Translations under genes and position numbers: made by a program | The notes under the pieces: generated by a model | Database searches by the model: none | What the model was told of the DNA's origin: nothing | What the model saw: the letters and a program-made list of their open reading frames with translations, nothing else | Source: Balneola sp. | Lineage (GTDB): Bacteria > Bacteroidota > Rhodothermia > Balneolales > Balneolaceae | Direction of reading: 5' to 3' | Length of the DNA: 64,000 bases | Assembly (NCBI GenBank): GCA_003712055.1 | Contig: RHLJ01000002.1 | Location: forward strand, 310,001-374,000 | Shown: positions 1-64,000 of the stretch, piece by piece | How positions within the stretch are numbered: the first letter of the stretch is position 1 | Layout of the letters: the number at the start of each line of letters is the position of its first letter

Positions 1-104
1 GGAAAGGGCCATACCATAATATGAGAACAATTTTTGAAGTGAATAGAAGAGTAAAAGCCTTACTCAAAAGAGAACCCGTTTTTGTAGAAGAGAAATTAGG
101 TTAG
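1..104 (+). CDS. C-terminal end of a probable cellobiose/mannobiose 2-epimerase (AGE family), partial
   Basis: The window opens inside a plus-strand gene whose last 33 or so codons end at a TAG at 102-104. The visible tail contains KGPYHNMRTIFEVNRRV, which resembles the C-terminal (F/W)KxPYHNxRxCxE pattern of N-acylglucosamine/cellobiose 2-epimerases. Family knowledge: in mannan loci such enzymes turn mannobiose into mannosyl-glucose for GH130 phosphorylases. The GH5 and GH26 genes that follow suit that role. The call rests on about 30 residues, so it is an inference; the N-terminal and catalytic parts lie outside the window. The GH5 gene starts 23 bases downstream and could be in the same operon. 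Confidence 0.55.
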   Translation, partial: KGPYHNMRTIFEVNRRVKALLKREPVFVEEKLG

Positions 105-127
105 TATAAAACACTTATCGCAGGATT

Positions 128-2866
128 ATGAAGAGGACAGTTTTAGCCATTACTATATCAATCATTTTTACCTCCTTTGCCTGGTCACAGTCTGATAACA
201 GGATTTCCTATAACGATCAGGAACTTTGGCTTAATGGTGGAAACATAGCCTGGGTCAATTTTGCCAGCGATGTGGGACCTGGAAATACTGCTCTGGATGA
301 TTTTGAAGCCATGTTTCAACAGGTTCAGGAGAATGGTGGGAACGCAATGCGTTTCTGGGTTCATATTACCGGAGGAACAACTCCTACCTGGAGTGGAAAT
401 AATGTTACCGGTTTGGGAGATGGTACCATTGAGGATCTGGAGAATATCCTGGATTTAGCATGGGAAAATAATGTAAGTATGATTCTTTGCCTGTGGTCAT
501 TCGACATGCTTAGGATCGAAAATGGTACTACGATTACGGATCGTGCTAAAGCATTACTCGAAGATTCCACACTGACAGAAGTGTATATCGAAAATGCATT
601 AGTACCTATGGTAGAGGCACTTGGCGATCACCCGGCTTTATTAGCTTGGGAAATCTTTAATGAACCAGAAGGGATGAGTAATGAGTTCGGATGGGATTTT
701 AATCGTCATGTTCCCATGTCTGCAATTCAACGATTTGTCAATCAAACGGCAGGAGCCATTCATAGAACTGATCCTGATGCGCTTGTATCAAACGGTTCCT
801 GGAGTTTTCATTCTTTGGCTACCACCAATAGCTCGGTTTCAAAAAACTATTACTCCGACGAAGAACTAATTGCAGCTGGTGGTGACAGTTTAGGGATCCT
901 GGACTTCTATATGGTTCACTATTACGATTGGGCTGGAACAGCTCTTTCTCCATTTCATCATGATAAAAGTTCATGGGGGCTAGATAAGCCTGTTGTTGTA
1001 GGTGAGTTCGGAGTCCCCGAAGACGATCTTTTTGGAGTGCCTCAAGAAGATATGTATGAAACCCTATTCCAGAGAGGGTATGCCGGAGCATTAGTTTGGC
1101 AATGGGTAGATTGGTATCAAAACCGGGGGAATTATGGGCCAAGCTGGTTAAGGGCTCTGGATCAAATGCATTACATGGATAGTTTGTACACCTCTGAAGT
1201 GCGAATTTTTAGTGTAATTCCTTCCATTCGAAAATTTGAAGCATCATTGGGTGAGATTGAAGAAGGTGGACAATCTCAACTCAGCTGGGATGTATTGAAC
1301 ACTGTTGAGGTGACTATAAATGGTGAGGTAGTAGATAGTGTCGGGTCTATGATTGTAGCTCCTACAGAAACTACTGAATACGAATTGATAGGTACGGGAG
1401 CTGAGGGAGATAAAGATTCCGCTTATGTAACTATCCAGGTCCTTCCCGCAGGTTTAATTAATCGTGCGCTAAATAAGCCTTCCAGAGCTTCAACATTTGA
1501 GACCTGTTGTGGCACTCCTCTGGTATCATCTTTTGCTTTTGATGGAGATGAAAACACCCGATGGAGTAGTGCATGGAGTGATGGAACCGGAACTACTGAA
1601 ATTGATCCTAATACCGATAAAGACCCCGATAGCGAATGGATTGATGTAGACTTAGAAGCTGCACATGAAGTAGGCTCGGTTCTTTTTAATTGGGAAGCAG
1701 CCTACTCAACCAACTATGATATTCAAACCTCTTTTGATGGAATTAACTGGACAACAGTCTATTCTGAAAACAGTTCGGATGGAGGAATCGACTCTATCGC
1801 CTTTGATACCCCAAAACTGGCTCGATTTGTTCGAATGCAAGGGGATGCTCGCTCTCTCGAATTTGGTCACTCTATGTGGGAGTTCGAAGTACGTGGTGCG
1901 GTATCCATAACACAGCCACCAGTGGTGGAAATAAGCTCCCCCGAAAATGGGAAAGGCATTCCTGTGGGTGGCTCAACTACCATTGTTGTAGAAGCTGAGG
2001 ATGAAACAGAGGACATTACTCATGTTGCTTTTTTCCTTAATGGTGATTCTGTTGGAGTGGACAATACCGCACCTTATTCCTTAGTGCTCTCTGATATTGA
2101 AGAGGGAGAACATGAGATTTATGTAAAGGCGAGAGATGAAGAAGGATTTGTAGTTCAGTCAGAATCTATCACCATTGAAGGGAGGACGGATATCTTTTTG
2201 CTAAGGCTTGAAGCAGAAACAGCAAGTATATCTGGCGAAACTACCAGGCAATTTGACCGGCCGGGAGCAAGTAATAATGCTTCGGTGGCTATGGAAGGAA
2301 GCGGAAGTATTACCTGGAATAACCTGAACCTCCCAGAAGGGGATGAATACCAAATGACCGTTAGGTATTACCTTCCCTATGGATATAAAGAACAGAAATT
2401 TGCCATCAATGGGGAGCTGGTTGACACGCTCATTTTTAATGAACCAATCAATGTTTGGCAAGATTTAACCACAGTACAAACCTTTGATGAAGTAATTGAG
2501 TCTATCAGTATCGATCATTTTTGGGGATGGATGGATTTTGATTATCTCGAAATCGTAATTGAGGGGGTAACCGTTGATACTGAGACCGAACTTGAGATAC
2601 CTACTCAGGCTAAACTCTTTCAGAACTACCCCAATCCTTTCAATCCTACTACCAATATCTCTTACTCTTTACCGGCTTTATCTCGGGTAAATCTTAAAAT
2701 CTATAATGCATTAGGCCAGGAAGTTGCCACTCTGGTAGATGCTCAGCAATCATCAGGAAGTCATACCATAACATGGAATGCTGCAGATGCAGCAACAGGG
2801 GTTTATTTTTATCAGTTGATAGTAGGAAATGAGATTCTGACCAGGAAAATGATTCTGATCAAATAA
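128..2866 (+). CDS. Secreted multidomain GH5-type glycoside hydrolase (probable beta-mannanase) with T9SS sorting tail
   Basis: 912 aa. Residues 1-20 are a signal peptide ending near WSQ. A GH5-like TIM barrel covers about residues 22-370, with the acid/base Glu179 in WEIFNEPEG and the probable nucleophile Glu293 in VVVGEFGVPE. It is followed by an Ig-like segment (about 375-440), an F5/8-type discoidin domain (about 445-595), a bacterial Ig domain (about 598-690), a CBM6/35-like beta-sandwich (about 695-815) and a type A T9SS sorting domain with FQNYPNPFNPTT (about 830-912). It should therefore be exported through the type IX system and act on extracellular polysaccharide. The GH26 gene nearby argues for mannan, but GH5 is polyspecific and the substrate is inferred. 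AGGA precedes the ATG at a suitable distance. It appears to lead the operon GH5-sulfatase-GH26. Confidence 0.85.
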   Translation: MKRTVLAITISIIFTSFAWSQSDNRISYNDQELWLNGGNIAWVNFASDVGPGNTALDDFEAMFQQVQENGGNAMRFWVHITGGTTPTWSGNNVTGLGDGTIEDLENILDLAWENNVSMILCLWSFDMLRIENGTTITDRAKALLEDSTLTEVYIENALVPMVEALGDHPALLAWEIFNEPEGMSNEFGWDFNRHVPMSAIQRFVNQTAGAIHRTDPDALVSNGSWSFHSLATTNSSVSKNYYSDEELIAAGGDSLGILDFYMVHYYDWAGTALSPFHHDKSSWGLDKPVVVGEFGVPEDDLFGVPQEDMYETLFQRGYAGALVWQWVDWYQNRGNYGPSWLRALDQMHYMDSLYTSEVRIFSVIPSIRKFEASLGEIEEGGQSQLSWDVLNTVEVTINGEVVDSVGSMIVAPTETTEYELIGTGAEGDKDSAYVTIQVLPAGLINRALNKPSRASTFETCCGTPLVSSFAFDGDENTRWSSAWSDGTGTTEIDPNTDKDPDSEWIDVDLEAAHEVGSVLFNWEAAYSTNYDIQTSFDGINWTTVYSENSSDGGIDSIAFDTPKLARFVRMQGDARSLEFGHSMWEFEVRGAVSITQPPVVEISSPENGKGIPVGGSTTIVVEAEDETEDITHVAFFLNGDSVGVDNTAPYSLVLSDIEEGEHEIYVKARDEEGFVVQSESITIEGRTDIFLLRLEAETASISGETTRQFDRPGASNNASVAMEGSGSITWNNLNLPEGDEYQMTVRYYLPYGYKEQKFAINGELVDTLIFNEPINVWQDLTTVQTFDEVIESISIDHFWGWMDFDYLEIVIEGVTVDTETELEIPTQAKLFQNYPNPFNPTTNISYSLPALSRVNLKIYNALGQEVATLVDAQQSSGSHTITWNAADAATGVYFYQLIVGNEILTRKMILIK

Positions 2867-2882
2867 AAACTGATGAGTGAGG

Positions 2883-4634
2883 ATGAAATATCTAGCGTTT
2901 TGTGTTTTACTCGTTTTCCTGAATAATTGCGCAAAATCTCAATTAGATAATCGCCCAAATGTCATCATCATTCTTACCGATGATCAGGGTTGGGGAGACA
3001 TAGCCAGTCATGGTAATCCCACTATTGATACTCCAAATCTCGACGCACTTGCAATGGCGGGTGCTCGCTTCGATCGCTTTTTTGTAAGCCCGGTTTGTGC
3101 GCCTACTAGAGCCAGTTTATTAACAGGACGTGATCACCTGAGAACAGGCACTCAGTGGGTAACTTACGGGCTGGAGAATATGCGACCAGAAGAGGTCACT
3201 TTCGGCGAAGTATTTAAAGAAGCAGGCTACCAAACCGGTTTGTTCGGGAAGTGGCATAATGGCTCCCATTACCCAATGGATCCAAATGGACAGGGTTTTG
3301 ATACTTTTTTTGGATTCAAAATGGGACACTGGAACAACTACTTCGATACGGAACTGGAATACAATGGGGAATGGGTTCAAACAGATGGGTTCATAACCGA
3401 TGTTCTCACTGATTCAGCACTTTCCTTTATTGAGAAAAACCAGGATGAACCGTTTCTGGCCTTCATTCCTTATAACGCTCCGCATAGTCCTTTTCAGGTA
3501 CCGGACCAATATTACGATAAATACAAAGCGAAAGGACTGGACGATAAAAATGCCTCGGTTTACGGGATGGTGGAAAATATCGATGACAATATTGGGCGGA
3601 TCACAGATAAACTTGAGGAATTGAAATTAACCGAAAACACCATAGTCATTTTTATGACTGATAATGGTCCGAATGGCGGAGATCGTTTTAACGGAGAGAT
3701 GAAAGGATGGAAGGCCAAAGTAGACGAAGGTGGAGTACGAGTACCATTATTCATTAAGTGGCCTGATAAAATTCCTGCAGGTAAAATTGTAGAAGAATTA
3801 ACGGCGCATATTGATTTTCTACCTTCTATTGCTGAACTGACAGGTATTGAATTTGAAGAGCAAAACGAAATAGATGGCAGGAGTTTTGCTCCGCTTATTT
3901 TTGACGAAAACCCTGTCTGGGAAGATCGTTATCTATTTACTCATCAATCCAGATGGGACTCCTTAGAACAATTTCCAGCCTCTGTTAGAAATAACCGTTA
4001 CCGTGCAGTCAGGTATGGAGACTCCTGGGAGTTATATGATATGCTTCAGGATCCTTCTCAACGTGAGGATATCGCAGGTGAAGAACAGGAACTGGTCGAA
4101 CAATTCAGCAAGGTATATGAATCTTGGTTCACTGAAGTCACCAGAGAACTTCCTTCTAGTAGATCTATTCCTGTGGGTTATAATGAATCACCAACTGTAG
4201 TTCTTCCGGCAGTAGAAAGCACGTTTTCAGGAGGGATTGAATTTGAAGGAAGCTCCGGATGGAGTAACGACTGGTTGGTAAACTGGAACAACCCCAGGGA
4301 TAAGGTCTGGTGGGATATTGAGGTTGTTCAGTCATCAGTTTTCGAATTAAGCATTGCTTATACCATACCTGAAGGAAGTGAGGGACTAGAGCTAAAGGCC
4401 TCAACTAATACTGAAGAAGTATCTGTAATCATCAGCCAGGCATATGACCCGGAATTAATACCTAGCCCTGATCGCGTTTCCAGAGGTGAAGTATATGAAA
4501 AGGAATGGACAACCATTTCTTTGGGCACTCTTACTCTGGAAGAAGGAACCCAAAAAATTAATCTTTCTGCTATTCCGGTTTCAGGTAAACCAGGAATCGA
4601 ACTTAAATCACTAATGCTAACGAAGAGCAATTGA
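2883..4634 (+). CDS. Lipoprotein sulfatase with C-terminal beta-sandwich
   Basis: 583 aa from the ATG at 2883; a GTG six bases upstream is in frame but the ATG gives a cleaner lipoprotein signal ending in LNNC. The sulfatase signature CAPTRASLLTG holds Cys72, the residue converted to formylglycine in type I sulfatases, and the metal motif ILTDDQGWGD and FMTDNGPNGG segments are present. About 130 residues after the catalytic domain look like a carbohydrate-binding beta-sandwich. It probably removes sulfate esters from a polysaccharide at the cell surface or in the periplasm. It is sandwiched between GH5 and GH26 genes with tiny gaps, so the polymer attacked may be sulfated. No sulfatase-maturing enzyme lies in the window. 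Confidence 0.85.
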   Translation: MKYLAFCVLLVFLNNCAKSQLDNRPNVIIILTDDQGWGDIASHGNPTIDTPNLDALAMAGARFDRFFVSPVCAPTRASLLTGRDHLRTGTQWVTYGLENMRPEEVTFGEVFKEAGYQTGLFGKWHNGSHYPMDPNGQGFDTFFGFKMGHWNNYFDTELEYNGEWVQTDGFITDVLTDSALSFIEKNQDEPFLAFIPYNAPHSPFQVPDQYYDKYKAKGLDDKNASVYGMVENIDDNIGRITDKLEELKLTENTIVIFMTDNGPNGGDRFNGEMKGWKAKVDEGGVRVPLFIKWPDKIPAGKIVEELTAHIDFLPSIAELTGIEFEEQNEIDGRSFAPLIFDENPVWEDRYLFTHQSRWDSLEQFPASVRNNRYRAVRYGDSWELYDMLQDPSQREDIAGEEQELVEQFSKVYESWFTEVTRELPSSRSIPVGYNESPTVVLPAVESTFSGGIEFEGSSGWSNDWLVNWNNPRDKVWWDIEVVQSSVFELSIAYTIPEGSEGLELKASTNTEEVSVIISQAYDPELIPSPDRVSRGEVYEKEWTTISLGTLTLEEGTQKINLSAIPVSGKPGIELKSLMLTKSN

Positions 4635-4639
4635 ATGCT

Positions 4640-5797
4640 ATGAAATCATTTGGAAGACATTCTCTAATTCTTATATCGGCAATGTTATTCTTTGCCTGTC
4701 AAACTCAAATAACTCCTGTTGAGGATGAGAGCGATCTCCTCATCGATAAGGAAGCTACCGCTGAAACCAAAGCTTTATATAAAAACCTGAAAGAATTGGC
4801 CCAAACAAAAGTGTTGTACGGCCATCAGGATGATCTGGCTTATGGCTATTCATGGTGGGCTGAATCCGGGAGATCAGACGTGAAAGAAGTAACAGGCTCT
4901 TATCCTGCGGTATATGGTTGGGATGTAGGTGATATCCGGCAGATCGACAAAACCACCAATCTTGATAATATCGAATGGGACAATATGAAGCGCTGGATTA
5001 AGGAGGGATACGAGCGAGGAGGTATTATCACCATTAGTTGGCATATGAATCACCCGGTTACAGATGGAAACACCTGGGATAAAACTCCCGCTGTAGCTGC
5101 TATTATACCTGGTGGTGAACAACATGAGAAATTTAAAGGATGGCTCGATGTCTTTGCCGATTTCGTCTCTGATCTAAAAGGAGAAAGCGGGGAGGCAATA
5201 CCTGTTATTTTTAGACCGTATCATGAACATACCGGTTCCTGGTTTTGGTGGGGAGAGGAGCAAACGTCAGTGGAAGACTATATCACACTCTGGAGATTTA
5301 CTGTTGAATATTTAAGAGATGAGAAAGGAATTCATAATCTGCTTTATGCTTATTCGCCAGATAATCAGGCTGGAAGAGAATTTTCGAACTATATGAATAA
5401 ATACCCCGGCGATGACTATGTTGATGTTTTGGGAATGGACGACTATGGAAGTATGAATGGCAGAGATCCTTCTGAGTTCAGTAATGAGTTGGCTTGGTTA
5501 GTTGAAGAAGCCGAAAAGAGAAATAAAATTGCTGCTCTTTCTGAAACAGGAGTAGAAGCTATTCCCGACCCTTTGTGGTGGAGTAACCAGGTAATTCCAT
5601 CTTTCACAAATAATCCAAAAGCAAAGGGAATTGCCTATATACTCACCTGGAGAAATGCGAATTACGAACGCGAACAACGAGATCACTTTTATGCTTCTCA
5701 TCCTGGTCATGATAGCGCGCCCGATATGAAAACATTCCGTGATCATGAGCTATTTGTGTTTGAAGATGAATTGCCAGATCTGTATTCGTTAAACTAA
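4640..5797 (+). CDS. GH26 beta-mannanase, lipoprotein
   Basis: 385 aa from the ATG at 4640. A TTG nine bases upstream overlaps the sulfatase stop, but the ATG gives a compact lipoprotein signal ending in LFFAC. GH26 landmarks are clear: ISWHMNHP, the acid/base Glu196 in FRPYHEHTGSWFWWG, and the nucleophile Glu302 in ALSETGVE. GH26 enzymes mostly hydrolyse beta-1,4-mannosidic bonds, releasing manno-oligosaccharides (often mannobiose). The lipid anchor suggests action at a membrane face, after the secreted GH5 enzyme. The gene ends just before a rho-independent terminator at 5802-5829, so it is probably the last gene of the operon. Confidence 0.9.
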   Translation: MKSFGRHSLILISAMLFFACQTQITPVEDESDLLIDKEATAETKALYKNLKELAQTKVLYGHQDDLAYGYSWWAESGRSDVKEVTGSYPAVYGWDVGDIRQIDKTTNLDNIEWDNMKRWIKEGYERGGIITISWHMNHPVTDGNTWDKTPAVAAIIPGGEQHEKFKGWLDVFADFVSDLKGESGEAIPVIFRPYHEHTGSWFWWGEEQTSVEDYITLWRFTVEYLRDEKGIHNLLYAYSPDNQAGREFSNYMNKYPGDDYVDVLGMDDYGSMNGRDPSEFSNELAWLVEEAEKRNKIAALSETGVEAIPDPLWWSNQVIPSFTNNPKAKGIAYILTWRNANYEREQRDHFYASHPGHDSAPDMKTFRDHELFVFEDELPDLYSLN

Positions 5798-5801
5798 CGT
5801 G

Positions 5802-5829
5802 AGATCATTATGAAGAATGGTCTTTTTTT
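5802..5829 (+). terminator. Rho-independent terminator after the GH26 gene
   Basis: AGATCATT at 5802-5809 pairs with AATGGTCT at 5816-5823 (one G-T pair) around a 6-base loop and runs into a tract of T to 5829. It lies four bases after the GH26 stop. Confidence 0.75.
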
Positions 5830-5832
5830 GAT

Positions 5833-5912
5833 GTCATTCTGAGGTTACCACCGAAGAATCTAAACGGGTAGGTTTACCCGATAAGATCCTTCGCAAGTAT
5901 GCTCAGGATGAC
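5833..5912 (+). repeat. Dispersed intergenic repeat, family A copy 1 (GTCATTCTGAG...CTCAGGATGAC)
   Basis: An 80-base imperfect palindrome that begins GTCATTCTGAG, contains GAAGAATCT and AGATCCTTCG, and ends GCTCAGGATGAC. Three more copies lie at 7075-7152 (inverted), 10058-10137 and 35193-35270. The last 60 or so bases match the copy at 7075-7152 exactly on the opposite strand. All copies are intergenic and none encodes a protein. Confidence 0.85.
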
Positions 5913-5976
5913 TGTAGAAGGAGAAAAATGAAGAATATTATTAATCCGGACCTGCATTAAATAAATCATAAAAACC

Positions 5977-6963
5977 ATGGATAGAAAGAGTTTCTTATCA
6001 AATACCACACTCGCTTTAGCTGGGGCATCAATTGGAAAAATTGCTCTATTTAAGTCAAAAAAATCGATTAGGTCCGAGTTAAAACTATCTCTTTCTCAAT
6101 GGGCATTACACCGTGCCATTTTTGGTAAGTCGAAGGATAATTACCAGGAATGGCAACGATTACTGCATTCAGATCCCGATAAGCTATGGCAAGGAGAATT
6201 ACATCCCCTGGATTTCCCAAAGAGAGCGAAAGAACTTGGCTTTGGTGCCGTTGAATATGTTAACTCACTGATTTTTGGTCATGCTCAGGATAAGGTATTC
6301 CTTAATGAGCTTAAGAATAGAACAGATTCAGAAGGGGTTAAGAATATCCTCATTATGGTAGATGAGGAAGGCTTTATTGGTCATCCGGATTCTAAGGAAA
6401 GAACTAAAGCGATCGAGAATCATTATAAATGGATGGAAGCTTCCAAACATATAGGCTGCCCATACATGAGAATTAACGCTTTTAGCATGGGTTCTTATGC
6501 AGAGCAAAAAAAACTGGCAGCAGAAGGCTTGCGACAATTGGCAGAAAAAGCCGAGGAGTTTGAACTATATGTGTTAATAGAAAACCATGGTGGTATGTCG
6601 AGTCATGCAGATTGGCTGGTAGAAACTATTGAGTTGGCCGATCATGAATTGCTAGGCACTGTAGTCGATTTTGATAACTTCACTTTTTCTGAAGACTTTA
6701 TTTGGGGAGATGGGGATGTATATAATCGTTATGAAGGAGTTGAAAAACTGATGCCTTATGCCAAATCGGTAAGTGCAAAAACTCATGCATTTGACATTCA
6801 GGGATACGAGACCTCCATCGACTACACGCGAATGATGAAGATCGTGAAAGCATCCGGTTATGATGAATACATTTGTGTGGAATATGAAGGTAGTAGAATG
6901 ACCGAGGAAGAAGGCATACTTGCCACAAAAGACCTTATAGAAAAAACATATCCCACAGACTAA
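5977..6963 (+). CDS. Sugar phosphate isomerase/epimerase-like TIM barrel protein, exported
   Basis: 328 aa. The N-terminus MDRKSFLSNTTLALAGASIG resembles a Tat-type leader with RK in place of RR, as in many exported proteins of this branch. The rest fits the AP-endonuclease-2/xylose isomerase-like TIM barrel (COG1082): LSLSQWALHR near the start, LIENHGGMSSH, GTVVDFDNF and a late CVEYEG with acidic metal-ligand candidates. It probably isomerises or epimerises a sugar or modified sugar, but the substrate cannot be read from sequence. The gene sits alone between two inverted copies of repeat family A. Confidence 0.75.
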   Translation: MDRKSFLSNTTLALAGASIGKIALFKSKKSIRSELKLSLSQWALHRAIFGKSKDNYQEWQRLLHSDPDKLWQGELHPLDFPKRAKELGFGAVEYVNSLIFGHAQDKVFLNELKNRTDSEGVKNILIMVDEEGFIGHPDSKERTKAIENHYKWMEASKHIGCPYMRINAFSMGSYAEQKKLAAEGLRQLAEKAEEFELYVLIENHGGMSSHADWLVETIELADHELLGTVVDFDNFTFSEDFIWGDGDVYNRYEGVEKLMPYAKSVSAKTHAFDIQGYETSIDYTRMMKIVKASGYDEYICVEYEGSRMTEEEGILATKDLIEKTYPTD

Positions 6964-7074
6964 CTATTCAATCGAAAATAGTTTTAAACCCTGGATTTTG
7001 CGTAGATAAGTTAGGGATCATGGTACGCGATCTCGGTTGTTTGGAGTATCGATCCCATGCACACTCATTCAATT

Positions 7075-7152
7075 GTCATCCTGAGCATACTTGCGAAGGA
7101 TCTTATCGGGTAAACCTACCCGTTTAGATTCTTCACTTTCGTTCAGAATGAC
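7075..7152 (-). repeat. Dispersed intergenic repeat, family A copy 2, inverted
   Basis: Read on the minus strand this is the same repeat as 5833-5912: GTCATTCTGAACGAAAGTG, then about 60 bases identical to copy 1 through to GCTCAGGATGAC. The 312-base gap 6964-7275 holds this repeat and a small stem-loop before the next gene; I see no gene in it. Confidence 0.85.
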
Positions 7153-7251
7153 TAGATAATTCTGCACCCGCAAGCAGTACTTCAGGACTACTTTTAAAAT
7201 CATTTTAAAGGTTACTAAGAAGATTTTATACCGAATTCGCTTTACTTTAAG

Positions 7252-7268
7252 CTCCAACAATTTTGGAG
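7252..7268 (+). promoter_or_regulatory. Short stem-loop covering the Shine-Dalgarno of the aldo/keto reductase gene
   Basis: CTCCAA (7252-7257) can pair with TTGGAG (7263-7268) around a 5-base loop. The GGAG of the right arm is the only plausible ribosome-binding site, 7 bases before the ATG at 7276. The stem is only 6 bp, so a regulatory role is an inference. Confidence 0.3.
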
Positions 7269-7275
7269 AATAAAC

Positions 7276-8262
7276 ATGATTAAAACCCCTCAGTACGATC
7301 AAATTCCATATCGTAAATGTGGAAACAGCGGCCTTTTTTTACCTATTCTATCATTAGGATTGTGGCATAATTTCGGAGGAACTCAATCCGAAGATAAAAT
7401 AGATGAAATGCTTAGCCTGGCATTTGAACGAGGCATTACCCATTTCGATCTGGCTAATAACTATGGTCCTCCTCCGGGTAGTGCTGAGGAACAATTTGGA
7501 AGGGCACTGAAAACAGTCTTTGCAGGCCGAAGAGATGAATTAATTATTTCCAGTAAGGCCGGTTTTGGCATGTGGCCGGGTCCCTATGGGTCAGGTGGCT
7601 CCCGCAAATACTTGATATCAAGCTGTGATCAAAGCCTGAAACGTATGGGGCTCGACTATGTAGACATCTTCTATCATCACGTCCCACATCGCAGTACCCC
7701 ACTTGAAGAAAGTATGCGAGCCCTTGAATTCATTGTGCAGTCAGGAAGAGCGCTATATGTAGGAATTTCAAACTATCCGGGGGAACTTGCTCAAGAAGCG
7801 ATTCAAATGTTGAAGTCATGGGGAGTTCCTGTGGTTATCCATCAGCCTAAATACAATATGTTCGTTCGTGAACCCGAAGAACGATTGTTTGATGTACTTG
7901 CTGAGGAAGGCATTGGGAGTATTCCTTTTTCCCCACTTGCCCAGGGTCTATTAACCAATAAGTACATAAATGGGGTGCCGGAAGGTTCAAGATTAGCTGA
8001 TCCTGATGGATTTCTCCAGCCAGAAGATTTAACGGCGAAACGACTGGAGCAAATTATGAGTTTAAATGCCATAGCCGAACATCGCGGACAGAGTCTGGCT
8101 CAATTGGCGCTGGTTTGGGTTCTTCGAAAAAAAGAAGTAACTACTGCACTTATAGGTATAAGCAGTGTTAAGCAGCTCGAAGATAACCTTGCAGCGCTGA
8201 ATAACCTGGAACTTAGTGCCGACGAATTGGATGAAATTGAAGTAATTTTAGCTAGTAATTAA
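7276..8262 (+). CDS. Aldo/keto reductase, YghZ-like (L-glyceraldehyde 3-phosphate reductase family)
   Basis: 328 aa, full length for the family. The AKR catalytic set is visible: Asp58 and Tyr63 in FDLANNYGPPPGSAEEQFG, Lys94 in ISSKAGFGMWPGPYG, and the His of FYHHVP. The NNYGPPPGSAE and GMWPGPYG stretches are typical of the YghZ/Kv-beta-like branch, which reduces aldehydes with NADPH in the cytoplasm. It follows the sugar isomerase in the same direction and the GH16 gene begins 12 bases after it, so a role in processing sugars from this cluster is plausible. The true substrate is unknown. Confidence 0.85.
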   Translation: MIKTPQYDQIPYRKCGNSGLFLPILSLGLWHNFGGTQSEDKIDEMLSLAFERGITHFDLANNYGPPPGSAEEQFGRALKTVFAGRRDELIISSKAGFGMWPGPYGSGGSRKYLISSCDQSLKRMGLDYVDIFYHHVPHRSTPLEESMRALEFIVQSGRALYVGISNYPGELAQEAIQMLKSWGVPVVIHQPKYNMFVREPEERLFDVLAEEGIGSIPFSPLAQGLLTNKYINGVPEGSRLADPDGFLQPEDLTAKRLEQIMSLNAIAEHRGQSLAQLALVWVLRKKEVTTALIGISSVKQLEDNLAALNNLELSADELDEIEVILASN

Positions 8263-8274
8263 CTGCGAAGTAGT

Positions 8275-9504
8275 ATGAAAAAGGTTTTAACTCTGTTTTT
8301 TTTGTTTCTCGGATGGACATCAATATCTAACGCCCAGGTAGGTGAAGTTATATGGATGGATGATTTTGATTCCCTTAATACTGACCAATGGAATATAATA
8401 CTTGGAAATGGTTGCCCTGAATTATGTTTTTGGGGTAATTCAGAGCTTCAATCTTATTGGCAGGATAATGTGTATACAGACACTATTCCAGGAGATCCAA
8501 ACAATAACGCCTTGGTGATTGAAGCAAAAAGAGAGAGCCGTGATTTCATGTCATTCACTTCAGGACGACTCGATACCGAAGGAAATATCGAAATACAGTA
8601 CGGTGTGATTGAAGTAAGAATGATGATTCCGGATTTAGAAACAGGTTTATGGCCTGCCTTTTGGCTGCTTGGAGCCAATCACTCTGAAGTAGGTTGGCCA
8701 CAAAGTGGCGAAATAGACATGATGGAAATGGGACACGCCCAGGATTACAGGGAATTCCATGGTCATCCAAACTCAACCGTTAATAACTTTGTAGGCTCGA
8801 ATGTAATTTGGTATGCCCAAGCAGCCTGTAGTGATAACAATCCTACGTGTGCTGCAGCAATAGCTGGTGATACAGGTTTTAATCAGCCCTATGAGGCAGA
8901 TTCTTCGATGGCCAATCGGTTTGTTACCTACAAGTTATACTGGGATCAAAACAACATGAGTTTTGCTGTGGAAGATGAAGGAGTGGAATACGATTTATAC
9001 ACAGCACCACTTGGTATTTCAAGCGGGGAACTAGCCTCCACATTTAGAAAGCCATTTTTCTTACTTGTTAATATGGCTGTAGGTGGTACTTTCACTGATG
9101 CATCAACTACAAACGATGTGACTGCTCCCTTACCGGGCAAAATGTATATCGACTACATAAAAGTAAGCAAGTGGAATGGGCAGGGCACTGTTACTATAGA
9201 TAGTACTCAGGTATCGAATGAAGAGTTTTCTGAGATACCGGAACAAACCCGTTTATTTCAGAACTATCCCAATCCATTTAACCCGACTACCTCTATCACT
9301 TTCGAGTTGAAGCAGTCATCTTTGGTAGAGCTTAGTGTTTATGATATGAACGGAAGGCTGGTAACTGAACTGGCCAATAATACTTATAGTGCTGGTACGC
9401 ACTCTGTGAATTTCAATGCATCAGGACTTGCCAGTGGAGTGTATTACTATCGGCTTAATGCCGGTGGAGAGATCTTCACAAAGAAAATGACATTGATAAA
9501 ATAA
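8275..9504 (+). CDS. Secreted GH16 endo-beta-glucanase (laminarinase type) with T9SS sorting tail
   Basis: 409 aa. Signal peptide about 1-20 (ISNAQ). The GH16 catalytic signature GEIDMMEMGH gives Glu146 (nucleophile), Asp148 and Glu151 (acid/base); GLWPAFWLLG and an AVGGTF strand fit laminarinase/licheninase folds. Residues about 310-409 carry FQNYPNPFNPTT and a type A T9SS sorting domain ending KKMTLIK, closely like the tail of the GH5 protein. It likely cleaves beta-1,3- or mixed-linkage glucan outside the cell. Expected partner: the type IX system to which the PorW-like protein at 58249 belongs. Confidence 0.9.
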   Translation: MKKVLTLFFLFLGWTSISNAQVGEVIWMDDFDSLNTDQWNIILGNGCPELCFWGNSELQSYWQDNVYTDTIPGDPNNNALVIEAKRESRDFMSFTSGRLDTEGNIEIQYGVIEVRMMIPDLETGLWPAFWLLGANHSEVGWPQSGEIDMMEMGHAQDYREFHGHPNSTVNNFVGSNVIWYAQAACSDNNPTCAAAIAGDTGFNQPYEADSSMANRFVTYKLYWDQNNMSFAVEDEGVEYDLYTAPLGISSGELASTFRKPFFLLVNMAVGGTFTDASTTNDVTAPLPGKMYIDYIKVSKWNGQGTVTIDSTQVSNEEFSEIPEQTRLFQNYPNPFNPTTSITFELKQSSLVELSVYDMNGRLVTELANNTYSAGTHSVNFNASGLASGVYYYRLNAGGEIFTKKMTLIK

Positions 9505-9514
9505 TCCTTGTACA

Positions 9515-10024
9515 ATGAAAAGCTTCATAAGCTCGCTGCTTCTGCTAGTTGTTTTTACTTCAGATAGTTTTGCTCAATATGAATCTGATGTAGAATCAGT
9601 AGACTCAATTATAAAAGCATTATATGAGGTGATTTCAGGAGATGCGGGAGTAGAGCGAGATTGGGACCGTTTCCGAAACCTGTTTATCGAAGAAGGTAAA
9701 CTAACTCCGACATTTCAAAATCAGGAAGGCAGAGTTGGGTATGTACAATGGGGTATTGAAGAATACATCGAACGGGTTGACCAATCATTTCTCGAGAATG
9801 GATTTCATGAAGATGAAATTGGAAGAAGAGTGGAGACCTATAGATATGTAACCCATGTATTCAGTACTTACCAATCGAAAAGGACCATTGATGGAGAGAT
9901 CATTGCTCGTGGAATAAATAGTATCCAGCTCTTCAACGACGGTGAGCGTTGGCGGGTAGTGTCTGTTTTTTGGTCATCTGAAAATGATGAATTCCCGATT
10001 CCCGAGGAATACCTAGACAACTAA
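9515..10024 (+). CDS. Exported NTF2/SnoaL-like protein of unknown function
   Basis: 169 aa with a signal peptide (about 1-20, ending SFAQ). The rest has the size and pattern of an NTF2-like cone: SIIKALYEVISGDAG, WDRFRNLF, a mid helix, then strands THVFSTYQSKR, INSIQLFNDGERWRVVSVFW. Proteins of this kind are common after hydrolase genes in this branch, but no reaction can be assigned. It starts 10 bases after the GH16 stop and is probably cotranscribed with it. Confidence 0.65.
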   Translation: MKSFISSLLLLVVFTSDSFAQYESDVESVDSIIKALYEVISGDAGVERDWDRFRNLFIEEGKLTPTFQNQEGRVGYVQWGIEEYIERVDQSFLENGFHEDEIGRRVETYRYVTHVFSTYQSKRTIDGEIIARGINSIQLFNDGERWRVVSVFWSSENDEFPIPEEYLDN

Positions 10025-10057
10025 ACTGCGGGAATTACCTATTGCCCTCTCTTTACA

Positions 10058-10137
10058 GTCATTCTGAGGCTACTGCCGAAGAATCTAGACGGATAGGTTT
10101 ACTCGATCAGATCCTTCGCAAGTATGCTCAGGATGAC
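10058..10137 (+). repeat. Dispersed intergenic repeat, family A copy 3
   Basis: 80 bases from GTCATTCTGAGG to CTCAGGATGAC. It differs from copy 1 at scattered positions in the central part but keeps GAAGAATCTA and AGATCCTTCGCAAGTATG. It is in the same orientation as copy 1. Nothing else is visible in the 218-base gap 10025-10242. Confidence 0.85.
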
Positions 10138-10242
10138 CTGAAGAGAATAACTGAAACAAATTTTTCCAAAATCTCCGTTTAGTTTTTGGTATAGTGTTGC
10201 GCTCACTATTTCGAAATCAATTGAACACCAAAAACTTAGATT

Positions 10243-13200
10243 ATGGAGAAGCACATCACCTCAGTATTAGCGGTACTACTATTTCTTGTATTTGTACCCT
10301 CGTCATCTCAAGCCCAGGATGAACCTGATGACCCACGTTATGAAACAGCCTGGAATAGCCTGAAATTCAGGAGTATTGGTCCTGCCTTTACATCGGGAAG
10401 AGTCTCTGATTTTGCGGTAAACCCCAAAAATACCAGTGAATTTTATGTGGCCACTTCTTCCGGAGGGGTTTGGAAAACTACGAACCGGGGAATCACATTT
10501 AAACCCGTTTTTGATAGTCAGGGATCCTATTCCATCGGGTTTGTTGCTATGGACCCAAACAACCATAATGTAGTATGGGTTGGTACCGGAGAAAATAATA
10601 ATCAGCGAAGTGTAGCTTATGGAGATGGGATCTATAAGTCGGTTGATGGTGGCAAGAGCTGGAAACACACGGGGCTCAAAAATTCCGAGCACATCGGAAT
10701 GATAGAGATTGATCCTCGAGATTCGGATGTGGTTTATGTGGCAGCAGTTGGGCCGCTATGGAGCGAAGGAGGTGATCGTGGCTTATTTAAAACCACCGAT
10801 GGCGGAGAAACCTGGGAAAATATTCTCGAGATAAGTGAGCATACCGGAATTAACGAAATACATCTCGATCCAAGAAACCCTGATGTTATTTATGCAACAG
10901 CTCATCAGCGGCGTAGGCATGTATTTACCTATATAAGCGGAGGCTCTGAATCTGCCGTTTATAAATCAACCGATGGAGGTGCTTCTTTCCGTAAAGTTAT
11001 GAAAGGAATGCCAAGCGGTGATATTGGTAGAATCGGAATGGATATTTCCGATGCAAATCCAGACATCATTTATGCAGTAGTAGAGGCTCAGACCGGAAAG
11101 GGAGGCTTTTATCGCTCAGTAGATAGGGGAGAATCCTGGGAACGTCGCAGCAGTTACGTTTCTAGTGGTAACTATTACCAGGAAGTAGTAGCAGACCCTG
11201 TAGATGTAGATTTAGTATATGTGATGAATACCTTTGCCGGGGTTTCAGAAGATGGGGGTAAAACTTTCGAGAATGTAGGAGAACAAAATAAGCACATCGA
11301 TAACCACGCTCTTTGGATTGATCCCGATAACCCGAATTACTTGTTAAATGGTAATGATGGTGGGGTATATGAATCTTATGATCGAGGTAAAACCTGGAGA
11401 TTCTATACAAACTTGCCGGTTACACAGTTCTATAAAGTAGCTGTAGACAATGATTATCCCTTTTACAATGTATATGGAGGTACTCAGGATAACTTTACTT
11501 TTGGTGGCCCTTCAAGAAGTACAGAACCTACCGGGCTTACCTTTAATAATTGGGTAATCACCCTTCTTGGAGATGGATTTGAACCACATGTTGATCCAAC
11601 CAATCCAAATATTGTATATAGCCAGTATCAATATGGAGGGCTATTCCGATTTGACAAGCAAAGTGGGGAAGGCCAGAATATTATACCCCAGCCACCTGCC
11701 GGTGATTATTCATATAACTGGAATTGGGACTCACCGTTCTTTGTGAGTGTTCATGATAACAAGCGGTTATACTACGCTTCTGACCGTGTTCACCGAAGTA
11801 ATGACATGGGGCAAAGCTGGGAGGAAATCAGTAGTGACTTAACTCGTCAAATCGATCGCAACAGACTTGAAGTAATGGATAAAGTTTGGGCGATGGATGC
11901 GGTTGCAAAAAATGCTTCAACAACGCCATACGGAAATATCGTTGCTCTGGCAGAATCGCCTTTAAATGAAGATTTACTTTTTGCCGGAACCGATGATGGA
12001 TTAATCCACATTAGTACCGATGGTGGAGAAAACTGGCGCAAGATTGAAGAATTTCCAGGAGTACCTGAAATGACCTATGTGAATGAAATTGTGGCTTCCG
12101 CTCATGATGAAAATACTATCTATGCCGCATTTAATAATCATAAGCGAGGCGATTTCAAACCATATATTTTAAAGAGTACCAACCTTGGTAGATCATGGAC
12201 TTCAATAACAAACAACCTGCCTGAACGAGGATCTATTTATTCTATTGAGGAAGATTATATAGAGCCCAATCTGCTTTTTGTTGGAACAGAATTCAGTCTG
12301 TTCGCTTCTATTGATGGCGGAGAATACTGGAAAAAATTCAGCAAGGGTTTACCTACTATCGCAGTCCGCGATATCAATATTCAGCAGAGAGAAAATGATC
12401 TGGTATTGGCCACATTTGGTCGCGGATTCTATATTATGGATGATTTCTCTGCATTGCGAGAATTCTCCAGTGAGGTTGAAGAAAAGGAAGCACATCTGTT
12501 TTCGATTAGAGACCCATTCCAGTATCGTCCTTACAGTCCAATAGCGGCAAGTAGCACAGTGAGTTGGTTGGGGCCAAAAGGTTTCCAGGGTGAAGATTTC
12601 TACCTGGGTGAAAATCCCGAGTTTGGAGCCGCATTTACTTACTATCTGAAGGAGAAGTATAAAACACTTGAGGATGTAAGAAAGGAAGAGGAGAAGGAAC
12701 AACGTAAGGACGGTGAAACAGTTTATTACCCGACCTATGAACAGCTTGAAGCCGAAAGTGAGGAAGAAGGACCATTCTTGATTTTTACTATTAGAGATTC
12801 TGAAGGTGAAGTGATAGACGAAGTTAGAAGCAGCGCTTCAAAAGGAATCAATCGGGTGTACTGGGATTTAACCTATCCTGATGTGGATCAGGTTCGAACT
12901 AATACCAGCAATCCGAAAAATAATCTGAGTTCAGGTATTATGGTTCTTCCAGGAAATTATACAGTTCAGATGTCAAAAAGCATTGATGGTGAGATAACTA
13001 TACTTAGCGAGCCTGTTTCATTTGAAGTGAAATCGCTGAATAACAGAACACTTCCGGCGCAAAATCCAGAAGATGTTCTTGCCTTCCATAAAGAGCTGAC
13101 CAGCTTATCTAAATCGGCCAATAGTGCGAGGAGTGCATATAACGAAATCAATGAGCGCATTGATTACTATAAAGCTGCTGCTAGAATTGTTGAAAGTTCA

Positions 13201-13530
13201 TCACTGAACAATATGATTACTGAACTTGAAGAATCACTGGATGAAATTCAGGTGGTGTTGTTTGGAGATGGAATCAAACGAAGACTGGAAATAGATCAGA
13301 CTCCTTCATTAAGCAATAGAATTAATATTGCCATTGGTTCAGGGCTTAATTCTCTTTCTGACCCAACTGAGACTTCTAAAATGGTGAAGCAAATAGCTGA
13401 AACTCAGTTAGGCCCTGTCATTGATTCTCTGAAAGAGATGCTGGAATATAAAATCCCTGCTATTGATGCAGAACTCACCAGGTTAAATGCACCCTGGACC
13501 CCAGGAAGGATTATAGACCTGGATAATTAA
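10243..13530 (+). CDS. Large exported BNR/sortilin-type (VPS10-like) beta-propeller protein
   Basis: 1095 aa with a signal peptide ending SSQAQD. The first 740 or so residues are tandem BNR/Asp-box repeats (for example KSVDGGKSW, KTTDGGETW, STDGGENW, SIDGGEYW), as in the WD40/YVTN/BNR-like proteins often annotated as glycosyl hydrolases or sortilins. About residues 770-960 form Ig-like strands and the last 130 are helical. No sialidase arginine triad could be confirmed, so enzymatic activity is not claimed; a binding or scaffolding role is as likely. The last 36 bases before the end of the coding region are repeated 660 bases downstream. Confidence 0.75.
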   Translation: MEKHITSVLAVLLFLVFVPSSSQAQDEPDDPRYETAWNSLKFRSIGPAFTSGRVSDFAVNPKNTSEFYVATSSGGVWKTTNRGITFKPVFDSQGSYSIGFVAMDPNNHNVVWVGTGENNNQRSVAYGDGIYKSVDGGKSWKHTGLKNSEHIGMIEIDPRDSDVVYVAAVGPLWSEGGDRGLFKTTDGGETWENILEISEHTGINEIHLDPRNPDVIYATAHQRRRHVFTYISGGSESAVYKSTDGGASFRKVMKGMPSGDIGRIGMDISDANPDIIYAVVEAQTGKGGFYRSVDRGESWERRSSYVSSGNYYQEVVADPVDVDLVYVMNTFAGVSEDGGKTFENVGEQNKHIDNHALWIDPDNPNYLLNGNDGGVYESYDRGKTWRFYTNLPVTQFYKVAVDNDYPFYNVYGGTQDNFTFGGPSRSTEPTGLTFNNWVITLLGDGFEPHVDPTNPNIVYSQYQYGGLFRFDKQSGEGQNIIPQPPAGDYSYNWNWDSPFFVSVHDNKRLYYASDRVHRSNDMGQSWEEISSDLTRQIDRNRLEVMDKVWAMDAVAKNASTTPYGNIVALAESPLNEDLLFAGTDDGLIHISTDGGENWRKIEEFPGVPEMTYVNEIVASAHDENTIYAAFNNHKRGDFKPYILKSTNLGRSWTSITNNLPERGSIYSIEEDYIEPNLLFVGTEFSLFASIDGGEYWKKFSKGLPTIAVRDINIQQRENDLVLATFGRGFYIMDDFSALREFSSEVEEKEAHLFSIRDPFQYRPYSPIAASSTVSWLGPKGFQGEDFYLGENPEFGAAFTYYLKEKYKTLEDVRKEEEKEQRKDGETVYYPTYEQLEAESEEEGPFLIFTIRDSEGEVIDEVRSSASKGINRVYWDLTYPDVDQVRTNTSNPKNNLSSGIMVLPGNYTVQMSKSIDGEITILSEPVSFEVKSLNNRTLPAQNPEDVLAFHKELTSLSKSANSARSAYNEINERIDYYKAAARIVESSSLNNMITELEESLDEIQVVLFGDGIKRRLEIDQTPSLSNRINIAIGSGLNSLSDPTETSKMVKQIAETQLGPVIDSLKEMLEYKIPAIDAELTRLNAPWTPGRIIDLDN
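13488..13523 (+). repeat. Left copy of a 36-bp direct repeat, inside the propeller gene's 3' end
   Basis: These 36 bases, encoding APWTPGRIIDL plus flanking bases, recur exactly at 14148-14183. The two copies enclose the hairpin at 13582-13615 and the GIY-YIG cassette. Confidence 0.9.
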
Positions 13531-13581
13531 AACAGATTTGAGATAATATTACTTCGCCATTTTCGAATTTAACTCTGCTGT

Positions 13582-13615
13582 GATTCCGATCCCGAAAACT
13601 ATCGGGATCGGAATC
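13582..13615 (+). terminator. Perfect 14-bp hairpin after the propeller gene
   Basis: GATTCCGATCCCGA (13582-13595) pairs perfectly with TCGGGATCGGAATC (13602-13615) around a 6-base loop. There is no T-tract after it, so it may be a bidirectional terminator or another dispersed palindromic repeat rather than a classical rho-independent terminator. Confidence 0.5.
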
Positions 13616-13690
13616 TTACGTTAGGGCTTTGATTTAAAAATTGTGCATTCTGAGCTTCATTATATATATAACTTCCTACCCATCTTATGG

Positions 13691-14079
13691 GTCATCCCGA
13701 ATTTATTTCGGGATCTTTGTAAGGGTTAGTTTTGTGAAGTGTCTTACAAAGCATGAACAAAGGTTATGTCTATTTTGTAAGTAATTTTAGAAGGTCTAGT
13801 TTATACATAGGTGTAACGAATAATCTTTCAAGAAGGATTTGGGAGCATAAAGAAGGAATCTGTTCTTCCTTTACATCAAAGTATAAACTTACTGTTCTTG
13901 TTTATGCTGAAGAATTTGATTCAATAGCAGATGCTATCGCACGAGAGAAACAGTTAAAGAACTGGCATAGACAGTGGAAGTGGAATCTAGTGAAAGACCA
14001 TAATCCCAAATTAGAGGATTGGTATGAGACTCTGAGAGCTTAGCCTTTTCATAAGATCCTGAAACAAGTTCAGGATGAC
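13691..14079 (+). mobile_element. GIY-YIG nuclease cassette with inverted GTCATCC/GGATGAC ends
   Basis: The left end (13691-13717) reads GTCATCCCGAA...TTCGGGATCTT and the right end (14053-14079) reads AAGATCCTGAA...TTCAGGATGAC. As inverted repeats they match at 23 of 27 positions. Between them lies only the GIY-YIG gene and a 9-bp inverted repeat (13715-13723 with 13743-13751) ending one base before its ATG. The ends resemble those of the non-coding repeat families A and D in this window. That the unit is mobile is an inference; no target-site duplication was recognised directly at its ends. Confidence 0.5.
13753..14043 (+). CDS. Small single-domain GIY-YIG endonuclease family protein
   Basis: 96 aa. 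GYVYFVSN and LYIGVTNNLSRRIWEHK form the GIY...YIG core with the conserved Arg in SRR; the metal-binding Glu is in AIAREKQLKNW. This is the stand-alone COG2827-type domain, with no DNA-binding extension. Such proteins are presumed DNA endonucleases but most are uncharacterised. There is no Shine-Dalgarno; instead a 9-bp inverted repeat with a 19-base loop ends immediately before the ATG and could limit translation. It is the sole gene in the cassette between inverted ends and sits between duplicated copies of the upstream gene's 3' end, which suggests acquisition. Confidence 0.85.
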   Translation: MNKGYVYFVSNFRRSSLYIGVTNNLSRRIWEHKEGICSSFTSKYKLTVLVYAEEFDSIADAIAREKQLKNWHRQWKWNLVKDHNPKLEDWYETLRA

Positions 14080-14147
14080 TTCGATGTTTTAAATGATAAT
14101 GTTTAGGGTTATTTAGATAATTGCTCAATATCTCGACTCCGACTGAT

Positions 14148-14190
14148 TGCACCCTGGACCCCAGGAAGGATTATAGACCTGGACGACTAA
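14148..14190 (+). pseudogene. Displaced second copy of the propeller gene's 3' tail
   Basis: 14148-14183 is identical to 13488-13523, followed by codons for Asp-Asp and a TAA where the intact gene has Asp-Asn-TAA. Upstream bases still read RL-I before APWTPG but resemblance then stops, and an in-frame TAG lies at 14104-14106. It looks like the remains of an older 3' end, or of a paralogue, separated from its gene by the GIY-YIG cassette. Confidence 0.75.
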
Positions 14191-14198
14191 ATTGAAGG

Positions 14199-14233
14199 GC
14201 GGATGCTGAAAGCAGTTAGTTTTCAGTCTCCGC
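14199..14233 (+). terminator. Hairpin after the displaced gene tail
   Basis: GCGGA (14199-14203) pairs with TCCGC (14229-14233) and CTGAAA (14206-14211) with TTTCAG (14221-14226), separated by a 2-by-2 internal loop, with a 9-base apex. It lies 8 bases after the displaced stop codon and may be the original terminator of the propeller gene. Confidence 0.45.
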
Positions 14234-14841
14234 ACCACTATTTATTTATGAATCAAGACGACTACTCGAAAAGATAATCTATCTGCAAGCTACTCTTTTC
14301 TTAACGTCTACTTTCCTTTCTCCTTCCATCATCACGAGTTCAGATTCCTGATCTGTAGAGGAACTAACATTGATTTAGCAATTGCTATGTATAAACAAAT
14401 CATGTCTTACCAAACCCGAATCAGGTGTATGGAGATTTGTAATATCCTAATGCAAATCAGATTGAATAAATATCTACAATCTTATAAATAATTGAGGCTC
14501 ATGGGTATAGTATTAATAATTAAATGTTGTATACCGATATAAATTTTTTTCAATTATTTAAATTGCAAAGTGTTGTTAAACAATTATTTGTTTTCTCCCT
14601 TTATCCAAAGGGGTTTTGTATTATAAATCTGAGAAAAAATTACAGGCTATTTCTCTTAAGATTCATAGGATCTCTATTTCTATATATTTATTTCTGAATA
14701 TAATCCCAGATGGGACACCATATTTTTGCAAGGGAATGAAATAAGATTTATGAGTCACTTTCAAAATTAACAGGCTTGTATCAACTGAAAATCGGATTCA
14801 TAAACACAAAAAGAGAACGATTTTCCTAAACAAATGACATT
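14234..14841. other. AT-rich intergenic stretch, nothing recognised
   Basis: About 600 bases of AT-rich sequence. No open frame with coding character, no tRNA-like fold and no repeat seen elsewhere in the window were found. Confidence 0.6.
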
Positions 14842-15135
14842 ATGAAAAAAGTAGTATTAATTTTTGCGTTCCTAGCTCTATTTGTTCAATCGGCTGATTC
14901 TCAGAGTAGAACGCTATACGATGACGGCTTCCTTGCTGGATATACGTATCACGAGATGGATAGAAGAGATATGTACGAAGCTTCTTTGGAGCTGGCCCTT
15001 GAACAAGGTCAAAATGAATATGCAATGGGATTGGTTGATGGATGGATGGCCTATACGCCACCAAATACAGATCCTTTTTTCTTAAATCCACTGTCAGATC
15101 GAGCAAAGGTTAGTGACTTCAAGGATATGGATTGA
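14842..15135 (+). CDS. Small exported protein of unknown function
   Basis: 97 aa. Residues 1-20 form a clear signal peptide (KKVVLIFAFLALFVQSADSQ). The mature part is acidic and aromatic, with YDDGFLAGYTYHEMD and YAMGLVDGWMAY as a possible degenerate GxxxGY-type pair. I recognise no family. It stands alone after a long non-coding stretch and converges with the minus-strand propeller lipoprotein gene 6 bases away. The opposite-strand frame here lacks a signal or family pattern. Confidence 0.55.
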   Translation: MKKVVLIFAFLALFVQSADSQSRTLYDDGFLAGYTYHEMDRRDMYEASLELALEQGQNEYAMGLVDGWMAYTPPNTDPFFLNPLSDRAKVSDFKDMD

Positions 15136-15141
15136 AGTAGG

Positions 15142-17781
15142 CTAATCCTCTATTTTATTAATAGTCCAACACCGGAGGCCTTCTCTGGTTTGGGCTATTA
15201 ATTCTTTTAAACCATCCCCGTTAATGTCTTCAATAATGGGGTATCTCATACCAGATGTAGGGATGTTAAAAATGCGCTCACCTGTCAATAACTCCCAGGC
15301 AAATAACCTTCCAAATTCTGCTAACATTACTAATTCCTGCCTACCATCAGAATTGATATCTACAATCTGAGGGGTCATGGTATTAGAAGCAGGTTGTCCA
15401 AGGCTGTGGGTTACCTCCAGTTCACCATCTGGGTTGAATAGAAAAGCAGAACCGTTAGCACTTTGAGTAACATATAAGTCAGAACGGTAAAAACGGGTAC
15501 TGTCCCGAAGAAGAACATTAGGTTCAACGGTGAAGTTGATCAAGGGACTATTAGTAGCATACAGGGATTTGATGGATACAGAATCCATTTGAATACTAAT
15601 TGACAGAGAGTCCTTGAAGCTGGGTCTTCTTCCAATAGAATAGAGGTAACCATCTGTTGCAGATCCCAGAATTTGCTCTTCAAATGGGAAAGGCGAATTG
15701 GTGAAGCTGGCATTCGTAAAACTGGGGTAACCTGGGCGAACGCCACCGCTTCTCAGCCAGCTATGAAGGATATTTTGAGAATATGCCCATACCGACCATG
15801 TGCCATCCACTTGAGTGAAAACAGGCGAAGTGTTTACAATCGTATTTGTAAACTGGGGCCAACCGCGAACATTCTGACCACGACCGTCGAGCACATGTAT
15901 TCTTCGATTCTCAGTTGCTACAATAATTTCCGGGATACCATTACGCAATACATCGGTTACTACAATAGGGGTACTGATGCGTTCTCCAACCTCAATAGGA
16001 AATTGTGGTAACAGATTACCAGCTTCATTCCAGGCAAAAACTTTTGTCCCTGCTGCAAGCATGATAATTGGTTGTCCGTTTCCATACCAGTCATAGAGCA
16101 ATGGGCTACCAACGGGAATTTCGCCATTTGTTGTGGCGTTCATAACCACAGTTCCATCAAATGCCAGAGCTCTTACCGAACCTTGAAGTGTTGAGAATAT
16201 TATTTCTTCAGTTCGGCTACCTACAATATTAGCCAATACAGGTTTACCCGATAACTCTTCTTCATCAAGAGGCAATACCCAAAGCTCGTCATAAGGTTGA
16301 ATAGAGCCGTCTTCAATTAATGAGCGAAAATCAAAGGAAACCTGGTTCGAGTTTTCAACACGAGAAAACACCATACTTGTGATATCATAGGGTCCAATCA
16401 ACGCTGGTAAAATGTTTCTTGGCATCAGATATGGGTCAATGAATTTTAGGAATTCATCAGAGTAAGACCAGATCAAGCCGCTTACACCAGAGGAATACTT
16501 ATTTTTTTCAGAAGCATAGGTTTCATCATAAAAGATAACTCTTCGTCTGGTTCGATCTGACTCAACGCTTTCTGATAACCCTCTTCGTTTGGATATTACT
16601 GCCACATCTCTTGAAAATGAAAGATAGAAATCGGAGAAGGGGACTAAATCAGATCCAATTAACCTAGATAGCGCTTCACTTTGGATATAGTAAGAGTTAT
16701 CACCTGTTTTTGAAATGATCTCCTGCTCAGCAAGTTCGTCGAGAGTATTTCGGAAAGTATTCAGGTTGCTAAGCTTTCTAAGGAACAGAAATTCACCGGA
16801 AGAGAGTAATCCCGATTCAGGGAAAGTTACTACCGCAAATTCATTGTCAACAGCAAGGGCCAAATCTCTGAACAAGTCAGAATCAGACATTAACGAAGAA
16901 TCCATCCTGGACTGAAAACTACTTTCCACTGTTGGTATCAATTTGGGCTGAAGGCGCAAGATTGCAAAAGCGGAAGCATTACTGGCGATAAAACGATCGA
17001 GGGTAATGGGTGCGTTTGTAGATGAAATGGCATCTACCAGAACGGATCGGGTGGTATCTTTTAGTGATAGTGTTCCGGAAAAATCAAAAGCAGGTACTGA
17101 TTCTTCTCCAGGGGTAAAAGTAAGAGAAAAGGGAGTAAGGCCATCAAAACTCTCGATTACGGATGGACGGTAGGTAACTCCAACAAATTGTTGAACCCAA
17201 TGATCCAGTTGTTCAGCATTTACAATTAATTGTCCTTTATCAGGATTCTCATCCAGGGACATCCTATTACCCGTTCCAAGGTAGGCCTTTAAAGAGCTTT
17301 CTACTGCATGACTGGATGGAGAAACGATTACCCAGTCATTAACCTGAGTAGCAAAAAGCTGGTAATCCTTGATGGATAGTTTGTGGATCAGAATCTCAGA
17401 AAATTGATAATTATTCTGCTCAAAAGGCTCATAAAATCTTGGAGCCAGTTCTTCGATATTATTCGCAGTTTCGCCAATCCAGATAAATTGAGAAATAGTA
17501 GAGCCAGATGGATAAAGGGCAAGTCCCTTTAGTTCAAATGAATTAGCGAGGAGTGAATCAATCTGTATTACCTGTTGTAGGGCTGAAGGAGTTAAGTCGT
17601 CAAGCAGAGGGGCATACTCTTCGTTCGAGATGGAACCTAATGATACCCCGTCCTTAGGAATAATTAGAAAACTGGTTTTCTCGGGAACCAGTTTGGTCCA
17701 GCTTTGTTCTGGAATGGAAGTACATCCCCAAACCAACATGATGCAAAAAAAGGTAATGATTAAATACTGGGTGCGTTGCAT
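15142..17781 (-). CDS. Lipoprotein with C-terminal FG-GAP/PQQ-like beta-propeller, unknown function
   Basis: 879 aa with a lipoprotein signal ending LVWGC. The first 480 or so residues alternate strands and helices in a way resembling DUF3352-type proteins. The C-terminal 370 residues are propeller repeats containing DVLRNGIPEIIVAT, DINSDGRQELVML and DINGDGLKELIAQ, the calcium-binding D-x-(N/D)-x-D-G pattern of FG-GAP/VCBS repeats. It is probably periplasmic or surface-bound. It is divergent from the BatA-like gene, with a shared 108-base upstream region. No enzymatic role is suggested. Confidence 0.65.
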   Translation of the reverse strand: MQRTQYLIITFFCIMLVWGCTSIPEQSWTKLVPEKTSFLIIPKDGVSLGSISNEEYAPLLDDLTPSALQQVIQIDSLLANSFELKGLALYPSGSTISQFIWIGETANNIEELAPRFYEPFEQNNYQFSEILIHKLSIKDYQLFATQVNDWVIVSPSSHAVESSLKAYLGTGNRMSLDENPDKGQLIVNAEQLDHWVQQFVGVTYRPSVIESFDGLTPFSLTFTPGEESVPAFDFSGTLSLKDTTRSVLVDAISSTNAPITLDRFIASNASAFAILRLQPKLIPTVESSFQSRMDSSLMSDSDLFRDLALAVDNEFAVVTFPESGLLSSGEFLFLRKLSNLNTFRNTLDELAEQEIISKTGDNSYYIQSEALSRLIGSDLVPFSDFYLSFSRDVAVISKRRGLSESVESDRTRRRVIFYDETYASEKNKYSSGVSGLIWSYSDEFLKFIDPYLMPRNILPALIGPYDITSMVFSRVENSNQVSFDFRSLIEDGSIQPYDELWVLPLDEEELSGKPVLANIVGSRTEEIIFSTLQGSVRALAFDGTVVMNATTNGEIPVGSPLLYDWYGNGQPIIMLAAGTKVFAWNEAGNLLPQFPIEVGERISTPIVVTDVLRNGIPEIIVATENRRIHVLDGRGQNVRGWPQFTNTIVNTSPVFTQVDGTWSVWAYSQNILHSWLRSGGVRPGYPSFTNASFTNSPFPFEEQILGSATDGYLYSIGRRPSFKDSLSISIQMDSVSIKSLYATNSPLINFTVEPNVLLRDSTRFYRSDLYVTQSANGSAFLFNPDGELEVTHSLGQPASNTMTPQIVDINSDGRQELVMLAEFGRLFAWELLTGERIFNIPTSGMRYPIIEDINGDGLKELIAQTREGLRCWTINKIED

Positions 17782-17889
17782 AGATGGATTTATAGAGCGC
17801 TTTTTTGAATATTCTTTTGCATTAATAGCGGCTATACCAAAAAGTTCCTTTAAGATTCAAGTTCACAAAATAACATTTTAATCCTTGAA

Positions 17890-19983
17890 ATGAGTTTTCT
17901 AAGCCCATTTTTTTTAATAGCTATGACAGCCATCGGGCTTCCCCTCCTGATACATCTTCTTAATTTAAAGAGACCTAAGAGAATTCAGTTTTCTACGCTT
18001 ACTTTTTTTGAGGAGCTTCAGAAAACCACCATTCGTAAGATTCGCATCAAAAAATATTTACTGTTGTTGTTTCGGTTGTTGGCTATCGCCTGTCTGGCTG
18101 TTGTCCTCGCACGCCCGTTTTTACCACCAGGTATTACTTCGATAGGAGATGTGAATGCCCCAACTATTTATGGTATCCTTGTCGATAACAGTATTAGTAT
18201 GACGCGCATTGGTCAAAATGGGCCACTTATTGAACAGACGAAAGAAGTATTAAAAACAATAGAACTTTCTTCGAAAGAAAATGACCGATTCATACTACAA
18301 ACAACCAATGGTGAAGAACTTTACGCAACGGTACTTGGGCATGGTCAATTCCTTAGAAGAGTTGATGAACTTCAGGTTCAGTCTTCAGGCAATTATACTG
18401 CTCAAAGAGTAAATGATTTATTAGAAGTACTCAGGGATGCTCCATACGAGAACAAACGGTTTTTCCTTATCAGTGATGGACAGCGAGGTCAGCTTTCAGA
18501 ACTGGCAGAACAAGAATATGAGAATGATCTGATATCGCGTACACTCATTAACCTGGACGACACCTCCGTTCAAAATACAGCAATTACTGGTCTTGAGACC
18601 TCGACTAATATGATTGGACCTGGTCTTCCGGTTTCACTTAGTGTAACTGTGGAAAATATGGGAGATGTGCCGATTGCTAATCAATTCCTATCACTAGAAT
18701 TCATGGGGAGTTTGGTTGGGCAATACTCACTTTCGATGGAAGCAGGCTCCAGCCGAACCTTTGCTTTTGAGGTGACTCCATCCGGAGCAGGTTCTTCAAC
18801 TGGAAAAGTTGTCATTGAAGGAGATGAGTTCACGCTAGATAATGAGTATTTCTTTACCGTCCAGGTTCCTGACCAACGCAGGATACTTTGGGTTAAAGAA
18901 GAGAGTTTTCAAGTGGAGTTAGCTTCTTATACAAGAGTAGTATTAGATGCGTCAGGAGATAATGATGCACAGATTTCATACACAGAATCTGATCCTGAAA
19001 TATTAAGTACTGTTTCCATTTCGGAGTATGATGCGATCATATTGGACGGGCTAAGAGAGATACCCGAATATGCTTTTGATAACTTACAAGAATATGTACA
19101 AAGCGGGGGTGGGGTATTATTTTTCCCATCCGAACAAGGTGAATTGAGAAATTACAATGCATTTTTCCAGGAGTTTAATGCAGGGAGTTTTGAAGGTATT
19201 TCAGGTGAATATTCATCCTTTAATACCATTGCATCTGGAAACGAAATCCAGGAAGACCATCCCATTTTTTCAGGATTGTTTGAAAAAGAAGAAGGAGAAG
19301 ATCTACGGGTAACAGACCCGGATATCTATTACTACTTTCGATTTTCGCCATCGTCATCTCCGGGAGGTATTGATATTATCTCATTAAGAAGTGGAGATCC
19401 CCTCTTTCGCGAGAAGAGATTTGGCTATGGAAGGTTAATTATTTCATCTATCGGGAATGCCCCCGGCTGGTCCAATTTTACAGTTAATCCCCTTTATGCT
19501 CCCTTCTATTATAGAACACTGCTTTATGCGTCCTCTTCTAGTGAAGGTGGATTTTCAGAGCATGTACTTGGAGAAGCTTTTGAATGGGTAGGAGATATTG
19601 ATGCAGAAGAAGGAGTGATAACAGTACAAGGGGAGCAGGTAATTCCGGATGCACGGGTAAGCCCTGCAGGAGTTGCTCTTTCTTATCCTGCCAAAAGCTG
19701 GAATCCGGGATGGGTGAATGTTTCTGATCAGAATAAAGAATATGCAGTAGCAGTAAATCTTGAACGCTCCGAATCTGAATTTGACGAAATAGAGATGTCG
19801 AGGTTAGAACCTGAATTCTTGGTAGTATCGGCAGAAGGAGCAGATTCAAGCTCATTGGAAAGTAAAATTCGGGAAAGCGGCTTCGGTAAAGAAATATGGA
19901 CGTGGTTTATGATTTCAGGATTGCTTTTCTTGGTGATAGAGTCCTTGATTTCAATTTTCTATAAAGCTGAAACAATTAGTTAG
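17890..19983 (+). CDS. BatA-like membrane protein with von Willebrand A-type domain
   Basis: 697 aa. The N-terminus has the BatA/aerotolerance-regulator pattern: a first membrane helix with GLPLLIHLLNLKRP, a FFEELQ segment and a second helix around residues 57-77. A vWA-like domain follows with MIDAS-type DNSIS (Asp99, Ser101, Ser103). The middle has Ig-like and glutamine-amidotransferase-like segments (YDAIILDGL, VQSGGGVLFFPS), and a last helix sits at about 672-690. Such proteins sit near MoxR/Bat modules, but none is seen here. The stop codon overlaps the GTG start of the next gene by one base, indicating cotranslation. Confidence 0.75.
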   Translation: MSFLSPFFLIAMTAIGLPLLIHLLNLKRPKRIQFSTLTFFEELQKTTIRKIRIKKYLLLLFRLLAIACLAVVLARPFLPPGITSIGDVNAPTIYGILVDNSISMTRIGQNGPLIEQTKEVLKTIELSSKENDRFILQTTNGEELYATVLGHGQFLRRVDELQVQSSGNYTAQRVNDLLEVLRDAPYENKRFFLISDGQRGQLSELAEQEYENDLISRTLINLDDTSVQNTAITGLETSTNMIGPGLPVSLSVTVENMGDVPIANQFLSLEFMGSLVGQYSLSMEAGSSRTFAFEVTPSGAGSSTGKVVIEGDEFTLDNEYFFTVQVPDQRRILWVKEESFQVELASYTRVVLDASGDNDAQISYTESDPEILSTVSISEYDAIILDGLREIPEYAFDNLQEYVQSGGGVLFFPSEQGELRNYNAFFQEFNAGSFEGISGEYSSFNTIASGNEIQEDHPIFSGLFEKEEGEDLRVTDPDIYYYFRFSPSSSPGGIDIISLRSGDPLFREKRFGYGRLIISSIGNAPGWSNFTVNPLYAPFYYRTLLYASSSSEGGFSEHVLGEAFEWVGDIDAEEGVITVQGEQVIPDARVSPAGVALSYPAKSWNPGWVNVSDQNKEYAVAVNLERSESEFDEIEMSRLEPEFLVVSAEGADSSSLESKIRESGFGKEIWTWFMISGLLFLVIESLISIFYKAETIS

Positions 19984-20567
19984 TGAAAGAAATACTACTC
20001 ATATTTTTTCAGGGAACTATAATTCTGTTTACTATAGCATCTACATTGCTGGCTGGGTACTCTTTGCAGAATAAGTTTCGACTTCGCAATGTCCGGCTGA
20101 ATTGGCGAGCAGGTAAGATGAAAGGTTATCCCTTATTTGCTACTCTGTTTCTTGGGTTGATTGGAGCGTTGAGCCTTGTCGTATACCTTATTAAAGATGT
20201 TCCCAACTTTCCGATCTTTGCCGCTTATTTCTGGATTGGAGGGATGTGGTTCATATCCAGCTACCTTGCTTCCAAGCATTATATCACAGATCACGGAATC
20301 GTTAAAAATCTGAACGAGCCTTCACAAACTATTCCCTGGTTTCAAATTATGGACTTTGTTGAAAGGGAATATGGTTCAGGGTCAGAGTTTACTTTTACCT
20401 ATTCAGAAATGGATAAATCGCTTACACAAGGCTATAAACAGCTCAGGTTATTTGTCCCTCAGGGGAAGCGCAAAGCGTTTAAAAAAGTGCTATCTTTGAA
20501 GCTGAAATCACAATTCGAAGAAGAGACAATCCCCAATATTGATCTCAGGAAAATTCAAGAAGATTAG
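19983..20567 (+). CDS. Membrane protein with C-terminal PH-like domain, unknown function
   Basis: 194 aa. The GTG start shares its G with the stop of the preceding gene. Three hydrophobic helices (about 5-25, 48-68 and 74-94) are followed by a cytoplasmic part with strand pattern HYITDHGIVKNLNEPSQTIPWFQIMDFVEREYGSG, like the YcxB/bacterial PH-type domains. It lies between the BatA-like gene and hflX, in what reads as a four- or five-gene operon. No function can be assigned. Confidence 0.6.
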   Translation: MKEILLIFFQGTIILFTIASTLLAGYSLQNKFRLRNVRLNWRAGKMKGYPLFATLFLGLIGALSLVVYLIKDVPNFPIFAAYFWIGGMWFISSYLASKHYITDHGIVKNLNEPSQTIPWFQIMDFVEREYGSGSEFTFTYSEMDKSLTQGYKQLRLFVPQGKRKAFKKVLSLKLKSQFEEETIPNIDLRKIQED

Positions 20568-20579
20568 GACTCCTTTCAG

Positions 20580-21869
20580 TTGCTAGACGACGTTAAAAAC
20601 AAAGACATCCAAAAAGAACGGGTATTACTCGTAGGACTGTATGGCGGAGATATTACCCGTTTTCAGGCAGAAGAATATCTGGAAGAATTGGAAATGCTTA
20701 CTGACACAGCCGGTGGAATTACCATCGAAAAAGTACTTCAAAAACGAAACAGGCCTGATGTGTCTACCTATGTTGGTAAAGGGAAGCTGCAAGAGCTAAA
20801 AGGGCAAATGAAAGCCCTGAATATTGGAACCATTATTTTTGATGACGATTTATCGCCTACTCAAATTCGAAATATTGAGGGTGGAACAGATGTAAAAGTG
20901 CTCGATAGAAGTGCGCTTATTCTTGATATTTTTGCTTCCAGAGCCAAAACAGCAGCAGCTAAAACACAGGTAGAACTTGCTCAGCTTCAATATTTATTGC
21001 CCAGACTTACCCGATATTGGACTCACCTTTCCAGGCAAAGTGGTGGAATTGGAACTAAGGGACCCGGTGAAACTCAGATTGAGACCGATAGAAGGATTAT
21101 CGGACAGCGCATTGGTGTGCTTAAGTCTAAACTTGAAAAACTGGATCGTCAGCGTAGCACTCAACGCAAAAGCCGGGAGGGGATGACAAAAGTTTCGTTG
21201 GTAGGATACACGAATGCCGGTAAGTCGACATTGATGAATACTTTTACCCAAACCAATGTACTTGCTGAAGACCGATTATTTGCTACTCTGGATTCAACCG
21301 TTCGCAGGCATCAGCTAACAAACCACGAGATTCTTCTTTCAGATACGGTAGGCTTTATCAGGAAATTACCGCACAATCTTATAGAAAGTTTTAAGTCAAC
21401 ACTGGATGAGGTACGAGAAGCAGATATCTTATTACATATTGTGGATGGATCTTCCAATATGGCCCACGAGTATATAGATGTGGTTGAAACCACGCTGGAA
21501 GAGCTTAAAGCGTTAAACAAAAGAACGCTACTCGTTTTCAACAAAGTTGATCGAATGTCGGTTGATCGTATTTCTCAGCTACGGGACGAATACCCTGATT
21601 CGTTACTGGTTTCGGCAGAACGAGGAATCGGCCTTTCTGAGTTAGAGGAAAAAATTGAGGAATTGATCGAGGATAATTACATCTCCGAAACGCTCAGAAT
21701 ACCAGTTTCTAAATACAAAGCGGTAGCTTTTATTCATGAGCATGCAACTGCTGTTAGCGAGGAGTATAAAGGCAGTGATGTGGAATTAAGTTTTAGTATG
21801 TCGAAAAAAGATTTCAAGCAATTATCACATTTGTTAAATACTATTGGAGTGTATAAGGAAGTTATCTAA
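20580..21869 (+). CDS. hflX: GTPase HflX
   Basis: 429 aa. The N-terminal HflX domain includes RPDVSTYVGKGKL, the glycine-rich linker RQSGGIGTKGPGETQIE is diagnostic, and the G domain has Walker A GYTNAGKST (residues 209-217), DTVGFIRKLPH and NKVD. HflX binds the 50S ribosome and splits stalled or heat-damaged ribosomes. The start is a TTG (LLDDVKNKD); the first ATG in frame would remove part of the N-terminal domain, and AGGA lies 9 bases upstream of the TTG. The CBS-domain gene begins 2 bases after the stop. Confidence 0.95.
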   Translation: MLDDVKNKDIQKERVLLVGLYGGDITRFQAEEYLEELEMLTDTAGGITIEKVLQKRNRPDVSTYVGKGKLQELKGQMKALNIGTIIFDDDLSPTQIRNIEGGTDVKVLDRSALILDIFASRAKTAAAKTQVELAQLQYLLPRLTRYWTHLSRQSGGIGTKGPGETQIETDRRIIGQRIGVLKSKLEKLDRQRSTQRKSREGMTKVSLVGYTNAGKSTLMNTFTQTNVLAEDRLFATLDSTVRRHQLTNHEILLSDTVGFIRKLPHNLIESFKSTLDEVREADILLHIVDGSSNMAHEYIDVVETTLEELKALNKRTLLVFNKVDRMSVDRISQLRDEYPDSLLVSAERGIGLSELEEKIEELIEDNYISETLRIPVSKYKAVAFIHEHATAVSEEYKGSDVELSFSMSKKDFKQLSHLLNTIGVYKEVI

Positions 21870-21871
21870 GC

Positions 21872-22534
21872 ATGCTAGTTCAGGAAATTCTAAATACCGA
21901 CATCGCGCCACTGAAAATTACTGATACAGTGGCATTGGCATTGACCAAGCTGGATTTACTCCATACAACGAAATTTCCTGTTATCGATGGCGGGAAGCTG
22001 GTTGGAATGGTTGGTCTGGAAACCCTGATAGAAGTGGATGATGAGCAGGTTTATATACAGCAAATTCCACTTGAGGAAAATATCTATCTGCCACAGGATC
22101 AACACCTTTTTGAAGCTACAAGGGAAATGCTCGCACACGAGCTTTTCATTCTTCCTGTAGTTGATCAAGAAATGAACTTTCAGGGAGTTATTAAAAAGAG
22201 AGACGTGCTTGAAGCGTTAGGGAATCTATTTAACCTTGAAAGTTTTGGCTCTGTTCTAACTATTGAAATGATGCCGTATGATTTCACTCTTTCTGAACTG
22301 GTTCGTATCATCGAAAGTGAAGGTGCTAAAATTCTGGGAGTGGCAGTACAACAGCCTGATGATGACAATGAATTTTATAGGGTATCTGTAAAGCTTCATC
22401 TTGTAGATTCATCGCCAGTAAGTGCTGCATTGCAACGTTATGGATATGTCATCACCTCTCAGGTGAGTAGTGCTACGCTTGAAAAAGATTTTTCTGACCG
22501 AGCTGATGAACTTATTCGTTATCTCGATATATAA
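21872..22534 (+). CDS. Tandem CBS domain protein
   Basis: 220 aa. Two CBS motifs: residues about 5-60 (KFPVIDGGKLVGMVGLETLIE) and about 65-125 (FILPVVDQEMNFQGVIKKRDVLEAL). The last 80 residues form an ACT-like alpha/beta unit (FTLSELVRIIESEGAKILGVAVQ). CBS pairs bind adenine nucleotides and act as sensors. No catalytic domain is attached, so it may regulate a partner. It is 2 bases from hflX and 30 bases before the TPR gene, so all three are probably one transcript. Confidence 0.8.
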   Translation: MLVQEILNTDIAPLKITDTVALALTKLDLLHTTKFPVIDGGKLVGMVGLETLIEVDDEQVYIQQIPLEENIYLPQDQHLFEATREMLAHELFILPVVDQEMNFQGVIKKRDVLEALGNLFNLESFGSVLTIEMMPYDFTLSELVRIIESEGAKILGVAVQQPDDDNEFYRVSVKLHLVDSSPVSAALQRYGYVITSQVSSATLEKDFSDRADELIRYLDI

Positions 22535-22564
22535 GGAGTAAAATTAACCAATACTGCGACATAC

Positions 22565-25561
22565 ATGCCCCTTGTTGCTAAGCGCTTCTTCTTCGCACTA
22601 ACCACCATTTTATTATTAAATAGCTTTGCCTACTCGCAAGGTCTTCAAGATGCAAAGACTTCCAATTACGAACTCGGTATATCACTATACCTGGATGGTT
22701 TTTTTGAAGAGTCTATTTCAAAGCTGGAGGAATTTAAAAGCGCATACCCAAGGCATGAATTAAGAATCTCTACGGATTTTTACCTGGCAAGAGCCTGGAC
22801 AGGGGTTGATTCCGCTAATATAGAAGCTCATTATCAGGAATTTATACTTGAATACCCAGGAAGTGATTTATCAGTAATTCTTTTAAAAGATCTTGGACAT
22901 CGTTTTACTGATCAGGGGAATTATGACGGAGCTATCAATTATTATAACCAGGCTGTTCAGTCATGGATGGGAACGGCAAAAGCTGCCGAAACTACCTATT
23001 GGGTAGCTGAAGCTGCAGCAGAAAAACAAGACTACCGCCAGTCTCGATACTATTTCTTGAAACTTGCAGATGAATACCCACAATCAGAGTGGGCGCCCAA
23101 AGCATTATATGCAAGAGGGAGGCTATATCTGACCGAAAATGAATACGATTCCTCTGCTATTGCATTCGAGTTACTCAAAGAGCGATATCCAAACAACCCC
23201 ATTACCCGAAGAGTTGGTACGGCCTTGGGAGAGTCTTATTACCAGCAAGGAAGATTTGAAGAAGCGATTGTAGCTCTGGATACCCAAATGCCTTTTCTTG
23301 ATGATGAGTCAAAAATTAAAGCACTCTTCCTGATGGCAGAAGCGCATAATTATTTGGGTAATTATGATGAAGCTACAAAAGACTATCTCCAGTACATCAA
23401 CCTAACAAAAGGGACCGATAGAGAAGCTGCTGCTCACTATGGCTTGGGGTGGTTATATAATCGACAGAAAGTTTTTCATTGGGCGGCTCAGTCTTTTGAA
23501 CGGGCTATAATTGGTGATGATGAGCTTTCCAGAAAGGCTATGTATTATGAAGCGGTGAATCATAAACTGGCCGGAAACTACCAGCGATCGATGGAAACTT
23601 TTCAGGAATTTGGAGATCGCTATAAATCCGGGTTGTGGGTTGAAGAAGCCTATTATGAATGGTCGATTTCAGCATTTGAAGGGGGTAATTACGGGGAGTC
23701 TATCGAGACTCTGCTTACCTTGATTCGGAATCAGGATCAACTAAAAGATCCGGGAAAGATTTACACTATGCTTGGTGAGGCTTATTTCGCAAATAATGAG
23801 TTTACCGGTGCTTCAAGGGCATTTGAAGAAGCTGAGAAAGTAGCCAACATTGATCCGGTGCTTAGGCGTCAGGCACGGTTCCAGAAAGCATGGATTCTGT
23901 TTAGAAATCAGGCTTATGAACAGGCTCAGCCTATTTTCGAAGCGGTATATGCAGAAGCGCCAAACACTGAACTGGGAGAAGAAGCTTTGTTCTGGAGTGC
24001 GGACAGCTATTATAAACTAGATCAGTTTTCAAATGCGGCACGTCGATTTAAGCTGTTTATTGACAACTATCCGGAAAATGAGATGATCGGAGCTGCTCGA
24101 TATTCATTGGGATGGTGCTATTTCAAAACGGGTGAATACGATCTGGCTGTTGGGCCTCTCGAAGATTTCCTGAACAACTACAATCCTCCTCCAATTGCTC
24201 TTTTCCCTTATGATATTGATACCAGATTAAGAATAGGGGATGCGTATTACGCTCTGGGCGATTACCGAAATTCGATCAGGTTTTATAATCAGGCAATTGG
24301 TGCCGAACCAGGTGGTGACTATGCTATGTTCCAGGTAGCAAATAGCTACTATCGCTCAAATCGTACTTTTGAGGCGGTGAGTAATTTCCGGCGCATGCTT
24401 AGGATTTATCCATTCAGTAGACTTCGCGAGCAGGCCCAGTATAACATTGCCTATATCTATTTAAATACCTCGAATTATTCTCAGGCAATAGAAGAATTTC
24501 AAACGGTAATTAGCCGATATCCAGGAACAGATTGGGCGGCTCGGTCACAATATAATATTGGGGATGCCTACTATAATGCAGGTGAATATGATCGAGCAAT
24601 TGATGCCTATAAAAAAGTCCTCGATGACTATCCTCGAAGCAGGTATATCATAGAAGCCATTAACGGAATTCAGTATGCTCAGCTTTCTTCCGGTGGAGCA
24701 GATTCCAGTTCAGTAATTCTTGAGGAGTTTTTGGGTGATAATCCCCAGAGCTCAACAGCAGATCAGTTAAGATATCGTCAGGCTGAAACGGTATTTCAAA
24801 CCGGAGACTATGAAGGAGCAATTCGGGAATTCCGACAGTATTTGAGAGTTACTAACTCCGACGCGCTTGCTCCGGAAGCTTACATGAATCTGGGAGAATC
24901 ATACCGCCAGATAGGTCAAATTGACCGGGCAATCAGTTCTTACCAGACCGTAGTGGATGATTATCCTCGAGACAGTCAGGTTCCTCCTGCACTTACTGCA
25001 CTTGGATTATTGTATTATGAGCAAGGGGATTTTGATCGCTCTCATGGCTATTTCGATCAATTGCTAAGAACAGCCAGTCGCTTTTCTCAGGAAGCCTACA
25101 TTGGGATGGGGAATGCAAGTCTTGCACAAGGATTATATGAAGATGCCCGCCAGGAATATGAAAGTGCACTTAATGTAAATGCCGGGAATGAAGCGGCTAG
25201 TGTAGGCTTAGGGAAGGTGGCACTAGCTGAGCAAAATTATGAAGAAGCTCAAAGTATATTAGCTCCAATAGCTGATCATAACACCACTGAAATTGGAGCC
25301 GAAGCACAATTTCGTTTAGGACAACTTTATCAGGAACAAGGGGATTATGAACAAGCCATTTCTGAATATGCCAAAGTAAAAGTGCTTTTTGAAGCTTTTG
25401 ACAATTGGGTTTCTTCGGGAATGTATCAATCTGCTGAGTGTAATATTCTATTAGGTAACCGAGGAGATGCTATCGCCATTCTTAACGAGATTATTGAAAT
25501 CTATCCTGGAACGGAAGCCGCACAAAAAGCACAAGAACTAATCGATAGTTCGGACTCATAA
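22565..25561 (+). CDS. Exported long TPR-repeat protein
   Basis: 998 aa. Signal peptide ends near FAYSQG. The rest is an almost unbroken array of TPR/YbgF-like repeats (for example GNYDGAINYYNQAV, GEYDRAIDAYKKVLDDYPRS, GDYEQAISEYAKV), about 25 units with the usual A-x-F/Y-x3-A pattern and a YP-(G/R/E) turn. It is expected in the periplasm as a scaffold; similar proteins occur in Tol-Pal or outer-membrane assembly settings, but that is inference. It ends just before repeat element C and upstream of aroA. Confidence 0.8.
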   Translation: MPLVAKRFFFALTTILLLNSFAYSQGLQDAKTSNYELGISLYLDGFFEESISKLEEFKSAYPRHELRISTDFYLARAWTGVDSANIEAHYQEFILEYPGSDLSVILLKDLGHRFTDQGNYDGAINYYNQAVQSWMGTAKAAETTYWVAEAAAEKQDYRQSRYYFLKLADEYPQSEWAPKALYARGRLYLTENEYDSSAIAFELLKERYPNNPITRRVGTALGESYYQQGRFEEAIVALDTQMPFLDDESKIKALFLMAEAHNYLGNYDEATKDYLQYINLTKGTDREAAAHYGLGWLYNRQKVFHWAAQSFERAIIGDDELSRKAMYYEAVNHKLAGNYQRSMETFQEFGDRYKSGLWVEEAYYEWSISAFEGGNYGESIETLLTLIRNQDQLKDPGKIYTMLGEAYFANNEFTGASRAFEEAEKVANIDPVLRRQARFQKAWILFRNQAYEQAQPIFEAVYAEAPNTELGEEALFWSADSYYKLDQFSNAARRFKLFIDNYPENEMIGAARYSLGWCYFKTGEYDLAVGPLEDFLNNYNPPPIALFPYDIDTRLRIGDAYYALGDYRNSIRFYNQAIGAEPGGDYAMFQVANSYYRSNRTFEAVSNFRRMLRIYPFSRLREQAQYNIAYIYLNTSNYSQAIEEFQTVISRYPGTDWAARSQYNIGDAYYNAGEYDRAIDAYKKVLDDYPRSRYIIEAINGIQYAQLSSGGADSSSVILEEFLGDNPQSSTADQLRYRQAETVFQTGDYEGAIREFRQYLRVTNSDALAPEAYMNLGESYRQIGQIDRAISSYQTVVDDYPRDSQVPPALTALGLLYYEQGDFDRSHGYFDQLLRTASRFSQEAYIGMGNASLAQGLYEDARQEYESALNVNAGNEAASVGLGKVALAEQNYEEAQSILAPIADHNTTEIGAEAQFRLGQLYQEQGDYEQAISEYAKVKVLFEAFDNWVSSGMYQSAECNILLGNRGDAIAILNEIIEIYPGTEAAQKAQELIDSSDS

Positions 25562-25568
25562 AGAATTT

Positions 25569-25667
25569 AACCCACCCCTCAATCCCCTCCGGTGGAGGGG
25601 AGGCTCCATATCCATGATTTTCTTTAGATAAAAGAGTTCCCCTCTTGGGAGGGGACAGGGGTGGGTT
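25569..25667. repeat. Palindromic intergenic repeat C (AACCCACCCCT...AGGGGTGGGTT)
   Basis: A 99-base unit bounded by inverted 11-mers AACCCACCCCT (25569-25579) and AGGGGTGGGTT (25657-25667). Inside are two further hairpins with CCCCTCC/GGAGGGG type arms. It has no coding content and its GC-rich arms stand out from the AT-rich surroundings. Similar units are widespread between genes in Bacteroidota-like genomes. Confidence 0.85.
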
Positions 25668-25810
25668 CCCTTACAAAACACATCTCCAATAAGCTCATTT
25701 CTTTCGGTAGTTTTTGATACTTTTACCCGGGCTGAAGAAACTCAGTAACCATATAAAAGTACAAGGCAATTTTTTAGTTAGCAGCTATCTACCCAATACA
25801 CTAATAAGTA

Positions 25811-27097
25811 ATGATTAAAACCGTTTCTCCAGCACATTCTCTTCAAGGAACCATTACTCCTCCACCGGATAAGTCAATCTCACAACGTGCTGCGATATTT
25901 GGATTATTGCATGATGGAAAATCTGTGATCAAGAATTACTCTCAGGCAAATGATCCGCAAAGCACGTTAAACTGTGTGCAATTATTGGGAGCAGAAGTTA
26001 CTCAGTTGGCTGGTGTGGTCACTATTGAAGGGTGTGGACGCTATGGTATTCAACCTGTATCGGATGAACTGGATTGTGGTAATTCAGGAACAGCTATGCG
26101 TTTGCTATCTGGGGTGTTAGTTGGTGCCGGAGCAGCTGTAAAGCTTATTGGAGATCCCTCTCTTTCATCCAGAACAATGACTCGTATCATTACTCCCCTT
26201 GAAAAGATGGGAGCGCATATTCTGGCAAGAAATGGTGCTTATGCTCCGCTTTTTGTAACCCGTGAAGATAGGTTAACTCCGCTTGAATTCGAGCTCCCTA
26301 TTCCAAGTGCACAACTGAAATCGTGCATTCTTTTAGCCGGGCTATTTGGAGAAACTCCTACTACTGTTATCGAAACAGTTCCAAGCAGGGATCATACCGA
26401 GCGGTTATTGAATCTCAAGGTAGAAGAGCAAGACGGTAAAAAAGTGATCTCGTCATCAATTGTTGATGACATCCCAAACCAAAGCTATACTATCCCTGCA
26501 GATTTCTCAGCGGCATCTTTTTGGTTGGTGGCAGGGTCTATTGTTCCAGATTCGGAAATTAGAATGGAAGGGGTGGGGCTTAACCCTTCCCGCAATGCTT
26601 TGCTTGAAATCCTGAAGCAGATGGGAGCAGATATTACCATCGAGAATGAGCACATGGAAGGAACCGAACCAGCTGGCGATATTATAGTTCGGTCAGCTGG
26701 ATTACGGTCGATTCATATTAAAGAAGAACTGATCCCCAATTGCATTGATGAACTTCCTATTATAGCTGTAGCAATGACTTTTGCCTACGGTACCTCCATT
26801 ATTTCCGGAGCAGAAGAACTCCGCCATAAAGAAACAGACCGGATTAAGGCCATTGCTAAAATGCTTAAAGCAGTAGGTGCCAATTTTGAAGAAATGGATG
26901 ATGGCCTGGTTATCCGCGGAAATCCGGATCATACTTTCGATTATGCTTCTTTTCGAAGTTTTCATGATCATCGTATTGCCATGGCATCAGCTGTGCTTTC
27001 TCTTAAAGGAAAACAAGCTTCAGAAATTGAAGACGCTGAAAGTGCAGCGGTAAGCTATCCAGGCTTTTGGGAGGATTTGGAAAGTTTATCTGAATAG
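25811..27097 (+). CDS. aroA: 3-phosphoshikimate 1-carboxyvinyltransferase (EPSP synthase)
   Basis: 428 aa, full length. It transfers enolpyruvyl from PEP to shikimate 3-phosphate in chorismate synthesis. Visible family motifs: PPDKSISQRA with Lys21 and Ser22, GNSGTAMR, SRDHTERLL, DFSAASFWLVAG, the catalytic region ELPIIAVA, HKETDRIKA and HDHRIAMA. No transit or signal sequence. PabB-like protein elsewhere in the window uses chorismate. A decayed extra copy of this gene's last 50 or so bases lies beyond the CotH gene at about 30181-30232. Confidence 0.97.
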   Translation: MIKTVSPAHSLQGTITPPPDKSISQRAAIFGLLHDGKSVIKNYSQANDPQSTLNCVQLLGAEVTQLAGVVTIEGCGRYGIQPVSDELDCGNSGTAMRLLSGVLVGAGAAVKLIGDPSLSSRTMTRIITPLEKMGAHILARNGAYAPLFVTREDRLTPLEFELPIPSAQLKSCILLAGLFGETPTTVIETVPSRDHTERLLNLKVEEQDGKKVISSSIVDDIPNQSYTIPADFSAASFWLVAGSIVPDSEIRMEGVGLNPSRNALLEILKQMGADITIENEHMEGTEPAGDIIVRSAGLRSIHIKEELIPNCIDELPIIAVAMTFAYGTSIISGAEELRHKETDRIKAIAKMLKAVGANFEEMDDGLVIRGNPDHTFDYASFRSFHDHRIAMASAVLSLKGKQASEIEDAESAAVSYPGFWEDLESLSE

Positions 27098-27178
27098 CTC
27101 ATCATCAAATGAGAATAAAAACTAGCTTTATTAGCTGATTTATAGTTACTTAGCATTTGGGTATTAATATTCTAGTTT

Positions 27179-30151
27179 ATGAGAAAAGAATTACTATTCA
27201 TCTCCACACTTTTTTTACTACTTACCTCGGCAAAAGAAGTTTGTGCTCAGTTAACCATTAATGAAATAATGGCATCCAACTCTAATACCATTGCTGATGC
27301 AAGTGGAGAGTTTGATGACTGGGTGGAAATCTATAATGCGGGTGATCTATCAGTAAATCTTGCTGGTATGTATGTTTCGGACGACCCAGATGAGCCAACT
27401 AAATGGCAGATTCCAAATACGTCAAGTGCACAAACCACAATTAACGCACAAGGTTATTTAATTCTATGGCTCGATTCAGATACAGAACAGGGAGCAGGAC
27501 ATATCGATTTTAAATTGAGTGCAGATGGAGAGCACTTTTCAATAACAGATACCGACGGTAGTACAGTTATTGATTCGGTTTCTTTCGGGGAACAAATGAG
27601 TGACATTTCTTTTGGAAGGAGTATAGATGGAGGGGGAAGTTTCGGGTTTCTGAACCCTACCCCCAATGCTAGTAACAACGGAAGTGGGATAGACCAGGTT
27701 TCAACTGTTCCTGAATTTTCGCTGGCAAGCGGTTTTTATGCTAATGAAATTACTATCGGGCTAACCGCTGTCAATGGAGCTGAAATCAGATTTGAGACAG
27801 GAGGAAAAGTACCAACCATTTCTTCTCAATTATATACTGCACCAATTTCTTTTGATACTTCTACCGTAGTGCGAGCCATTGCCATTGAAAGTGGTAAGCA
27901 GCCAAGCTCAACATCTACGAATACTTACATTTTTGAAGACCAACATACTATCCCCGTTGTTTCTTTTGTAATGGACCCTGATTCATTATTCGATTTTGAC
28001 AAAGGGATGTATGTGATTGGAGATTCGGCTCAAACCACTGGAGTATATCCATTTAAAGGAGCCAACTTCTGGGAAGGTTTTCAGTACCCGGTAAGTATTG
28101 AGTTTTTGAATGAATTTGGAAATACGGAATTTGAATTTGATGCTGAAGCAGAAATAGGAGGGAATTTCAGCAGAGGATTTTTGAAGAAAACTTTCATCAT
28201 TAATAATAACGCTGACTTTGGATTGTCAGCATTGGAATACCCGTTGTTTGAAGAAAATGATTATGAAAGGTATGACGGTTTTGTACTGAGAGCAGGAGCG
28301 GAAGAGCGTTCCAGACTACTTAACGAATTAATGAGAGAAATTAACCTCGATTGGGGTCACAAAAATGCCATGCAGGCCTACAGATATTCAGTTCTATATA
28401 TAAATGGGCAGTATTGGGGGAATTATAATATTTACGAACGTAAGAATGATGATTTTGTAGAGTCAAGATATGGCGTTGAAGATATTGATATGATCAAGGA
28501 CTACGATGAGGTGAAAGATGGCGATATTGAAGCGTATGAAGCCGTACTCGAAAATTTTCTAAACGCCTCTCTACAAGGAGATGAATTCTTTCAGTATGCT
28601 GAATCAGTCATAGATTTGGAAAGTTTTACCGATCACTGGATCTATCAGGTATATACTTCTCATGGAGATCCAAATAATCTTCGGTACTGGAGACCACAGG
28701 AAGAAGGTGGTAAATGGCATTTTATTTCTCATGACTTTGACTGGTGGAGGAACCTTGGAGCAGAATCAAATGAGTATTATCCCTCATTAAAAGAGTTTCT
28801 CAGTGAAGAGCCAGACGGGTTTTGGTTATTTGGGCGAATGATGGCTAATTCAACCTATAAGGAAATCTTTCTCAATCGATTTGCTGATATGATGAACACG
28901 GCTTTTCAACCTGATTATTTACTTCCTCTGATCTCTGATCTCAATCAAGAGATAGGCCCGGAAATCCCAAGGGATATAGCCAGATGGAGCGATGGCTGGT
29001 ATGATATTAGCGGTTTTACCGAGTTTGATATGGAATATATCCGAGAGTCAATAGAAGACTACGTTGTTGAATATCCTGCACACTTATATAGTGAAATTGC
29101 TGATACCCTAGGAAATGACACGCTCAGAGTAACTCTAAAATCCACGATGAATGGAACAGTTACCATCAATTCATTAACACCCGATGTTTCTGTGGAAGAT
29201 TGGTCGGGTCTATATTTTTCTGACACAAATATCTTATTAGATGCTAATCCAGAGTTTGGATATCAGGTTAGCAGTTGGATGGTAAATGGCGAAGTTTACT
29301 CAACCGATAAGAACATCACGGTAGCATTAAATAGTGAGCCGGTAGAGATATCCGTTACATTCGAAGAGGTCTTTGAATCATTGGTTATAAATGAGATTAA
29401 TTACAATTCATCAGATGCTTTTGATACCGGAGATTGGATAGAGATATACAATCCACTTGAAACAGACGTGGATATATCGGGTTGGGTTTTTAAGGACGAA
29501 GATGATACTCATGAGTATGTAATTCCCAATAATACCATCATTAAGGCAGATGGTTATCTTGTGATAGCCAATGATACAGCCAGCTTAAAAACAGTAAACC
29601 CTGATGCACGTTATTTCATCGGAGATTTTGATTTTGGGTTATCAGGGAATGGTGATGATGTTCGGTTATTTAATAGCAATAATACCTTAGTTGATATTGT
29701 TTCTTATGATGACGAATCACCATGGCCAACAGAACCAGATGGTAACGGTGCGACCTTGGAATTGACTGATACAGGAGCGGATAATGCACTTCCTGCGAGT
29801 TGGGTGGCCTCATCACGCCAAGGTGGAACTCCGGGATGGGAGAACGCAACTATTCCAACATCAATCGGTGAAGAAGATGATCGGATCGATGGCTTCGCGT
29901 TAAATCAAAACTACCCGAATCCATTTAACCCTACTACCACTATTGGTTTTACCATTCCACAAAGTACCAGGATAGAGTTGGCTGTATTCAATATTCTTGG
30001 GCAAAAAGTAGAAACATTACTTGATGAGAATATTACAGCAGGGAGCCATGTGGTAACTTTTGATGCGTCAGGTCTTGCCAGCGGTATCTACCTGTATCAA
30101 CTTAAGACTTCGAATATCACACTTACACAAAAAATGGTGCTGACTAAATAG
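27179..30151 (+). CDS. Secreted CotH-type protein with lamin-tail domains and T9SS sorting tail
   Basis: 990 aa. Signal peptide ends EVCAQ. In order: a lamin-tail domain (about 24-135, with DWVEIYNAGD), a chitobiase C-terminal-like domain (about 180-255), a CotH kinase-like domain (about 258-590, with the acidic SHDFDWWRN motif), a beta-rich linker (about 630-715), a second lamin-tail domain (about 725-840, DWIEIYNPLETD) and a T9SS sorting tail with NYPNPFNPTT (about 905-990). CotH proteins are atypical protein kinases in Bacillus spores; outside Bacillus their role is unclear. The gene separates aroA from a displaced aroA tail, which marks it as probably inserted. Confidence 0.85.
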   Translation: MRKELLFISTLFLLLTSAKEVCAQLTINEIMASNSNTIADASGEFDDWVEIYNAGDLSVNLAGMYVSDDPDEPTKWQIPNTSSAQTTINAQGYLILWLDSDTEQGAGHIDFKLSADGEHFSITDTDGSTVIDSVSFGEQMSDISFGRSIDGGGSFGFLNPTPNASNNGSGIDQVSTVPEFSLASGFYANEITIGLTAVNGAEIRFETGGKVPTISSQLYTAPISFDTSTVVRAIAIESGKQPSSTSTNTYIFEDQHTIPVVSFVMDPDSLFDFDKGMYVIGDSAQTTGVYPFKGANFWEGFQYPVSIEFLNEFGNTEFEFDAEAEIGGNFSRGFLKKTFIINNNADFGLSALEYPLFEENDYERYDGFVLRAGAEERSRLLNELMREINLDWGHKNAMQAYRYSVLYINGQYWGNYNIYERKNDDFVESRYGVEDIDMIKDYDEVKDGDIEAYEAVLENFLNASLQGDEFFQYAESVIDLESFTDHWIYQVYTSHGDPNNLRYWRPQEEGGKWHFISHDFDWWRNLGAESNEYYPSLKEFLSEEPDGFWLFGRMMANSTYKEIFLNRFADMMNTAFQPDYLLPLISDLNQEIGPEIPRDIARWSDGWYDISGFTEFDMEYIRESIEDYVVEYPAHLYSEIADTLGNDTLRVTLKSTMNGTVTINSLTPDVSVEDWSGLYFSDTNILLDANPEFGYQVSSWMVNGEVYSTDKNITVALNSEPVEISVTFEEVFESLVINEINYNSSDAFDTGDWIEIYNPLETDVDISGWVFKDEDDTHEYVIPNNTIIKADGYLVIANDTASLKTVNPDARYFIGDFDFGLSGNGDDVRLFNSNNTLVDIVSYDDESPWPTEPDGNGATLELTDTGADNALPASWVASSRQGGTPGWENATIPTSIGEEDDRIDGFALNQNYPNPFNPTTTIGFTIPQSTRIELAVFNILGQKVETLLDENITAGSHVVTFDASGLASGIYLYQLKTSNITLTQKMVLTK

Positions 30152-30167
30152 CTTCCTTCCTTCAGGG

Positions 30168-30232
30168 TTACAGTCGCGCGCTAAGCTTCCGGGGTTTGGG
30201 AGGATTTGGAGAAGTTGTTTCAAAAAGAGTAA
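30168..30232 (+). pseudogene. Decayed second copy of the aroA 3' end
   Basis: The stretch TTTGGGAGGATTTGGA occurs here and at the end of aroA (about 27067-27083), within a longer alignable tail. With small indels allowed this copy reads as S-x-PGFWEDLEKLFQKE and a stop at 30230-30232, where aroA has SYPGFWEDLESLSE. It is out of frame and has no upstream gene. It appears to be the former aroA end, pushed 3.1 kb away by the CotH gene. Confidence 0.7.
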
Positions 30233-30245
30233 ATCAATCCCGGTA

Positions 30246-31124
30246 TTAGGTATTTAACAACACTTTAAGTCCTTGGTTTACATGTTCTAAGGTGCTTGAT
30301 TCAGGCATTTCCACATCATCAGAAAAAATGAACACTTCTAAGCCTTTATATTTTTTTGAAGCAGAATATTGAAGGTTGTACAAAAAATGTCTTCGTTGCT
30401 GATATAAATCTAAGACTTCTGAAACACCGTCATATGAGAGAATCCATTTGTGCGATATTCTATTTTGAATAAATTCAGAAATTCGAATGTGATCTTCATG
30501 CTCATAGAAATTCGGATATAAGTCTTTTGCTTTATTGTAGTATGGTGGATCTAAGTAAACTAAAGTATCATCTTGAGGAAGTTTTGATACAATACCTGAA
30601 AGGAAGTCTTCGGCATCAAGATTATGTATAAAAATTTGGTCTTTAAATTTCGCGATGCTTTCAATCCTTTGAATCAAATTATTACGAGAGAACCTAGCAT
30701 CCATCTTGTAATTGCCAGTTTGCTTTTTCCCCCCAATTAAACCTGCAGATAAAACTCCGGAGCGATTACATCTATTTAGGAAGAAGAAGCTAAAACCTAG
30801 TTGTAAAAGGTCATTTGTATTAGCTTCCTTGACTATTTGCCGTCTCATTTCCCACTCTTCAACTGTAAGAGAAGCAGTCAATATCATATCACACAACTCC
30901 TCAGTATGGTTCATTAAAGAATACCAAAACGCAAATAAACGAACGTCAGAATCATTTAAGTGGACTGATTCAATATTTCTAGAAAGTAGTAGCTTAATGG
31001 CAACGCCGGACCCTCCTGCATATGGTTCTACATAGTGGCCAGATATTGAGTTTTTTACTAACACCTCTTTGACAAAAGGTGTTAATCTCTGCTTACCGCC
31101 AGGGTATCTTAGAGGTGTCTGCAT
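30246..31124 (-). CDS. DNA adenine (N6) methyltransferase, D12 class
   Basis: 292 aa, full length for the Dam/D12 class. Motif I region EPYAGGSGVAIKLL binds S-adenosylmethionine and motif IV is DPPY (Asp192-Tyr195), the N6-adenine catalytic motif; LRYPGGKQRL at the N-terminus is the usual motif X. It should methylate adenine in a short DNA site. It follows a ParB-like gene by 13 bases in the same direction, and no restriction enzyme gene is adjacent. That makes it either an orphan methylase or the self-marking part of a defence module. It converges on the displaced aroA tail. Confidence 0.9.
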   Translation of the reverse strand: MQTPLRYPGGKQRLTPFVKEVLVKNSISGHYVEPYAGGSGVAIKLLLSRNIESVHLNDSDVRLFAFWYSLMNHTEELCDMILTASLTVEEWEMRRQIVKEANTNDLLQLGFSFFFLNRCNRSGVLSAGLIGGKKQTGNYKMDARFSRNNLIQRIESIAKFKDQIFIHNLDAEDFLSGIVSKLPQDDTLVYLDPPYYNKAKDLYPNFYEHEDHIRISEFIQNRISHKWILSYDGVSEVLDLYQQRRHFLYNLQYSASKKYKGLEVFIFSDDVEMPESSTLEHVNQGLKVLLNT

Positions 31125-31137
31125 TTTGTTTATCTAA

Positions 31138-32490
31138 TTAGTTCATTTCTTGTAGGAGTGGGAAGATCGAACCAAAAAGAGTGCACACATCGCTTGGAAT
31201 CACTGAAAAAGACTCACTATGAACTAACTGATTCATTGAAGTAACAGAGAGTATACCTTTGGGTTTGGCTAGTTCTGTTAGTGCCCCATGTAAAGTTTTA
31301 ACCATGGTTTTGTCTTTTTCATCTTTTGTTAAATGGTTCGTAATCTCATGGAGTAAATCCACAAGCTTTTTATTATTTCCCTTTTTGTCAACGATTTTAA
31401 TTTCATGATCTTTGCAATATGCTTTAGCAGATATCTCAAAAATACTTCTTAGTAAAAAACAAAAGGCCAAAGGCGTTTTACTGATGTCAAGATTTCTCAT
31501 TTCGTCACGAATCGTGACAACTTTTTGTCGATTATCTCCTCTAGGATGAAATTTCCTTAATAACGTTTTGACGAATCGAGATGTATTTGTTGCTGCAGCA
31601 GTTTTTGATGTCTTCTTTTTTTTGCTTTTACCTTTCGAAGTACCATTACTTGAACCCTCGTCATCAGACTCATCATTTTCATCGTCTTCACTCGACTGTT
31701 CAATCAAAGGTATATCGTACTTATGCGCAAAATCTATTTCCAAATTTCTAATATGTTTAAACTGAATTACTCCATTTCCTATATCATGTATCAGATCTTC
31801 AAGACCAACTCTAAGATCAATCATTGGGTACTTTGCTATTAAATCCGAAAAGTTTTTAAACCCTAGTCTTTCGAGGATCTTTCTAATCCCTTCTTCAAGA
31901 ACAGTAACTGGATAATCCCCACTCCATCTTTCCTTCTGCTTTAATGTTACATTCTGGCCATTTACGAGATATTTCTCGAGCAAATCGAGACCGTATTCAG
32001 TTTTTTTATTTTCGTCGCGGTTATGTCGGGCTCTTGCTACAGAAGTCCATTGATCCCTACTTGCCTTTTCGCCTTTCCCATGAATTAAGTTAACAATCCT
32101 ATCTACGGTTTTAGATTCAGCCATCTCAAAAATTGTACATGGAATTAGTACATTTTCTTCATACCATGAATCATTGAGGCTCTTGATTTTATCTCTAAGG
32201 TTTGAAGGAATCGTGAATTGTTCTAATTCATAAATACCATGTATAAGCTTCATAATCGCAGCTCTACGGTTGCCCTCTTTGACTGTCATTTGATCATTTT
32301 TAAGAATGATCAAATTTTCAGTCAAAAACAGGCCATCATCTAAAATGCTTGCCATAAGCCCATAGAATCTATCCGGGCTAATTGAAGTCATAGTCCTGAT
32401 GGCTTCGATTTCATTTTTTTGGGGTATGGTTCGAAAATTCTTTAAATCCAATGAAAGGTCTTCTATCCGGAGTAAATCTGATTTTGGCAT
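31138..32490 (-). CDS. ParB-like nuclease-fold protein with HEPN-like C-terminal region, unknown function
   Basis: 450 aa from the ATG at 32490. An in-frame ATG at 32559 would add 23 hydrophobic residues that do not fit the fold, so the shorter start is preferred. Residues about 5-90 resemble the ParB/sulfiredoxin N-terminal domain, with the phosphate-binding-type EGNRRAA motif. Residues about 90-260 are helical (RDQWTSVARARHNRDE). An acidic then lysine-rich linker follows (about 265-300). The last 130 residues look like a HEPN/DUF4145-type helical domain (FLLRSIFEISAKAYC and MNQLVHS). I know no characterised protein with this layout. Operon with the adenine methylase suggests a DNA-directed role. 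The HEPN assignment is tentative. Confidence 0.6.
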   Translation of the reverse strand: MPKSDLLRIEDLSLDLKNFRTIPQKNEIEAIRTMTSISPDRFYGLMASILDDGLFLTENLIILKNDQMTVKEGNRRAAIMKLIHGIYELEQFTIPSNLRDKIKSLNDSWYEENVLIPCTIFEMAESKTVDRIVNLIHGKGEKASRDQWTSVARARHNRDENKKTEYGLDLLEKYLVNGQNVTLKQKERWSGDYPVTVLEEGIRKILERLGFKNFSDLIAKYPMIDLRVGLEDLIHDIGNGVIQFKHIRNLEIDFAHKYDIPLIEQSSEDDENDESDDEGSSNGTSKGKSKKKKTSKTAAATNTSRFVKTLLRKFHPRGDNRQKVVTIRDEMRNLDISKTPLAFCFLLRSIFEISAKAYCKDHEIKIVDKKGNNKKLVDLLHEITNHLTKDEKDKTMVKTLHGALTELAKPKGILSVTSMNQLVHSESFSVIPSDVCTLFGSIFPLLQEMN

Positions 32491-32590
32491 GTCATTAAGA
32501 ATTTTTTTAAACGTAAATAAAATAATGGTAATCCAAAAAGAGCAAAATATTGTTTTCAATACTCACTTTTGCTTTGAATCGTTTTTTTTC

Positions 32591-32607
32591 TGTCAATTAA
32601 ATTGACA
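32591..32607. promoter_or_regulatory. Perfect palindrome upstream of hsp20, possible activator site
   Basis: TGTCAATTAAATTGACA is an 8-bp perfect inverted repeat around one base. Its centre lies about 53 bases upstream of the -12 element of the sigma-54-type promoter and between the divergent ParB-like and hsp20 genes. It could bind an enhancer-binding activator or a repressor; it is not a CIRCE element. Confidence 0.45.
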
Positions 32608-32637
32608 ATTAGTCATAGTCAAAAACAGAAAGAAGAA

Positions 32638-32654
32638 TTGGCATTGTGCTTGCT
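32638..32654 (+). promoter_or_regulatory. Sigma-54-type -24/-12 promoter for hsp20-dnaK
   Basis: TTGGCATTGTGCTTGCT matches the YTGGCAC-N5-TTGCW consensus, with GG at 32640-32641 and GC at 32652-32653 and the required spacing. It lies 37 bases upstream of the hsp20 ATG in non-coding sequence. Confidence 0.6.
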
Positions 32655-32690
32655 TTCTCCTTTTCGAATTTAAATAAGAAGGTGAGCATT

Positions 32691-33125
32691 ATGGGAGATT
32701 TTACAGAATTCGGAATCGAGATTGAGAAGCATCTTTCTAAGATTGGCAAAGATGTACAGCAGTTCGTTGAAAAAGTAGTACCACTATCCAACGATGACAA
32801 AGACTTCGCGCCTGATTGTGATATCATTGAAAGCGAAGAAGAATACAAGATTTTATTGGATCTCCCAGGGTTGGCCAAAAAAGAAATTGGAATCGCGCTA
32901 AAGAATAATGTTCTCACTATTAAAGGGGAGCGAGACATTAAAACTGGAGAAGGCGAAGAGTTCAAGCGACAAGAAAGAAGGAGAGGGGCTTTTGCTCGTT
33001 CCTTTGCTCTTCCTGAGACCGTGAATTCAGCTGAGATCAGTGCGAATTTTAGAAACGGAGTATTAACAGTGTCTATGCCAAAATCAGACAAGCTAAAAGA
33101 CACTACCTCTATTCCGGTAAACTAA
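32691..33125 (+). CDS. Small heat shock protein, Hsp20/alpha-crystallin family
   Basis: 144 aa from the ATG at 32691, which has AAGGTG six bases upstream; an in-frame GTG at 32646 lies inside the promoter and is rejected. The alpha-crystallin domain spans about residues 38-140: DIIESEEEYKILLDLPGLAKKEIGIALKNNVLTIKGER and the conserved FRNGVLTVSMPK (A-x3-NGVL) near the C-terminus. ATP-independent holdase in the cytoplasm. dnaK begins 51 bases downstream without a clear terminator between, so the two are likely cotranscribed from the sigma-54-type promoter. Confidence 0.93.
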   Translation: MGDFTEFGIEIEKHLSKIGKDVQQFVEKVVPLSNDDKDFAPDCDIIESEEEYKILLDLPGLAKKEIGIALKNNVLTIKGERDIKTGEGEEFKRQERRRGAFARSFALPETVNSAEISANFRNGVLTVSMPKSDKLKDTTSIPVN

Positions 33126-33175
33126 TTCATATTAAAACAAACACAGAACACAAGATTTAAAACAGAGTTAAACCA

Positions 33176-35113
33176 ATGGGAAAAATCATAGGAATTGACT
33201 TAGGAACTACAAACTCATGCGTTGCCGTAATGGAGGGAAACGAGCCTGTAGTAATCCAAAACGCAGAGGGTGGCAGAACCACTCCTTCTGTAGTAGCATT
33301 CAGTAAAGATGGTGAGCGACTGGTGGGAGCCCCTGCAAAGCGTCAGGCCATTACCAACCCGGATAAAACCATTGCTTCCGTAAAGCGATTTATGGGGCGT
33401 ATGCACAATGAAGTAGGAAGTGAAACCAAACAGGTTGCATACAAAGTAGTAAAAGGAGAAGACGGCACCGCACGTGTGGAAATTGATGACCGTAAATATG
33501 CTCCACAAGAAATTTCAGCAATGGTACTTCAAAAAATGAAGCAAACCGCTGAAGAATATTTAGGCGAGAAAGTAACAGAAGCGGTAGTAACTGTGCCTGC
33601 TTATTTCAACGATGCACAGCGTAAAGCCACACAGGAAGCAGGAAAAGTTGCCGGACTGGATGTAAAGAGAATTATCAACGAGCCTACAGCCGCTGCATTG
33701 GCTTACGGCTTAGATAAAAAAGATACAGATCAAACCATTGCAGTATATGACCTTGGTGGTGGTACTTTTGATATTTCTATCCTTGAGCTAGGTGATGGAG
33801 TATTTGAAGTAAAGTCAACAAATGGTGATACACACCTTGGTGGTGATGATTTTGACCAGTTGATTATTGACTTCCTTGCTGATGAGTTCAAAAAAGCAGA
33901 AGGCATTGATCTTAGAAACGATGCAATGGCAATGCAGCGATTGAAAGATGCTGCTGAAAAAGCAAAAATTGAGCTTTCAAGTTCTCAGAAAACGAACATT
34001 AACCTTCCGTTTATTACCGCTACTCAGGATGGACCAAAGCACTTAAATGTTGATTTAAGTCGTGCCAAGTTTGAGCAATTAGCTGATGAACTGGTTAAGC
34101 GTTCTATTGTACCTTGTGAAAAAGCATTGAAAGATGCCGGGATGAGTAAAAGCGAAATTGATCAGGTAATCCTGGTTGGTGGATCAACACGTATCCCAAG
34201 AATACAGGAAGCGGTAAAAGAGTTTTTTGGCAAAGAGCCAAGTAAAGGGGTTAACCCTGACGAAGTAGTAGCAGTAGGTGCAGCCATTCAGGGCGGCGTT
34301 CTTTCAGGAGACGTTGAAGATGTAGTTCTTCTTGATGTAACTCCACTTACTCTTGGTATTGAAACACTTGGTGGAGTGATGACTCCATTAATCGAGTCGA
34401 ACAGTACTATTCCTACAAGTAAGTCTCAGGTTTTCTCAACCGCGGCTGATAACCAAAGCAGTGTTGAAATTCATGTACTACAAGGTGAGCGAGCTCAGGC
34501 TGCAAGTAACCGTACCTTAGGTCGTTTCCATCTTGATGGTATTCCACCATCTCCGCGTGGTATGCCTCAAATCGAAGTGACTTTTGATATGGATGCTAAC
34601 GGTGTGTTAGATATTAAAGCCAAGGATAAAGGAACTGGCAAAGAGCAAAGTATTCGAATCGAAGCTTCTTCAGGGTTATCTGATGAGGAAATCGAAAAGA
34701 TGAAGCAGGCTGCTAAAGAGCACGAGGAAGAAGACAAGAAAATCCGTGAAAAAGTAGAGAAGATGAATCAGGCTGATGGCCTAATTTTCTCCACAAAAAA
34801 GCAGCTGGATGAATACGGTGATAAAATCTCAGAAGGCAACAAAACTGCCATTGAAGATGCCGTTGCTAAATTAGAAGAAGCACATAAGACAGAAAATCTT
34901 GAGGAAATAGATTCAGCGATCGAAGCAGTTAATACTGCATGGACAGCTGCTTCTCAGGAAATTTATGCTGCTTCTCAAGCCGAAGCTGCTGCAGGTGGAG
35001 CCGAAGGAGCTCCTGGTGGTGAAGCCGCTTCTGAAGAGGCGTCATCTGATGCCGAAGAAGCAGTAGAAGCTGATTTCGAAGTTGTTGATGATAACGACGA
35101 CGAGAAGAAGTAA
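33176..35113 (+). CDS. dnaK: Chaperone protein DnaK (Hsp70)
   Basis: 645 aa, full length. The ATPase domain begins [11 protein letters not shown] (residues 4-14) and includes [13 protein letters not shown] and LVGGSTRIP; the substrate domain has [13 protein letters not shown] and a C-terminal lid rich in Ala and Glu ending in the acidic [11 protein letters not shown] tail. It folds client proteins with DnaJ and GrpE, which are not in the window. It sits downstream of hsp20 and is followed by a strong terminator. Confidence 0.98.
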
Positions 35114-35138
35114 TAGTTCACTCTATTTAGATACATTT

Positions 35139-35170
35139 AAAGCCTCGTTCTATGAGCGGGGCTTTTTTTT
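35139..35170 (+). terminator. Rho-independent terminator of dnaK
   Basis: AAGCCTCG (35140-35147) pairs with CGGGGCTT (35157-35164) with one T-G pair, then eight T in a row to 35170. Confidence 0.9.
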
Positions 35171-35192
35171 GGTCTCCAGACCCCTCTCTTCA

Positions 35193-35270
35193 GTCTTCCT
35201 GAGGCTATTGCCGAAGTATCTAAGCGGCTTAATATCCAATTAGATTCTTCGCAGGTATGCTCAGAATGAC
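35193..35270 (+). repeat. Dispersed intergenic repeat, family A copy 4 (degenerate)
   Basis: Begins GTCTTCCTGAGG, keeps CCGAAGTATCTAAGCGG and ends AGATTCTTCGCAGGTATG...CTCAGAATGAC. It is more diverged in the middle than the other three copies but has the same ends and length. The sequence from 35271 to 35485 shows nothing else I can name. Confidence 0.75.
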
Positions 35271-35497
35271 TTAAAAAATTATAAAAAAGCGCTTTTCTAA
35301 CTATTAGAGAAGTAATATTTGTTATTCGAAACTTCCTTTCCACATAAATAAATAACCCGGGAACAGCTTCATCAAAAATGAAATAATGCGATCGGGTTTA
35401 CCAGCCTTGATCTAAAAACCTCCTGGGCTACAATTGTTTAATAAGCCTCAGGAAGATATGTTATGAAAGGTAAGTATAAGTAGAAGAGGAGATTACA

Positions 35498-35674
35498 ATG
35501 ACTGCTGAATCAAAACTCATCATGGAAAAAGTAATCAAGAATAGAGAGAAGATTTTAATTCTCGAGTACCTGCTTGAAGAACTGGTTAATAATGGAAGCG
35601 TAAATCAGAAAGATTACCTTCGTATCAAGAAGCAAGTTAAAGCAGAAGTAAAACGAGATTTTGAGCTAGCATAA
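35498..35674 (+). CDS. Small basic helical protein with strong Shine-Dalgarno, unknown function
   Basis: 58 aa, absent from many automatic calls because of its size. The ATG at 35498 has AGGAG at the best spacing in the whole window (35487-35491). The product (MTAESKLIMEKVIKNREKI... to DFELA) is a lysine/glutamate-rich amphipathic pair of helices with a central LEYLLEELVNNG turn. No family recognised. The strong ribosome-binding site, where most neighbours have none, argues that it is a real and well-translated gene. It stands alone between two repeats. Confidence 0.65.
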   Translation: MTAESKLIMEKVIKNREKILILEYLLEELVNNGSVNQKDYLRIKKQVKAEVKRDFELA

Positions 35675-35681
35675 CTGATTA

Positions 35682-35774
35682 GTCATTGCGAGGGAGTCAG
35701 TGGAACACGACCGAAGCAATTTTGCGGAGATTGCTTCATTACGTCTGTCTATCGACAAACTTATTCGCAATGAC
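35682..35774. repeat. Palindromic intergenic repeat D (GTCATTGCGAGG...TTCGCAATGAC)
   Basis: A 93-base unit with ends GTCATTGCGA and TCGCAATGAC that are inverted copies of each other, and internal GAAGCAATTTTGC / GCGGAGATTGCTTC pairs. It resembles the GTCATTGCGAGGAGCGAAG-type repeats found in many phyla. One copy in the window. Confidence 0.85.
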
Positions 35775-35793
35775 GAATAATATGACTCACTCT

Positions 35794-35958
35794 TTATACC
35801 ACATTCAAGTAGTTAGTTAAACTTGAATTCGAATTGAGGTTTAACTTTTTCCGGAGCCGATACCGACTTTGATTTACGCTCTTAGGAATAATACTAAAAA
35901 TATTAGCTATGTCTTTGGAAGAAAGGTTGAGCCTATAAGTGACCGAAATGTATAAATA
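35794..35958 (-). pseudogene. Remnant of a LuxR-type HTH regulator
   Basis: On the minus strand about 50 codons ending at 35794 read YRLNLSSKDIANIFSII, then PKSVNQSRYRLRKKLNLNS, then LTNYL. This is the C-terminal helix-turn-helix of the large triple-tyrosine/LuxR-like sensors of this branch, whose usual form is RLNLSSKEIA...SVE-x-ARYRLRKKL. Codons upstream of 35958 lose the resemblance and run into the tsaD promoter region, so the remainder of the gene (several hundred codons) is gone. Confidence 0.7.
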
Positions 35959-36001
35959 AGACCCGGGCATAAAATGATGATAATTTCTGTATTTTTGAAC
36001 T

Positions 36002-36985
36002 ATGAAAATCTTAGGTATAGAATCCTCTTGTGATGATACTTCGGCGGCGGTTTTAGATGGGATAAACGTTCTGTCCAATGTGATTGCCTCACAATCAATT
36101 CATATTAAATTTGGAGGAGTAGTACCAGAATTGGCCTCAAGAGCTCATCAAACTACAATTTCATTCACGGTCAAGCAGGCTTTAGAAGAAGCGGACACTT
36201 CTTTATCGAATATAGATGCTATTGCTGTGACTCAAGGCCCGGGGTTGATGGGCTCGTTATTAGTAGGGCTATGTTTTGCAAAGGGACTCGCACTTTCGAG
36301 AGGAATCCCGCTTATAGGAATCAACCATATGGACGCTCATATTTATGCCAATTTTATTGATGGCACACCTTCCTTTCCTTTCATTTGTCTCACGGTATCG
36401 GGAGGTCATACCCAATTGGTCCATGTTAAGGCTCCATTCGATCACGAGATTTTGGGGCAAACCAGAGATGATGCAGCGGGGGAGGCTTTTGACAAAATTG
36501 GAAAGATTTTTGGGTTACCCTATCCGGCAGGCCCAGTGATGGACAAGCTGGCTCAATCCGGAAATGTAGCTTTCCATAAATTTCCCCAGGCTCTGGTAAA
36601 TGAAGGTTTGGACTTTAGTTTTTCGGGTTTGAAAACCAGCGCACTTTATTTCATTCAGAACAAAGAAGAGGGGTGGGTGAAAGAAAATATCAATGATTTA
36701 AGTGCCAGTGTTTCAGAAGCGATCACAGAAGTGCTAATCAAAAAGCTTAAAAGAGCAGTTCAGGAAACTGGAGTAAAGACTGTAGCATTGGCAGGTGGAG
36801 TATCAGCAAATTCTATGCTGCGGTCGAAGGCGCAGAAATTAGCGTCTGATCTGGATCTGGACCTTCATATTCCAAAGCTTAGTTACTGCACCGATAATGC
36901 TGCAATGATTGCAATCACTGGAAAGATGAAAGCAGAGTTGGGGCTTTTTGATGATGTAGGGATTAAGCCTTTTGCTTCTGTGTAA
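36002..36985 (+). CDS. tsaD: tRNA N6-adenosine threonylcarbamoyltransferase
   Basis: 327 aa, near the usual 330-340. It transfers threonylcarbamoyl to A37 of tRNAs reading ANN codons, with TsaB/TsaE partners. Seen: ILGIESSCDDTSAAV at the start, AVTQGPGLMGSLLVG, the metal motif in INHMDAHIYA, TVSGGHTQL and LAGGVSANSMLR. A TATTTTTG element lies only 5 bases before the ATG, which could mean a leaderless transcript, though no matching -33 element is obvious. The BASS transporter gene follows after 30 bases. Confidence 0.97.
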   Translation: MKILGIESSCDDTSAAVLDGINVLSNVIASQSIHIKFGGVVPELASRAHQTTISFTVKQALEEADTSLSNIDAIAVTQGPGLMGSLLVGLCFAKGLALSRGIPLIGINHMDAHIYANFIDGTPSFPFICLTVSGGHTQLVHVKAPFDHEILGQTRDDAAGEAFDKIGKIFGLPYPAGPVMDKLAQSGNVAFHKFPQALVNEGLDFSFSGLKTSALYFIQNKEEGWVKENINDLSASVSEAITEVLIKKLKRAVQETGVKTVALAGGVSANSMLRSKAQKLASDLDLDLHIPKLSYCTDNAAMIAITGKMKAELGLFDDVGIKPFASV

Positions 36986-37015
36986 TCCTACTTCAAATTC
37001 CCTACTTTCACAGCC

Positions 37016-37942
37016 ATGAGTGAATCTATAGACGCGTTGCAGCTTAATTTGGGGGGTGGGGGATTATTGATAATGAATATCTCCCTCTGCTTTATCATGT
37101 TTGGGGTGGCATTAGAGCTTACTATTCAGGACTTCAAGGATTTGGCTAAGAATCCGAGGTCAACACTCGGAGGAGTATTCTCACAGTTTCTTTTCTTACC
37201 CGCCATTACTTTTTTGGTTGTTTATTTGCTTGAACCCGCACCAAGTTTGGCTTTGGGGATGATGATGGTAGCTGCGTGCCCAGGAGGGAATATTTCGAAT
37301 TTCTTCTCACAATTAGCAGGTGGCAATACAGCACTTTCTGTAAGTATGACCGCCATAGCTACGTTACTTGCCATTATTGCTACTCCGCTAAATTTTACTT
37401 TGTGGGCAAGCTTGTATGCACCAACTAACGCTATTCTTCAGGAAGTCAGTTTAGATATCTATGAGGTATTCAAAATTGTAGTACTGATCCTGGGACTTCC
37501 CTTAATTGCCGGGATGATTGTAAGACATAAGAAACCCGAATTAGCTGCTAGGCTTACAAAGGGAATTAAAATATTTGGCATTGTTTTCTTTGGGGCATTT
37601 GTTGTGATCACCTTCGCATTAAACTTTGAGAATTTCCTCAACTACGTACAGTATGTAATCGGGTATGTATTTTTACATAACCTGATGGCTCTTTCCGGAG
37701 GATATTTCATAGGCTTTATGCTTAAGCTTTCAAAAGAAGACAAAAAATCCATTTCTATTGAGACGGGGATACAAAACTCAGGACTGGGCTTATTACTAAT
37801 ATTCAACTTCTTTGACGGGTTGGGAGGAATGGCACTTATAGCAGCCTGGTGGGGTATTTGGCATATAATTATGGGCTTTACCATTGGCTGGTATTGGTCG
37901 GTTGGGAAAAAGAAGCTCCAAAAAATGTTTAACTATGCGTAA
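37016..37942 (+). CDS. Bile acid:sodium symporter (BASS) family transporter
   Basis: 308 aa, about nine or ten membrane helices. The family core is visible in MNISLCFIMFGVALELT, LGMMMVAACPGGNISNFFSQLAGGN (crossing motif) and VSIETGIQNSGLGLLL-type sequence near residue 245-260. BASS proteins couple sodium to import of organic anions; in bacteria substrates include pyruvate, pantoate and other acids, so the name does not imply bile acids. Its 3' end overlaps the acyltransferase start by 8 bases. Confidence 0.85.
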   Translation: MSESIDALQLNLGGGGLLIMNISLCFIMFGVALELTIQDFKDLAKNPRSTLGGVFSQFLFLPAITFLVVYLLEPAPSLALGMMMVAACPGGNISNFFSQLAGGNTALSVSMTAIATLLAIIATPLNFTLWASLYAPTNAILQEVSLDIYEVFKIVVLILGLPLIAGMIVRHKKPELAARLTKGIKIFGIVFFGAFVVITFALNFENFLNYVQYVIGYVFLHNLMALSGGYFIGFMLKLSKEDKKSISIETGIQNSGLGLLLIFNFFDGLGGMALIAAWWGIWHIIMGFTIGWYWSVGKKKLQKMFNYA

Positions 37943-39221
37943 GAATTGGTTGTGGTACCAAACGTTCAGGTACCCTATCGTAAAATTTGGCTTACATCTC
38001 TTCTATAAACGTATCATTATTGAGGGAAAGGAAAGGCTCCCTAAAAAAGCACCCATTCTTTTTGTTCCCAATCATCAGAACTCCTTTATGGATGCTCTGC
38101 TGGTAGTAACCCATGTAAACCCTTTTATCTACTTTCTTACAAGAGCACAGGCCTTTAACCCTCCTTTGATGGGTAAATTTCTCAGGAGCCTGAATATGCT
38201 TCCTGTATACCGTGTCAGAGATGGATTGAGTTCAGTAACAAAAAATAATGCCATTTTTGACCAGTGCATTGAATACATGAAGCGCGATGATGCCATACTG
38301 GTTTTCCCGGAAGCAAATCACGATTTAAGAAGAAGAGTCCGGCCGTTGAGTAAAGGTTTTACCCGGATTGCTTTCGATGCAGAAGTGAGGGAAGGCTGGA
38401 ACATGAACTTACATGTAATTCCGGTTGGACTGAATTATGAGGAACATCGGAGATCCAGAAACTCGGTAAGGGTAGTATTCGGAGAGCCAATTCTGATGAA
38501 GAAATACAAAGAGCTTTTTGAGAAAGATGAACGGGAAGCAACGGCTAAGCTGAAAGAAGAAGTAAGCGAGGGCATAAAGAAAACAATCATGCATGTCCCT
38601 AACCTGGATCATTACCCGGCGCATAAAATTCTACTCGACGATCTGGAGAAAGAATCAGAAGCGGTTATAAATCCCAAAATAGTAAACAAGAGAGTAGAGG
38701 AATTAGAGTCCCATTTAAACCCTGAAATCGTGGAAACAGCAACAACTGTATATGAAATCGCTGAAAAGAACGATTTTAGTATCAAGTCGATAGCCGGAAG
38801 AAAAAAACCTGTGTTATCCATGGTATTATTTTTTCCATTCTACCTGTTTAGCTGGTTTAATAATTTAATTCCCTATCAACCTGTGCGCAGAATAACTACG
38901 AAACTAATTAAGGATCATGCTTTTGATGCATCCATAAAGTTTATATTAGGGATGATTCTTTTCCCGGTGTTTTGGCTACTCATTAGCTTGATACTGTGGA
39001 TTGCTGGTGTTCCGGATGGGTATATCCAGGTTTACATTGGCTTAAGCCTTATGACATCCATTCTTTTTAAAGATGCTAACCTTATGGTCAGAGAGGCTAA
39101 AGAGAGGAAGAGGGTTAAGGAGTTTGCCCAATCTCACCCTGAAAAGCATAAACAATTTGAAGAAGGCCTAAAAAAGCTGAACGAATTTAGATCAAAAGTG
39201 TTTGCTTACACTGAAATCTAA
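37935..39221 (+). CDS. Membrane-associated 1-acylglycerol-3-phosphate acyltransferase-like protein (PlsC domain)
   Basis: 428 aa from the ATG at 37935; a longer in-frame start at 37884 would overlap the transporter by 59 bases and is less likely. The acyltransferase motif NHQNSFMDA (H-x4-D) is near residue 40, with FPEANHDLRRRVRPLSKG as the second motif. Two or three hydrophobic stretches in the C-terminal half (about 290-365) should anchor it. It probably acylates a lysophospholipid or another glycerol acceptor, though long forms like this can have other acceptors. Confidence 0.85.
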   Translation: MRKNWLWYQTFRYPIVKFGLHLFYKRIIIEGKERLPKKAPILFVPNHQNSFMDALLVVTHVNPFIYFLTRAQAFNPPLMGKFLRSLNMLPVYRVRDGLSSVTKNNAIFDQCIEYMKRDDAILVFPEANHDLRRRVRPLSKGFTRIAFDAEVREGWNMNLHVIPVGLNYEEHRRSRNSVRVVFGEPILMKKYKELFEKDEREATAKLKEEVSEGIKKTIMHVPNLDHYPAHKILLDDLEKESEAVINPKIVNKRVEELESHLNPEIVETATTVYEIAEKNDFSIKSIAGRKKPVLSMVLFFPFYLFSWFNNLIPYQPVRRITTKLIKDHAFDASIKFILGMILFPVFWLLISLILWIAGVPDGYIQVYIGLSLMTSILFKDANLMVREAKERKRVKEFAQSHPEKHKQFEEGLKKLNEFRSKVFAYTEI

Positions 39222-39230
39222 TTATTGTTT

Positions 39231-39761
39231 ATGAAACGACTTTCTATTGTTCTTCTGGGGTTATTCATTTTTGCAGCCTGCGAATCAGAAGAAAAAGAGC
39301 CCTATGAATCTAAAACGTCCGATATCTCAAAACTGGTCGCGGTAATACATCCTTTAGGCGATAGTGGTGTCATGGGTATAGTAGAATTCACCCAAATCGA
39401 ATCTGGAGTACAGGTTTCTGCAATAATAACAGGTTTGAATAGTGATAAGCACGGTTTTCATATACATCAATTTGGGAATTGTACAGCTTCAGATGGTACC
39501 TCTGCTGGGGGTCATTTTGATCCTTTCTCTATTGGAATTCATGGTCAAAATAGAATGAAGAAACGACATATGGGTGATATGGGTAACCTAGAGGCTCTAA
39601 ATGGAAAAGCAGAACAAATCTACACTGATCCCACTATCCTGATGGAAGAAATTATTGGAAGGGGTATAATTATTCATGCTGGTGAAGACGATTTAACCTC
39701 CCAACCATCCGGTGCATCAGGACCTCGGGTTGCTTGTGGAGTAATTGGGGTAGCTGAGTAA
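39231..39761 (+). CDS. Cu/Zn superoxide dismutase family lipoprotein
   Basis: 176 aa from the ATG at 39231 (a TTG six bases upstream is in frame). Lipoprotein signal ends LFIFAAC. The copper/zinc ligand layout is preserved: GFHIHQFGNC, GGHFDPFSIGIHG, HMGDMGNLEA and the late IIHAGEDD, with the two cysteines (NC and VACG) that form the family disulfide. It should dismutate superoxide in the periplasm or at the surface. It follows the acyltransferase after 9 bases. Confidence 0.9.
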   Translation: MKRLSIVLLGLFIFAACESEEKEPYESKTSDISKLVAVIHPLGDSGVMGIVEFTQIESGVQVSAIITGLNSDKHGFHIHQFGNCTASDGTSAGGHFDPFSIGIHGQNRMKKRHMGDMGNLEALNGKAEQIYTDPTILMEEIIGRGIIIHAGEDDLTSQPSGASGPRVACGVIGVAE

Positions 39762-39832
39762 ACCTATTTAGTCTTTTGATGCTAATCGACTTAACTTTGG
39801 TTGCTTAAAACAATCCACAGTTTTCATTTCGG

Positions 39833-41365
39833 TTGAATTCATCATCTACTTTTAATCACCTTTTAGCGAACCTGGAAAAAGCGCCTATTCTATCTGTTTT
39901 CCTCACCGCTTTGGCACTAAGATGGTTGCTTTTACTAATCGGCTTTGAGGATTTTTGGGGTGATGCTCATCATAATCTGATTATGAGCAAACTCACACTA
40001 GACAATGGCTTTGTCTACTCTGATTTCAAAGACCGGCATTTGGCCTGGCTTCCTTTGTACAGATACTGGGGTAGCTTTATCATGCTGATTACTGGTTCGT
40101 ACTCATTGCTTGCTATGAACATAGTGAACTCGGTATTGGGGGCTTTTACAGCCTCACTTTCAGCTTGGCTTGGGATAAAGTTATTAGATAGGAAAAGTGC
40201 AGTACTTATTGGATTAGCCGTGGCTCTGATGCCCTATCTGATTGTGTTTAGTGTTGCAAATATGGCCGAGATGATGGGGGGACTCTTGCTGCTCGCATGG
40301 TTCGCATCAATCTACAGAGAAAAGTATGTGCTTGTTGTTCTCTTTAGCGGGCTGGCTGTTCTAACAAGGGAAGAACTAACCGTTTTAATAGGCCTTTCTG
40401 TATTACCTCTGTTTTATTTTAAAAACTACAAGGGTGTAATTTATTCTATATCGGGAATAATGATTGGGCTTGGGATTTGGAGCTGGATGGCATATATCAA
40501 TTCAGGGAATCCATTAAACTGGCTGTTGGAACGCTTTGAGAGTACAACAAGAAGTACCAGCTATTATGCAGATGAAGGAAATTTTTGGGTTGATAATATT
40601 CTGGTCCCGATAACTACCTTAGTACAAGCTTTTCCTCTTGTGATCTTTTTTGTCTGGCTAAAAAAACCAGCGAAATCAGAAACTCTTTCAGAGAGGAAAT
40701 GGCATCTGCTTTTAGGATATATCACCATAAGTTTTTGGCTATTCTTTTTTATTGCTCAGTTTAAAGTTATAGCCAATCCCGACCCTCGCTTCTTTGTACT
40801 TACTCTGCCCATCAGTATAGTTTGGTTTATCTCTTTATGGAAAAGAGGATATTTCAAAGCCTTTGTTTCTGAACGTTTAGTATTCGGCTTTTTGGCTCTT
40901 ACACTGCTTCAATTAATAGTTCCATACTATCGCCAATACAACCTTGAACCAAGGAAAGCTGCGGGAGAGTGGCTTCAGGTACATACCTCTGAGGAAGTAA
41001 TTTGGAGTGATATGGCAGTTTCCATTGTAGAAAGTAAAAGAGATCCCGGTGACTTTCTTTCCACAGATAAATTATTAATTGCCGAATATGGAAGTTTTGA
41101 TGTGGAAGCTAGCCTGATAAAGTCTGCAATCGTTGAACATGATATCGAGTATATCACTTCATATAAAGCACCATTTAATCATACCCATATGATTTGGCCT
41201 CAACTAGAATCTATGCAGCCTTTTGAATGGGAAGGAATCACATTTATCCCGGTATTTGAATACACTCCTTTCCGAATGGAAACATTCAGTATTAATGGTT
41301 TTTTACGGCAGCAGTTTGAAGCGCCTTTATATTCATCAAGTGTTTGGAAAATCTATTCCAACTAA
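39833..41365 (+). CDS. Polytopic GT-C type membrane glycosyltransferase (GT39/ArnT-like)
   Basis: 510 aa, about ten membrane helices. The acidic motif in the first periplasmic loop, FEDFWGDAHHNL, is typical for the GT39/ArnT/PMT-like clan, which transfers sugars from polyprenyl phosphate. The donor and acceptor cannot be read from sequence. The start is a TTG at 39833 with no good Shine-Dalgarno; the next ATG is past the acidic motif, so the TTG or an unseen start is needed. The last 100 residues form a soluble domain. Confidence 0.7.
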   Translation: MNSSSTFNHLLANLEKAPILSVFLTALALRWLLLLIGFEDFWGDAHHNLIMSKLTLDNGFVYSDFKDRHLAWLPLYRYWGSFIMLITGSYSLLAMNIVNSVLGAFTASLSAWLGIKLLDRKSAVLIGLAVALMPYLIVFSVANMAEMMGGLLLLAWFASIYREKYVLVVLFSGLAVLTREELTVLIGLSVLPLFYFKNYKGVIYSISGIMIGLGIWSWMAYINSGNPLNWLLERFESTTRSTSYYADEGNFWVDNILVPITTLVQAFPLVIFFVWLKKPAKSETLSERKWHLLLGYITISFWLFFFIAQFKVIANPDPRFFVLTLPISIVWFISLWKRGYFKAFVSERLVFGFLALTLLQLIVPYYRQYNLEPRKAAGEWLQVHTSEEVIWSDMAVSIVESKRDPGDFLSTDKLLIAEYGSFDVEASLIKSAIVEHDIEYITSYKAPFNHTHMIWPQLESMQPFEWEGITFIPVFEYTPFRMETFSINGFLRQQFEAPLYSSSVWKIYSN

Positions 41366-41377
41366 ATCCCATTAACT

Positions 41378-41764
41378 ATGGAAATCACACTCACTACTCC
41401 AGGACTTTTATTCTCGGCAATCTCACTATTGTTGCTTGCATATACTAACCGGTTTTTGGCATTGGCCAACCTGATCAGAACACTCCATGGTCAATACGAA
41501 CAGACCGGCGATAAAAGAAAGAGAGCCCAAATTCATACCCTGCAAAAACGTGTTTCTCTTGTCAAAAATATGCAGCTATTAGGTATTGGTTCTTTATTTA
41601 TTTCTGTGTTTTGTATGGTAGCTCTATTTGCGGGATTGATCATTATTGGGAAAATCCTGTTCGGGATAAGCCTGATTATGCTACTCATTTCTTTAGGCCT
41701 TTCAATCATAGAAATTATAATTAGTGTAGATGCACTAAACATTCAGTTACACGATCTAGAGTAA
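41378..41764 (+). CDS. DUF2721 family membrane protein
   Basis: 128 aa with three helices. PGLLFSAISLLLLAYTNRFLALANLIR and the QLLGIGSLFISVFCM segment are the DUF2721 hallmarks. Function unknown. It starts 12 bases after the glycosyltransferase stop. Confidence 0.85.
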   Translation: MEITLTTPGLLFSAISLLLLAYTNRFLALANLIRTLHGQYEQTGDKRKRAQIHTLQKRVSLVKNMQLLGIGSLFISVFCMVALFAGLIIIGKILFGISLIMLLISLGLSIIEIIISVDALNIQLHDLE

Positions 41765-41798
41765 AACGTATTCTTTTTTGTTAGTGATTTTATATTAT

Positions 41799-41818
41799 AT
41801 TTAGACAGTTGTCTAAAT
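41799..41818. promoter_or_regulatory. Perfect palindromic operator before sdpR-like gene
   Basis: ATTTAGACAGTTGTCTAAAT is a 9-bp perfect inverted repeat around 2 bases. It lies 6 bases before the ATG of the ArsR/SdpR-type repressor and overlaps an AT-rich TATATTTA stretch that could be the -7 element. Autorepression is inferred from this position. Confidence 0.65.
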
Positions 41819-41824
41819 ATCTAA

Positions 41825-42085
41825 ATGAATAATCTATTTAAAGCTCTTAACGATTCTACTCGAAGAGATATCCTAAATCTTCTAAAAGAGAAGGATATGA
41901 CTGCAGGTGAGATCGCTGAAGCTTTTGAGATTTCAAAACCAAGTATATCTCATCATTTAGATTTGTTGAAACAAGCGGGATTGGTATCAACCGAAAGGAA
42001 TGGTCAATTCATTACTTATTCGCTAGATACAACCGCGTTAGAGGAGGCAACACAATGGCTTTTTAATCTTTTAAAATCAGAATAA
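41825..42085 (+). CDS. sdpR: ArsR/SdpR-type autorepressor
   Basis: 86 aa winged helix: FKALNDSTRRDILNLLKEKDMTAGEIAEAFEISKPSISHHLDLLKQAGLVSTERNG-type layout, broken here into its helix-turn-helix (MTAGEIAEAF, SKPSISHHLDLLKQAGLV) and wing. It lacks the cysteines of metal-sensing ArsR. It is followed after one base by an SdpI-family gene, as in the Bacillus sdpRI operon, where membrane SdpI sequesters the repressor. A palindromic operator precedes it. No SdpABC toxin genes are in the window. Confidence 0.85.
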   Translation: MNNLFKALNDSTRRDILNLLKEKDMTAGEIAEAFEISKPSISHHLDLLKQAGLVSTERNGQFITYSLDTTALEEATQWLFNLLKSE

Positions 42086-42086
42086 G

Positions 42087-42746
42087 ATGAGTGTTACAGA
42101 AACAATAAAGAAAGAGTGGTTTGTATGGCTAATTCTTTTAGCGCCATTTGTCACCTCCATATACTTATGGGATCAACTGCCGGATGAAGTGCCAACTCAC
42201 TTTAATGCACGTGGGGAAGCAGATGACTGGGGCCCTAAATGGATGAATGCATTTATGCTTCCGGGGATCTCGGTTGCAGTATATATACTCCTTTTGGTTC
42301 TTCCATTAATCGATCCAAAAAAGAAAATTTCAAATACCCAAAAACCAATAGCGGCAATACGAATATTCACGGCCATTTTCTTTGTTGGTATCTATGCCTT
42401 TGTAATGGCGGCATCGCTTGGTAATGAAACGAATTTTACTCCTTATATATACCTGGCAGTTGGCGCTCTTTTTCTGATACTTGGAAACTATATGAATTCA
42501 ATAAAGCCCAATTACTTCATTGGCATTAGAACTCCCTGGACGTTGGAGAGTCCGGAGGTTTGGAAAAAGACCCATAGACTAGCCAGTAAAATTTGGATCG
42601 TAGGGGGATTAGTTATGATGGCCATACCATTCATTACTCCTTTGAGCTGGATGGCAGTTTCCACTACGATAATGGTATCAATACTAGCCGGAATCCCATT
42701 GTTTTACTCCTTCATCATTTTTAAAAAATTAGAATCAGATTCTTAA
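42087..42746 (+). CDS. sdpI: SdpI family membrane protein (DUF1648 plus SdpI domain)
   Basis: 219 aa, six hydrophobic helices. The DUF1648 part shows WDQLPDEVPTHFNARGEADDWG and the SdpI part ends in the typical YFIGIRTPWTLESPEVWKKTHRLA. In Bacillus SdpI gives immunity to the SdpC toxin and senses it for SdpR; here it may sense another envelope signal. It is one base from the repressor gene and 10 bases from the hydrolase gene, so the three are likely one operon. Confidence 0.85.
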   Translation: MSVTETIKKEWFVWLILLAPFVTSIYLWDQLPDEVPTHFNARGEADDWGPKWMNAFMLPGISVAVYILLLVLPLIDPKKKISNTQKPIAAIRIFTAIFFVGIYAFVMAASLGNETNFTPYIYLAVGALFLILGNYMNSIKPNYFIGIRTPWTLESPEVWKKTHRLASKIWIVGGLVMMAIPFITPLSWMAVSTTIMVSILAGIPLFYSFIIFKKLESDS

Positions 42747-42756
42747 CCCTATTACC

Positions 42757-43818
42757 ATGATAAAGCACACACTTTTATTTCTACTGTTACTACTTGTATC
42801 GACTAATTCTGTAGCCCAAGATCAGGAAGTAATTATTGATAACTGCGAGATAGATATAGCAGGATCCTATTTAGCAGGTGACCACGAAAACGGATATCCG
42901 CTTGTCATAATGATTTCCGGAAGCGGAGCACAAGACCGGGATGAGACGGTGGTAGGGTTCAAGCCCTTTAAAGATATAGCAGATCATTTAGCTTCTCAGG
43001 GCATATCAAGCTTTAGATTTGATGACAGGCAGGTTGGAAAATCAACGGGAGTCTTTAACGATGCTACACTGGAAACCCTGGTATCTGACGTGGCCGCAAT
43101 TATTCGGTTTTTCCAAAATGATGCTGATACTAAATATGATGAGTTTATTCTGCTTGGGCATAGTCAGGGAGGTATGGTAGGAGCCCGAACGGCTGCTCAA
43201 ATGGAAGAGGTTAAGGGACTCATTTTAATGGCCGCTCCAACGGTACCTTTAAAGGATGTGATTGATGATCAGATTACAATTATCCAAACAATGATGGGTA
43301 AAACAGAAGCCGATATTGCTCCTACACTTAAGTTTCAAAAAATAGCTTATGAGGCATCCCGAACGAATGAAGGTTGGGAAGAAGTGAAGGAAGCGTTCAG
43401 GGAATTATTGAGAACAGAAATTGATAAACTTCCAGAAGCACAACGGGCTTTTATCACTGATTTTGATGCCTTTGCTGACGCCCAGTATGCCCAGCAGATC
43501 GGAGCCATACAAACTCCCCAAATGCGAACCTTACTTCATTATGATGCAGGTGAGGACATAGCCAAGCTTGATATTCCAATTTTTGGAATATTTGGGGAAT
43601 TAGATACTCAGGTAACTCCAAGTCTAAATGCTACTACCTTGGAATCTATTTGTGAAGGCAATGATCTAAATTGCACAATGGAAACAATTTCAGAAGCAAA
43701 TCATCTATTCCAAAAGGCGAAAAACGGGATGGTTCAGGAATATGCATATCTGGAGAAAAAATTTATCGATGGGTTTTTGGAAAGCCTAAGTAATTGGGTG
43801 GGGGAGCATTACCAATAA
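42757..43818 (+). CDS. Exported alpha/beta hydrolase
   Basis: 353 aa with a signal peptide ending SVAQD. The catalytic triad is readable: Ser136 in LLGHSQGG, Asp283 in FGELDTQ and His316 in EANHLF; an oxyanion-type stretch MISGSGAQDRDE lies near residue 52. This layout matches periplasmic esterase/peptidase-like hydrolases. The substrate is unknown. It is downstream of the SdpR/SdpI pair and may respond to it. Confidence 0.85.
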   Translation: MIKHTLLFLLLLLVSTNSVAQDQEVIIDNCEIDIAGSYLAGDHENGYPLVIMISGSGAQDRDETVVGFKPFKDIADHLASQGISSFRFDDRQVGKSTGVFNDATLETLVSDVAAIIRFFQNDADTKYDEFILLGHSQGGMVGARTAAQMEEVKGLILMAAPTVPLKDVIDDQITIIQTMMGKTEADIAPTLKFQKIAYEASRTNEGWEEVKEAFRELLRTEIDKLPEAQRAFITDFDAFADAQYAQQIGAIQTPQMRTLLHYDAGEDIAKLDIPIFGIFGELDTQVTPSLNATTLESICEGNDLNCTMETISEANHLFQKAKNGMVQEYAYLEKKFIDGFLESLSNWVGEHYQ

Positions 43819-43926
43819 ACTGATACATCAAAAACATATTGAGCTATCCTTAAAGTAATTTTCCCGGAACGAAAATAGTTCTACTTGTCATTTCAGTGTG
43901 TGACTATTCATAAAGAAAGACGCATA

Positions 43927-44646
43927 GTGAAAGGAAAGAATGTACTTATTGTTGGCGGAACAGGTGGCATTGGTTCAGCTGTCGCTCGTGAATTCGCAGG
44001 ATCAGGTGCTAAGGTAGTAATAGCAGGTCGAAATAAATCAACTGCAGAGGAAATAGCTAAGTCAATCAATGAAAAAGGGGGAGATGCCTACGCGATTGAT
44101 GTAGATGTAACTAATGAATCTTCCGTTACCCGAATGGTAGAGGAAGTTATAAGTGGACTTGGTGTAATTGATGTGTTAGTAAATGCATTCGGGCGGGGTT
44201 TAATACTTCCTTTTAGAGAGATTAATTCATCGGATGCTAAAGAGCTTATCGACGTTAATGTTTTTGGTACTTTCTTAGTAACTCAAACCGTACTTAAACA
44301 TTCGTCTAAAGACAGTCCCACGAATGTGATCATGTTTCCTGGAAGTATGGGGAAATATGTGATGAAAAATGCTTCTGTATATTGTGCTTCTAAATTCGCA
44401 ATCCAGGGATTTACCAAAGCACTTATTGAAGAGTTAAGAAGAGACAACGTAAAATTTACACTCTTCTATTTAGGAGGAGTCGATACGCCATTCTGGGACG
44501 ATGACCGGGTAAGCATGAGGGTTAAAAAGGAGATGATGCTCAATCCTAAAGATGTAGCTCGGTCGGTGCTATCCGCGGTAATGGCTCCCGGCGCATCAGT
44601 AGTTAATGAACTAGTGATTCAACCCGAGAGCCATCAATTAGTTTAG
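43927..44646 (+). CDS. Short-chain dehydrogenase/reductase
   Basis: 239 aa from the GTG at 43927, just before the cofactor motif; an upstream TTG at 43885 is in frame and would add 14 unlikely residues. GGTGGIGSAVA binds NAD(P), NAFG is the NAG-like motif, and the active site is Ser in PGSMGKY with Tyr152 and Lys156 in SVYCASKFA. Such enzymes oxidise or reduce alcohols, ketones or acyl intermediates. The neighbours give no substrate hint. Its stop abuts the converging lysine aminotransferase gene. Confidence 0.85.
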   Translation: MKGKNVLIVGGTGGIGSAVAREFAGSGAKVVIAGRNKSTAEEIAKSINEKGGDAYAIDVDVTNESSVTRMVEEVISGLGVIDVLVNAFGRGLILPFREINSSDAKELIDVNVFGTFLVTQTVLKHSSKDSPTNVIMFPGSMGKYVMKNASVYCASKFAIQGFTKALIEELRRDNVKFTLFYLGGVDTPFWDDDRVSMRVKKEMMLNPKDVARSVLSAVMAPGASVVNELVIQPESHQLV

Positions 44647-45996
44647 CTAACCGGTAACCGGGCATTTTTCCAGAGCGTTTTTGTAAGCTGCTTCCAGAAT
44701 AGCCAGTCCTTCATCAATTTGTTCAGTAGTAATTGTTAACGGTGGACGGAAGCGAACTGTGTTGGTACCGCATGAAAGGATCATTAATCCATTCTTAATA
44801 CATTCACTAATTACTGAATCTCTTGAATGAGTATCAGGTAAATCTATCGCACAGAAAAGGCCTAAACCACGGGGGTTGCTCATGTATTCATATTGATCAG
44901 CAAAAGCCTCGAGTCGGGTCTGAAGGTAATTCCCAACTTTGGCAGCATGTGTCACAAGATTCTCTTCTTCAATTACTTCCAGAATTCTTCCAAACCGAAC
45001 CATGTCTACAAGATTACCTCCCCAGGTAGAGTTAATTCGTGATGACACCTTAAAGCAATTGGTTTCCACCTCATCAATTCTGGGTCCTGCTAATATCCCG
45101 CATACCTGGGCCTTCTTCCCAAACGAAATAATATCAGGCTCAACAAAATGCTCATGTGCCCAAAATTTGCCAGTCATACCTACTCCTGTTTGTACTTCAT
45201 CATAGATTAGGAGTGCTTCATGTTTATCGGCTAATTGCCGAAGAGCTTCATGGAATTGAGGTCTGAAATGTCTGTCACCACCTTCTCCCTGGATAGGTTC
45301 AATCAGGATACAAGCGATATCATCTTTATGAGTTTTAAAGAAGCGTTCGGCTTGAGCAATGGACAGGTGTTCCTGTTTCTTTACCTCCGAGATATTATCA
45401 GGAGAGGTTGGATAACTCATGGCCGGGCTAATTACTCGAGGCCAATTGAATTTTGGGAAGTACTTTACTTTATCAGGTATAGTATTGGTCACAGATAGGG
45501 TATACCCGGAACGTCCATGAAACGCTTTTTCAAAGTGAAGCACCATATGTCCTTTTTCTTCCCGGTATCCTTTTTGAAAGTTTTTCTGAACTTTCCAGTC
45601 AAAGGCAACTTTCATGGCATTTTCAACTGCTAACGCACCTCCGGATATAAAAAAAGAATGGGGCAGATGGTTAGGTACAGCTACTCTGCTAAATACCTCC
45701 ATAAACTCAGCCATTTCTTCGGTATATATATCAGAGTTTGATGGTTTATTAATAGCAACTCTGCCAAGTTTTGCAACAAACTCATCATCTCCGGCTATTT
45801 TGGGATGATTCATTCCCAATGGATTTGAGGCAAAAAAAGTAAAGAAATCCAGATATCTTCGTTCGTGCTTCGAATCGTATAAGTAAGCGCCCTCGCTTTT
45901 TTCAAGATCCAGTACAATATCATATCCATCAGTGAGTAAATGTCTCCCAAGAATAGCTCGTACATTTTCAGGAGATACCGCCTTGGTTTGTTGCAT
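44647..45996 (-). CDS. lat: L-lysine 6-transaminase
   Basis: 449 aa. Class III PLP fold: LDFFTFFASNPLGMNHP at the N-terminus, HFEKAFHGRSGYTLSVTN, LIYDEVQTGVGMTGKFW, the PLP lysine in SFGKKAQVCG (Lys294 or Lys295) and RINSTWGGNLVDMVRF near the C-terminus. This set is characteristic of lysine epsilon-aminotransferases, which form aminoadipate semialdehyde from lysine and 2-oxoglutarate. It faces a sensor-like propeller gene across a 197-base gap and is near ornithine aminotransferase, suggesting amino-acid catabolism. Confidence 0.88.
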   Translation of the reverse strand: MQQTKAVSPENVRAILGRHLLTDGYDIVLDLEKSEGAYLYDSKHERRYLDFFTFFASNPLGMNHPKIAGDDEFVAKLGRVAINKPSNSDIYTEEMAEFMEVFSRVAVPNHLPHSFFISGGALAVENAMKVAFDWKVQKNFQKGYREEKGHMVLHFEKAFHGRSGYTLSVTNTIPDKVKYFPKFNWPRVISPAMSYPTSPDNISEVKKQEHLSIAQAERFFKTHKDDIACILIEPIQGEGGDRHFRPQFHEALRQLADKHEALLIYDEVQTGVGMTGKFWAHEHFVEPDIISFGKKAQVCGILAGPRIDEVETNCFKVSSRINSTWGGNLVDMVRFGRILEVIEEENLVTHAAKVGNYLQTRLEAFADQYEYMSNPRGLGLFCAIDLPDTHSRDSVISECIKNGLMILSCGTNTVRFRPPLTITTEQIDEGLAILEAAYKNALEKCPVTG

Positions 45997-46193
45997 ACAG
46001 TTTAGTTTTTTCAGTTACCAATTTGCTAAAAATTTAAGCTACCAAATACCTGAAGTTGCCTCAATACCCTTTAAACTTTATAGGGCATGATTGTACATAT
46101 TTAATTCTCTTTATTGTGCGGGAAAGGGGGATAAAAATATTTATGGAAGGGCTTTTTTAAACGTTATAATTCTTTTTTGGAGACATTCACATT

Positions 46194-47444
46194 ATGAACC
46201 AATACAGATTTAAATTCCTGGTTATAGTCTTTCTTTTTTCTGGTACTGCAGTTGCTCAAACTGTAAGTGAATTATACCAGTCGAGTATCCAGGCTTATGA
46301 AGAAAAAAGATTTGAGGATTTTTTAGAGTACGCTCTGAAAGCCGATTCGCTCCGACCTAATCACAGGATACTATTATATAATGTAGTTGCCGGTTATGCC
46401 CTTACTGGAAATTCTGAGAAAGCATATGAAGTGTTAAAGTCCAGAGCACAATTTTACGCAGTAAATGATTTCGAAGAAGATGAAGACTTTGCATCCTTGT
46501 CGGAAGAGTATTTTGAGGAATTGCGGAGTACTGTGAACCTATTAAATGAACCAATAGAAACCAGCGAGTTTGTATTTGAAATAAAAGCTGATGAATTTCA
46601 CGCGGAAGACATTGTTTATCATGAAAAACTTGAACGATTCTTCTTGTCAGATGTCAGGAATGGCTATATATATAGTGTAGGAAGGGAGGGGGAGGATTTA
46701 AGGAAAGAGTTTGATCTCAAAGCGATGGGGTATTGGTCGGCATTAGGTATAGCCTTCGATCCAAATGAAGAAAATACCCTGTGGGTAAGCAGTTCAATGA
46801 TGAATGTGTTTTCAGGTTACATAGACTCTCTGGATGGAAAGTCTGTTGTGATGAGTTTGGATATAAGAAAGAATAAGGTCCTTGAAGTATTTGAATTACC
46901 GGGAAGGCATGTTTTAGGAGAAATAATATTTTCAGACTCAGGAGACCTTTATATATCCGATAGTATTGAGCCCTATATATATGGTATAAAAAATGGAGGG
47001 GATGAGATTGAATCTCTTTATACAAATCCAGGATGGATGAATCTCCAGGGTTTGGCGATTGACGAAGCACAAAATCGAATATTCGTTTCAGACTATATCA
47101 CCGGAACATTTATTGTAGATATTGAAAGCGGATTGATTAGCAGGTTAGATATTGAAGGTGGTTTAATTTCCGGTACAGATGGGTTAACCATTTATAAGGA
47201 CAAATTGATCTACCTCCAAAATGGGACTACCCCAAAGCGAATAGCAATTAGTAAGCTAGATGGGAGTAGATTTGAGTTTCTTGATAGGGCCCTTCCATTT
47301 TTAAATGAACCAACAATGGGAGTAATAGTAGGTGATGAGTTTTATTTTATTGCCAACAGTCCGTGGCCATATTATAGCAGAGAATCAGAACCTCTTTTGG
47401 AAGAGTGGAGTCCTATACAAATCCGAAAATTAGTTACCGAATGA
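46194..47444 (+). CDS. Exported protein with TPR-like N-terminus and SMP-30-like propeller
   Basis: 416 aa. Signal peptide ends AVAQT. Residues about 25-110 form helix pairs like TPR (SIQAYEEKRFEDFLEYALKADSLRPNH-type). The rest is a six-bladed propeller as in SMP-30/gluconolactonase-like proteins, with LQGLAIDEAQNRIFVSDY as a blade signature. No catalytic residues are confirmed. Its last 15 bases overlap the end of the converging ornithine aminotransferase gene. Confidence 0.65.
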   Translation: MNQYRFKFLVIVFLFSGTAVAQTVSELYQSSIQAYEEKRFEDFLEYALKADSLRPNHRILLYNVVAGYALTGNSEKAYEVLKSRAQFYAVNDFEEDEDFASLSEEYFEELRSTVNLLNEPIETSEFVFEIKADEFHAEDIVYHEKLERFFLSDVRNGYIYSVGREGEDLRKEFDLKAMGYWSALGIAFDPNEENTLWVSSSMMNVFSGYIDSLDGKSVVMSLDIRKNKVLEVFELPGRHVLGEIIFSDSGDLYISDSIEPYIYGIKNGGDEIESLYTNPGWMNLQGLAIDEAQNRIFVSDYITGTFIVDIESGLISRLDIEGGLISGTDGLTIYKDKLIYLQNGTTPKRIAISKLDGSRFEFLDRALPFLNEPTMGVIVGDEFYFIANSPWPYYSRESEPLLEEWSPIQIRKLVTE

Positions 47445-48692
47445 GATTAGGGTTTCTCGAATGATATCAACACACTCCAATAGTTGTTCTTCAGTTATTA
47501 TCAAAGGGGGAGCAAAACGAATGATGTTCCCATGAGTAGGTTTGGCGAGTAGTCCGTTATTCTTGAGTTCTACACAAAATCTCCAGGCCGTATCACTTTC
47601 TTCTTTATCATTAATAACTACGGCATTTAACAGCCCTTTTCCTCGAACCTTAACAAAGAGATTAAACTTGGTAACCAGGTCATTCATTTTTTCCCTGAAT
47701 AGCATGCCAAGTCTACGGGCATTTTGTGCAAGCTTCTCATCATTCACTACCTCCAAAGCAGCGATAGCTACTTTGCATGCCAAAGGGTTTCCTCCATAGG
47801 TAGATCCATGTTGTCCTGGTTTAATAACATCCATGACTTCACTATCTGCAAGAACCGCAGATACCGGATAAGACCCACCTGAAAGAGCTTTACCAAGAAT
47901 TAAGATGTCAGGCTTAGTATAAGATGGCTGTTGTTCACAGTGACCAGAACATGTGCAGTTACCGCAAACGGCTAACAACGATCCCGTTCGTGCAATACCA
48001 GTTTGAATTTCGTCAGCAATAAACAGGGCGTTTTTTTCTTTTGCGAGTCTGGCTATTTCAGGAATAAAATTTTCATCGGGGACCATAACCCCTGCTTCAC
48101 CTTGAATAGGTTCAACCAGAATGCCGGCAATGTTTGGTTGATCAAGGGCTTTTGATAAAGCATCAATATTATTGTAAGGCACCTTTAAGAACCCTGGGGT
48201 ATAAGGTCCGAAGTTATTCCTGGCATCGGGATCATTTGAAAAAGAAATAACTGTAGTGGTTCTGCCGTGGAAATTATTTTCGAACACTATGATTTGAGCC
48301 TTGTCTTCAGGAATCCCTTTTTTTTCATAGGCCCATTTGCGGCAAATTTTGATCGCCGTTTCTACTCCTTCAGCTCCCGTATTCATAGGTAGAATTTTCT
48401 CAAAACCGAAATACTGAGAAAGAAATTTTTCATACTCACCCAATACATTATTATAGAACGCCCGTGATGTAAGTGTGAGGGTCTTAGCCTGTTCGATGAG
48501 TACATCGGTAATCTTAGGATTACAGTGCCCTTGATTAACTGCAGAGTAGGCAGATAAAAAATCGAAATATCTTTTTCCTTCAGGATCCCAAACATATACT
48601 CCATCACCTTTTGAAAGAACTACTGGTAAAGGATGATAATTATGTGCCCCGAATTTATTCTCTAACTCGATTGCTTGTTTGGATGATGTCAT
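47430..48692 (-). CDS. rocD: Ornithine aminotransferase
   Basis: 420 aa. Class III PLP fold with the OAT-type start YHPLPVVLSKGDGVYVWDPEG, FFDFLSAYSAVNQGH-like segment, LFIADEIQTGIARTG and PLP Lys268 in ILGKALSGGSYPVSAVL. It converts ornithine and 2-oxoglutarate to glutamate semialdehyde and glutamate. An insertion before the lysine carries four cysteines (Cys243, 246, 248, 252 in CGNCTCSGHC), as seen in other Bacteroidota-type enzymes, with unknown purpose. No ribosome-binding site stands out. Confidence 0.92.
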   Translation of the reverse strand: MTSSKQAIELENKFGAHNYHPLPVVLSKGDGVYVWDPEGKRYFDFLSAYSAVNQGHCNPKITDVLIEQAKTLTLTSRAFYNNVLGEYEKFLSQYFGFEKILPMNTGAEGVETAIKICRKWAYEKKGIPEDKAQIIVFENNFHGRTTTVISFSNDPDARNNFGPYTPGFLKVPYNNIDALSKALDQPNIAGILVEPIQGEAGVMVPDENFIPEIARLAKEKNALFIADEIQTGIARTGSLLAVCGNCTCSGHCEQQPSYTKPDILILGKALSGGSYPVSAVLADSEVMDVIKPGQHGSTYGGNPLACKVAIAALEVVNDEKLAQNARRLGMLFREKMNDLVTKFNLFVKVRGKGLLNAVVINDKEESDTAWRFCVELKNNGLLAKPTHGNIIRFAPPLIITEEQLLECVDIIRETLISFGN

Positions 48693-48746
48693 AATTATTA
48701 AGCAACAATATTAATTGACGAGAGTGATTTTCTGGCAAAAAAGGTA

Positions 48747-48778
48747 TTGAAGTTAATAGACTAAAACTCATATATTTG
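48747..48778 (+). promoter_or_regulatory. Bacteroidota-type promoter of the initiator tRNA
   Basis: TATATTTG at 48771-48778 fits the -7 consensus TAnnTTTG exactly; TTG at 48747-48749 is 21 bases upstream, the usual place of the -33 element. The tRNA begins 13 bases downstream. Confidence 0.6.
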
Positions 48779-48790
48779 TCGTCCTGAAAT

Positions 48791-48863
<73 letters not shown>

Positions 48864-48865
48864 CT

Positions 48866-48895
48866 AAAAGCCTTGATTGCATCAAGGCTTTTTTT
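48866..48895 (+). terminator. Terminator after the initiator tRNA
   Basis: AAAAGCCTTGAT (48866-48877) pairs with ATCAAGGCTTTT (48881-48892) around a 3-base loop, with a T-tract to 48895. Confidence 0.92.
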
Positions 48896-49041
48896 ATTTG
48901 CCCAATCTGCATGCGTTTATATATATAGTATAAGCTGACTGTTTTAAGTAGGTATAGCTTCCATCAGAAAAAGATATTTTATGCTTCAACAATCATTTGC
49001 TTTATAATTTTTTATTGTTCAATTTACGAATCGTTAAATTT

Positions 49042-49057
49042 TAGGTTGTTCAACCTA
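49042..49057. promoter_or_regulatory. Short palindrome upstream of the SusC gene
   Basis: TAGGTTG (49042-49048) and CAACCTA (49051-49057) are inverted copies 2 bases apart. A weak -7-like CACTTTTG lies at 49070-49077. It could be an operator overlapping the promoter, but this is weakly supported. The rest of the gap 48896-49108 is AT-rich with nothing else seen. Confidence 0.3.
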
Positions 49058-49108
49058 GGGTTTAAGGTCACTTTTGTGAACATCATTTATTAATTAAACA
49101 AAAAGCAT

Positions 49109-52100
49109 ATGAGGTCATCTATGTTAAAGAAGTTACTAACTTTGTTAGTTTGTGCTTTTTCGCTGTCTGCAGGTATCTATGCTCAGGGTTCCATTTACGG
49201 TACCGTGACTGATACTGATGGTGAAATAGTAGCAGGTGCAAACGTTGTAATCGTTGATCTAAATCGTGGTAATGCAACTGATCCTGATGGGAATTATCGA
49301 ATCGATAATGTTCCTGCTGGTTCATATACCATTTCCGCTACTTTTATCGGCTATACAACCTTTACACAATTAGTTCAGGTTCAATCAGGTCAAGATCTTG
49401 AGCTAAATATCGTTTTAGAATTTGGAGCTGTAGGCTTAGATGAACTTGTTGTCTCTGGGTATGCCGTAACACCCAAAAGAGAGCTAACAGGTTCAATTTC
49501 AAGTATCGCTGCTGCAGATATTGAAAACGTATCTCTGCAAAACGCACAATCAATTCTTCAAGGACGTGCCGCTGGTGTAACTATTTCCACTACTTCAGGA
49601 AACCCAGGTGGTGCATTTAATGTACAGATTAGAGGTGTGAATTCTATTAACGCGAATTCTCAACCACTTTATATCATCGATGGTGTACAGATTGAATTAT
49701 CTAATACTTCTGGTGTAACCAGTACAACTCCATTGAATGCTCTTAACCCAAGCGACATCGAGTCTATCGAGGTTCTTAAAGATGCTGCTGCTTCCGCTAT
49801 TTACGGAGCTCAGGCTGCTGCTGGTGTAGTTATCATTACTACTAAGCGTGGTAAGAAAGGAACTTCTCAGATCAACGCTAGTTACGAGCGTGGAGTAAGA
49901 AGTTTAGCAAGAAACGTAGACTATGTTTCTTCTGACGATTATCTACAATATATGGGAGAAGCTCTTGCACTTAATAGCGGTGTTTCTTTGGATCAAGACA
50001 TTTCTTCCTTCGTTCAAACCTATTATGATTTCTTCGAGGGGTACTACTTTACTTCTGAGGCACCAGGTTTTGATGCTGATAATCCAGCACTAGTTAACAC
50101 TGACTGGCAAGATTTCATCTTCTCTGACGGTGTTACTGAAAAGTATAATATGTCTGTTTCTGGTGGTACAGAGTCTACTAGCTATTACCTTTCTGGTGGA
50201 TTTGAAAGTACTGAAGGTACTGCGTTTGATTCTGATTTTACTCGTTTAAACTTAAGAACAAACATCGACCACAGAATTAATAGCAAACTTTCTACCTCTG
50301 TAACTGCAAATATCTCTCGTAGCACTCAATTTGGTGTTTGTCAGGATGGTAACTTTGTAAATTGCCCTGTTTCTCAGGCAATGTTTACCCCTCCAATGTC
50401 ATTCCCGTTCTTTGCTGATGGTAGCTACAACCCAGCTGGTGGTCTTTTCAGACGTATTGACTGGAACCCTGCTGTAATTCGTGATGAAGTAGACCGTAAC
50501 GCTACTTTCAATCAAATTATCGCTGATGCAAGCTTAACTTATCTTGTAACTGACTGGTTAAATGTTAGAGGTTCTCTATCTGTTGACTATAGAAATACTC
50601 AAGATGAGCAAATTAGAACTGCTGTATCAGCTCCTGTTCAAGGCGGTTGGATTTCTTACGATAATAGAAATGTTGAAAACGTTCAGGCTCGTTTAGTTGC
50701 AAACGGACGATACACTTTTGACCGTGTACACAATGTTTCTGGTTTAGTTGGAACTGAGTACAAGAATGTATATTCAGAAACCTACGCTACTCGTGGTGAT
50801 GGTATCTCTAGTTCTTTCTTCAATGTACTAAACGCAACTTCTACTCCTGTAGAAGCTTCAGGTTCTAACACTGAGTATGTTGTGAGCAGTTATTTCACAA
50901 ATTTGAAGTACAACTTTGATGAAAAGTATTTCATTTCTTTCACTGGTCGTTATGATGGACACTCCCGATTTGGTGAAGATGTACGTTGGGCATTTTTCCC
51001 ATCTGTTTCTGGTGCTTGGAATATTGCAGAAGAAGATTTCTTTACAGTTGACGTAATCGATGATCTTAAATTAAGAGTTGGTTATGGACAAACTGGTAAC
51101 TCTGCGATTGGAAACTTCGAATCTCAAGCTCTTTATAGCTTAGCTGGTACTTACAGCGGTAGTACAGGTATCAGTCCAAGTCAGTTAGCAAACGCTAACC
51201 TAACTTGGGAAGAGGCAAACGAAATCAACGTAGGTCTTGATTATGCACTTCTAGATAACAGAATTTCTGGTTCTATTGACGTGTACAGAAAAGATAACGA
51301 AGGTCTTCTTTTCAACCGTCCGCTTTCTGGAGATAGTGGATTCACTGGAATTAGAGAAAACATCGGAGCTCTTCGAAATGAAGGTATCGAGTTTGAAATT
51401 AACTCTGTAAATGTTGACAACAACGATTTCGTTTGGTCTTCAAGATTCAACATCGCATTCCAGAGTAATGAAATTCTAGAACTTCCTGATGACACCGATA
51501 TCAGCCCGGATGATATCTTTGCTTCCAGAATCATTGGTGAGACTCTTGGTCTAATTCAGGTAGTAAGATGGGCAGGTGTTAACCCAGCTGATGGTCGTCC
51601 AATGTGGTACGATGCTAACGGTAACATTACATACACTCCTGAAGCTTCTGACCGAGTTAAGTATAAAGATGGTGTTGCTGATGCAGTTGGTGGATTTGGA
51701 AATACACTTAGTTACAAAGGTATTACTCTTGATGCATTCTTCCAGTTCAGCTTTGGTCAGTGGGCATTCCCACAAACTGACTACTACTTCACAAGAACTC
51801 CTGACTTCTTGATGAACCTTGCTGAAGAAGTTAATGACAGATGGACTACTCCTGGTGATGTAACTTACTACCCACGTGCAATTGAAGGTGGTACTGACTA
51901 CCCTGAGACTGATAACTACCGTACTCAATTAAGTACTCAGTCTATCTATAATACTAGTTACATTCGATTGAAAAACGTTTCTCTAAGTTACAACCTACCT
52001 AGCACTATGCTTGATGGTTTAGGTATTAGAAGCGTTAAACTATATGCTTCTGCTGTTAACCTTCTTACATGGACTGCATGGCCATGGTACGATCCAGAAG

Positions 52101-52195
52101 TTGCTGCGACTACTACTGACGTAAACGGAAACGTTACTGCCGCTTCTTACCCAACAGAGCGTCAAGTATACGGTGGTATTGATATAGGCTTCTAA
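49109..52195 (+). CDS. SusC/RagA-type TonB-linked outer membrane protein
   Basis: 1028 aa. Signal peptide ends IYAQ. Residues about 25-110 form the carboxypeptidase-regulatory-like domain (GSIYGTVTDTDGEIVAGANVVIV), then the plug (about 115-240, with DELVVSGY and SAIYGAQAAAGVVIITTKRG), then a 22-strand barrel to the aromatic C-terminus GGIDIGF. SusC proteins import large ligands with their SusD lid using TonB energy. The coding region uses mostly T-ending codons for Thr, Ser, Gly and Ala, unlike most neighbours, which suggests high expression. The ligand is unknown. Confidence 0.95.
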   Translation: MRSSMLKKLLTLLVCAFSLSAGIYAQGSIYGTVTDTDGEIVAGANVVIVDLNRGNATDPDGNYRIDNVPAGSYTISATFIGYTTFTQLVQVQSGQDLELNIVLEFGAVGLDELVVSGYAVTPKRELTGSISSIAAADIENVSLQNAQSILQGRAAGVTISTTSGNPGGAFNVQIRGVNSINANSQPLYIIDGVQIELSNTSGVTSTTPLNALNPSDIESIEVLKDAAASAIYGAQAAAGVVIITTKRGKKGTSQINASYERGVRSLARNVDYVSSDDYLQYMGEALALNSGVSLDQDISSFVQTYYDFFEGYYFTSEAPGFDADNPALVNTDWQDFIFSDGVTEKYNMSVSGGTESTSYYLSGGFESTEGTAFDSDFTRLNLRTNIDHRINSKLSTSVTANISRSTQFGVCQDGNFVNCPVSQAMFTPPMSFPFFADGSYNPAGGLFRRIDWNPAVIRDEVDRNATFNQIIADASLTYLVTDWLNVRGSLSVDYRNTQDEQIRTAVSAPVQGGWISYDNRNVENVQARLVANGRYTFDRVHNVSGLVGTEYKNVYSETYATRGDGISSSFFNVLNATSTPVEASGSNTEYVVSSYFTNLKYNFDEKYFISFTGRYDGHSRFGEDVRWAFFPSVSGAWNIAEEDFFTVDVIDDLKLRVGYGQTGNSAIGNFESQALYSLAGTYSGSTGISPSQLANANLTWEEANEINVGLDYALLDNRISGSIDVYRKDNEGLLFNRPLSGDSGFTGIRENIGALRNEGIEFEINSVNVDNNDFVWSSRFNIAFQSNEILELPDDTDISPDDIFASRIIGETLGLIQVVRWAGVNPADGRPMWYDANGNITYTPEASDRVKYKDGVADAVGGFGNTLSYKGITLDAFFQFSFGQWAFPQTDYYFTRTPDFLMNLAEEVNDRWTTPGDVTYYPRAIEGGTDYPETDNYRTQLSTQSIYNTSYIRLKNVSLSYNLPSTMLDGLGIRSVKLYASAVNLLTWTAWPWYDPEVAATTTDVNGNVTAASYPTERQVYGGIDIGF

Positions 52196-52223
52196 TCGAA
52201 ATCAGTAAAAAGGATATAAGACA

Positions 52224-53690
52224 ATGAATAAACTAAGATTTATTAAAATCGCTGCGCTTTCCCTTCTTCTTGTAGGAGGAATCGCTTGTGATGACATTTT
52301 TGACGTAGAGCCATCTACTGCTATTTCTACTTCTGATGCATTAGGATCAGCAGCTGGTATTGATGGCTTGAGAACCAATATGTACAGCAAAATTCTTACT
52401 AGTTTTGATATGACTACTGAGCATTTTGTTGGCGCGAGTGCACTTGCTGATGAAACTTGTAACCGACAAGGTTCTACAAGGTTTCAAGCACAATGTACAG
52501 CAATAGGTACCAGTGGTACTACTCATCTTGGAAGTTTTGGCGCTTATGAAGTAATTCAGGAAGCCAACTTATTGATCAATGAAATCCCTGATGGGTTAAT
52601 TGATGATGCTACAAGAGATCAGTACAGAGGAGAAGCACTTGCAATCCGAGCTCTAGCTTATCATTTGTTAGTTCGTGCATATGCATACGAGCCAGGTCAG
52701 TTCAGTAATGGGCCTACAGCAAACTGGGATGCAGGTGTTATGCTAAGAACTGATGCCACTACTGATTTAACCGATGCCGAGCCTGTTGCTCGTAGCACTG
52801 TAAATCAAGTGTACACTCAAATTCTTGCTGACCTTACAGAAGCAGAGTCTTTGCTTTCTGCTAATGCAGATCTTCTCTCTGCTAATGGTTTTGCAACTTA
52901 TGAATTTGTACTAGGACTAAGAGCGCGTGTTCTACTTTATCAAGGAGAATGGGCTGCTGCAGCTACTGCTGCTCAAACTGCAATTACAGCTAGTGGACTT
53001 TCACTAGTAAGTGATTCAGCAGGAGTAGGAAGTATGTGGTTCCAGGCAAATCCTGAAGCACTCTTTGAAATCAAAGTAAATGCTAGTACTGAAAATATTG
53101 CTGGTAGTAATGCTAACAGCGGTCTTGCAGTATACACTTCAGTTCAGTGGGTATCTCAAGTACCAACTAACTACACAATGGATACATACTCAGCAGACGA
53201 CTGGAGACTTTCAGGATGGTACGCTACTTGTATTCAGGAAGGTTGTACTGCAACAAATGATGAAGGCGTAGCTGTTATGAAGTGGAATGGATACAAAGGA
53301 AACTTTGTGGATGATATTCCTTTCATGAGAGTTGCTGAGCTTTACCTAATTCAAGCTGAAGCTGCAGCAAAAGCTAGTGGCGTTGCTTCTGGTATCGCAC
53401 CTTTAAATACTCTTAGAACTGCTAGAGGTCTTGCAACAGTAGCAGCAGGCGACTTCGCCGATGTAACTGCATTCGAGGATGAAATACTTCTGGAAAGAAC
53501 TCGTGAGCTTATTGTAGAAGGTCACAGATTCTGGGATTTAAAGCGACTAGGACGAGCTATTCCTGATGGAGATGGCGGTACTAAAATGAGAGCTGATTCT
53601 TACAGATTATTAGCTCCATTTGGAACTGCTTATCAGGCGGTAAATCCTCTCGCTGTTGAGAATCCTGACTACGCAGTACTTGAAGACTAA
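52224..53690 (+). CDS. SusD/RagB-type nutrient-binding lipoprotein
   Basis: 488 aa. Lipoprotein signal ends LVGGIAC. The fold is the SusD TPR-like array, with RGEALAIRALAYHLLVRAYAY and the late ERTRELIVEGHRFWDLKRLGR that is the family hallmark. It caps the SusC barrel and binds the ligand at the cell surface. Spacing of 28 bases and the same T-ending codon preference as susC suggest one highly expressed operon. No enzyme gene follows, so the ligand is not indicated. Confidence 0.95.
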   Translation: MNKLRFIKIAALSLLLVGGIACDDIFDVEPSTAISTSDALGSAAGIDGLRTNMYSKILTSFDMTTEHFVGASALADETCNRQGSTRFQAQCTAIGTSGTTHLGSFGAYEVIQEANLLINEIPDGLIDDATRDQYRGEALAIRALAYHLLVRAYAYEPGQFSNGPTANWDAGVMLRTDATTDLTDAEPVARSTVNQVYTQILADLTEAESLLSANADLLSANGFATYEFVLGLRARVLLYQGEWAAAATAAQTAITASGLSLVSDSAGVGSMWFQANPEALFEIKVNASTENIAGSNANSGLAVYTSVQWVSQVPTNYTMDTYSADDWRLSGWYATCIQEGCTATNDEGVAVMKWNGYKGNFVDDIPFMRVAELYLIQAEAAAKASGVASGIAPLNTLRTARGLATVAAGDFADVTAFEDEILLERTRELIVEGHRFWDLKRLGRAIPDGDGGTKMRADSYRLLAPFGTAYQAVNPLAVENPDYAVLED

Positions 53691-53721
53691 TCATCTACTA
53701 ACTCGAAAATTTTATAAGACT

Positions 53722-54441
53722 ATGAAATTCAAAAAACTAGCATATATCCTTCTTTTTCCAGCATTGCTGGTAGGGTGTGATTCACTCTTTGATAAAGGGG
53801 ATGTAGAAAATACTTATGACGGACCAGATCAGGTTGGCTTTTTCCCTCTACAGGATAGCAATAACCTTGGATGTAATGTTACTTCCACAACTATCCAGGT
53901 TCAGTTAATTTCTAGCGATGGTACAGCATCTTCTGATGTTTCTGTAAACTTCAGTGCAGCCGGTGGATCTACTGCAAGCGCTGGTACCGACTATAGCTTC
54001 GGAACTACTTCACCTGTAACTATCTCTGCTGGAGAAACTACTGCTGATATTGATATCGACTTTGTAGTTACTACAGTAGGAAGTATTACTCAGCCAAGCT
54101 ATGATGGTACAACAACTGATACACTTAGAACGGCAGGTACCTATTCAGGTGTTACTGCTGGTGGTTCCGGTACTGGGGCTACATTTGATGTAGTTGTTGA
54201 TACTACTGGTGCTGCTGCAGTTACTATCGCTTCAGGTGGTACTGGTTATGCTTGTACTGACTCTTTCACTATTACAGATGCAAATCTTGGTGGTGGCGGA
54301 GCTCCAGATCTTACTTTTGATGTAGCGGATCTTACTGGTAGCTTTGCTGCTAGTGAAGTTCTTCTTCTACTTCAATTAGACGGATCAAGTGCAACCGTTG
54401 CAGCGAATTTAGATTCTACTAATGTGTTTATGGCACAATAA
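53722..54441 (+). CDS. Surface lipoprotein with Calx-beta-like domain and inserted repeat domain
   Basis: 239 aa from the ATG at 53722 (the upstream in-frame ATG lies inside susD). Lipoprotein signal ends LLVGC. Residues about 50-118 look like the first strands of a Calx-beta or DUF4843-like domain (TASAGTDYSFG, VTISAGETTADIDIDF) and residues about 204-239 like its last strands (LLLLQLDGSSATVAANL). Between them, residues about 119-203 hold GGSGTGATFDVVVD and SGGTGYACTDSFTITDANLG, a Gly/Thr-rich motif familiar from phage structural proteins. Third gene of the SusC/SusD operon; it may help ligand binding. Confidence 0.65.
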   Translation: MKFKKLAYILLFPALLVGCDSLFDKGDVENTYDGPDQVGFFPLQDSNNLGCNVTSTTIQVQLISSDGTASSDVSVNFSAAGGSTASAGTDYSFGTTSPVTISAGETTADIDIDFVVTTVGSITQPSYDGTTTDTLRTAGTYSGVTAGGSGTGATFDVVVDTTGAAAVTIASGGTGYACTDSFTITDANLGGGGAPDLTFDVADLTGSFAASEVLLLLQLDGSSATVAANLDSTNVFMAQ

Positions 54442-54466
54442 GTATCTTACTAAATTGTTAACTTTG

Positions 54467-54499
54467 AGCTACACCTACTAGTTAGGTGTAGCTTTTTTT
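54467..54499 (+). terminator. Rho-independent terminator of the SusC/SusD operon
   Basis: AGCTACACCTA (54467-54477) pairs perfectly with TAGGTGTAGCT (54483-54493) around a 5-base loop, then T-tract to 54499. Confidence 0.92.
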
Positions 54500-54528
54500 A
54501 TTCAATTAATTCAATATCAGCTTTATCA

Positions 54529-55212
54529 ATGTCAAGATATACGTTACTTCTAGGTCTAATAACTTTTTATCTATCGAACTGTCTCGATTCAAGCTCAAAT
54601 ATCGGTAAACGAGTCGAGTTTCGTTTCTTTGTGGATAATCTAGGTGATGAAATAGCCTTCGGGAATGATACAGTAAGAGTGAGGGAACTGAAGTTTACTT
54701 CTACCGCATTCATAATTACCAATGAGGATTCTGCAGAATTAGTCAACTCTGAAGATTTTGATATATTCTTATATGCCTATGTTGATATTGGGGATACGGA
54801 TGTAATCGTCTTATCCACTGATTTGGGTTTTGAGTTAAATGGTTTTGTAGATTATGAACTTGATATAGGCCCCATTAGCACAAGAGATCCTTTTTTTGAT
54901 AATGATTTTTATGGTGATGACAACATAACCTACTCATTAGTTATAGAAGGAACAGTAAACGGAAGTGATTTTTTCCTACGAACTACTCCAAGTTTTACTA
55001 AACGATTTGCAATGGATGGACCGGTAAATATTAGTGATAGCGAGGAAACTCTTTTTGTTAGAACAACAATAGATATTCAAGCTCTATTTCAGAACGGAGA
55101 TGGAGAGTTTTTAAATCCTAATCTGGCCAACAATATTTCTGAAATTAATGGCAATTTCAGAAATCTGCTAGAAGGTGAAATGTTTGCTGGCTCAATAGTT
55201 AATGTAAATTAG
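54529..55212 (+). CDS. Lipoprotein of unknown function after the SusC/SusD operon
   Basis: 227 aa. The N-terminus MSRYTLLLGLITFYLSNC is a lipoprotein signal. The mature part is beta-rich and acidic with VEFRFFVDNLGDEIAFGNDTVRVRELKF, a pattern that fits a secreted beta-sandwich. No family recognised. The gene lies beyond the operon terminator, has different codon use from susC/susD and its last 4 bases overlap the converging GWxTD gene. Confidence 0.6.
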   Translation: MSRYTLLLGLITFYLSNCLDSSSNIGKRVEFRFFVDNLGDEIAFGNDTVRVRELKFTSTAFIITNEDSAELVNSEDFDIFLYAYVDIGDTDVIVLSTDLGFELNGFVDYELDIGPISTRDPFFDNDFYGDDNITYSLVIEGTVNGSDFFLRTTPSFTKRFAMDGPVNISDSEETLFVRTTIDIQALFQNGDGEFLNPNLANNISEINGNFRNLLEGEMFAGSIVNVN

Positions 55213-56630
55213 AGGTTGTCTTTAAGGATTAACCCATTAAGCCACAACTCTCTTTGCCTATATTCTACCTGATGATATTGAGGGGTTCTTAACAATAAGT
55301 AGTTGTAGAATGGATATTCACTATTCTTAACCCGAGGCGATCGGAAAAAGAAATTTCTACCAAACTCATCAAGGTTGTAAGAATAAGCCCATGAAATTTG
55401 ATCAAGAGTGGGGGTAACATACCATGGTGGTCCAAAAAGTATGTAGATCATCCCCATATCTGTTTTCCATCCTTCTTTATAACTGGCGAATTGCTTATTA
55501 GCTTGCTCAACTCTTTCATAGTATAGTGAAATTACATCCTGAGCTTTTTTGGAGTTCTTTATATTCTTTAACCAAAAACGATCGAGCGCTTTTTTTAGAT
55601 CGACATCATTTTCAATAGCCATTAAACGGTTGTATTCCTTCTTATCCATTAAGTAAGCAAGCGGGGCGGCTAGCTCTCGTGGAGTTTTTAAGGAAGGGTA
55701 ATTAAGGCTCTTAACACTGAAATCCCTTGCCTTAAACAGTGGTTCTTCTCTTTCTCCGGCAGAGCGAACCTCAAATCGGTAGTTACCTCTAGGTAGATTT
55801 GGAAATATAAACTCAATGGAAACACTACCAGGTTGATTAATGATCCGTCTGGAGGACGTTATCGTTTCAAATTTGTCGTATTGGATACCTTTGTAAACAA
55901 TATGCGATGAATTATAGTTAGTAAAACTCATGGGGCGGGCTATAGTAGTATCACTTCGGAATTTTAAGAGACGACTATCGATAGTTATAGGTTCATCTGG
56001 GTTATTATTGGTAACCTGGAATACAAACCGAACAGAATCAATCTGATTGGAAATATCATAAGTAGTTACAGGGTCAAACTGATTTGTAAGCGACTCATCT
56101 TTGGAAAAAATTTGGATATTTGTGATATGGGAGATAGGGTCTACAGGATTAGGTATATATGCTTTTGATGTTCTTACCGTTTGCTTATTGGTATTTACAT
56201 CGGTAACTGTAAAATTAATCGTATAGTCTCCTGGTTCTAAGTCATATACTTTGCTAAATAGGTACTCTTTTTGACTATTCGTAGTACGTGCATCTTTTTC
56301 AGTAACAGTAATAGGGTAAGTTTTTAAGTCGATAATATTTGCAGGGTTGATGTTGTCTATTATTTGAACGTCGATAGTAATTTCGGCTTCAAATTGATCA
56401 TCCACCTTTTTAAAAATTAGACTTGCATAAATAATCTCTCCAATAACTGTTATTCTTGTACTATCCGTATATTCATCAATAATTCCAGCCGTAACCAGGC
56501 GAACTTCAGGATAACCAGGTATAAACTGATAACCCTCATTTCTGTCAATATTATCGACATAAGAGTTTGAACAGTTCAAAACCAAAATCCCTACAAATAA
56601 TAATAAAAGCTTTGATGTAATTACCTTCAT
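55209..56630 (-). CDS. GWxTD domain lipoprotein
   Basis: 473 aa from the ATG at 56630; an upstream in-frame ATG at 56654 adds 8 residues before the signal. Lipoprotein signal ends LVLNC. The first 280 residues are Ig-like strands. The C-terminal GWxTD domain shows YKEGWKTDMGMIYILFGPPWYV, then a segment with YRQRELWLNG at the end. The domain is common in FCB-group bacteria and uncharacterised; it is presumed periplasmic. Divergent from pyruvate kinase, 146 bases apart. Confidence 0.85.
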   Translation of the reverse strand: MKVITSKLLLLFVGILVLNCSNSYVDNIDRNEGYQFIPGYPEVRLVTAGIIDEYTDSTRITVIGEIIYASLIFKKVDDQFEAEITIDVQIIDNINPANIIDLKTYPITVTEKDARTTNSQKEYLFSKVYDLEPGDYTINFTVTDVNTNKQTVRTSKAYIPNPVDPISHITNIQIFSKDESLTNQFDPVTTYDISNQIDSVRFVFQVTNNNPDEPITIDSRLLKFRSDTTIARPMSFTNYNSSHIVYKGIQYDKFETITSSRRIINQPGSVSIEFIFPNLPRGNYRFEVRSAGEREEPLFKARDFSVKSLNYPSLKTPRELAAPLAYLMDKKEYNRLMAIENDVDLKKALDRFWLKNIKNSKKAQDVISLYYERVEQANKQFASYKEGWKTDMGMIYILFGPPWYVTPTLDQISWAYSYNLDEFGRNFFFRSPRVKNSEYPFYNYLLLRTPQYHQVEYRQRELWLNGLILKDNL

Positions 56631-56776
56631 ACAGCTAAACTCTTTTGGGTACAAGAAAAAATAGTGCTTATTTGATCCAAAAATTTATAAAATCATATCA
56701 AACTGATAACCACATTTAGGCTATCTTTAGTATCCATATATTTAAATAACCTCACTCTTAAGATCAACCACAAAAT

Positions 56777-58210
56777 ATGATTACTCCACTTCGAAGAACT
56801 AAGATAGTATGTACTATCGGACCGAGTTGTTATACCCAGGAAGGTATCACAAATCTTTTCTTACACGGAATGAATGTTGCCAGAATTAATTTTTCTCACG
56901 GTAGTCACGAAGTTCATGAACGTTCAATTAAATACATTAGAAAAACAGCTCGAGAGAATGACTACAGTATCGCAGTTCTAATGGATTTGCAAGGGCCAAA
57001 AATTAGGGTTGGTCAGATGAAGGATGATGGTCAGGTTTTGACAGAAGGAGAAATCGTTTCTATTACAGGTGAAGAAGTAGAAGGGACATCCACATTGATT
57101 CCAATTGATTATAAAAACCTTGTCAAAGAGGCTGAGGTTGGAAATAGAATACTATTGGATGATGGGCTTCTCGAACTTGAAGTTACAGGTAAAAAGGGTA
57201 GTGTATTAGAAGCAAAAGTAATTGTGGGCGGATTACTAAAGCCCAGAAAAGGAGTTAACCTGCCTAACGTTAAGGTTTCAATTCCAGCTTTGACTGAAAA
57301 GGACATAAAAGATCTTGAATTTGGCCTCACGCAGAATGTAGATTTTGTAGCATTATCGTTTGTTAGATCCGCTAAAGAAGTATTGGATCTTAAAAGGAGA
57401 ATCAGTGAGTCGGAGTGTGAGGCAGGAGTAATTGCAAAAATCGAAAAGCCAGAAGCGATAGATGCTATTGATGAAATAATAGAAGCGGCTGACGGTATCA
57501 TGGTTGCGAGAGGAGATTTAGGAATCGAAGTTCCCACTGAAGATGTACCCTTCATCCAAAAAATGATTATTGAAAAATGTAGGAAGCATGGCAAGCCGGT
57601 AATTACTGCTACTCAAATGCTTGATTCAATGATTACAAATCCAAGGCCTACAAGAGCAGAGAGTTCAGATGTTGCTAATGCTGTTCTAGATGGTACTGAT
57701 GCGGTAATGTTATCGGGAGAAACCGCAGCGGGGAAATACCCAATGGAAGCAGTGAATGTTATGAATCGAATTTGTAGGAAAACGGAAGAGAGGCTTCTTA
57801 ATCTTTATAATAGCCTTAAGTATAGAAAGCCGGACTTAAAGGAAAAGCAAATTATTGAATCTATCGCTTTTTCATGTATAGCAATGGCAGATAATGTGGA
57901 TGCTAAGGTAATTAGCACTATCACACATTCCGGAAATACAGCCAGGAGGATTGCAAAATTTCGACCAAAGGTTCCGATTTTTGCCTTCACTGAATCACAA
58001 AAAGTAAGAAGACAATTGAATTTGGTTTGGGGAGTCCATTCTGTTCGATTGGATGAGCTCTTTAATACTGATAAGAGTGTAAAGAAAATGGAGTACTATT
58101 TAGAAGATCGTGGTATGGTTAAAAAAGGAGATCGAATTGTAATTGCTACTGGAATGCCTATTGCAGAGAGAGGAAAAACTAATATGATTAAAGTAAGCAC
58201 GATTGAGTAA
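56777..58210 (+). CDS. pyk: Pyruvate kinase
   Basis: 477 aa, usual length. TKIVCTIGPSC opens the barrel; MDLQGPKIRVG, the signature IAKIEKPEAIDAIDEII with the catalytic Lys, MVARGDLGIEVP and TATQMLDSM are all present, and the C-terminal allosteric domain is complete. It makes ATP and pyruvate from phosphoenolpyruvate. Followed by the PorW-like gene after 38 bases. Confidence 0.97.
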   Translation: MITPLRRTKIVCTIGPSCYTQEGITNLFLHGMNVARINFSHGSHEVHERSIKYIRKTARENDYSIAVLMDLQGPKIRVGQMKDDGQVLTEGEIVSITGEEVEGTSTLIPIDYKNLVKEAEVGNRILLDDGLLELEVTGKKGSVLEAKVIVGGLLKPRKGVNLPNVKVSIPALTEKDIKDLEFGLTQNVDFVALSFVRSAKEVLDLKRRISESECEAGVIAKIEKPEAIDAIDEIIEAADGIMVARGDLGIEVPTEDVPFIQKMIIEKCRKHGKPVITATQMLDSMITNPRPTRAESSDVANAVLDGTDAVMLSGETAAGKYPMEAVNVMNRICRKTEERLLNLYNSLKYRKPDLKEKQIIESIAFSCIAMADNVDAKVISTITHSGNTARRIAKFRPKVPIFAFTESQKVRRQLNLVWGVHSVRLDELFNTDKSVKKMEYYLEDRGMVKKGDRIVIATGMPIAERGKTNMIKVSTIE

Positions 58211-58248
58211 CCAGCAACGTTTGTTATCAGATGACAAATTCTTAATTG

Positions 58249-60978
58249 ATGAGAAAGCTTTTTAGTGTAATACTGATTCTGACTCTTACAGCAGGATGTA
58301 AGACTTCTTTTAAATCTGGATTCCGGGATTTCAATGCCTACTACAACACTTATTACAACGCAAAGAAAAGCTTTAACTCTGGAGAAGAAAAGTCAGAAGA
58401 ACAGCAACGTAATTATAATACTCTTCAAGCTATACGAATCCACGAGACCCCAATGGGAGCAGGAAGCGGAGAATTCCAAAATGCGATCGATAAAGGTGCA
58501 GATATACTTAGAAAACATGACGATACTAAGTGGGTTGATAACGCTTTAGAGATTATTGGAAAGTCATATTTCTACAGACAAGAGTACTTTTCAGCCGATC
58601 AAAAATTTGATGAGCTTTTTATTTCATCCGAAGACCCTGAAATGAAACAGAAAGCCGTTTTTTGGAAAGGAAGGGTTCTACTTGAGTTAGAAGCTCACAA
58701 TCAAGGAGTTCAATACTTGACAGAGCACCTGGCTTTGTTTGATGGTGAATGGAAAGGTAGTTTAGAAGCTCAAGTACGGGCTGTATTAGGACAACACTAT
58801 GTGGAGCGAGAAAATTGGGTAAATGCACTTGATCAGCTTACGATTTCTGTAAGATATCTCCCAAAAAGATCCTATAAAGAACGAGGTTATTTCTTAATCG
58901 GGCAGCTCTATGAAAACTTAGGCAACAATGAAGAAGCCTACGATGCTTATGATCAAGTGGGGAAAAACTATACTAATTATGATCTTCAGTTTGAGGCAAA
59001 AAAGAAAAAAGCTGAAGTAGCACGAGCACTGGGCAGATCTGATGATGCATACAGGGTGTTTTCTTCGATGGTAAGGGATGACAAAAATACAGAGTTTGTA
59101 TCAGAGCTTAATTTTGAACTTGGAAAAACCGAACAAGATCGGGGTAATTATGCCAAGGCTAGGGAAATATATACTTCTATTTTAAGAGACCGTAGAAATA
59201 GGCCTGATGAGATTACTAAAGCTAAGGCTTATAATGGTCTTGCCGAGATTTATCGATTTCATTTCAATGATTTCGAAAGAGCAGCTGCTTACTATGATTC
59301 CGCTTCCTCATCCAATGCAAAAAGAGAGGAATTGCCAGAAGATTTTAATGCGGAAGAATTTGCGCAGTCATTTGGTGATTATGCCCGTTTAAAAGATGAG
59401 ATCCATTTACAAGATAGTTTAATATGGATGGGTAGTTTATCAGAAGTAGAGTTTGATTCTGTATTAGCCGAACTGGAAAGGAAAAAGAGGGAAGAGATTG
59501 CTCGGTTGCAAAGAGAACAGGAAGCTCGAAGGAATACGCTGATTAATGTGAACGCACCTTCAGCTCAAAATAATTCAGGGGAAAACCAGGAGAGAAATGG
59601 GTTTCTAAATTATAAAAACCCAGTTATGCTTACTGATGCCGCACAACAATTTAATGCTGTTTGGGGGGGTAGACCTTTGGCCGATAATTGGAGAGTATCT
59701 TCGATATTGGTAAATCAAATAGTTGAAAATGAAGAAGGAGAAGGGACCAATACTCAGGCTGGAGTCACACAAGCTAATGAAGTATTTGTAAGTATCGATT
59801 TAAGCAGGATTCCTTTTACACCAGAAGATCAGGATTCGGTAAGGGAGGAAATTTCAAAACTCAATTATGAATTGGGAAATTTGTTTTTCCTATCACTAAA
59901 TCTCCCAGATAGTGCAGAATATTATTTCAAAAAGGTGATAGAGGAACGGCCGAATAGCAATGTTGTTCCTGTATCTCTTTACTCACTTTCCGAATTATAT
60001 ATTTTAAACGGTGATACATTAAAGGCTACTGAGAAAGGGGAAGAGTTACTGGAAAACTATCCATCCTCAATCTATGCTGATAGAGTTGTGGAAAAGTATA
60101 ATCTGAGCCCCCCCGAAGTAACTGATAAAGTAGAATTAAGCCCAACTGAAGTTTTTATTTCTATATCTAATGATGAGACACTAAATGAAAAACAAAGGGC
60201 GGACTCCCTATTAGTTCTGGAAAAGTCAATCAGGGGGAGTTCAATAGGAGCTAAATCATTGCAATTCGCAATAGATTCTTACATCACGCTTGCAAAAGAG
60301 GATTCCCTGTTTTCTAGCAATATTTCCAAGTGGAATGAAGTAAATCAAGATTGGGTAAGTACACAAAAAGACTTTAAAGCAAAGCAAGATTCGGCTAAGT
60401 ATATTTTATCTGATTCAACTAGTGCGGCAACTGATAGCCTTTTTGCAATATCTATACTCGATTCTACTCTAACTACCCCTGATCTTTCTCCTTATTTCCC
60501 TTATCAGGGAGTATATTGGGATTCGACACGGTCGAAAGTTCAGTTATATCTTGCAGAGTATTCATCCTTCGAAAATGTAGTTCTTATAAGGCGTTTAAAT
60601 GCGGAATTTGAGCCACCAAAATCCCAAGTAGCTGATACAGTTGTTTCTCAGATAGAAGATCCAGGAGTAGCATTAAGAGAAGGCTATCTAAGTTGTGAGG
60701 ATATTGATCAGGAGGTGTTTATAAGAGGAGGGATGCAACAGTTTTTATCCCTAATCGAGCTCCCTAAGAATGTTACTGAAGATCAGATATCATTCCTGTT
60801 CTTCTTCAACACAAGAGGGGTAATTGAAGAGTTTAAGCTATCCTCAGATACTCAGAATAAGGAGCTTATTGATGAATTTGTCACAAAGATAGATGCCAAT
60901 ATTACATTTGATCCCGTTCTTGTAGATGGGTCGGCTTCAAACATTCAGTGCGAAATTAGCTTTCCAATTTCACAATAG
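58249..60978 (+). CDS. porW: PorW/SprE-like TPR lipoprotein of the type IX secretion system
   Basis: 909 aa from the ATG at 58249 (a TTG three bases upstream is also in frame). Lipoprotein signal ends LTAGC. The start of the mature protein, FNAYYNTYYNAKKSFNSGE, is the hallmark of the PorW/SprE family needed for T9SS function; TPR repeats fill most of residues 70-370 (GNYAKAREIYTSIL), and further TPR and helical parts follow to about 720. The C-terminal 150 residues look like a TonB-C-type unit. It supports the T9SS cargo tails in this window. Confidence 0.8.
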   Translation: MRKLFSVILILTLTAGCKTSFKSGFRDFNAYYNTYYNAKKSFNSGEEKSEEQQRNYNTLQAIRIHETPMGAGSGEFQNAIDKGADILRKHDDTKWVDNALEIIGKSYFYRQEYFSADQKFDELFISSEDPEMKQKAVFWKGRVLLELEAHNQGVQYLTEHLALFDGEWKGSLEAQVRAVLGQHYVERENWVNALDQLTISVRYLPKRSYKERGYFLIGQLYENLGNNEEAYDAYDQVGKNYTNYDLQFEAKKKKAEVARALGRSDDAYRVFSSMVRDDKNTEFVSELNFELGKTEQDRGNYAKAREIYTSILRDRRNRPDEITKAKAYNGLAEIYRFHFNDFERAAAYYDSASSSNAKREELPEDFNAEEFAQSFGDYARLKDEIHLQDSLIWMGSLSEVEFDSVLAELERKKREEIARLQREQEARRNTLINVNAPSAQNNSGENQERNGFLNYKNPVMLTDAAQQFNAVWGGRPLADNWRVSSILVNQIVENEEGEGTNTQAGVTQANEVFVSIDLSRIPFTPEDQDSVREEISKLNYELGNLFFLSLNLPDSAEYYFKKVIEERPNSNVVPVSLYSLSELYILNGDTLKATEKGEELLENYPSSIYADRVVEKYNLSPPEVTDKVELSPTEVFISISNDETLNEKQRADSLLVLEKSIRGSSIGAKSLQFAIDSYITLAKEDSLFSSNISKWNEVNQDWVSTQKDFKAKQDSAKYILSDSTSAATDSLFAISILDSTLTTPDLSPYFPYQGVYWDSTRSKVQLYLAEYSSFENVVLIRRLNAEFEPPKSQVADTVVSQIEDPGVALREGYLSCEDIDQEVFIRGGMQQFLSLIELPKNVTEDQISFLFFFNTRGVIEEFKLSSDTQNKELIDEFVTKIDANITFDPVLVDGSASNIQCEISFPISQ

Positions 60979-60981
60979 TTG

Positions 60982-62013
60982 TTATTGGGTAATTAGTGAT
61001 TTTTTAATCCCTTTAAGCAGTCCAGGACCTTCGTATACAAGACCTGTATAGATTTGTAGCAAGCTAGCTCCGGCGTCTATTTTCTCCAGTGCACTTTCTA
61101 CACTATCTATCCCACCTACACCTACTATCGGTTTTTTATCCCCTATCATTTCATAAATCCAGCGGATCATAGTGGTACTTTTTTCCGCAATCGCTCTACC
61201 ACTTAATCCGCCTCCCCCAATTTCTGACAATGTTTTTTCGTCGGTTGACAAGTTATCTCTTAAGGAAGATGTATTAGTGGCTACATACCCTGCTACAGAA
61301 TGCTTTTCACAAATCTCAATAAGCTCTTCAAGAGTTGCTTTATCTGTATCAACAGAAAATTTCACTAAGGAAGGCACTCTGTTCTTCTTTGATAACTCAA
61401 GAACACTTAAGAGCTCTTCCAGTGCAATTGGGTCTTCAAAGGTTTTCCCCTCACCTGTATTCGGGCAAGAAATATTGATAGTTATGTAATCGGCTACCTG
61501 GTTTGCCAGATCATAACTAAACAAATAATCCTGAACAGCTGCGTCCCCATGAATAGAGCTATCATTTGTTTTAGCAATATTAACTCCTAAAGGGATATTG
61601 AGTTTAATCTTGGAAAGGACATCAACCACTTGTTTAGCTCCAACATTATTAAGCCCCATTCGATTAATTAATGAGCGGTCCTGAGGTAGTCGAAAAGCCC
61701 GGGGTTTGGGGTTGCCAGTTGAAGGTTTTGCTGTAATACTACCTATTTCAACAAACCCAAAACCTAAAGCCTGCATTGCCAACGGGGTGTCTCCATTCTT
61801 ATCGAACCCTGCTGCTAATCCAATAGGGTTAGAGAATTCAAGATCCCAATACTGTCTCTTAAGTGAAGAGTGATTGAAACCATAGGCAAGCTTTGCCGCT
61901 GATCTTAAAAAAGCTGATTCACTCGTAGTTTTAGAAAGCGAGATAGCCATTTCATGAGCAGTTTCTGCATCTTTCTTAAATAAAAATGGCTTGAGAAAGG
62001 ATTTGTAGAACAT
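60982..62013 (-). CDS. pyrD: Dihydroorotate dehydrogenase (quinone), class 2
   Basis: 343 aa from the ATG at 62013, matching the class 2 length and start (MFYKSFLKPFLFKKDAETAHE); a longer in-frame start at 62052 is unlikely. NPIGLAAGFDKNG, GFVEIGSITAKPSTGNPKPR, NRMGLNNVGA and the FMN-binding ITINISCPNTGEG and GVGGIDS are all seen. It oxidises dihydroorotate for pyrimidine synthesis and passes electrons to quinone at the inner membrane. It converges on the PorW-like gene 3 bases away and is divergent from pabB. Confidence 0.96.
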   Translation of the reverse strand: MFYKSFLKPFLFKKDAETAHEMAISLSKTTSESAFLRSAAKLAYGFNHSSLKRQYWDLEFSNPIGLAAGFDKNGDTPLAMQALGFGFVEIGSITAKPSTGNPKPRAFRLPQDRSLINRMGLNNVGAKQVVDVLSKIKLNIPLGVNIAKTNDSSIHGDAAVQDYLFSYDLANQVADYITINISCPNTGEGKTFEDPIALEELLSVLELSKKNRVPSLVKFSVDTDKATLEELIEICEKHSVAGYVATNTSSLRDNLSTDEKTLSEIGGGGLSGRAIAEKSTTMIRWIYEMIGDKKPIVGVGGIDSVESALEKIDAGASLLQIYTGLVYEGPGLLKGIKKSLITQ

Positions 62014-62086
62014 CAAAAAGAATTTGAAATAATGATACGGAAAACAACCCAATAATGGAGCATAAACCGTATCATATGCAGCTTAA

Positions 62087-63322
62087 ATGAATGACAAGGA
62101 AGGAAATATTAACGCTTTGATAGAGGCTCTTTCCAGAGAAGGAGATGTGATACTTTTAGAGTCTCAGAAGGAAGATCATCCCGAAAGCAAGACTTCATTT
62201 TTGGCAGGCAGGCCAAAAGCCTGGATAAAGGCAGATGGGGGTAAAACGTATGTTTTTGAAAATGGAAACAAAACGGAGCGGGAAGGAAATATCTGGGAAC
62301 AGCTTTTAGCCTTCAGGAAAAGAAATGAAGGATGGCTGTTTGGGTATTTAGGATATGATTTAAAAAATTCATTAGAAGATCTTCAGTCGGAAAATTCTGA
62401 GCTTATATCGGCTCCCGATATGTATTTCATGGTACCAGATTACCTGGAAGAATTTTCATTCAACAAATCGTCAGAGATGGAAAACCGATCGGGATTCGAA
62501 CTACAGGAAAAGAATCGGATTGATAAGGAAGACTATATTTCCAGAGTTGTAGAGGCAAAGAAATTAATAGGAGAAGGAGATTTTTATGAGATAAATCTGT
62601 CGCATGCCCTCGAGTTCGATTTTTCAGGAAATCCACTGGAACTTTATGGCGCTATGAAAGGGAAGGGATCGGTTCCGTTTGGCGCATATCTATCAATTGG
62701 TGATTTGTCGATTTGTTGTTCTTCCCCAGAGCGTTTTTTAAGAAGAAAGGCAAACAAAGTAATCTCCCAACCTATAAAAGGGACAATCTCTCGAAATGGA
62801 ATCGCCGGGGATGAAAAGTTAAGACTTCTACATTCGGAAAAGAACAGAGCAGAAAACCTGATGATCGTAGATTTGGTTCGAAATGACTTAAGCAGAGTAG
62901 CAAAAAACGGGTCTGTTAATGTTCAAAAACTTTTTGAGATTCAAAGCTTTGAGACCCTTCATCAAATGGTTTCAACTGTTGAATGTGAAGTGTCTTCAGA
63001 AACAGATTCTCTTGAAATCATAAAATCTTGTTTTCCAATGGGGTCTATGACTGGAGCTCCTAAGATAGCTGCAATGCAGAGTATAGAGGAATTCGAAGAT
63101 TATAAAAGAGGTATTTATTCAGGAGCAATAGGATACATAGCTCCAAACGGAGACTTTGATTTCAATGTAGTAATTCGAACAGCAATTATTCAGAATCAGC
63201 GTCTAGTTTATCCTGTTGGTGGAGCTATTACTGCCGATTCGGTTCCTGAAGAGGAATGGCAAGAAACATTAGTGAAAGCGAAGGCTCTGACCACTCTTAT
63301 TCCTAATTATAAGAATGAATGA
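62087..63322 (+). CDS. pabB: Chorismate-utilising enzyme, probable aminodeoxychorismate synthase component I
   Basis: 411 aa. The chorismate-binding domain begins near residue 150 with KEDYISRVVEAKKLIGEGDFYEINLSH and holds SQPIKGTISR, NLMIVDLVRNDLSRVA, MTGAPKIAAM and YSGAIGYI. The PIKGTI lysine is typical of PabB-type enzymes rather than anthranilate synthase, which has PIAGT. It converts chorismate to aminodeoxychorismate with a glutaminase partner for folate. No partner gene is in the window. Confidence 0.88.
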   Translation: MNDKEGNINALIEALSREGDVILLESQKEDHPESKTSFLAGRPKAWIKADGGKTYVFENGNKTEREGNIWEQLLAFRKRNEGWLFGYLGYDLKNSLEDLQSENSELISAPDMYFMVPDYLEEFSFNKSSEMENRSGFELQEKNRIDKEDYISRVVEAKKLIGEGDFYEINLSHALEFDFSGNPLELYGAMKGKGSVPFGAYLSIGDLSICCSSPERFLRRKANKVISQPIKGTISRNGIAGDEKLRLLHSEKNRAENLMIVDLVRNDLSRVAKNGSVNVQKLFEIQSFETLHQMVSTVECEVSSETDSLEIIKSCFPMGSMTGAPKIAAMQSIEEFEDYKRGIYSGAIGYIAPNGDFDFNVVIRTAIIQNQRLVYPVGGAITADSVPEEEWQETLVKAKALTTLIPNYKNE

Positions 63323-63367
63323 AATGCTTTCGTTAGAAGTTATGGAAGAAATTTAGAGTAATTATTC

Positions 63368-64000
63368 ATGAACGATTTACATCAAAAAGTAAATACACTT
63401 AAAGAGCTCAGAGAAAATGGATGGCAATCAATTTCGGTAAAGGAAGAAATTCGAAAGAATTTGATTAAAGCAATGCAAGAAGGGAGTCCCTTCTTTGAGG
63501 GGATTCACGGTTACGAGAAAACAGTACTCCCTCAAATTCAACATGCATTGCTTTCGAAGCATGATATGATTCTTTTGGGCCTTAGAGGACAGGCAAAAAC
63601 TAAGATGCTCCGTATGCTTGTTAACTTTTTGGATGAGTATATGCCAATTGTTGCTGGCTCTGAAATTAATGATGACCCATTTCGGCCATTATCGATCTAT
63701 GCAAAAAAACTTATTGGCGAAAAGGGGGATGATACCCCAATCGATTGGGTTCACCGTTCAAAAAGGTATGGGGAAAAATTAGCTACACCAGATACTACGG
63801 TAGCAGATTTAATAGGCGATATCGATCCGATAAAAGCCGCCACTAAAAAGATAAGCCTTTCCGATGAGAATGCCATTAATTTTGGCCTGATACCCAGGAC
63901 AAACAGAGGGATTTTTGTAATAAATGAACTCCCTGATTTACAACCCCGAATCCAGGTAGCACTACTCAATATAATGCAGGAAAGAGATATCCAGATTAGA
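63368..64000 (+). CDS. Magnesium chelatase-like AAA+ ATPase, partial at the window end
   Basis: The ATG at 63368 opens a frame that runs to the last base, giving 211 codons of a longer gene. LLGLRGQAKTKMLRML carries a Walker A-like motif (GLRGQAKT) and RGIFVINELPDLQPRIQVALLNIMQE the Walker B-type segment, in the order of ChlI/BchI-like or MoxR-related ATPases. Such proteins often act with vWA partners; the partner would lie beyond the window. It starts 45 bases after pabB. Confidence 0.85.
   Translation, partial: MNDLHQKVNTLKELRENGWQSISVKEEIRKNLIKAMQEGSPFFEGIHGYEKTVLPQIQHALLSKHDMILLGLRGQAKTKMLRMLVNFLDEYMPIVAGSEINDDPFRPLSIYAKKLIGEKGDDTPIDWVHRSKRYGEKLATPDTTVADLIGDIDPIKAATKKISLSDENAINFGLIPRTNRGIFVINELPDLQPRIQVALLNIMQERDIQIR

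Follow-up and report, generated by a model that had tools for sequence, protein, structure and literature searches.

REPs that carry a CGTC tag constitute one of two large REP superfamilies, which includes dRS3 of Neisseria, and the 2013 survey that covered them left them without an enzyme (PMC3733652). They show the CGTC tag, a stem of 8 to 9 bp starting with AT and a loop of 4 to 5 nt, and they form inverted dimers (Di Nocera et al. 2013, PMC3733652). Their hosts include alpha-proteobacteria, Neisseria (dRS3), Rickettsia (RPE-4/RPE-6) and Bacteroidetes (PMC3733652). The survey concluded that these REPs "apparently lack a dedicated transposase" and made no mention of GIY-YIG genes (PMC3733652), and a REP survey of 2025 mentioned neither GIY-YIG genes nor any transposase (PMC12306157). 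RAYTs, the partners of other REPs, have been described as single-copy genes that apparently cannot mobilise themselves (PMC3116915). No link between GIY-YIG genes and REPs was found in the literature searched, which was mainly open-access. We propose that the enzyme so far lacking for the CGTC-tagged REPs, which would act on them and probably spread them, is best sought among small GIY-YIG nucleases.

The cassette under study occupies positions 13691 to 14079 (+ strand) of the window, i.e. the whole 64-kb stretch of Balneola DNA that was analysed, and consists of a GTCAT hairpin, a GIY-YIG gene and an inverted GTCAT hairpin within 389 bp. Its left end GTCATCCCGAATTTATTTCGGGATCTT (from 13691) and the reverse complement of its right end GTCATCCTGAACTTGTTTCAGGATCTT (to 14079) were equal at 23 of 27 positions, and the single ORF of at least 80 aa between them (13753 to 14043, + strand) was intact and encoded a 96-aa GIY-YIG nuclease (Pfam PF01541, E = 1.1e-15). 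The inverted ends and the lone gene had been described in a sequence-only reading of this DNA and were confirmed. Each end additionally formed a complete hairpin of its own, with a GTC tag, an 8-bp stem, a 5-nt loop and a CT tail. We refer to these hairpins as type I REPs. The left one (13691 to 13716, + strand), of the CGTC/GTCAT kind, has the stem ATCCCGAA/TTCGGGAT, with compensatory pair changes over the copies in the genome, and the right one (14054 to 14079, − strand) is inverted. The end pattern is beyond chance: at three or fewer mismatches the genome contained 82 copies of it versus none of the reversed pattern, and two further GIY-YIG genes had equal ends at equal spacing (L006, which repeats the 389-bp design) or near-equal spacing (L001).

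The window protein scored above the PF01541 cut-off and contained no domain besides GIY-YIG. The catalytic residues are present, and Y18, G20, R28, E65 and N84 are invariant over the seven family members in the genome. The structure model was a bare GIY-YIG domain with a pLDDT of 82, and its nearest folds were UPF0213 and, weakly, Slx1 (all weak fold matches had E > 0.001). Phage records contained no relative at E 1e-8. A hairpin with a GTG tag and a 13-bp stem, ATTCCGATCCCGA/TCGGGATCGGAAT, lies just upstream of the cassette at 13580 to 13620. Furthermore, the last 44 bp of the neighbouring BNR/sortilin-like gene (13488 to 13531, + strand) are directly duplicated with 93% identity beyond the cassette (14148 to 14191, + strand), and the two copies bracket a 616-bp insert that contains it. 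This feature may have arisen as a long target duplication or as the trace of a repair event.

The source genome comprises 3.63 Mb in 9 contigs, and the majority of its type I copies were arranged as inverted pairs whose outer ends read GTCAT. Non-coding units spanned about 105 to 250 bp, and gene-bearing units 389 bp. The unit ends were sharp, with about 0.2 bits per column outside GTC, which is near random, and 1.7 to 2 bits just inside. Inward of the hairpins, about 8 to 10 further bases were common to the units, namely ATCTTTGTRAGG on the left and RTAAGATC on the right. No target-site duplication of note was seen at 18 paired elements of this genome. The hairpins themselves are conserved: all 25 stem variants were 100% paired, and 23 cells were altered on both sides of a pair, compared to 6.4 in shuffles. 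The tag reads GTC(AT), often CGTC. An Rfam search gave no match. Y1 transposases were rejected as the REP partner in this genome, as the two full genes inspected (L041 and L042, RAYT/IS200-like; a third match was partial) carry hairpins of their own that differ from those described here.

Ten GIY-YIG matches were found in the genome. A UvrC-like protein, a long fusion and a broken copy account for three of them and are distinct proteins. The remaining seven genes fall into three sub-clades, each adjoining its own hairpin type. Type I ends, GTCATCCTGAACTTGTTTCAGGATCT, accompany three genes (window, L001 and L006), with only half of the right hairpin kept at L001, and type II ends, GTCATTCCCGCGAAGGCGGGAATCT, accompany two (L002 and L004). 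Type III is found at two genes (L005 and L007), where the cores, such as TGAGGTTACTACCGA and TGAGCATACTTGCGA, have a conserved tandem G-A mismatch; L005 has an intact hairpin on the right side only. The sequence-only reading had suggested that the cassette could be the autonomous form of two sets of non-coding repeats in the window, named A and D. The four A repeats are inverted REP pairs at 5833 to 5912 (REPIN-like), 7075 to 7152, 10058 to 10137 (87% identical to the first) and 35193 to 35270 (with a degenerate left half). Their hairpin, with cores TGAGGTTACCACCGA and TGAGCATACTTGCGA, is related to that of the cassette but distinct from it. Since these are type III cores, the partner of the A repeats is the L005/L007 clade rather than the window cassette. 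The idea that gene-bearing and non-coding units share ends was strongly supported, but the assignment of the A repeats to the window cassette did not; the non-coding units that match this cassette (about 105 to 250 bp) all lie outside the window. Repeat D is probably the inverted GTCAT pair GTCATTGCGAGG...CGCAATGAC at 35678 to 35778, which represents an additional type.

The association between gene and hairpins is specific. Over 76 contigs drawn from numerous phyla (including Bacteroidota, Balneolota, Ignavibacteria, Patescibacteria, Spirochaetes, Proteobacteria and Chloroflexi), hairpins lay within 200 bp on both sides of 38 of 85 clade genes, compared to 3 of 837 other ORFs and 1 of 196 small ORFs (Fisher 5e-40). 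A stricter hairpin detector gave 38 of 79 clade genes versus 8 of 1032 other ORFs, and random 300-bp stretches had hairpins on both sides in 0 of 1428 cases (150-bp reach). Among Balneolaceae relatives, at least one hairpin was present at 31 of the 33 highest-scoring genes and at 2 of the 16 lowest-scoring ones, and the clade genes without a detectable REP were chiefly lower-scoring. GIY-YIG genes without such ends, which the sequence-only reading had set down as counting against it, do occur, but they belong to other subfamilies (UvrC, a polymerase-like fusion and YhbQ-like proteins). In five other repeat-bearing genomes, none of 18 short GIY-YIG genes, mostly of other subfamilies, had REPs beside them. 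Some broad-family GIY-YIG genes (L184-L189, L197-L202, L208, L218, L219, L226 and L229) are flanked by direct repeats of about 60 to 110 bp, most of them with no CGTC hairpin detected, and these are possibly other repeat classes that follow the same logic.

The hairpin type is matched to the nuclease clade. For 54 genes from 18 genomes with at least two hairpin-bearing genes each, the hairpin core of each gene was set against the core at the closest protein relative from a different genome, and hairpins were permuted among the genes within each genome. The mean distance between REP cores was 0.128, compared to a permuted mean of 0.335, and 0 of 5000 permutations was as low. In addition, the median core distance rose steadily from 0 to 0.07 at protein identities of at least 70% to 0.54 at 40 to 50%. 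These two results indicate that the hairpin type follows the nuclease and not the host genome. A survey of the type II pattern in 16 genomes found copies in 6 of 6 genomes with type II cassettes but also in 3 of 6 type I genomes, and is therefore not a clean test.

Repeats and genes also tended to occur in the same genomes. At least five type I repeats were found in 30 of 147 relatives, and by our reading of the matches a clade gene at E < 1e-20 was present in 25 of these 30, compared to about 28 of the 117 others. Abundant repeats in relatives lacking the gene would have spoken against the proposal of the sequence-only reading, and five of the 30 are of this kind (G051, G060, G072, G077 and G083). 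The G083 genome is 81% complete, and many type I copies in G051, G060 and G072 are single or have imperfect stems. In G077, about 100 type I hairpins (L280, L285, L290, L295 and L300) have been amplified inside an unrelated MITE of about 145 bp with ends GGCTTTGCAAAAC/GGCTTTGCAAAACTC. The five gene-free carriers remain evidence against a strict dependence of the repeats on the gene.

Several of the published CGTC-REP hosts emerged from a plasmid collection that was searched with the window protein, without having been selected for. At eight of nine loci examined, the gene lay amid CGTC-type REPs of its host, namely in N. aromaticivorans, A. lipoferum, S. meliloti, Sphingobium, Rhizobium, Shinella, Planktothrix and N. 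gonorrhoeae; the sole exception was the R. tumorigenes locus. In N. gonorrhoeae, the gene is located within a dRS3 array. The only biochemical lead is a GIY-YIG protein of Neisseria, Ssn, which is reported to cut ssDNA in a sequence-specific manner and to influence transformation. Should this hold, some of the biochemistry has already been worked out, in agreement with the picture drawn here.

Several observations indicate that the units come and go. In A. lipoferum 4B, the gene lies in the sufB-sufC interval with one REP pair on either side of it, whereas three related plasmids with flanks 94 to 95% identical have neither gene nor REP at this site. At the fnrL site of Sphingobium, several strains have a REP-gene-REP arrangement, two have a single fused REP and two have nothing. 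The comparison of filled and empty sites, which had been put forward as a check, thus found both states in two genera. With sharp unit ends in the source genome and filled and empty plasmid sites, these elements show one hallmark of an insertion sequence or transposon, a mobile unit with defined ends that is present or absent at the same site. For the window cassette, no base-exact empty site was found, since both congeners lack the cassette but differ in the neighbouring gene as well. The fused Sphingobium REP, GTCACCCCGGGTCAAGCCCGGGGTGAC (L353, 1013 to 1039, and L354), joins the left half of one REP to the right half of the other and is possibly an excision scar, with slippage at an 8-bp direct repeat as an alternative source. 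As a general excision scar this form was rejected, because only 2 such palindromes occurred in 1.95 Mb, no more than for the control heads. Up to 15 matches were counted per genome, and the nuclease copies are under purifying selection, with dN/dS of about 0.06 to 0.1.

Other mobile elements are involved in places. A REP-targeting MITE of genus g17, with ends TTGTAGATGT, contains GIY-YIG cassettes and obscures the empty sites of two cassettes in this genus; part of the cassette copy number is therefore not the doing of the cassette itself. A MITE family with ends TTGTAGATGTYAGRTAATTC (L303, L309, L313-L319 and L170), amounting to about 30 to 42 ends per genome, inserts in the arm of a GTCAT REP and duplicates 3 bp there. 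A GIY-YIG cassette lies within some of its copies. At one site (L166 and L223), this MITE holds a type II cassette in G036, and in G018 the cassette within it is of type I and decayed.

We consider it probable that gene and repeats form a nuclease-REP system in which the nuclease mobilises REP-bounded units. Each nuclease of the small GIY-YIG clade would recognise the hairpins of one REP type. The hairpins on either side of the gene and those delimiting the short non-coding inverted pairs would serve both as nuclease substrate and as ends of the moving unit. Nicking of the hairpins would most likely take place in the GTC tag or close to it, probably in single-stranded DNA, and would free the stretch between two REPs for excision or for copying to other locations. 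Gene-bearing units would represent the autonomous form, and non-coding pairs their derivatives. Binding, cleavage, the single-stranded substrate and a transposition step by the GIY-YIG nuclease are steps that we infer. The pairing of nuclease and REPs is close to certain, and the GIY-YIG clade is likely to be the enzyme that handles CGTC-type repeats; that this nuclease performs the transposition has an about even or slightly better chance. A wider and more tentative proposal, which we rate a little below even, is that, across bacterial phyla, the whole CGTC-tagged REP superfamily is mobilised by the stand-alone GIY-YIG clade as its dedicated enzyme. The superfamily would then be a class of mobile DNA that relies on a single enzyme, a GIY-YIG nuclease that acts on the hairpin ends. 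The orientation of gene and hairpins varies, the gene being within a REP pair in clade I and between two pairs in A. lipoferum and at some type II loci, and a simple transposon model leaves this variation unexplained.

One rival explanation is homing-like spread, in which the nuclease cuts gene-free REPs and repair from a gene-bearing copy brings the gene into existing REP pairs, the REPs multiplying by other means. The GIY-YIG fold is classical among homing endonucleases, clade I genes sit within a REP pair, the gene lies between two pairs in A. lipoferum and at L176 (as against positions without a gene in the L177 array), and REPs greatly outnumber genes. However, none of the related plasmids has a REP at the Azospirillum site, and the Sphingobium site is REP-free in two of four gene-free strains, indicating that REPs and gene come and go jointly there; the growth in REP number would also be left unexplained. 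We regard homing-like spread as unlikely, albeit worth keeping in mind. A domesticated host nuclease that cuts REPs for a purpose of the host, such as limiting foreign DNA uptake, promoting recombination or clearing hairpins, with REPs as recombination hot spots that keep the genes near, would account for the strong purifying selection, for the Neisseria gene within the dRS3 array and for the activity reported for Ssn. The multiple copies (up to 15 matches per genome), patchiness, decayed copies and same-site presence and absence look mobile instead, and in clade I the hairpins immediately adjoin the gene on either side at a conserved spacing, which also speaks against domestication. We judge this reading to be rather improbable.

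It is very improbable that another transposase moves the REPs with the nuclease genes as passengers. The g17 MITE does carry cassettes and target REPs, the G077 REPs lie within another MITE, and Y1 transposase genes are present in the genome. Nevertheless, the Y1 genes checked have other hairpins, the MITEs were seen in few genera only whereas the match of nuclease and REPs spans phyla, and a passenger role would not bring about the agreement between REP type and nuclease clade. As REPs are intergenic and numerous, short genes in repeat-rich intergenic DNA might by themselves have given rise to an artefactual association, but the controls refute this, leaving it a negligible chance: REPs on both sides characterised 38 of 85 clade genes and a single one of the 196 small ORFs on the same contigs, and short GIY-YIG genes of other kinds had REPs in 0 of 18 cases.

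Compared to the published CGTC REPs, the hairpins described here have the same tag, the same 8 to 9 bp stem starting with AT, a loop of 4 to 5, inverted dimers and the same hosts. The difference is that no dedicated enzyme was assigned in 2013, whereas a GIY-YIG partner gene and the Balneolaceae types are added here; a candidate gene matched type by type turns the matter into a question that can be tested at the bench. The window protein shares fold and catalytic residues with stand-alone GIY-YIG proteins (PF01541; UPF0213/COG2827-like), of which one clade only has REPs and the YhbQ-like members tested have none. It also shares the catalytic domain with GIY-YIG homing endonucleases and with Slx1, a nuclease that cuts branched DNA, but at 96 aa it has no separate DNA-binding domain, and it is associated with no intron or known homing site. 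As in MITEs and their autonomous parents, the ends are common to autonomous and non-coding forms; unlike in MITEs, they are complete hairpins and no target duplication was seen. REP/REPIN-RAYT systems likewise have short tagged hairpins, inverted pairs, hairpins flanking the partner gene and a type matched to the enzyme clade, and the nuclease-based parallel to them that the sequence-only reading had suggested is well supported as a pairing by the shared ends, the clade-by-type matching and the filled and empty sites. The tag is GTAG there and GTC(AT)/CGTC here, and the RAYT is described as single-copy and apparently non-mobile whereas the GIY-YIG gene is multi-copy with site presence and absence. 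The partner there is an IS200/IS605-like HUH/Y1 tyrosine transposase and here a 96-aa GIY-YIG nuclease. If this nuclease moves REPs, it would represent a second, independent invention of the REP and partner-enzyme arrangement, with an unrelated catalytic fold.
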